35,302 bases of DNA from Saccoglossus kowalevskii. Taxonomy: Eukaryota > Hemichordata > Enteropneusta > Harrimaniidae. Under the pieces are notes generated by a model that was not told where the DNA came from, ran no database searches, and was given only the letters and a program-made list of their open reading frames with translations. Position numbers and translations under genes: made by a program. The DNA lies in contig NW_003119429.1 in NCBI RefSeq assembly GCF_000003605.2, forward strand, positions 410,162-445,463, written 5' to 3'. Shown in pieces: positions 1-35,302 of this stretch; the stretch's first letter is position 1; each line of letters begins with the position of its first letter.

Positions 1-655
1 ATTACATACAAAACAATCTGTATGACGTTCTAAACAACCTGTATGACATTCACAACAACCTTTATTACAACCAAAACAACCTGTATGACATTCAAAACAA
101 CATGTATGACATGCAAAATAACCTGCGTGACATCCAAAACAACCTGTATGACGTACAAAAAACCTGTATGACGTCAAAAACAATCTGTATGACATCCAAA
201 ACAACCTTTATTACATCCCAAACAACCTGTATGACATACAAAGCAACCTTTATTACATCCAAAACAACATATATGACATCCAAAAGAACTTGTATGACGT
301 CCAAAACAACCAGTATTACATCCAAAACAGCCTTTATGACATACAAAACAGCCTGTATGAAATCCCAAACAACCTGTATGACATCGAAAACAACCTGTAT
401 GATATACAAAACAACCTTTATTACATCTAAAACATCCCTTATTACATCTAAAACAACCTGTGAAATGCAAAACAACTTGTATGACATCCAAAACAGCCTG
501 TATGACGTCAAAACGACCTGCATGGCGTCCATACCAACCTGTATGACATCCAAAATAAACTGTATGACTTCCAAAGCAACTTGTATGACATTCAAAACAA
601 CCGGTATGTCTTCCAAAACAACCTGAATGACACCTAAACAACCTGAATAACGATG
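1..655. repeat. Minisatellite, about 21-bp degenerate unit
   Basis: About 30 degenerate copies of a unit close to AACAACCTGTATGACATCCAA run from the window edge to about 655, so the true left end is outside the window. The period is a multiple of three, so long open frames appear on both strands, giving heptad-like peptides such as NLYDIQN on plus and DVIQVVL on minus. Frames open on both strands with the same period, and substitutions at all codon positions, point to a non-coding tandem array rather than a protein. Confidence 0.9.
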
Positions 656-2466
656 AAATGTATGACTGTCACAGTCAACCTTAATGACATTCAATGAATA
701 ATGATAATGATAAAGTACGACATATCGACACCAATATCCAATTTTATGGTCATTAAGAAATTTACAATTCTAACAAAACAAAACAAATGACTGATAATCA
801 ATCGAAAATTACAACCATTCGAAGCAAACAACTGACACCAAACCACAGTACAGTCATGCCATAAAAAATATAAACACCCCGTGACATATATGAACTGATG
901 TCAAGTGTTTCGATAAAGAGTGAGCACACCCTGCTCAGATGCAGCAACCGTCAGATAACATTTCAGTCTTAACTGACAAGCCCGCCACCTAGTACATAAT
1001 CAAACGAAACCATTACCAAACAATCACTCCACAATAAAAAGAAGACAGTACAAATGACTGACAGTCAAGTACAACACCAATCTGATTAAAATCTGATGTA
1101 GTGTACGGGCTTTAATTATTTTGGCTATAAACTTATTTTAATTTTATTTTTTCTTACTTTTGTTATTAATGCCCTTTTATTTTATTATTTTACTTTGATT
1201 TTGATTTTGTGATTTTTTTTAATTCCGCCTATGTAACGAGATTTCAACGAGACCCACTATCGACGATTTTAGTCAACCTTCTCCCACACAAAAATAACAC
1301 CAACGCAACCCAGATACACCTATCACCACAGTTCATTTTCTTGATCAAAAGATATATGTGCATCGCAGTCACCTACACTTATTGCAGTGCTGATTTTTTC
1401 TTGAATACTGATTATGCATTGTAGATCGGAGAACCAACTATATCAGGGTAATTGCTTAGCAACCAATCACAGCTGAGTGTGTTTAATCTCTGAACCAATC
1501 ACATTGTACCATTGCATCCAACTAAATCCACCATGCTGATGGCCGCGTGCAGCTCAATTGGATTTTATAACTAGATTTAATGTATGTAATAACTCCTGCA
1601 AAATATTGCTGTGCCTGGAATTTGATGGTCGTCATTGGATTTCCGATCAGATGTTTATGTCTGATCTAAATGTCAGTATAAAAAATCCGAATACAATTAG
1701 TTATGTTTAGCCATAATAGTTAAACATGTTGTGTTCTCTTGAGTGCAATGACATATATGGAAATGAAACTGTATTTTAGAGTATTTTCAAACAATGTTAT
1801 TAAGTTATTTATGAACAGGAATGGTCGGTGGGCATAAACGACAGTCCCAAACTAGTGACATATTCGCCATTAAAATCACATTTTGATGTGACAGCTATGT
1901 ATTTAACTTCAAAAGAAATTACCAAAGAAACATAGACACTTTAGAACCTCTACTTATGACTCGCAATAAAACAGGCGTAGAACAAAACATGCATATTATA
2001 AAGATACTACAAATATGTTTCGAAGTGAACTGAAAACGAGCTTCACTTTCTCCTGTGCTTAACTTTCAGCTCGGAAATATAGATTCATTATTTCCCGATA
2101 TTATATAATAGTCGCGTGAAATGTATGTACATTCAATGAAATTCGTACACTTTGTTTTCTTTGCCAGCACAACGATACGCCAAAACTATTTACTTTTTAA
2201 ATCTTAACCCTGTAAACTTCAATATTAATCTACACAACAAACCCAATCCCTTTATTCTCATATATATTTATAATTTCACAATTGAAACTGAAACTAGATG
2301 TTTCTATTTGCCAATCGAATAACATTGGAACATTTAAATGGCGTCATTGCTCACCGCGCTCGTTGATTGACTGGTTATATTCAACTGTCATTGAAATTTA
2401 TGAATATATATAAAAGTGAAAAGAATGTGTTTGTTGTTGTGTTATTTTTTTAATTATAGCGGGGAG
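656..2466. other. Intergenic stretch, no gene seen
   Basis: AT-rich unique-looking sequence. The only open frames are short and lack splice context or recognisable protein motifs. AATAAA-like and CCAAT-like words occur (for example CCAATCA near 1464 and 1495) but nothing organises them into a promoter. Confidence 0.6.
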
Positions 2467-2605
2467 TCGTCACCTGCGCATGCGTCAGATGGCCATAGTG
2501 TGTCATTATTTACAAACAAGCGTCTACCCATGAGCCTTTTATCGTTTTTAGCATGTGTTGTTATCGTCGCTTGGGACTCAATTCTTGCGCGTGCGCAGGT
2601 GACGA
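2467..2605. mobile_element. 139-bp MITE-like element, copy 1
   Basis: The ends form a terminal inverted repeat: TCGTCACCTGCGCATGCG at the left and its near-perfect complement CGCGTGCGCAGGTGACGA at the right, differing at one position. The interior matches a second copy at 6638-6772 over nearly its whole length (shared words CGTCAGATGGCCATAG, CATGAGCCTTT and TTATCGTCGCTTGGGACTCA). Two dispersed copies with inverted ends indicate a non-autonomous DNA transposon. It is much more GC-rich and CpG-rich at its ends than its surroundings. No coding capacity is seen. Confidence 0.75.
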
Positions 2606-3426
2606 CCCTCTCGCTTTAATATACATTTATTTCAAAAACGTTAGTAAAACTCTTGACACAGGCGCGATGTTTGATTGCACGAGAAACAAGAATGAGCAGT
2701 TGGGGAAAAGAAATTACAACAATGCCGATGCACGACGTTGCATTATGATTTCCTAGGGATAAAATAATGCATGATCAATTGTATTAGATCAACGGAATGG
2801 CGCAACACTGCTTTGTGTTCTCCTTTTTACGAACTTACCGGATTTTTCTATTAATTCGTTGGCTCTGGTTCCCTGGGGATTTGAAGGGATGGGTTTTTGC
2901 TACTTATCCCACATTATGTGGTAAGACGCCACGCACGACTAATTGGCTATGAATTATGCCTGTCACAAATTAATGTCGATATACTTCATCTTGCGCGTGC
3001 CATCAATCATTCCGAAAATAGACATTTAAAAAGCCCGGAGATATTAAACAAATAGAATAGAATCTTCAATGCCAGTAATCTCCACGTCAAAGGGTTAGAA
3101 TTTCTATATAACTATGTTCAATCAATTACCATATTCATATTCTTTTTTTTTACCTCTTGCCTCAACGAGGACAGGTTGCAGCGAGGATGCACCTGCTCGC
3201 CGGGCTCATATATAAACGTTCCTTCTCGGCTTTGTTCGGAGTGACCTGAATGTGTGTATACTTTGCAGCAGCGGAAATACGAACTATTGCATTTTTTGTT
3301 ATAGAGGCGGTCGCTGTGTGATTGATGTTTCGATTTAATGGAAATCGCCAAAGTCGCGTGGTTTGGTAAACGTTAAAAACTTGAATACATCTTGAGTTGG
3401 ACGATCGAAGGTTATATTGCCAAGCC
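2606..3426. other. Intergenic stretch, no gene seen
   Basis: No open frame with codon structure or splice sites that I can support. A CCTGGGGAT-like word and mixed AT/GC patches are present, with no recognisable family. Confidence 0.55.
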
Positions 3427-4005
3427 AAGTGGAGGATCTAGGGGGGTTCTCGGGGTCCGGACCCCCCCCCCCCCCCGTTGAAAAATGTATCTATTTTTTT
3501 TGCATAATATAAAAAATCATTAACTTAGTCTGGTGATTTTAAAGTTTGGACCCCCCCCCCTCATAACAAATCCTGTATTCGCCCCTGCACAAGACAGAAA
3601 GGAATGTACGATTGCAAAAATTATATCGCCCTCTTGTGCTCGGAATGCTGGTTTCTGAGTTACGTTGTTTGAGGGCGCCTTATAGTCATCGGCAAAGCGC
3701 ACTACCATGGAGGTAATATAAGAACCTCCATGGTACTACCCTCTGTGTGGGTTCTGGTTACCACGTAACCAAGCACACAGCAGAGCTTCTATATATTCAG
3801 GGTGACTAGCAATGTACAAATGAGTGCTACCAGAGAGTATTATATAGACCGGTTCATACACGGATGCAAGAGACGCGTTCAAATAAATTATATAATAAAT
3901 TATTTTGATTACGCATAGTTTATCTGCAATTTACGCTCCGTAATTTTAAGCGACGCTTGCCCCCTTCCCCGCCCGCCCCAATACATTTTGCTGGATCCGC
4001 CACTG
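3427..4005. mobile_element. Candidate non-autonomous DNA transposon with nested hairpin
   Basis: The left end AAGTGGAGGATCTAG (3427-3441) matches, at 12 of 15 positions, the inverse complement of the right end CTGGATCCGCCACTG (3991-4005). Runs of C at 3464-3476 and 3550-3560 and the right-end C-rich stretch (3960-3980) resemble the G/C-run edges of many marine invertebrate transposons ending in this GGATCCGCCACTG word. The inside contains a perfect 12-bp inverted repeat (3703-3735). No transposase is visible, so this would be a deletion derivative. The boundaries are inferred from the inverted ends only. Confidence 0.45.
3703..3735. repeat. Perfect 12-bp inverted repeat (hairpin)
   Basis: TACCATGGAGGT at 3703-3714 is followed after a 9-nt loop by its exact complement ACCTCCATGGTA at 3724-3735. 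It lies inside the candidate transposon and could be the tip of a nested small element. Confidence 0.85.
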
Positions 4006-4582
4006 ATAATACGTGTGTGTATGTGTGTACGATGTTCCGTTACTGGATGTCCTTCAGTCTTTCAACATTATCCGCCGTGATAACGTAGGTGGCGACACAC
4101 TGGCAGTTAGCTTGGTCAACTTTCGATGTAATCTTGTTCGGAATAATGGTCTCTCAATGCCTTCACATACTACGCACGGGCTTAGACAGTTCAACCGGCA
4201 CTCCTAAACACACCTTTCCTGGAGCTTGGTTCAACACGAACGTGTAACACAACAGTTACATCGAAAAATCATGCAACAGTATGCACACTGGCGTCCAACT
4301 AAGCCCGGTTAACGGCCTCCTGCAGAGCTGAAGTTCAATCAGATCGCGTGCCGGATGCACATGATCGCGGGTACTATCCAATCAGAGTTCTTCTCCAAAA
4401 AAAAAAAAAAAAAAACCTCTACATCTCGATTTTTAAGGAGCATTACATGCATACCCTTTCAACTAGCTCATCTTAAAAATCGGAACTGATGGATTAACAA
4501 AGTTTACACATAATTGTAAGGTTGACATGTTTGTTTCCAATAAATACTTGATTTTATATTTAAACTTTACGTATTACGTATA
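4006..4582. other. Intergenic stretch with A-run
   Basis: No gene seen. It holds a run of about 19 A residues near 4397-4415, which could be the tail of a retroposed fragment, but I recognise no SINE upstream of it. Confidence 0.5.
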
Positions 4583-4693
4583 TGAATGAATGAATGAATG
4601 AATGAATGAATGAATGAATGAATGAATGAATGAATGAATGAATGAATGAATGAATGAATGAATGAATGAATGAATGAATGAATGAATGAATGA
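4583..4693. repeat. (TGAA)n microsatellite
   Basis: An uninterrupted tetranucleotide TGAA repeat of about 27 units covers 111 bp. Perfect units over this length imply a young, probably length-polymorphic locus. Confidence 0.97.
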
Positions 4694-6637
4694 CGAAGAA
4701 AATTTTTAGTCTGCACCTTCGTAGGCACCATCAAATCAAATCTTTCGCCATATTTTTTTTATTATAAAACATGGAAGGTACCTTCATTGATAGAGAGCAT
4801 GTGCCCTGGGATCCAGCTTCAAGGTATAGTTTTGATTACTCGTCCCGGTTACTAATATACATTTGTACAGTGACTTACCATCCAATAATATAGCGCCCTC
4901 AGACTGCGCGTCCTGAAGTATATGTCGGGTCTACTAAAATAATTCTTGATACATATACAAACGCAACATCAACCGATAGAATTGTAGGGAAGAAATTCAT
5001 TTAGAAATGTAATAAGAATAAAGATAATATAACTGTGTATTTCATCAAGGTATGAATTTTTTTTTATATAAATATTTATAAATCTTATATTTCATTATAG
5101 TTAAAAACTACTGAACCAATCATAACGTGTTTAAGATGACAGAAGAAACTCAGGGAAATCCGAGTTACCAAATGGATTCTATAACGAAGATTTTTTTTTT
5201 TTTTTAATGAAATGGGAAGATGGGACAAATGTGTTATAACTATTTTATAAATGTATATAAAACAAATTCTGATACCTCTATAACATGCACAAAATCGCAT
5301 GCTGATTGTATTTATTTAAAAAAAATATTTTTTTCTAAGTTGGATATTGGTCTCTAAAAAAAAAGAACTGCAGATTTAAAAAAAAAAATATTGGCCGTCT
5401 TCCTAGTCAAAGTCTTTGAAATGACAAATATTTAAGGGGTCATTCGTCAACTTAGAACATGATGATTAACAGTGGGCTCAATTTTCACAGACTGTTCTCA
5501 TATGATATAATTCACCATCAATGACGCCTGTGTACTATCACAGTCCCTATGGTACTACTAGTATGTATATGTATCCATTGCCCGAATCGCATGGTTTCGC
5601 GAACTATATGTGAACCAACGCCGTCACGAAGTCGTGCGTCATTCTAGCAAGAACCGTGTCTTATTTGGCTTCGGAAAACACATAGACTTAGAGGGCCTGT
5701 AAAAGATACACCCAATTGAAATTGGTGTTGCATATGTCAATGGACATGAAACAAAATGGCGGGATATTCGAATTGCCAACTTGAGATCGGACTTCTATAC
5801 ACACTCGCTGATATGCACAAATAAGTTGGTAGTGGTGAGGCGATGATCGATCGAAGATGCGGTTTCTCGTGCTTTAGCAAATTAAAAGAAAAAAAACACG
5901 ACACATACATTTTGTAATTTATGTTCACAAACATCGCCACCTAGTGTCGATACTGAAACCAAGTAGTATGCCCTCTAAAATAAGTTCGTTATGCAGCACA
6001 TTTTTGTAGTGGTACATGTCTTCTCCCTGTCACTGAACTCAGTTATATTAACACTATGGAAAAATACTCGAGTGGTTGTGTATGTGAAACGACAATCCGT
6101 CATTTTTCAGCTTGAATATATACAAGTACAAAATAAACTTTGAAAACAATATATATAATAAGATTTAAGGTTATGAGAAAGCAAAACAACAATATTCTAT
6201 TCTACATATGAGTGTACAAACACGTAGTTGCCGTAGCAACTCTGCAAATTGTTGTTATTATGCATTGTGTGTCATCAGCGGGTTCACGTAAACTGCGACC
6301 ACGTGACCGCTTCTCGTGATTCCTACCGTCGCGCAAAATAAATACTGTAACTACGCACCACGCCTTCTATGGCAACTCATGATCATTCGAACGTATACAC
6401 AATAAACGTCTAGCTATTTTGAAAAGTTACTTAGGACAACAATTGCCAAATATTATCTATTATATGTGGCATGCTCAGTAGTGCAAAATTTGATTTCGCG
6501 CCGTCAACGATTCTGTTTTAACCAAATTTGTACAAAGCCACGACATATTTCATGGAATTCGTGGTACTATAATTCGAACGTTTACCCACGGTTACGAGAA
6601 GAACAATTCTTCTAGTAACCGTGATTTACCTGAAAAC
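4694..6637. other. Intergenic stretch, no gene seen
   Basis: AT-rich, with several homopolymer T and A runs (for example 5058-5066, 5190-5205 and 5380-5388). Open frames are short and unconvincing. Words such as GCGCCCTC (4894) and GCCACCTAGTG (5936) resemble ends of common short interspersed repeats, but no full element could be delimited. Confidence 0.5.
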
Positions 6638-6772
6638 ATGTGCGCATACGTCAGATGGCCATAGCGTGTCATTGTTTACAAACACTGCAAGCGTTCAGCC
6701 ATGAGCCTTTGCATTTTAGCATGCGTTGTTATCGTCGCTTGGGACTCAATTCCCGCGCGTGCGCAGGTGACG
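6638..6772. mobile_element. MITE-like element, copy 2
   Basis: A second copy, in the same orientation, of the element at 2467-2605. The right terminal repeat (CGCGTGCGCAGGTGACG) is intact. The left one is degraded to GTGCGCATACG, so the copy looks older or truncated at its left end. The interior differs by scattered substitutions and short indels around 6685. Confidence 0.75.
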
Positions 6773-8791
6773 CGTCCTGTTCGATGTGGGACTCATAGCG
6801 ACGTATACAACGCGTGCAAAATACATTGTTTATTTACATGAAATTCGAACACGCGCTGCACGACGACCACCGCGCTTTAAAATAGCGCCATGAAATCACG
6901 TTTAATATAGTACACTTACATCGCTAATCACAACACATGTTATCGGGGCTTTGGGTGATCCTCTGCTGACATCCACTGATAACACTGCTAAAAAAACATC
7001 GTTAGAATATATAAACATGTTAAACATATATTTGTTACATCCATGGTCACCCTAATCCTACAGCTAATTGCACTAATGGGTTGAAAGGACGACTGGAACA
7101 TTGCAAAAAGTCGAAACAATGTTTTTTCTTTGATCAAATGGTTTTGCAACCGTTCCAAAACAGGAGTATCCCTATGTTATAGTAATGCTATTAGCATGGA
7201 GCTAAAACACATAGCTGCGAGCACGGCCCCTTTTTAATAGGGGAACTGTGTTCCTACACCACAGTCCCTCTATAGAGGGGATGTAACTACACACAACACG
7301 GAGCTCTATGTACACAATGTGTGAAATTGTATCGTATCTTCTTATCAGGGGATCTCCGTTTAAGCGCAAATCTTACGACAAATCAGTAACTGAATTAAAA
7401 TTACATTAAAAACAAAAGACAGATTAATAATGTAAACAGTGTTTACAATGGGTTTTGTGATGAAACCCCAGGCATCAACAGAATACGTCACATTGTGACC
7501 GACCTCTTGTAATAGTTGTACAACATGTCCTGTGTTTCGAAGACTGTAATATGTTTCTCGTCTATTGAGCTTCCAGATTGAAGTCGCCAAAACAAATCAC
7601 AATGTCCTCAATGAATTTGTTTCAATGTTTCTGCAACCCTTTAGAATGTTTTTCTTCTCAGAAGTGTAGACAAGTGTTTTACAACTGGCTGATGTAATGG
7701 AGGCCACTTGAAACAATAAATCACTTTGCGGCATCCTTATTCTTAGCTCACTAATCCCCTTGCCTTCAATTAGAACATTGTTCTGCTTTCCGTGATCTAT
7801 GCCACTTCGGGCCTTTGTATTGTTACAACGGTTCCCGACTGAAGTGATTAATCTGCACGAGTGACTAGCCACAGAATACAGTACTAGCTCATGCCACTAC
7901 TCGTTAGAAAAAAACAAAAAACAACAAAAACAACTCCGTCGAGTTTGCAGATATCACCTTGCGATAGCGTTTACAATCTGAGCATGGAGCTAAAAAAAGC
8001 TCCATGATCTGAGTAAGGAGTGATATATTTTTGAAGGATTAAAATTTGGCCCATGTTTACAAAGTAGTATTGACGCGCACCACGTGATGTGTGGTCTGGG
8101 TATAAACCCCGGGGATCGCAGAATAAAACAAAAAAAAGAATTATTCGTATACAAGCAGCTTACTAAACAATTGACTCGCATCCTGGGGCCATGTTTCATG
8201 ACCAGCGTCTGAGCACGGGACAATGGGAATTTAGGCAAGCGTGAGTAGATCAGTGGCGTTACAGCTAGTAACTTAGAAAAAGGGTAAACCGTGGACGATG
8301 AACGGGGCTCACTTGTGAATGAGATTACTCGGTCATCTATTATATGTGCAGCCACTTAACAGCCAAGTCACAATACGATTTGTCATAATTTACATCACAA
8401 TGAAGAAGGTGTGATGATTGATGTGTTTTGCTGCTTTATCAAGCAGTTGACAGCGTTGGAAGGGTACGTGGTGACTGGCATTCCAAATTAATTTGTATAT
8501 TGGGCCAACACACGGCAACCAATCAACTGTGTCCAACGCCAACTGACAGGATGATCAAATAACCTCAATAGGTTTCACTCGCTTGGCCGGCCAGTTGCTG
8601 TACGCTGTCTCTTCCCGTTTGTGCGGATAATACTACCACTGAAATGCCCAATGACACAATCACTGGCTACTCTACGTCCATCACATCGCTGCCCCACTGA
8701 CCAATATTGGAATCCAAATCCAGGATCACGTCGCTGTTAATTTAACTCGCTCAGACGATTTGTCTATGTGACGGTTTAGGGAAGAGGACTG
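6773..8791. other. Upstream flank of the SMOC gene, no separate gene seen
   Basis: No coding region I can support. The stretch includes an inverted-repeat cluster at about 7227-7282 (CCCC..GGGG, AACTGTG..CACAGT and TCCCTCTATAGAGGGG) and a hairpin at 7983-8006. A minus-strand word reading CFGDFN at about 7579-7596 recalls the endonuclease of LINE elements but is too short to call. Distal regulatory DNA of SMOC may be here; nothing specific can be named except a CCAAT/ATTGG palindrome at 8701-8710. Confidence 0.5.
7983..8006. repeat. Perfect 9-bp inverted repeat with A-loop
   Basis: CATGGAGCT at 7983-7991 and AGCTCCATG at 7998-8006 are separated by six A residues. The word AGCATGGAGCTAAAA also occurs at about 7194, so the two sites may share a repeat origin. 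Confidence 0.8.
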
Positions 8792-8798
8792 TATAAAA
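8792..8798 (+). promoter_or_regulatory. smoc: TATA box of the SMOC gene
   Basis: TATAAAA at 8792-8798 lies 132 bp upstream of the chosen start codon, so transcription probably begins near 8820-8830. A CCAAT box paired with its own inverse (CCAATATTGG, 8701-8710) sits about 85 bp further upstream, a typical proximal promoter distance. The transcription start itself is inferred from spacing. Confidence 0.65.
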
Positions 8799-8819
8799 TC
8801 AGCCGACCAGACGAACAGC

Positions 8820-8833
8820 CAGCTAGCTAGCTA

Positions 8834-8869
<36 letters not shown>

Positions 8870-8929
8870 GAGCCGAGTCGGAAGTTTGTTGTTCTGTGTG
8901 TGGTGTTGAACTGACTGCAGTGTTGTATC
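8820..8929 (+). promoter_or_regulatory. smoc: SMOC 5' UTR with (AGCC)9 repeat
   Basis: Probable 5' untranslated region between the inferred start site and the ATG at 8930. It begins with a short AGCT run and contains nine perfect AGCC units (8834-8869). No upstream ATG was noticed between the repeat and the start codon. Variation in repeat number could alter leader length. Confidence 0.55.
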
Positions 8930-9004
8930 ATGAGATATTTATGGCTGTACATTTCGTGTGTAACAATAGCAGGGGTAATAGCCAATCCATTGTTTGGGAG
9001 CCGG
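8930..9004 (+). CDS. smoc: SMOC exon 1: signal peptide
   Basis: The ATG at 8930 opens MRYLWLYISCVTIAGVIA, a typical secretory signal with a hydrophobic core and a small-residue cleavage site (VIA) before NPLFGSR. The exon ends in phase 0 at CGG followed by a consensus donor GTAAGT (9005). The first residues of exon 2 (FPI) continue an R-F-x-I motif also found at this place in human SMOC. The frame overlaps a longer but meaningless open frame in another phase. The start is supported by the TATA box 132 bp upstream and by the signal peptide. Confidence 0.85.
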
Positions 9005-12000
9005 GTAAGTATGAGTTGATAATGTCTACCCTCCCTTTTTTTAGATCGCCGAGTCAGCGAAGAGGTCGATTATTATTGTGTTATTTAGTTTGTGTTTTTA
9101 TGTATACTTCCATGTGTCAACCGGCCAACAGTTAGCCGAGCTTATGTTTGTGGATGGCGGGTTGCATTATAAATGCAACAGTTCATACAAGTCGAATTCT
9201 TTGGTAGTCTTGTAAACTTTGCGACTATGTTAGACATCACGCTGTAGGTGTCCACTTTATACGGCTCAAGTGCTTTTGATGGAGCGCGACCAAACCTCTC
9301 GATATTATTACCAGCACATTTTTCACCATTCGGAACTGTAAACAGACTATGGAAAATACCTTGCTAGGCGTTATATTTTGTGAAAAAAATGGTTCAATAT
9401 TGCAAGGCCCAGTCGACAGCATGGACTCAGAGAATCCCAACCGAAGCGATGTTTATTTGCAGTGAAAAGATGGGAGTATAGCTTGCAAATAAGCGGCGCA
9501 ATTATATCAATAAACGGCTTTTCCTACTATAAACGAACCACTTTACAATCAGCGCAGCAGTTTGCATTCTTTCCCTTTTGTATGTTGCATACTGTGGTAT
9601 AGCATCTCAATTAAGGGCCCACCACCGCAAGCAAGATTCGGGACTAAAAGTTTACCTCACAATACATGCATTATTCAACACGGTCGGTGCAACAAGGACG
9701 ACTGTCCGACACAAAAACACACAACTACACTGGCTACACGCGGTCCTGCAAACGCAGCTGCTCGGCAAGTCCTTGTTTTGTTCGTAGGCATTCGATCCAC
9801 CATTCCCGTGGTTTGTTTTGTAAATATGCAGTGTTCCTCGATTTACACAGAGTGGAGGATCTACTTCAGTCGATTCTTAAGGAGAGCAACTGTCTGGCTA
9901 TACCGATGCATATAAATGTCACTCATTCGTCTTCTTTCAATGGCAACCGCCAACCACCCCACTATTAAGGAATTCTATACGAAATTCACACCTGTTTTGT
10001 CAGCCCAGCGCAGTCAAACGCTATTGACCTGGCCACTCAGTCACTCACAGGCTCACTGGGTTGATTGTCGAGTTGTGTGAGTTAAACGTGTTCTTCCTTT
10101 TAACACAGTTCACACTAACATCAAATAAATTGATACGGGTCGAGAATAGGAAGGTAATCGACCTGCATGTAAACTGTTGTCGACAAACTGAACATCGTAC
10201 AAACTGAACTGTGATTTAAGTTAAGCCAGTATGACTCGATCGTCTACTCTATTGCCAGTATATGTATTCGTAGCCACCGCCGACAAGATACAAGTCGCGA
10301 CACTGTTCAACTATGTCCCTATTTATGTTTGAAATACTGGGTATATTTATTATTATATTGTACGAAAAGCATAAACACAGAGTATTGCATTACAGCACAA
10401 ATACTAATTTATCGCAAGCAATTACGGTCGCTGTTATAGCGCCCGTGCGTACTACCCAGTACGAGCCCCTTAATATAAACCCTTCTCCGTCCGAGTTCTT
10501 CTGACGCTTTACGGCCTTTAATAACTCTATGTACCGTTGAGTAAAGCACCAATCACGGACAGTAGCCAATCCGGTTATTTTGCAAGTTGCAAGTCACAGT
10601 CTGTCCTTCGTTACGTTTAAAACGACTTTGTCGTGTCTATTTCCACGTATCCCGTAACACGTGCCCTTTGGTCTTATTCGTCGTATCCATAAACAACCCG
10701 AATCTGGCACATCCTGTTATTCCCATTCGCATTATTTAAAAGACAACAAAAAACAACCAGTTATTTAGTATGAACATTGTTAGATCGTATAAAAAAGAGT
10801 CTCGGGGCAAATGCGTTCGCCTTGGAACAAATAGTAAAATTTAATGTTCTGTTGAAATACCTATGCATAACGGCAGAGTGTAGCTGCGACCATGGTATAG
10901 ACGGTATAATCTACTAGTATATATATATCATTAACCAATATATTAGGTAAATATACTTATTTAGCATATGTGTCACCATTGGCTAATTATCCAATGAGAT
11001 GTCATGATACCGAATGTACCCGTCCGGCCTACGTTCAGCAGAGGCGATATATTAATTTTATGACCTTGCTAACTTCAGATGTGAAAATATACAGCTAACT
11101 TCAGAAAAATTCACCAAACTAATTTACCGCAGACAAATTTTGTACAGAAAATGGGGCGAAATTCATCAAGTAGGCACACAAAACGTGTAATTTTTACAGA
11201 ATCTGTGATAATGGATTGCAAAAAAAAATCATATTTACGCCCCCCCCCCAAAAAAAGCTATTCTGCGAGCTTAAATATATTGTACCTATAGGGGAAACCA
11301 CGTTAGGGCATCAGACCAGAGAGTATGCGTTGCCATGTAGAACACGCTTCTGACGATTTTGTTTATATTTAAAACGTAATTGTTATTGGTATCATTGATA
11401 TTTCATAGAAAATTTGCAGCACAGCTTACTATATATATAATATCATTTTTGGTATAATTGACAGTTTTTTTTAATTACCGCGAAGGAAAACGTTTGTTCA
11501 TATTAAATTTTCCAAATTTCAAGTTAGCCGTCAGTTTATGTCTTATTTTTTTTAGGTTACACGCGTTTATACACTTTTTGTATTTATTAAATAAAATAGT
11601 TATCGGAAGGTGATCTAAAAGTTCGTATAATATCGTATTTATTAGGACGGTATATATACATGTACCGGTATATCAATTGATATATGGGCATGTATCACCA
11701 GATTTATACAAGATTCACATGTGAAAACACGTGTTACGTAGTCTTCTTGACCAGCATTGAAGATTACGTTCAAGCGAAAACACTCGAACCCTCGCTGGTA
11801 AATAGCTTTTTTGACGAACAAACGTGTAAATTTCACAAAATCAGCGGTGCTAGCAAACACGAGTCGCGCAGTCCGTCAATTTCCATATATATCACTATGG
11901 TACAATAACTATCCTGCTAACGGATTGCCATACGCTTGAACTCGTACGTCACTCTTCAACAACGGTAGGAGAACAACAGACCCAGTAACTAGTAGATCTT

Positions 12001-15000
12001 ATATTGCAATAGTAATAGTAAAATCTAATACAGGACAACTATGTACCTAAAACAAATGAGACGTATATATATTGCACAGCTTTAGTAAAGTGTATAGATA
12101 TTCGAAGCATTTTCCTGTCACAATGTTTGAACTAACTTCGACTTAACATGCGTAGATAAATGGATAGATTTATTTATTAATTATCAATTAATTATCACCC
12201 ATCAGTTTCCCATTGGCAATGATGATGATCGCAGCGATGAGTGCAATGAAGACTGTTCTACGGTAGTGCAGAGGGCGGTATGTGGAAGCGATGGACGCAC
12301 TTACGGCTCAAGATGCGAACTGATGCGAGCCAGATGTCGGGGCAGTACAGCTGAAATACAACATAAAGGAGTCTGCCAAGGTAACACATGCATTTACAAT
12401 ACAAATCTATCACTAGAATAATGTGTCGGATCACTATCATTGCTCAGTCGCACATGTGTTTCTAATAACCATGGCAACGATGTCCAATACGGTTACACCA
12501 TGCCTTTATTTTCGCAATTTAAAATGAACGCTTCTATGCTTTAATCGAATTGATGCCACCAAACTTGTATTATCCTAACTGTTTTGTATAGAGTCGTCGA
12601 GGTGTGAGGCTGAAAGAAAATACAACCAAGAACAGGCAAACCAGGGTCGCCAGGCGGGTCTGTTCATACCAGAGTGCACCGAGGAGGGCAGTTTTAGGGA
12701 GGTCCAATGCTATGCATCCACCGGTTACTGTTGGTGTGTGACTGACCAAGGGAAGCCCATACCGGGGTCATCTGTGCGTTACCAACAACCGCATTGTAAC
12801 GCAGACGACAGTAAGTTAGTACGTTATTTAAAAACGAAGAGTAAACATCAGGATACTAACGTGTTAAAGCACATTACTAACTATACTAAGCAAACTTCAC
12901 GATTTGGGCGCTGTTCCGTTGAAAAATAAGTGCGCTTGTTTTGTTATATACCTATCCAGTAGGTTATGTCCCCCACAAATAAAGTCTGTGTTTATTGGCA
13001 ATGTACTGTACTGTGCTGTACTGTGACTAGTGTTGTTCTGCTTTATTAGGCCGACCAAACAGTAGACAGGGAAAGTCTGCACACAGGAATAAAGGTAAAA
13101 AAAAAGAAAGCCTGCAAAACGTCATTGTACTTTTTCTCTCTCCGCTTATACTGCAATAGTTCCATGCATTCTCACGTGTTTTTTTGTTTTTTTTTGCTAC
13201 CCGGTTTCATTCATCGCCTGCCGCTTTTACCGCTGCGCGTGTTTGTGTGAAGAATGTGTGCACCTGAGTGTGTTGGTTAGCAGCAGTGTTATGGTCACCA
13301 TGCATGCTACCATCACAACTCCCAATGAACGCTTTATAACCTTGAGCAGAGACGGTAGTTTGCTTGCAATATTTACTATCAATACTAATCAAAGCTAGTT
13401 GCCCGAATGCAGGTGCACAGGCTATATTTAGCTGGCTGGCTGGCTTGCCTTGGATACTCACGTAAAATGACGTCATTGTATTCAATTTAAACACTAATAA
13501 TGCTGCATCTTTTAGCATTAATATTAATAATACTTACATTATTATAGCAATAATAAATGGTAACTGTGTTTTTTTTAGTCTGCAGTGAATGCACACCTGG
13601 CGATATGAATCGAGATACAAGTCCCATATAATTACATGAGTGAACGTTGTTCGGTTATTGGTTACTTTCCCGAATCCATTTAACATGCACGCACAAAAAA
13701 AAACGTATTCATATTCCTTTCCACCTTAAGTTGTTACTTTCGTATTTGATTATTTTCTGCTATAATAACTCTCTGTGGTTTCCACTCTTTATTTACAGGT
13801 TGTAGCCAGTCGGAGAGACAAGTCTTCAACAACAACCTAATATCCATATTCAAAGACGAATACGCAAGACTGCCAACGAAACCACCAGCGGCAAATGACG
13901 AAGAGTACGAAGGAAACCCGAGCCTGCAGGCACTGTCGGCAATCGACGAACACGTGGATTCGGTAAACCAAAATGTTATAGACTGGAAATTTTCCGAACT
14001 TGATACGAACGCTGACAGCGAACTCGATAAAAAAGAGTTGAAAACCATCACTAAAATGATTAAAAAAATCGTCGAGCCTCGAACTTGCGCTCGAAATTTT
14101 GCCAAGTATTGCGACTTGGACCAAGATGGCAGCATCACGAACGGTGAATGGGCGGTGTGCCTAGGGGTGGATAACAGTAAGTCATTTATGTACCTCCGTC
14201 TAAGCTTGTACTTGACCGACCGCCATTTTATCATTTGTAGACGAGTTTTTGTTCATCCACCGTTGTTGCTCTCTCTTTCTTCTCTGTTCTTTTCATGTGG
14301 TTCTTTACACGGGATTCCACTAAGGCGGAGATAAGTATGTTACAGATAACATATAAATAAATTAGACACAACGGCGTTTGCGTTTCATTCAAATCCAAAT
14401 AATATGTTGTGATTGGCTGAAACACAAGTTTCTCGGTATACATGTTCACAACCAGATGTACTGGACGTAGACGTTGTACAACCTTAAAAAACCTTGAAAC
14501 ATACAATATCCGATGCCGACATGATTTGTTTTAAATTTGATCATACAAACCACAGTCCCTCTATCGAGGAAATGTGTACAAACCAATGACGTCAATCACA
14601 CACTTATTCTGATTGGTTCGATTCGGGCATTAATGTCAAACATCTATAAACCGATATACCTTGCTTGAGTGGATTCGCCTGTAAAATTAGCCAACGCGAG
14701 TGACATCACTCATAATTAACTATGCTATACTAGCATATGATACAGAAGATGAAACAGAGAGTAGTAGTTTGTCCTTTGATCCAACCCGACCCAACCCCTT
14801 TTTTACCCCCCTCTTACCGCGGATTTTGTCTAAAACACAAACTTTTCCTGTACGTATTAACGTGTTCATCTAATACTGATTTATGTAGATTTGTTTTTCT
14901 CCCAAAAGTATCATAGATTCAACAGATAACGCTACCTCCTCTCTATTACATATATATATATGTGTGTGTTAATTTTTCTCAGTATTTGTCACGTGACCCA

Positions 15001-18000
15001 ATCAATGCATGTATCAAGGTATGTCTCATCTTAACCTTCTTCATAACTAATACCTGTATATCAATCAATCAAATAAATAAATAAATCGATTAGTTAACTT
15101 GAACTTGAATTTTACATGGTTAATCAATGTTTGCAAGACGAGGATGTCCGTGCAAATCGACTACGCCCGATTTTAATTTAAAGAAAAAAAACACCTTCCC
15201 GTCTTCACTATATCCTTTATAAATTAGATATAACAAAGATAGGGAGGGAACCCCGTGGCTCTTCATCGTGAAAAAAAACTCTCTTACCATTTCAAGTTTT
15301 TTTTTAGATGAAGAGCCATGTTCTTTTGTGCCGGGCAAGTGCAAGAGTATTTCGTAGGTTTAGGCTTCATATTCGGTTTGGTTACCTTTGTAAATGTAGT
15401 CTCGTTTCGATTATTCCTTTCTCTTAACGCAGAGGGAGTGATCACAGAACCACAACCCGTGCCCAGTGAAATTCCCCCGGAAATAGGTGAGTATTTTTTA
15501 CTGCATTATTCATGCATTACTGATATATCGTAAAATAACGTATACCTGTTTTCTTGGTCGCCCATAACAATGATAACATGCGTTTTTTATCTGTTATTAA
15601 TCAGTAAAAAAACATAGCACGTTTTCGAACAGTTGTGTGCGTGATCGAACATTTCTAATTTGTGTATAGAATGACAAACGTCACACCGTGAACATATCAC
15701 AGTAACTATATCATATCTTTTTAACCTATGTAGAGGAACCAGAGACGAAACCAGAGCGTATCAGCGATGAGCCTACTCTTGTTGATCGGCAAACTCCACA
15801 AGTTCCGCTTATTCCGATCAAAGGTGAGTACAGGATGATTTTATAGGTGATACCTTTCACGCAGACCCACTCGCATTCACCTCGTCCCGTTAACATAAAC
15901 TGATGTAGACATATGCTCCTGTCGGTCGCCCGGTGTACATCGCCTGGTCACCAAGAACGTATCCTGTCCTTATCAGTCAAGTCTAATGTGAAATGTATTC
16001 AATTTGTAATTCAGTTAGTCTGTAGCCCACTTTTTATTCCCCGTTTCAGGTGCAGACTGAAAAGGGGAGTATAGTTTCTTATTTCGGGTTTCCATCTGTG
16101 ACGTTTCCATTACATCTCTACATCCATTAAATTTTTAGTGGGTCATTTTAATGATTTTCATCCAAAATTACCTCTCCCGTCAACAACTGAGCATGCTCAG
16201 AATAAATAATTCGCTTAGATTGTAATGCTAGGGTTTTCAGTGATGTCATGATCTTGATCTGAATCAGTGACAAAAATGGAAGACAGTCTGGTTTTTGTTT
16301 GGTTTTATGAAAAATTAACGCTGAAATCTTGAAAAAAGTGGTCAGAAATGTTGTTGTATATTATATCTTTAAACTGTAAAAATTGCATTCCATTATAAAG
16401 GGCCATCACTGAAATACCAGGTCACGAAGTTGAATATCAGTGAAAACACTTTACAGTTACTGTTTATAAATCTTGGCCAGGCACATTGACACATGTGGTC
16501 TAAATATAGCCTCAGTTGTCAGGGCTCGTGGATAAATGGGTCGTATCATTACGAATCTCAGTGGAAACTGTAGAGGGGTGTCAGGGCTACATTTTGATGG
16601 AAATTATAGTGGTGGTACTGAAACAAACCCAGGTCCTGGTAATATACAAAGCCCTGAATTAACAAAGAAGTCAAGTTGTTATTAAAGTTACATCAAGGTT
16701 TACTCGGATTTATGAATGCAGTTTCTTGAGCATGTATACATGTATGAGACACAGTTTGGTTGCACTTGTGTACTCTGAGATTTTGGACATGGGTCAATGG
16801 AAGTTTTCAGTTATCAATACAATACTAGATTAAGGGAAACCACTTTATGATGAGTTGTACCCACATAGAGTACATATTAATTCAACTGTTTGCAGATGTT
16901 CCATGTATTATTTTAACATGAGTATTTTATAATTAAATTACGGGGACTGTGTGACATTCATGTCTTGTTAAATTTGATAACCAGAAAATATTATTTCCGT
17001 ATTACTATTATTGGTATTTTTGTTATTACAGAGCATTCTTGTCAGATCGACAGACAAGTGGCTTTAGCAGAAGCTGAAACCGCACCGGACGCCGATATTT
17101 TTATACCTGAGTGCACGTCGGACGGTAAATTCCGGGCGGCACAATGTCACGCTGCGACGCAATATTGTTGGTGCGTACTGGTCGATACGGGGCGGCCAAT
17201 ACCAGGAACGTCGACCCAATATGAAATGCCGGAGTGTGGGACCAGCAACACGCCGAAAGTACCGGACAGGGATATGAAAGGTAGGTTGTCTCCTACTGCC
17301 ATGATGGAATGGCCGTTCTATGTTGCTGCAAAACCAAATAAACCACATGCTTCACCTCCCAGCACCGATGTCGCACAGATGGACCTCATACACTTGAAGA
17401 GAAAACTGCTACGTAAGCTATCCATCGTACTTAGTCGTTATGTAAAAAGGGCAATGTGGGCAACATAAAGAGGGGATTATGATTTATCATAACCCGAAAT
17501 TGTTCAATCTTCGTATTTCTTAGGCTTTGATTATAGTTCCATGCTTTGATCAAGGCCCACGTATTTACGCACTTAATACTGAATTAGCGGTATGTATATG
17601 TAATTCAAAACGGCCGTTCTTATACATGTACCCAGTTCATTATTTCGAGAGAAAAATATAATTTACTATATCAACATGCGCCAATGAAGATGAATAATTA
17701 TTTGCCGTTTTATTTAAATACAGTTATATAATAAAGACTATTGGTGAGCTTATCCAATCAATTAGTTCTAAGCCGCACCACAAGTACAACACTCGATCAA
17801 ACCTATTAGAATAACAGTTTTAGGAAATTTCAAGAGAACGTGCAGGACGGATACTGGTTGAGATATTATTTCAAATTGTGGGACGAATATTGGCAGAATT
17901 TCATTCCCCTTAGGTTTTGGTTGAATCACGTTTCCGGCTTACTAGCATTACAAGACTTCAACCATGACCAAAGTTATCTTCCTGAAGAATGTAGCTGGAA

Positions 18001-21000
18001 ATTTCTATACTGTGGTTCCGTACCGCCGACAAGCGACACATGCAACCAAATATATACGAATATTTTCAGCCATATCATTTTAAAAGGTCTTTTACTCCCC
18101 ACTAAATAATATGGTTAAGTGTGTGTCACATGACTCCAAGTCTCTTGCGACATTGAAAGATTACAAGTAATTGTCTGTGCTGAACCACGTATCTTAGAAT
18201 ACGTCACGGTATGGTTGAATAAGGCAGATGAAGTGGTGTGTTATTGAACAGTGCATTGTATCAACTAGCGATTAAGCATGTTGTATCATTGACATTATCC
18301 TAAAACTGTGCGTATTACCCGGGCTTAATTCTTAAAAAAAACTTGGATGGCGACTGTCGTGTACCTATTCCGAGTTGTCATGACAACAGCTCTAGTATCT
18401 TATGTTACCTACCTATCTACCTACCTACCAAAATTACCTATCCATATACCTACCTGCTCACCTACCTAACACCCAACCAAAACAAACCCAACTATAACAG
18501 TCCAAACCCATGCCACCAATCCCCAAAACATACCTACCTACCACACACCCAAAAAATACACATACACCCACCCACCCACCTACCTGTCTGCCTACAATAC
18601 ACACACCCACCAATCATCCTACGCACGCACGCAACTCCGATCCATCCAAACCATTCTCCCCTTACATCCAACCCACCCTCTTACCTCTCACATTCACGCG
18701 CACAAGCGCAACAACACACACGTATCGAGGACAGAGCATGGCGGGATAGAGGATTTGAACGGAGATGTAATACGAGTAAAAAAAAGTCTTGGCATGTGCT
18801 GCGAATGTCCTTTGACCCAGCACCACTAAGTAGTTTCAGGTTGGGTTTGTAGGTATAGCCTTGTTATCGTAACCCCAGCTATTTGTTGTCAGATGGGGGA
18901 TCTGTAGTCAGTCACATTCCGCGCATTTCCCTCGCAGCTTGAAATCAAATTCCCCCTTCCAGCTACCGTATAAATATTTACGATGTTGGAGAGAGAGAGA
19001 GAGAGAGAGAGAGGCACAGGTGCTTTCATAATCCATGTACAAGACCCTGGGCCGGAAACACCGTCACCTTAAAAATTTCTGTTGGCATGGTGATGACACT
19101 GATCTCCGCGCAGCTTTACGAGCCGTGTAAAAACATCTTGAAGTTTGTTGAGTTGGGAGTTGTCATAACGCGCCGGAGACGACGATATCTCTTGTCTTCC
19201 GGGCTTGTCTCGCTAAACCATTAACTATATGATTCAAATGATATCTCTGTACACGATTATTCTGAGTTGGGGATCTGTTTTGTGTGTGTGCCTTTTTTTA
19301 ATAAGAAACAGTGATTACTATAAAGTGCCGGGTGTCATGTTTTCTGCATTCTTGCGTTATCGACAAGGAGGAATAAAAAAAAACGTATCGCTCATGTGAT
19401 ATTTACGTCACTTAAAAACGTCTTACACGTGTGCGTACTTTAAAAAAATCAGGCGGTATCCTAGCGGGGCTTGAGCAGTTCCCGACTACTCGTAGTACAA
19501 CAAGACCTTTGTCTGACTACCACATGTCGGAGTATTCGCATAATTCAAATGTGACCACTATTGCCCTCACTGAACGCTCGTTTATAGCACGTCGTTTATG
19601 TCAGTTATAATTAAAACGTACACCATTGACGCTGTAATGTGTAAATATTGTTCATCACTTGGGGGATATATAGTTGTCTGCATATTGATATTAAATAACA
19701 TTCAAGTTGGTGTTTATTTATGCGGTATTTTGACGGCGTTTCTCACATGGAAAATGTTTACAGTCATTCGTGTGAGCCGCAGATATTTAGCCGATGCCCC
19801 ACGTCAACGAGTTCTTCAAGTTCTTTGTCAGTCTGAACCGTCCTTGTTCTTGGAAATGTCACGGTCGTGTGTCGCACGGGCACGTTTTTTTTTATCAAGT
19901 TTATTAAAAACTCGGTATTTTTTAGCAATCTGTTTACGCTTTAGGAGTTTCAAAGGTTGGGGCAGTGTGCCAAAGTTCTGGGTTCCCTTGAGATTTGAAA
20001 TGGATTCCTCGAAACATATTAGACGCGCTAGAATATCGTCGATACCCGAAGGCTGACAGATAGAACTGAACTATTCGTAAAACGCGAGTTGACGACATAA
20101 ATTGCTTTAATAGGTGTCTGGCTTGCCATCGCGTTGATTTATATATTGACATTGCGATAAGCGATGGGCACAGGTGTGAATACACAATTGCGAATAACTG
20201 AACATCGTTATAATAACGAGGCCGACTGGTGGAGGGGGGGGGTAATCTTTAGAGAGAGACTGACAATACATTGAAATAAATACCTATTTAACACATGGAT
20301 ATAAATAGCCCGGTCTAAACTTAAACAGTAATGCGATTATAGTCTCTTCTGACCGCCCAATGTGGAGTCTAGGGGTGATAGTTTTTCATTGATAAAGAGA
20401 TGTTTAAAAAATGATTCGTATTTATTTAGTCTTCTAGTCATTCAAGCTGTGATTACGTGGCGTCAACTACGGCATGTCATGCTGGAGACATATTCCCCCT
20501 TTCCCGAGTCACATATTGCAGTTAGACGGGGAAAGCGTGCTCTATGGCAGATATCAATTACATGCTTCTTTCGTTTGTGTTTCAACTTATTGTTATTTTT
20601 ACTCAGGATGTCCCACGGACAAGAAAGAACGTTTTCTCACAAGCCTTTTTGACAAACTGACGACGGACATGGTAGAGAATATGAACGCCCAGGAAGGGTA
20701 AGCGGACAATGAATAATTTAAAATTGCAAATAACACTTCCCGTGGTTACACGATTGGACAACTCTTGGCTCAGTGGAACTCACCATAAGCCGTGCCGAAA
20801 TAGTATGAAACTGGTTTGAACTTGTGTCTGAACTAGAGTGGGTATTGTTCAACACAAAATCCACGGTGTTTTCTCAGGATGCGATACTCACTGAAAATAT
20901 TTATCTATTCACGCGACCACACAAAATGTCTCTCAGTTCAGCACTCCATATTGCGATTTTTTCAATGTCTCTCTATTTACAGCGCCACGGAACCAGACCC

Positions 21001-22214
21001 GAACGACTCTCTTAAAGAAAGTACAGCCAAGTGGAAATTCCGGCAATTGGATCTAAACGGGAACGACTTGATTGACAGGAAAGAATCGGCCAAGTTTAAA
21101 AAGGAAATCAAGTCGCTCAAACCCAAGAAATGTGCGCGAAGTTTTTCACGTTACTGCGATGCCGACGAGGACAGAAAAATCACACTGACAGAGTGGTTGG
21201 ACTGTTACGGCCTAAATAAGGGTAAGATCCAATAAATAATTACTCCACATGGTTACTTACATGTTACCTAGCAACGGTTCATTCTCATGTATTTCATCTC
21301 TTATTTCAGATGAGGAAACAACTACAAGTAGCAAAAGACGGGGTCCCAACCCTTTTAGTAAGTATGCATAGTAACTCATGCAAAACCTTTTTTGTGTGAT
21401 GTCCAATACCTCCCTGCAATAATTTTCATTTTTAGTTTTTAAAAAAAATGCATAATTTTTATGAAGCAAAACACTTGTGGTTTACATTTTTCTTTATTTT
21501 TGTTTTTCCTCTTCTTTTATTACATCAAATCTTTGTACCATGGTTACAGTACAGTGGTTGAATCCAGGTCAGTACTGTAGATCAGTACTAGCATCACCAT
21601 GGTAACACCGCATGTATCCTTTGCATGTTCTTCTGAGGAATTGTTAATTCACTTGTATGTAATGTTTCACCATCCTTCCTCTAGCTGTGACGTGTCACTG
21701 GTGTCCCCCATGTGATTGACAATGGTGTGCCCTGATATACAATATAGTGTTGTGAAGCAATACACGTAGTAATAAATACTGTAAGGGTCTGTGCCATTGT
21801 GAGGGAGGGAGGGTGCAGAAAGTATTTTAACACATAATTACATAAGGCTTTAGTTGATGCTAAGATGCTGCGTAATATTGTTGTTTCTAACATTACTACC
21901 TCCCCTCAACAGTATTAATGGCTATATCCTTTACTGACACTGGAGGTCAACTTAATATATTCATTTTAAAAACCAAAATAGTTTTGCATGGATGACTTTT
22001 TGTATCATGCTACAAATCAAGTGCACTGTACTGAAACAAATTACTTCTTTGATAAAGAATAAATACAAAAGAACTCCATTCTTAAAATGGTTTTGATATT
22101 ATTCAAATAAAAACATTTTACTACAATCAATAGCTGACTTCAACTGCTTTTTTTTTTTTTTTTTTTTAATTTCAACATTATTTCTGTTTGATTTCAGTTG
22201 AGCGACTGACTTAA
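8930..22214 (+). CDS. smoc: SMOC-family secreted calcium-binding protein (whole coding span, 13 exons)
   Basis: The spliced coding sequence joins 8930-9004, 12206-12380, 12592-12810, 13050-13094, 13799-14176, 15308-15346, 15433-15486, 15734-15823, 17032-17280, 20607-20697, 20983-21221, 21310-21357 and 22198-22214. It gives 572 residues; all introns are GT-AG and phases match throughout. Domains are: signal peptide 1-18, Kazal about 38-82, TY1 about 86-153, EC1 about 172-297, acidic linker 298-358, TY2 about 360-428, EC2 about 442-551, basic tail. SMOC proteins are secreted matricellular factors that bind calcium and heparan sulfate and modulate BMP signalling. That role is known for the family and inferred here. 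Vertebrate SMOCs are about 435-450 residues; the excess here is mostly EC1. Orthology rests on remembered human SMOC1/2 motifs: RF[LP]I after exon 1, PIPGTST in TY2, GCP..KK..F[IL]TS and EPDP before EC2. Exact exon edges are predictions. Confidence 0.92.
9005..12205 (+). other. smoc: SMOC intron 1 (3.2 kb)
   Basis: A phase 0 intron with donor GTAAGT and acceptor CACCCATCAG. As the first intron it is the likeliest place for intragenic enhancers, but I recognise no specific sites. It includes homopolymer runs near 11222-11256 (A and C runs) and AT dinucleotide patches near 10917 and 11431. Several open frames around 9562-9968 overlap in three phases and show no protein-like pattern. Confidence 0.75.
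12206..12380 (+). CDS. smoc: SMOC exon 2: Kazal/follistatin-like domain
   Basis: The exon codes 58 residues plus one base (phase 0 in, phase 1 out). After an acidic stretch (NDDDRSDE) come six cysteines in the Kazal pattern: DEC, EDC, AVCGSDGRTY, SRCE, ARC and GVC. The VCGSDGRTY core is the diagnostic Kazal signature. In SMOC this domain follows the signal peptide directly, as here. Kazal folds are protease-inhibitor-like, but in the SPARC/SMOC family they are mainly structural or ligand-binding; inhibition is not implied. The donor is GTAACA at 12381, slightly off consensus. Confidence 0.93.
12592..12810 (+). CDS. smoc: SMOC exon 3: thyroglobulin type-1 domain 1
   Basis: A phase 1-1 exon of 219 nt. 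The domain has six cysteines in the motifs SRCE, IPECT, VQCY, GYCWCV and PHC, with the diagnostic CWCV core and the G-[KR]-P-I-x-G-[ST]-S loop (GKPIPGSS). It resembles TY1 of vertebrate SMOC, which also has GYCWCVT and GKPI.GSS. Thyroglobulin type-1 modules can bind heparin or proteases; a specific ligand cannot be read from the sequence. The donor GTAAGT at 12811 is strong. Confidence 0.95.
13050..13094 (+). CDS. smoc: SMOC exon 4: short basic linker
   Basis: A phase 1-1 exon of 45 nt encoding a basic, unstructured stretch (RPNSRQGKSAHRNK) right after TY1. The position and the S-Q/R-x-G-x-S-x-R-K flavour match the start of the SMOC linker in vertebrates. The acceptor CTTTATTAG has a good pyrimidine tract; the donor is GTAAAA followed by an A-run, which is mediocre, so exon skipping is conceivable. 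Skipping would preserve the frame. Confidence 0.75.
13579..13620 (+). CDS. Candidate cassette exon between SMOC exons 4 and 5
   Basis: After a strong acceptor (a T-run then TAG) the next 42 nt are open in the right frame and phase (1 in, 1 out), coding VCSECTPGDMNRDT. The frame would hit a stop just beyond, so the exon would have to end at A followed by GTCCCA, which is a weak donor. It is not included in the main model. It would add two cysteines ahead of EC1 if used. Confidence 0.2.
13799..14176 (+). CDS. smoc: SMOC exon 5: extra EF-hand EC domain (EC1)
   Basis: A single phase 1-1 exon of 378 nt encodes a whole SPARC-type extracellular calcium-binding (EC) domain. It starts with GCSQSERQVF, continues with a helical region (NLISIFKDEYARL), a linker with acidic DEEYEG, and DWKFSELD leading into two EF-hand loops. 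Loop 1 is DTNADSELDKKE and loop 2 is DLDQDGSITNGE; both keep ligands at positions 1, 3, 5, 9 and 12. The C-A-R-x-F-x-x-Y-C pair flanking loop 2 is the conserved EC disulfide region. It resembles the C-terminal EC2 of the same gene (about 40 percent by eye over the EF-hand pair), including a Trp after the loop-2 Glu. Known vertebrate SMOCs lack an EC domain between the two TY domains. Acceptor TTTACAG and donor GTAAGT are both good. Confidence 0.93.
14177..15307 (+). other. smoc: SMOC intron 5
   Basis: A phase 1 intron of about 1.1 kb. It contains a sequence at 14550-14570 (CACAGTCCCTCTAT) also found near 7260 upstream of the gene, so a small shared repeat is likely. A (TA)/(TG) patch lies near 14950. 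No further exon is evident. Confidence 0.7.
15308..15346 (+). CDS. smoc: SMOC exon 6: tiny linker exon with two cysteines
   Basis: A phase 1-1 exon of 39 nt coding EEPCSFVPGKCK after the split codon. The acceptor has a nine-T tract. The donor A|GTATTT is weaker than its neighbours, and the alternative GTAGGT at 15355 would change phase and is rejected for that reason. The two closely spaced cysteines probably pair with each other. Confidence is moderate because the exon is short and I know no homologue. Confidence 0.6.
15433..15486 (+). CDS. smoc: SMOC exon 7: acidic proline-rich linker
   Basis: A phase 1-1 exon of 54 nt coding GVITEPQPVPSEIPPEI. The acceptor TTAACGCAG and donor GTGAGT are good. 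The proline/glutamate-rich content is like the low-complexity part of the SMOC-specific linker of vertebrates and suggests an extended hinge between EC1 and TY2. Reading the same DNA in another phase gives a hydrophobic open frame starting in the intron, which I treat as a shadow. Confidence 0.75.
15734..15823 (+). CDS. smoc: SMOC exon 8: linker
   Basis: A phase 1-1 exon of 90 nt coding an acidic, proline-rich segment (EPETKPERISDEPTLVDRQ, then TPQVPLIPIK). The acceptor CTATGTAG and donor GTGAGT are good. Like exon 7 it has no cysteines and no predicted fold. Together exons 6-8 make a flexible arm of about 60 residues before TY2. Confidence 0.78.
15824..17031 (+). other. smoc: SMOC intron 8, with retroelement-like insert
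   Basis: A phase 1 intron of about 1.2 kb, donor GTGAGT, acceptor TTATTACAG. Its middle (about 16440-16700) holds a small open frame with an ETNPGP motif, described separately. The rest is AT-rich without recognisable content. Confidence 0.7.
16536..16685 (+). pseudogene. Retrotransposon-like ORF fragment with near-2A motif
   Basis: A 49-codon frame from ATG at 16536 to TAA at 16683 reads MGRIITNLSGNCRGVSGLH, then FDGNYSGGTETNPGPG. The core SGGTETNPGP parallels the SGDVExNPGP 2A-like peptides at the N-terminus of many marine-invertebrate non-LTR retrotransposon ORFs, where the ribosome fails to form the Gly-Pro bond. Here the usual Asp is Gly, so activity is doubtful. The frame closes soon after and no reverse transcriptase follows, so it looks like a decayed 5' fragment inserted in a SMOC intron. 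It could also be chance, because the motif is short. Confidence 0.35.
17032..17280 (+). CDS. smoc: SMOC exon 9: thyroglobulin type-1 domain 2
   Basis: A phase 1-1 exon of 249 nt. Cysteine motifs HSCQ, IPECT, AQCH, QYCWCVLVDTGRPIPGTST and PEC define a complete TY domain. The run CWCVLVDTGRPIPGTST matches what I remember of TY2 in human SMOC1/2 and is the strongest family identifier in the window. It ends with a basic/acidic spacer (KVPDRDMKG) leading directly to GCP at the start of EC2, as in vertebrates. The donor is GTAGGT at 17281. The frame stays open into the intron to a TAA at 17466, and a better donor, GTAAGC, lies at 17413 in the same phase. Confidence 0.96.
18400..18610. repeat. ACCT/CCCA-type low-complexity tract
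   Basis: Imperfect repeats of ACCT, CTAC and CCAC units on the plus strand, almost free of G over about 200 bp. This is a decayed tetranucleotide microsatellite. Purine/pyrimidine strand asymmetry here is strong and creates spurious Pro/Thr-rich open frames. Confidence 0.85.
18987..19013. repeat. (GA)n microsatellite
   Basis: About 13 GA units in SMOC intron 9. In insects such runs can bind GAGA-type factors; here I treat it simply as a microsatellite. Confidence 0.9.
20607..20697 (+). CDS. smoc: SMOC exon 10: start of C-terminal EC domain (EC2)
   Basis: A phase 1-2 exon of 91 nt coding GCPTDKKERFLTSLFDKL, then TTDMVENMNAQEG. The GCP, KK, FLTS and TTDM words match the beginning of the EC domain in human SMOC (GCP..KK..F[IL]TS..DALTTDM). 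This is the amphipathic first helix of the EC fold. The donor is GTAAGC at 20698. Confidence 0.93.
20983..21221 (+). CDS. smoc: SMOC exon 11: EF-hand pair of EC2
   Basis: A phase 2-1 exon of 239 nt. It opens with ATEPDPNDSL (human SMOC has SEPDPSHTL here), then WKFRQLD and two EF-hand loops: DLNGNDLIDRKE and DADEDRKITLTE. Both keep the position 1, 3, 5 and 12 oxygen ligands; loop 2 has Arg instead of Gly at position 6. The basic segment KSLKPKKCAR and the Cys pair C-A-R-S-F-S-R-Y-C match vertebrate SMOC, where this region contributes to heparan sulfate binding. Acceptor CTATTTACAG and donor GTAAGA are good. Confidence 0.95.
21310..21357 (+). CDS. smoc: SMOC exon 12: basic C-terminal tail
   Basis: A phase 1-1 exon of 48 nt coding DEETTTSSKRRGPNPF. 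The acceptor TTATTTCAG and donor GTAAGT are strong. A Thr/Ser stretch followed by KRR resembles the short basic tail after the EC domain in vertebrate SMOC2 and could add heparan-sulfate affinity; that function is inference. Confidence 0.85.
21550..21567 (+). CDS. Candidate SMOC microexon (6 codons)
   Basis: Between exons 12 and 13 a CAG acceptor (21547-21549) precedes 18 nt that are open in the correct phase (1 in, 1 out), coding IQWLNPG across the joins, followed by donor GTCAGT. A pyrimidine-rich stretch lies 20-60 nt upstream. Inclusion would lengthen the protein from 572 to 578 residues and keep the frame. It is left out of the main model because such short matches arise by chance. Confidence 0.3.
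22198..22214 (+). CDS. smoc: SMOC exon 13: last codons and stop
   Basis: After a long T-tract and acceptor GATTTCAG the frame continues for five codons (I/V-ERLT) and ends at TAA (22212-22214). The phase fits both exon 12 and the candidate microexon. The short coding part makes it less certain than the domain exons, but no competing phase-compatible terminal exon is nearer. Confidence 0.7.
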
Positions 22215-22895
22215 CTCTCTGGTACTCTGGTGTTGAGGGCGATGTACATACCTGGATATATTTGGAGCCTTTTTATAAAATAATGATCACTTATGTATTG
22301 TGTGTTGTACTTTCTGTTGATTTTAAATCATGTAAACTATTGTTAATGATAAGTGATGTAGAGGAAAGTGAAGTGCGCCCTCTACCCCAAGAATGTGCTT
22401 TTTTCTTGTCTTTATTAGATACAGTTCTTCAGGGTGGGCGGAGCTCGCTAGTAGTTTTTGTGGCGAGTTTTATTACTTAAAGTGGAATTTTTAACCAGTT
22501 TATTGCCCCTCCCCCCCCATCCTAAATGATCTAATTAATTATTTGGTGTAATACTAGGCATAATCACAAAACGTTGTTCTCACTGCCTTTACCCTACCTC
22601 AGTTAACCCACCATTCAGTTAAGTGAATTTTGCCAATCTGATGTGAACATTACAAGATATTTTATTATTCAACATTGATATGTGAAAATAGATGACAATC
22701 AGCCAGTTGTATATGAAAAATAGATCTTATTAATCTTTCTTATTGTATAAGAAACAACATTTTTGTTTTTTTATTTCTGTTTTTTAAATCAGTGCAAGCT
22801 TTTCTCTAAAAGATTTTTTTTATTTCAGCATTTATGTTATGCTTATGAATCCGAAACATTCGCTTATATAATAAATTTTATCAGTTTAACAACCT
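22215..22895 (+). other. smoc: SMOC 3' UTR
   Basis: AT-rich non-coding sequence following the stop, ending shortly after the first AATAAA. It includes several T-runs and TATTTAT-like words that could affect mRNA stability, although none is clearly a clustered AU-rich element. Confidence 0.6.
22870..22875 (+). terminator. smoc: Poly(A) signal AATAAA
   Basis: The first canonical AATAAA after the stop codon, 656 nt downstream of it, followed within 30-60 nt by a strongly T-rich region (22900-22925) as expected for cleavage/polyadenylation. The cleavage site is probably near 22890. Confidence 0.6.
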
Positions 22896-23744
22896 ACATT
22901 TTTTTTTCTATTCCTTTTTTCTCTCTCATTAAGTGAAAGATCTGTTCATTTTCCCACCCCTTGACTATGAACTCTGATAGGATAATTGGTGGTATGAGAC
23001 CTTTGTTTAAACAAAATCCAGAATGAGAGAAATTTTTGATTTTGATGCATTTATAGCAATGAAATGTTGACATTTGGCTATCCTGAATTGAATTGTGAAA
23101 CTTGTGCATGCATGTCACATGATGTATGTTGATTAATATGGAATTCATTGGTACAGCATTCTTTAAAATAACATAGTTAAGCTCTGGTTACCCTGCCCTT
23201 TGTTAGTATTCCTTGAAAGTGTAATACATTTTGTCACTCATACAATTTTACACTTCATTTTACCATTGGCAAAATCATGTGATAAACAAACTTTGAAAGA
23301 TGCAGCAATGTTTTGAATAAGAAAAATAACAAGCAGCCTGTCGGCTGAGATAGCTTCGCTGTTGCACATTTCAATTAAAGAACTGAAGATATCATTAGAA
23401 AATGAACAATATCTATATCCCACTGACTTGCTGTTTTCAACAAGAATTCAAAAATATTACTTTTTACCAAAATTATTCATCAAAATTAGATAATTGAAGA
23501 TATCATTACAAAATTAACAAATCTGAGAGAGGTCCACATGTAGTACCTATAGGGATGTGTAATATCAAAATGTCACACGTAACGTAATATTATGTGATGG
23601 TTCAAATACCAAAATGGCAACAGTAACATAAAGACTTCCCTGGCGGCGATGATAACATACGAACACGGAGCCAACAGATGAGGTTTCAACTGGTACTGGT
23701 ATTATTATACTCTGCAAACATCAAGTACAATAACGCGGTAAAAC
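22896..23744. other. Intergenic stretch before the gap
   Basis: No gene seen. From about 23332 it carries a block (AAGCAGCCTGTCGGCTGAG, then ATAGCTTCGCTGTT) that recurs at 35115, and from 23457 a block (TACTTTTTACCAAAA) that recurs beyond the gap near 24128, so this is part of a local dispersed repeat family. Confidence 0.6.
23332..23570. repeat. Dispersed repeat family, copy A
   Basis: It contains CCTGTCGGCTGAGATAGC and CACATTTCAATTAAAGAAC, shared with 35117-35180, and a stretch of about 110 bp from 23457 (ACCAAAA..TTCATCAAAATT.., GAGAGAGGTCCACATGTAG) nearly repeated at 24128-24230. Related, more diverged copies occur near 24270, 24720 and 24880. No coding or terminal-repeat structure could be recognised. 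Confidence 0.75.
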
Positions 23745-23837
23745 NNNNNNNNNNNNNNNNNNNNNNNNNNNNNNNNNNNNNNNNNNNNNNNNNNNNNNNN
23801 NNNNNNNNNNNNNNNNNNNNNNNNNNNNNNNNNNNNN
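23745..23837. other. Assembly gap (93 N)
   Basis: A run of unknown bases. It is bordered on both sides by copies of the same local repeat and, at right, by a promoter-like sequence, so the real missing length and content are uncertain. Confidence 1.
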
Positions 23838-23857
23838 CTCAGTGCTGAACAACTCCC

Positions 23858-24046
23858 CTATATATACCCACTGTCTATAAATAGACCATTACATCAGCAT
23901 ACATAATGAGTCTGGAGCTTACTACAAATTTCTAGAATGTTCCATTACCTTCTATTGCCTCCTACAGTGTTCTATTACTTATTCAACCAGTTTCTAAAAA
24001 AAATCTAGAATATTCCACCCAGACACAGTACGGTTCTAGAACATTC
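23858..24046 (-). promoter_or_regulatory. Heat-shock-type promoter: three HSEs plus TATA boxes
   Basis: Three heat-shock elements built of alternating TTC/GAA pentamers occur in 117 bp: TTCTAGAATGTTC (23930-23942, perfect), ATCTAGAATATTC (24003-24015, one mismatch) and TTCTAGAACATTC (24034-24046, perfect). On the minus strand they lie upstream of a TATA box, TATATATAGGGG (23866-23855). A second AT-box (TATAAATA on plus, 23876-23883) lies between them. HSE-to-TATA spacing of about 64 bp is as in animal Hsp promoters. The transcript would start at or in the gap and run leftward; no coding sequence for it is visible up to the SMOC 3' end. HSF binding is established for this motif type; the promoter call here is inference. 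Confidence 0.5.
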
Positions 24047-24117
24047 TCAGTGACACGGAAGTGGTAAATAAGTCGTATGCGACACAAAGCAATCAGACCT
24101 GCTGTTTTTTACAAGTT

Positions 24118-24985
24118 AAAAAAAATATCACTTTTTACCAAAAATATTCATCAAAATTGGAGAATTGAAGATATCATCACGAAATGAACAAATCTGAGAG
24201 AGGTCCACATGTAGTACCTATATATGTAATATCAAAGCAATTGTACTTGCCGCTTTTCACAAGAAGTCGAAAATATCACTTTTTACCAAAAATTACAAAA
24301 ATATTTACCAAAAATAGAGAATTTGAGATTTTGACATGAAATGAACAAATATGAGAAATAACCAACCAAGGTACTTGCTTATCAAATTTAAAACACATTT
24401 TGACATGCGGTTTCAAAGAAGAAGTTGAAATTGTAAAGTTGACGACGACAGACAATCAGTAATATGAACAGCTCTGCTGTGTCGACAGCTAAAAAGTTCT
24501 GACAAAATGACAGACAGATGATCAGCTTAATAAAAATGTGAATTCAGAGTCATTTATTTAAAAGATACATTGCTGGCAATTCAACTTTATAATAAACTAA
24601 ATTTAAATTTAAAAAAATCTTCATATCCAATTTTTAGCACAGCCATGAGCTAAAATATTCCATGCACTTGCATCTTCCAAACCAAAACTGTGTACCAATT
24701 TTTATGAAAAACAAAGTGGTTTTAAAGAAGTTGAAAATATCATTTTTTTACAGAAAAATTTCACAAAAATTAAGAGAATGATTTCATCTATAAATGAACA
24801 AATCTGATAGAGACCAACCAAAGGTACCTACATACAAGTATCAAAGAAATTGGGCTGGTCATACTCAAGAAAAACTCAAAAATATAATTTTTAACCTAAA
24901 ATGACAAATATTTCCTAAAAATTAAGAATCAACCACATAATCATGAAATAAATAAATTTGACCAAGGTACCTACATATTGAGTGG
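24118..24985. repeat. Diverged local repeat copies (family of 23332)
   Basis: Four successive degenerate copies begin near 24118, 24255, 24710 and 24860. Each has the order: A/T lead-in, ATCACTTTTTACCAAAAAT, TCACCAAAATTAGAGAAT, GAAATGAACAAATCTGA and ACCAA.GTACCTA. The copies point the same way and are separated by unrelated AT-rich DNA. No protein-coding signal. Confidence 0.7.
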
Positions 24986-26002
24986 TGGCTGGTATTTTGC
25001 AAGAAGTCAAAAAGATCAGATTTGCCCTGTCCTTGAATGAAAATTCAGGACATGCTATAATTGGCAAAAAGTTTGCATATGATCTATTCCAAACTGATAC
25101 ATTTTGTATATTGGCCTGTAATCTGAATCTGATAAGAAGCTGAATGACAACACATGCATCATTGTTGAAATGCATGTCTTAACTACTAAGCTAGATTACT
25201 TCTATCATACACATATTTAGTATACATGTACCTTGAGAAGTCCTCCTAGATTTATTTCTAATTTTTATGATTAATTTGATGTAACAAGCGACCTTGTGGT
25301 CGAAAGAAAGTTTAGCACCATAAAAAAACTGGTCATTGTATTATTACCAGTTTGAAGAAATGGAGATCAAAACTCAAAATATCTCAAGAACCAATCATGT
25401 TTCAATGAAACCTGATATATAGATGATCTAGGACAATACACAGACCTGATTAGTTTTGAATTAGAGTCCCATGCATAATAATTCACTATTTTGGGCTTTT
25501 CGACCAATATTTCAAGTACAAAAATTTACATTCAATGAAACTTGGTTAATAGATGTTCTTGGCAAATGTGCAATACCTGCTCAGTTTTGGGTTAAAATCG
25601 ATGCATAAAAATAATAACATAACGCATAACAGTAGTCAATTTTTAGCTTTTCTACTGATATCTCAAAAACTAGTCATGACATTTCAATGAAATACATAGG
25701 TGCATGTGTACTTAGTTTGGTGTTGAAAGTGCAATTAGTTGTTTAATTTACATACCGGGGTATATTAATTTCTTTTTGTCTTAAATACCACTAATTTCAA
25801 TGAGACTTGATATACACCCCTGGGTAATTCACTATAGTGATTAGTTTTTGGGTGAAAGCAGGGAAAAATACAACTTAACAAGACCAGATAATCATATGAC
25901 CCTATTAATATGCATAATTCCAATCTGCAATAGAACTATTGCAGATTAACTCGGGCAACTCATTCTATAATGTAGGAACAGACAAGGGCATGATTAACTT
26001 AA
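24986..26002. repeat. AT-rich stretch with diverged TTTCAATGAAAC repeats
   Basis: No gene seen. The word TTTCAATGA(A/G)A(C) followed by TTGGTATATAGATG-like sequence recurs at about 25400, 25530, 25682 and 25796, and more weakly at 26701, with spacings of about 110-150 bp. This suggests an old, decayed tandem array with associated ATGCATAAT words. Confidence 0.45.
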
Positions 26003-26405
26003 TGAGGGTCGGCAAAGGGTATTTTCGTAAGCTGTAAACAATTGTTTTTATTTTCGTAATGTAATTTAACTAAATAAAAAACGTAAATTCGTAGACATGG
26101 GCAAGGTGTAAAATGTAATCAGATATTTTATTCGTCCGTAATTTGTACAGATATTATTTTTTGTAAGCATATAAAGCATTTTACAAATTAAATGTCGTAA
26201 TTCGTACGCAATTTCCAATTTCGATTCTTAAACTCAAGTTATCAAAAATATTATAAAAATGTAATTACAAATTTGCTTTATCTGTAAAGTGTAAAAACCT
26301 ATTTTTCACTGTAAATGGAACTTTCATTTTATTTCCTGTAAAAACGTAAAATGCCGTTTTTATTTCCTGTAATCTGTACCAGCTATCCCCCTTTGCTCCC
26401 CTTCA
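26003..26405. mobile_element. TTAA-flanked MITE-like element (403 bp)
   Basis: TTAA at 25999-26002 and again at 26406-26409 immediately flank inverted ends. The left end reads TGAGGGTCGGCAAAGGG and the inverse complement of the right end TGAAGGGGAGCAAAGGG, matching at 13 of 17 positions. A TTAA target duplication is characteristic of piggyBac-type insertion, so this may be a piggyBac-like non-autonomous element. The interior is AT-rich and unusually full of GTAA/CGTAA words (for example 26033, 26057 and 26195). No coding sequence. Confidence 0.5.
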
Positions 26406-26409
26406 TTAA

Positions 26410-27107
26410 TGAGTAATCAACTGTATTACCTCAAGTACTTTTGATAGGGATCAGACAAGTGTTGTGACCAATATATCAGATGACCATTTTTGGTCACATG
26501 ATCTTATTAATATGCATGACTATCTCGTGCACTTCTGCAAATACTGATATACAGTCATCTCTATAGTGAAGGCATCAGACAAGAAGCATGACTGGGTTGT
26601 CATGACGATGATTATATATAGATATGCATTGGCTAATATTTGACATAAAATATAGTATAAAGCATGCACCATCACAAATATTTCAACAACCATTCATCAG
26701 ATTTCAATACAACAACGTAGGTGTTCTGGGCTAATCCATAGAAGTTATTAGTTGAGAAATTAGAATCTATGCATGTTAATTACCAAATTTGCATGAATTA
26801 GCTCATTTTCTCATAAAATTCAACTCAAACACAGACAGCAGACCAGAGATCTATGCTATCACATAATTTTAATACTGTTAATATTATAAACTTGTTAAAT
26901 ACAATAATTAGCATGCTTCTTTTGAATAATCACTAATTCGGCTACCTTAAATACTCTCAGCACACAGATTTTCTTTCTAAGCTTTCTTTGAACTAGCCTG
27001 GCATGGTTGCCAATAGTTACTGTGCTCTCATAGATCCAACTACATGTCTGAATGAATCTGTCAGTGAGAGTGTAATTACCATCACTGACCAGGAAACTAA
27101 ACAGGAA
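26410..27107. other. Intergenic stretch, no gene seen
   Basis: AT-rich sequence with scattered TATGCAT words and one weak copy of the TTTCAAT repeat (26701). No open frame with splice or protein support. Confidence 0.5.
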
Positions 27108-27440
27108 CTTGTCCAATATCTCTGAATATGCAAATTAAGCTCATTACTATGCATGGATTTGCTGAATAACTAATCATGAATTGCACTTGTCCAATATCTC
27201 TGAATATGCAAATTAAGCTCATTACTATGCATGGGTTTGCTGAATAACTAATCATGCATTGCACTTGTCCAATATCTCTGAATATGCAAATTAAGCTCAT
27301 TACTATGCATGGATTTGCTGAATAACTAATCATGCATTGCACTTGTCCAATATCTCTGAATATGCAAATTAAGCTCATTACTATGCATGGGTTTGCTGAA
27401 TAACTAATCATGCATTGCCATTGTCCAATATCTCTGAATA
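27108..27440. repeat. 78-bp tandem repeat, four units plus a partial fifth
   Basis: GTCCAATATCTCTGAATATG begins at 27111, 27189, 27267, 27345 and (partial) 27423, an exact period of 78 bp. Units differ by only a few substitutions (for example GGATTT/GGGTTT and ATGAAT/ATGCAT), so the array is recent. The period is divisible by three, which gives an artefactual minus-strand open frame of 26-residue repeats. Confidence 0.95.
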
Positions 27441-27762
27441 CTGCATTATTGATACATTTTGGAATAGAATTTGCACTGATTGATAGCAATATCTTCTTTA
27501 TATAAATTCCAAATACCCAACCATTTAAAAATCAAAAACTTCACCATAAAATATGCAATGCTACAGCAATAAATTAAAAAATCCGGACATTAGCATAAAG
27601 GCAAATTGTCAGTCTGGCAGAATTTTGTTCATCTCATGGAATAACATAAACTGAGATGAATCATTGAGTACACAACTTGAGGGTCACTGTGGTATATTAA
27701 GATATCAGAGTCAACATTACACAAAGTTCACTGATGCATTAGAGACATCACATATAGATAAT
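27441..27762. other. Probable 3' flank of the minus-strand exon
   Basis: No coding sequence seen. If the minus-strand exon at 27763-27865 is real, this interval contains its 3' UTR. No AATAAA in minus orientation was noticed close by, which is a weakness of that call. Confidence 0.4.
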
Positions 27763-27865
27763 TTATGGGTCACTAGAACCCTCTTGTATTTTCTTATTCT
27801 TCTTTCTATGAAATTCTTCATAGTTTTGTCTTAACAGTTCCATCTGCTTCTTGGGTCCATTTTCC
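27763..27865 (-). CDS. Terminal coding exon of an unidentified gene
   Basis: On the minus strand an acceptor (TTTCAATAACAG, ending at 27866) is followed by one base completing a split codon, then ENGPKKQMELLRQNYEEF and HRKKNKKIQEGSSDP, ending in TAA (27765-27763). It is 33 residues, strongly charged, probably helical, with a basic KKNKK cluster: the style of a conserved C-terminus of a small protein. I do not recognise the family. Incoming phase is 2, and no matching upstream exon was found up to the window end, so the gene would start beyond the 27-bp array or past 35302. Codon-like content contrasts sharply with the repeat-rich flanks. Chance remains possible. Confidence 0.5.
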
Positions 27866-28639
27866 CTGTTATTGAAAGCATAATCAAAGAAATGAATGGA
27901 AAAAACTGACGTGTGCTAGAAAGTATGTCAGTAAAGAACTGAAGCGCGTAGAGTCAAAATAAGTAACATTTTAATGATCCAGTATATAATATTTTTTGGT
28001 TTATAAGCACTTCTATGGGAGATGTTTTTCTAATAGAACAAATACAGTATCCAAATTCAATTAAAAATTCAAGTCATTTAAAATTACACAGTCTCTGTTG
28101 GTAATTTTTCAAAGTGATCTCTTATGAAGCTAAATACCAGACATTCCAAAGAAAAAAAGGTTGATTAATTTGCAGAAGAAAGCAATGACCTATTTAAATG
28201 TGTCAATTGATGTTGGTGTGGTTAGTAAAATGCTAGGTTACGTCAAGTAGAGTGGTGCCACAGTTGTAAGATACAAGACATGCATGTCTTTACTATCCAC
28301 ATTGTATTATTACTCCTACATCAGACAAGCTACAAACTTGAGCCAGTATATTTTTGCTGAATGAGATGAAACAAATGCATGTGCTTATGTATGAAATGAT
28401 GTGTTATGTATGTGATCTGTCAGGGCATGTCAGATATGACCCTGGAACTGCATTTGTCAAACAAAATGGTCACCAGTTGGCCATTTTGAATCCAATCTGG
28501 GAAACAATTTGTGTGCATCAAGTACCAATTAAATTTGAAGTAAATACATCTATGCACGACTGAGATCCAGTTCCAAAATGGCAGAAATGCTTGATTTTTA
28601 GCACTAAAATGGCCACCATTCGACAATCTTGAATTGGAT
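27866..28639. other. Possible intron of the minus-strand gene; no exon seen
   Basis: AT-rich, with no supported exon on either strand. Inverse words AAATGGTCACCAGTTGGCCATTTTG (28463-28487 region) and AAAATGGCCACCATT (28605) foreshadow the GCCATTTT motif of the large array downstream. Confidence 0.4.
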
Positions 28640-29125
28640 AAAGAAACAGTCAAGCAGTCTAAAACTTACCCTATGGGGCTTAGTTTGCAGTCGCAGCAAG
28701 CAGTCTGAAAAAGACCTAAGGAGCCTATTTTTCAGTCACAGTGAACAGTCTGAAACTGGCCTAAAGGGCCTAGTTTTCAGTTACAGTGAGCAGTCTGAAA
28801 TTGACCTAAGGAGCCTAGTTTGCAGTCACAGCGAGCAGTCGAAAACTGACCTAAGTGGCCTAGTTTGCAATCGCAATGAGCAGTTTGACACTGACCTAAG
28901 AGGCCTAGTTTGCAGTCACAGCGAGAAGTCTAAAACTGACCTAAGGGGCCTAGTTTGCAATCGTAATGAGCAGTTTGACACTGACCTAAGTGGCCTAGTT
29001 TGCAGTCACAGTGAGCAGTTTGAAATTGACCTAAGGGGCCTAGTTTGCAGTCGCAACGAGCAGTCTGAAACTGACCTAAGTGGCTCAGTTTTCAGTCACA
29101 GCGAGCAATTTGAAACTGACACAAT
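28640..29125. repeat. 45-bp minisatellite, about ten units
   Basis: Units of 45 bp contain GAGCAGTCTGAAACTGACCT, AAGTGGCCTAGTTTGCAG and TCACAG. Because 45 is divisible by three, a 181-codon plus-strand frame stays open and reads as 15-residue repeats (SEQSETDLRGLVCSH). Differences between units mostly change the amino acid, and there is no splice or promoter context, so I read it as non-coding. Confidence 0.9.
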
Positions 29126-30490
29126 AACGATTTATACACTTCCAACAAAGACTTTTTACAACAGACTTTATTAATGAGTCAATTGTTTTAAATGCACTTA
29201 AATACTCCCTAATGCAAAGTGTTTTGAATGCATGTGAATGAGCAAAAATTACAAAAATAAATAGGCAATGCATTTGACAAATTTAATTTTAATTGCTTTT
29301 AGGACACTATACAAACATACATAAAATATTTGAATATTGTCTGTAGGCAAAGTTGTATTAAAATGAGCAGTTTAGAAGATAATTGACATTAGTGACGTTA
29401 CATTGATTGCTAATGAACCATGGACGACAAAAACTTGCACATTGCATACAAATCAGCAAGGTGGGTATTGATCACAGTTTTCACTTTTTTACACATGGGT
29501 ATAAGTGAAATTTATCATATCCAGTTCACAAGTTCAAGCTATTGAAAACCATAACGTCTAAGAAGATGTCGCATTTCAATGATCAAGCAAGCAATAAATG
29601 TTGTACAATGTATGTGTGCCTCTATTAGACATGTGCTTCTAATAGAGTAAATATGGTATTTAGATGCACAAGACTCAGCAGCCATGCATTGCAGACATGT
29701 ACACTTGGTTACAGCCCGAAGTTATACAAGTGATCCCTATTAAACAGGAACAACAATCTAACTACTACAGTACATTATTAAATGATAAACTAATTACTAT
29801 CACAGATTAGATTTCCACAAGCACGCCCCCTAGTGGCCACTGAACAACATTGTTATACCGGTAGTTGCAGTGTACAGAGTCGGGTGCAGGCTTTGCATAA
29901 CAGTTTGTGCCAAGCCACAGATTGAACATTCTTAATTATAAATAATGATGTATGTTTGCCATTTTTTAACTTCACTGTAGAATAGTCTTTAAAAAAAAAA
30001 TACTCATGTTACTAGTAATTGTGTGCATTAGTTATGATTTTAGGATTTTGTCAGAATTTAAAAATATTCAGAAACATTAAGTTTTCTCGCAAATAGAAGC
30101 AAAAGTGTGCAGTGATTTTGGAAAACACTTTGGGATTTGTTTTTTTGTTTTGTTTCTAGGCCTTATGAGTTTCAAAATATTGATGGTTTTTCAGATTCAT
30201 TTTTTTTCATCTCACCAAATAGAAGATGTTTTGTGCATGTCAAATAATGAAATTTACCTTCTAACAGCATGATGACTCAAAAATAAACAACTATACTTGC
30301 AAGAAGTATGATATCAAATGACAAAGATTTGGAGAATATCAGAAAAGTCATTCAAGAGGCTATCAAATGTCTGCCGCTGGTTTACATAATTGGCATACAA
30401 CTCTACAAGTTTTCTTGTTTGACACTTCAATTTGACTTTAGAAATCTTTATTCTGACAAAAAGAGCACAATGTACTTTTTTTCTGAGAAT
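29126..30490. other. Intergenic stretch, no gene seen
   Basis: AT-rich. A GCCCCCTAGTGGCCAC word at 29825 resembles the edge of a short interspersed repeat. No exon could be supported on either strand. Confidence 0.5.
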
Positions 30491-32225
30491 AAAACTGTCA
30501 GTCAGCCATTTTGGCATACAACTGTCAGTTAGCCATTTCGGCATACAACTGCCTGTCAGCCATTTTGGCATACAACTGTCAGTTAGCCATTTCGGCATAC
30601 AACTGCCTGTCAGCCATTTTGGCATACAACTGTCAGTCACCCATTTTGAAATACAACTTCCTGTCAGCCATTTTAGAATACAACCGTCTGTCAGCCATTT
30701 TGGAATACAACTTCCTGTCAGCCATTTTGGAATAAAACTGTCAATCATCTATTTTGGCATACAACTGTCATTCAGCCATTTTGGCATACAACTGTCAGTC
30801 AGCCATTTTGGCATACAACTGCCAGTCAGCCATTTCGGCATACAACTGTCAGTCAGCCATTTTGGCATATAACTGTCAGTCAGCCATTTTGGCATACAAC
30901 TGCCTGTCAGCCATTTTAGAATACAACCGTCTGTCAGCCATTTTGGCATACAACTGCCTGTCAGCCATTTTAGAATACAACCGTCTGTCAGCCATTTTGG
31001 AATACAACTTCCTGTCAGCCATTTTAGAATACAACCGTCTGTCAGCCATTTTGGAATACAACTTCCTGTCAGCCATTTTGGAATAAAACTGTCAATCATC
31101 TATTTTGGCATACAACTGTCAGTTAGCCATTTTGGCATATAACTGTCAGTCAGCCATTTTGGCATACAACTGCCTGTCAGCCATTTTAGAATACAACCGT
31201 CTGTCAGCCATTTTGGCATACAACTGCCTGTCAGCTATTTTAGAATACAACCGTCTGTCAGCCATTTTGGAATACAACTTCCTGTCAGCCATTTTGGAAT
31301 AAAACTGTCAATCATCTATTTTGGCATACAACTGTCAGTCAGCCATTTCAGCATACAACTGTCAGTCAGCCATTTCAGCATACAACTGTCAGTCAGCCAT
31401 TTTGGCATACAACTGTCAGTCAGCCATTTTGGCATACAACTGTCAGTCAGCCATTTTGGCATACAACTGTCAGTCAGCCATTTTGGCATACAACTGTCAG
31501 TCAGCCATTTTGGCATACAACTGCCTGTCAGCCATTTTGGCATACAACTGCGTGTCAGCCATTTTGGCATACAACTGCCTGTCAGCCATTTTGGAATACA
31601 ACTGTCAATCAGGTACTTTGGCATACAACTGCTTGTCAGCCGTTTTGGCATACAAATTCCTGTCAGCCATTTTGGCATAAAACTGTCTGTCAGCCATTTT
31701 GGAATACAACTTCATGTCAACCATTTTGAAATAAACTTCCTGTCGGCCATTTTAGAATACAACTTCCTGTCAACCATTTTGGCATACAACTGTCTGTCAG
31801 CCATTTTGGAATACAACGTTCCGTCAGCCATTTTGGAATACAACTGTCAGCCATTTTGGAATACAACTGTCAGCCATTTTAGCATACAACTGTCTTTCAG
31901 CCATTTTGGAATACAACTTCCTATCAGCCATTTTGGAATACAACCGTCTGTCAGCCATTTTGGAATAAAACTGTCAATCATCTACTTTGGCATACATATG
32001 TCTGTCAGTCATTTTGGCATACAACTTCCTGTCATTCATTTTGGAATATAACCATCTATCAGCCATTTTGGAATACAACTTCCTGTCAGATATTTGGAAT
32101 AAAACTGTCAATCATCTACTTTGGCATACATATGTATGTCAGCCATTTCGGCATACAACTTCCTGTCATCCATTTTGGCATACAACTTGTCAGTCATTTT
32201 AGCATACAACTTCCTGTCAGCCATC
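30491..32225. repeat. 27-bp minisatellite, about 64 units, with higher-order structure
   Basis: The unit is close to CTGTCAGTCAGCCATTTTGGCATACAA and recurs across 1.7 kb with variants (GGAATACAACTTC, AGAATACAACCGT, GGCATACAACTGC). A variant unit, GTCAATCATCTATTTTGG, recurs at 30741, 31092 and 31308, spaced 351 and 216 bp (13 and 8 units), and the blocks around it repeat together. Near the right end some units are shortened. Frames stay open on both strands because 27 is divisible by three; none is a credible protein. Confidence 0.95.
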
Positions 32226-35114
32226 ATTTAAAAGAATTCAAAGCAGGTCTAAGAAATATCTATTGAGATATATCTAGGCTACAAATGACGCCATCTGGGA
32301 TCCATGGATTCATCATTCCAGTGGAGTCTGAATTATAAATTAGTAGTGATTAAATCACTCCGGGCACACACATATATAAAGAATACCTACATGTAGATAC
32401 ATATAATGTATAATGATATAACAAATTGGTTACAGACGAGCTGCTGTCTTTAATGATGTACTGCGTATCATAATCAAATAACATTAATTAACTGTAGTGT
32501 TAACAAAAATAGCTTCAGACCAAAAAAAAGCCATCTGTGGCAGTGGGAAAATGAACATTACACCTTACATAAGCTTTAAAGAAGGTGTTGCTTAGCAACC
32601 AAATGTAAACAAATTTAGGCGGAGACAAATGACAATATTACATACACCACATGTAGGGATGAGTACGTAATAATAGTGGAAGCTATCAATAACAATTTAA
32701 ATAGCTTTGTTATCACTTGCGGTAAAATGGCCACTCTCGTTCCCACATCACAGTGCTGGCAGACTTGGTTGCATTTTACATGCATCCTGTAAGTGTTGTC
32801 ATAGTAATTCTAAATTATAACTATTACAGAGTATTTCATTACCGTAATTCATGAAACTGCGTAAATAATAGTTGATTTTCTGCACCTTATGAGATCCGAA
32901 CGATAATTGTTTTAAAAAGTCACTGGTCTGTCATTACTGGCGTGTTATCACGAGTGAGCAAGGTTGTCTACCTACGTTTTTCGCTATATCTTTGTATATT
33001 TCTGATGTCTCCGCCAAAAACATTGATATTTTTCTGAGTTCAGAAACGTTTAGAGTAAGAGCTACAAACTACCAGTACGGTAATCTTTTATAAATGATGT
33101 TCATTTGGACTTCGTTGAATATTAAATATTATTATATAATTGTATAACAGTTAAGTAGAAAATACAGAAAGAGACTTCTATATAGGTACACAGTTACAAA
33201 GATAAATAGTAAAATGTAAAGATTCATGCAGTATTCTAAAGAGTATGCATGTTGCCGGCCGTGTTAAAATCTTAGAAGTGGCACGATATACAATAACAAT
33301 CACAAGATAATTATCGTCTAATACAGTATATATAATATATGTCTGTTTCGTTAAATTTTTTTTATCCAGTAGCATGTATGAATTATTGGTAATGGCATTT
33401 AACAAACAGGCCCACTTAGAGACAGAAATGTCATCGTAAAACGATAATGCCTACAATAATTACCGTATTTAATATCCCACTCTGTTGATAAGTAATAAAT
33501 CCGCATTAGTGAGTTATATGTACACCGCATTGTCATAATATGTTCACATAGTGATTGTTGCGATTTCAGGAGCGTACTAAATAGAACTGACGTAATATAA
33601 GAACGCTGTCCAGCACATGAAAGAGATCGAATGAAGACAGAGTGAGAAAACGCTAAAAATGTTTTAAACCCGGACTGCGTTGCGTTACTTTACTGTGTTT
33701 TCAGTGATTTGTTTGCAATCCTAAAGATTGTCTGAACAAAGCCAGTAAGTAAGAAATTATTTCAACACCACAACAGTTATAAACATGCCACAATTTTTGC
33801 TCTTGTTTGTCTGAATCCAACTTCCCCATGAATAATTAATCACATGACATTATGCTCAGCTACGCTATATTTGAAACTAACGCTACAGTGCAAATTAGCT
33901 GTTTCTGTGTAACACAATAAATAATCATTTGTATGAAGAAAATAAAAAAAAAAGACTTTCAAATTACTGGGATGTTAGTTTGTTACTTTATATGGCGTAA
34001 CAATAAAACCCTTTTATGTAAACATTACTTTACTCTTGTGGCGCATCATTAAACATTCATTATTCTGGTAAATGATCACTTCTCAATATATGTCACTATT
34101 GAGAATGTAGAATATGACCTGCGACAGCCTCATTTGTCGAATCGCATGAGGAAAATGGTTTGTTCATTTCTCACAATGAGGTCAGAAACTTGTATCACAC
34201 AATCATAACATACACTTTTCAACACTTTGTTCTTTAGTTTATTCTGACATCCACTGACCAGAACACAAAATAAACATTGCCCAGTTCCGCTTACATCAAT
34301 TTCATCCCATGCAAACAAAATAAGGAAGAGACTAGACAATGTACAGTATTATAAAACATAACAGTGGGTTATGAGTCAAAGAAACTGTTCTATTCATTTT
34401 TTTGTTTTATCTTCTTTGAGATTATTTTTCATTGAAACTTGTCCAACAAAACTTTCATCTCAGGAAGCAATACATCATATCTCAGTAACATCCACTCAAT
34501 CTCCAAGAGGGAACTGTCTTTTTAATAGATCCAATTCAATGTATATTGATTTTTAAATAATAATGAAGACAGATGTAAATGTGTTACATGCCATAGTGAC
34601 AGCTCATTGCCTGCATTAGTGTGGAAATTGGTCATTAATTATTTATAATTGTTGTTATTTCACTTTATTTGAATACCATACTGAAGAAGAGACATAGCCA
34701 TCATCTGTTCTAGCAGCTTTCACCATTTTTTTATCAATAGGGCCTTGATGCATGTTATTTTTTTAATTTTGAATCAAGTTTAAAATGGCCAAATGTCAGC
34801 CATTTTGTTTTAAAGAATGGAGTATGGGATCCATATATACGACATGCCTGGAACAATCAAGTTTAAAATTCACACATACAGCACACATCGAGGAAATATA
34901 TAAGGACTACTGGTATGTCATCAACAATGACTTGTTTTTAACATTTCTTCCAGATTTTGTTTCCTTAATTAAGACTACTAATTAATTATGATAATTGATT
35001 CGCAATGGTTTCTCATCATGGTAGACGGTGAACCATATGCATAGTTTACTATTTGAGACACCATGACGGTTTACTCTTAATTATGGAGAGTAATTATTTA
35101 TAATAATTAAATAC
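32226..35114. other. Right flank, no supported gene
   Basis: AT-rich sequence. An ATG at 32727 in a good context opens 20 codons to a GTAAGT donor (32789) but has no further support. Words typical of cis sites occur singly only. A GCCATTTTG/AAAATGGCC pair near 34785-34806 again echoes the minisatellite unit. Confidence 0.5.
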
Positions 35115-35302
35115 AAGCAGCCTGTCGGCTGAGATAGCTCCGCTGTTAGCAATGCACATTTCAATTAAAGAACAGAAAGTATCATTAAAAAATGAACAAT
35201 ATGTATAGTATCAAAACAATCAGACTTGTGGTTTTCAACAAGATGTGGAAAAAATCACTTTTTACCAAAAATTACAAAAATGTTCACCAAAATTAGAGAA
35301 TT
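35115..35302. repeat. Dispersed repeat family, copy at right edge
   Basis: CAAGCAGCCTGTCGGCTGAG, CACATTTCAATTAAAGAAC and ATCACTTTTTACCAAAAATT match the family at 23332 and 24118 in the same order and orientation. Compared with 23332 it has a 4-nt insertion (TAGCAATGCACA versus TTGCACA) and different downstream spacing. It runs off the window end. Confidence 0.8.

What the first reader, a model, noticed from the sequence alone, without database searches (positions are those of the whole stretch)
13799..14176. SMOC gene with an additional EF-hand EC domain between its two thyroglobulin domains
The spliced gene reads Kazal-TY1-EC1-linker-TY2-EC2. Vertebrate SMOC proteins, as I know them, have no EC domain in the region between the TY domains. 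EC1 has two complete EF-hand loops with all key ligands, so it should bind calcium. It sits on one symmetric phase 1-1 exon flanked by phase 1-1 exons, the arrangement expected from exon shuffling or duplication without frame damage. A two-EC SMOC could bridge partners or sense calcium differently from known SMOCs.
Basis: partly seen in the sequence, partly recalled or inferred. Interest (0 to 1): 0.8.

Follow-up and report, generated by a model that had tools for sequence, protein, structure and literature searches.

The report
Ancestral SMOC with two EC domains
This acorn-worm gene for the secreted signalling regulator SMOC really does carry an extra calcium-binding domain, but that is the usual form among the invertebrates sampled and was already described in the fruit fly; the vertebrates appear to be the ones that lost it.

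Summary
The 12-exon model gives a 559-aa protein identical to NCBI's predicted SMOC1-like isoform X1 of Saccoglossus kowalevskii. Exon 5 (13799-14176, phase 1-1) encodes a SPARC-type EC domain between TY1 and TY2. Of 157 retrieved proteins, 76 have EC1 (60 with non-vertebrate names from nine phyla, 16 unnamed) and 81 lack it (79 vertebrate names, 2 unnamed). EC1 domains form one side of a 100/100 branch; the single vertebrate EC lies with EC2. So EC1 is ancient and was lost in vertebrates. EC1 keeps the EF-hand ligands in 24 of 24 species and 5-7 of 8 heparin-binding positions; my working model is two heparan-sulfate sites per protein. Beyond the finding: an 11-residue insert after EC1, encoded here by a possible 33-nt alternative acceptor at 15400, recurs in several phyla and in the vertebrate linker. 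It looks like the flank left when exon 5 was lost.

The parts
8930..9004 (+). exon 1: start codon and signal peptide
   Evidence: N-terminal helix 2-18 in model
12206..12380 (+). exon 2: Kazal/follistatin-like domain
   Evidence: Kazal_2 E 1.2e-9
12592..12810 (+). exon 3: thyroglobulin type-1 domain 1 (TY1)
13050..13094 (+). exon 4: basic linker before EC1, phase 1-1
13799..14176 (+). exon 5: EC1, SPARC-type EF-hand pair domain, phase 1-1
15400..15432 (+). possible alternative 33-nt 5' extension of exon 6 (upstream AG at 15398-15399) reading ISFRLFLSLNA in frame; matches inserts at this place in other phyla
   Evidence: no transcript evidence of its use in this species
15433..15486 (+). exon 6: linker after EC1, phase 1-1
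15734..15823 (+). exon 7: linker with PTL motif, phase 1-1
17032..17280 (+). exon 8: thyroglobulin type-1 domain 2 (TY2)
20607..20697 (+). exon 9: EC2 first part (phase 1 to 2)
20983..21221 (+). exon 10: EC2 EF-hand pair (phase 2 to 1)
21310..21357 (+). exon 11: C-terminal tail
22198..22214 (+). exon 12 coding part, ends in TAA
   Evidence: identity of the product to P0001

Best explanation
The locus is the SMOC/Pentagone gene of the acorn worm Saccoglossus kowalevskii in the ancestral bilaterian form FS-TY1-EC1-TY2-EC2. SHOWN: the gene model, two bona fide EC domains, one EC1 group across nine phyla, and absence of EC1 from the vertebrate proteins retrieved. INFERRED: each EC folds around two Ca ions and shows a basic helix E/F face that binds heparan sulfate, so the protein carries two glycosaminoglycan sites flanking TY2, while the TY domains contact BMP. 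Two sites let one molecule bind two chains or two glypicans, cluster them and compete with BMP for them, spreading BMP as Pent does. Vertebrates lost exon 5 (frame-neutral, 1-1) and carry a single, more basic EC (8 of 8 heparin positions, against means of 6.0 in EC1 and 5.6 in EC2 of two-EC proteins).
Against: No expression or binding data for this protein. Both listings come from two-EC queries and show 120 of about 680 hits each, so single-EC invertebrate SMOCs may be under-sampled; C. elegans SMOC-1 has one TY and one EC (PMC10464977). PMC10464977 passages propose that a SMOC EC can touch the glypican core and that EC C-terminus plus TY touch BMP, so EC1 could be a protein-binding rather than a GAG site. 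In 17 of 24 species EC1 has non-basic residues at two of the eight heparin positions, in 3 at three. EC2 of one sea urchin has only 2 of 8. The link of vertebrate EC to amphioxus EC2 is only 90/76. The EC1-only Z lies under the level (about 13) at which the tool's note stops warning about helical folds.
Confidence: 0.62

Rival explanations
1. EC1 is a recent, hemichordate-specific gain by exon shuffling or by duplication of EC2.
For: Symmetric phase 1-1 exon between phase 1-1 exons; EC1 has no internal intron whereas EC2 is split by a phase-2 intron.
Against: EC1 precedes the second TY in the 76 EC1-bearing proteins, whose names cover nine phyla; EC1s form one side of a 100/100 branch and do not pair with the EC2 of their own species; EC1-EC2 identity inside one protein averages only 29% against 47.5% EC1-EC1 between species.
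Confidence: 0.02
2. EC1 is mainly a protein-protein module (BMP, glypican core or spacer holding the two TY domains apart on a BMP dimer), and its basic face is incidental.
For: PMC10464977 (passages): modelling places both TY domains of human, frog and fly SMOCs on the BMP dimer; EC contacts with the LON-2 core and with BMP are predicted, and in human SMOC1 the linker between the TYs replaces the EC contact. EC1 is conserved over its whole EF core, 55.8% against 44.9% for EC2.
Against: Heparin-contact positions stay mostly basic in EC1 of 24 of 24 species (5-7 of 8) and the E-F segment keeps net +5 to +9.
Confidence: 0.3
3. Exon 5 is a separate nested gene or an optional exon that rarely joins SMOC.
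For: The exon is symmetric, so skipping would keep frame.
Against: The deposited prediction joins it (P0001); EC1 is present in each isoform retrieved of Argopecten (4 of 4), Mytilus (9 of 9) and Cryptotermes (3 of 3); EC1 is better conserved than EC2. These are gene predictions and the listing favours two-EC forms.
Confidence: 0.03

Closest known systems
Drosophila Pentagone (Pent, CG2264; also magu, recalled)
   Same: FS, TY, EC, TY, EC order; described in PMC5360445 and PMC10464977 (passages read).
   Different: Hemichordate orthologue; function in BMP spreading shown for the fly only. I did not retrieve the fly protein itself.
Vertebrate SMOC1/SMOC2
   Same: FS, two TY, C-terminal EC; single EC groups with EC2.
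   Different: No EC1 (81 proteins, 79 with vertebrate names); in three vertebrate proteins scanned the linker is Pfam Thyroglob_assoc; EC has 8 of 8 heparin positions basic in 12 of 12.
C. elegans SMOC-1
   Same: TY followed by an EC that binds glypican LON-2 (PMC10464977, passages).
   Different: One TY and one EC (PMC10464977); not sampled here.
SPARC/BM-40 EC domain
   Different: SPARC has no TY domains (recalled) and lacks the basic E/F cluster (1 of 8, alignment; 'unique to the SMOCs' in PMC3578922).

Membership tests
SMOC family | Signal peptide and Kazal/follistatin-like domain | tested here: met
   Kazal_2 E 1.2e-9 at 37-82; N-terminal helix 2-18 in the model; no signal-peptide predictor was run
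SMOC family | Two thyroglobulin type-1 domains | tested here: met
   PF00086 two stretches, E 1.1e-38
SMOC family | C-terminal EC domain with two EF hands | tested here: met
   PF10591 two stretches; EF-hand_7 at 472-529
SMOC family | Regulates BMP signalling, binds heparan sulfate | not testable with these tools
   only inferred from residues
Pentagone-type (two-EC) SMOC | Second EC between the TY domains | tested here: met
   EC1 grouping
Pentagone-type (two-EC) SMOC | Clusters and internalises glypicans, extends BMP range | not testable with these tools
   needs cell assays
SPARC EC domain | EC fold with paired EF hands and four conserved cysteines | tested here: met
Testican/SPOCK | Single TY domain, located after the EC domain (recalled definition) | tested here: not met
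   two TY domains, each preceding an EC

The most novel reading that the evidence does not exclude
The 'unique' disordered linker between the TY domains of vertebrate SMOC1/2 is the flank of a deleted EC domain: the vertebrate ancestor lost exon 5 exactly, joining the exon-4 donor to the exon-6 acceptor. That acceptor carries a tandem alternative 3' splice site 33 nt apart, whose polypyrimidine tract is read as [VI]SFRxFLxLN, and this optional 11-residue insert has been kept since the bilaterian ancestor on both sides of the loss. The remaining vertebrate EC then strengthened its basic patch to full strength.
Probability: 0.58. Interest if true: 0.6.

Novelty: new member of a known kind. Interest (0 to 1): 0.36.

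Why it matters
It reverses the direction of surprise: the human SMOC layout appears to be the derived one. On this reading human SMOC1/2 have lost the EC domain that, in the 24 two-EC species compared, evolves more slowly than its partner. Results on BMP spreading by Pent (two ECs) and by vertebrate SMOC (one EC) should therefore not be pooled without asking what EC1 does. The loss and the insert give directly testable predictions about multivalent heparan-sulfate binding and about a very old alternative splice choice.

Tried and rejected
Recent exon shuffling: rejected by the tree and distribution. Nested separate gene: rejected, the deposited prediction joins exon 5. Loss of Ca binding in one EC as the reason for keeping two: rejected, both loops intact in 24 of 24 EC1 and 24 of 24 EC2. 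A decayed EC1 inside the vertebrate linker: no trace, best EC1-profile score 0.4 bits among the 81 linkers. Searching with the EC1 region alone gave only 4 hits, too narrow to show distribution. A vertebrate-linker profile without the insert is weak: 3 of 74 invertebrate linkers over 5 bits against 5 of 1480 shuffles; only Priapulus is clear (20.7 bits). So the linker homology rests mainly on the insert plus the PTLW motif, and the insert's composition is partly set by a splice-site polypyrimidine tract. My first, stricter pattern for the insert matched 8 of 75 linkers after EC1 and 20 of 81 linkers without EC1; the looser pattern (22 of 75) was written after seeing those sequences, so its shuffle control understates chance. 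Of the 20 vertebrate linkers with the insert, 19 were used for the profile; one without 'LW' was dropped. No cnidarian, tunicate, cyclostome or nematode name appeared in the listed hits, so the origin of EC1 and the exact time of its loss are open. tRNA and Rfam (gathering threshold) scans of the window found none. Literature searches (listings) showed me no paper describing EC1 in hemichordates or the conserved insert; only eight papers were opened, by passages, and most subscription papers are not held. Vuilleumier 2010 and Bertrand 2013 (recalled) were not read.

Full report
WHAT IS THERE. The window is contig C1214:410162-445463 of its assembly. The spliced product of twelve exons, all introns GT-AG, is 559 aa with one stop. 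Pfam finds SPARC_Ca_bdg twice in the product and once in exon 5 alone (58.9 bits, cut-off 22). The six-frame search of the genome lists four PF10591 matches, two of them in this gene (counts there are lower bounds).

HOW COMMON IS IT. Searches list 120 proteins each (of 682 and 679 hits), 157 distinct. With profiles built here, 76 carry EC1 and 81 do not. Of the 76, 66 read Kazal-TY-EC1-TY-EC2 and ten are truncated, duplicated or oddly predicted models. By the names printed, 60 of the 76 are non-vertebrates and 16 are unnamed; 79 of the 81 are vertebrates and two are unnamed. Named EC1 carriers cover hemichordates, amphioxus, echinoderms, nemerteans, a priapulid, annelids, molluscs, arthropods and a tardigrade (phyla assigned by me from the names). 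The sample is ranked by similarity to two-EC queries, so it cannot show that single-EC invertebrate SMOCs do not exist; C. elegans has one (PMC10464977, passages).

HISTORY. A tree of 60 EC domains (24 EC1, 24 EC2, 12 vertebrate; 115 columns) puts the EC1 domains on one side of a branch with support 100/100, and the vertebrate EC next to amphioxus EC2 (90/76). EC1 is the more conserved of the two: mean identity 47.5% against 38.9%, higher in 243 of 276 species pairs, and in 24 of 24 species means; over the EF core 55.8% against 44.9%, 258 of 276 pairs. Pairs are not independent. So EC1 was present before protostomes and deuterostomes split, and vertebrates dropped the slower-evolving domain.

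ALREADY KNOWN PART. PMC10381214 (passages) says the echinoderm SMOC has the vertebrate set of domains; the passages I saw do not mention a second EC, while five echinoderms here have one.

MECHANISM. Human SMOC1 EC binds heparin through helices E and F; replacing four basic residues in each abolished it (PMC3578922, passages). I mapped those eight positions by their spacing on a rodent SMOC1, where all eight are K or R. At them EC1 has 5-7 basic residues (mean 6.0; Saccoglossus 6), EC2 2-7 (mean 5.6; Saccoglossus 6), and vertebrate EC 8 of 8 in 12 of 12. Net charge of the segment is +5 to +9 in EC1, +2 to +12 in EC2 and +12 in vertebrates. Human SPARC has 1 of 8 with another in a gap (hand reading of the alignment). 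I infer two heparan-sulfate sites per two-EC protein. This fits Pent, which binds and internalises glypicans, probably after clustering them (PMC4924993, passages). It is inference: no binding was measured, and PMC10464977 reports core-protein and BMP contacts of EC domains that offer a rival role.

THE SCAR. The linker following EC1 often begins with an insert such as NISFRLFLSLNSD. A strict pattern matched 8 of 75 such linkers; a looser one, written after seeing them, matches 22 of 75, 18 of them starting within ten residues after the last EC1 cysteine, against 0.01 expected from shuffles. In this window the same peptide, ISFRLFLSLNA, is read from an upstream AG at 15398-15399, 33 nt before the annotated exon 6. 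In 20 of 81 vertebrate-type linkers a matching peptide, mostly VSFRFFLTLNS, lies between the TY domains. A profile from 19 of those 20 scores over 5 bits in 30 of 74 and over 8 in 16 of 74 invertebrate post-EC1 linkers, against 10 and 0 of 1480 shuffles; 0 of 73 pre-EC1 and 0 of 72 TY2-EC2 stretches exceed 5. The insert alone gives 17 of 74 over 5 bits against 4 of 1480 shuffles; the rest of the linker alone only 3 of 74 against 5 of 1480. Deposited isoforms of one species differ by 11 residues exactly here: a scallop (P0018/P0020, no other change), a frog (P0043/P0057, plus a separate six-residue difference) and a tortoise (P0048/P0105, among other changes). I read this as an old alternative acceptor that survived the loss of exon 5. 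Against: isoforms are predictions, nucleotides were seen only for this window, so elsewhere a micro-exon is not excluded, and P0001 itself lacks the insert.

VERDICT. Real, correctly read, and ordinary for an invertebrate SMOC. The interest lies in the vertebrate loss and in the conserved splice choice beside it.

Noticed in passing
15400-15432: Possible in-frame 33-nt alternative acceptor extension of exon 6 (ISFRLFLSLNA) whose polypyrimidine tract would be coding; matching inserts occur at this place in proteins of another hemichordate, echinoderms, amphioxus, a nemertean, an annelid, molluscs, arthropods and vertebrates, shown optional by isoform pairs in a scallop, a frog and a tortoise.
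   Followed up: yes
EC1 versus EC2 in 24 species: EC1 is more conserved than EC2 in 24 of 24 species means; EC2 end branches are very long in Diadema, a termite and a tardigrade.
   Followed up: partly
P0005 (Tegillarca granosa, 976 aa): Predicted Kazal-TY-EC1-EC2-TY-EC1-EC2 protein, possibly a tandem duplication or a fused gene model.
   Followed up: no
2466-2606 and 6641-6777: Two copies (95% and 93% alike over blocks of 59 and 44 nt, 87% over 23 nt) of a ~140-nt element; the first has 24-nt inverted terminal arms (88% complementary) around GTCACCTGCGCA, like a MITE.
   Followed up: no
30489-32224: About 65 copies of a 27-nt tandem repeat downstream of the gene; further arrays at 4-645 (21 nt), 27107-27445 (78 nt) and 28653-29120 (45 nt).
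   Followed up: no
23745-23837: Run of 93 N downstream of the last exon.
   Followed up: no
P0140: SMOC labelled as from a copepod whose second EC scores better as EC1 than as EC2.
   Followed up: no
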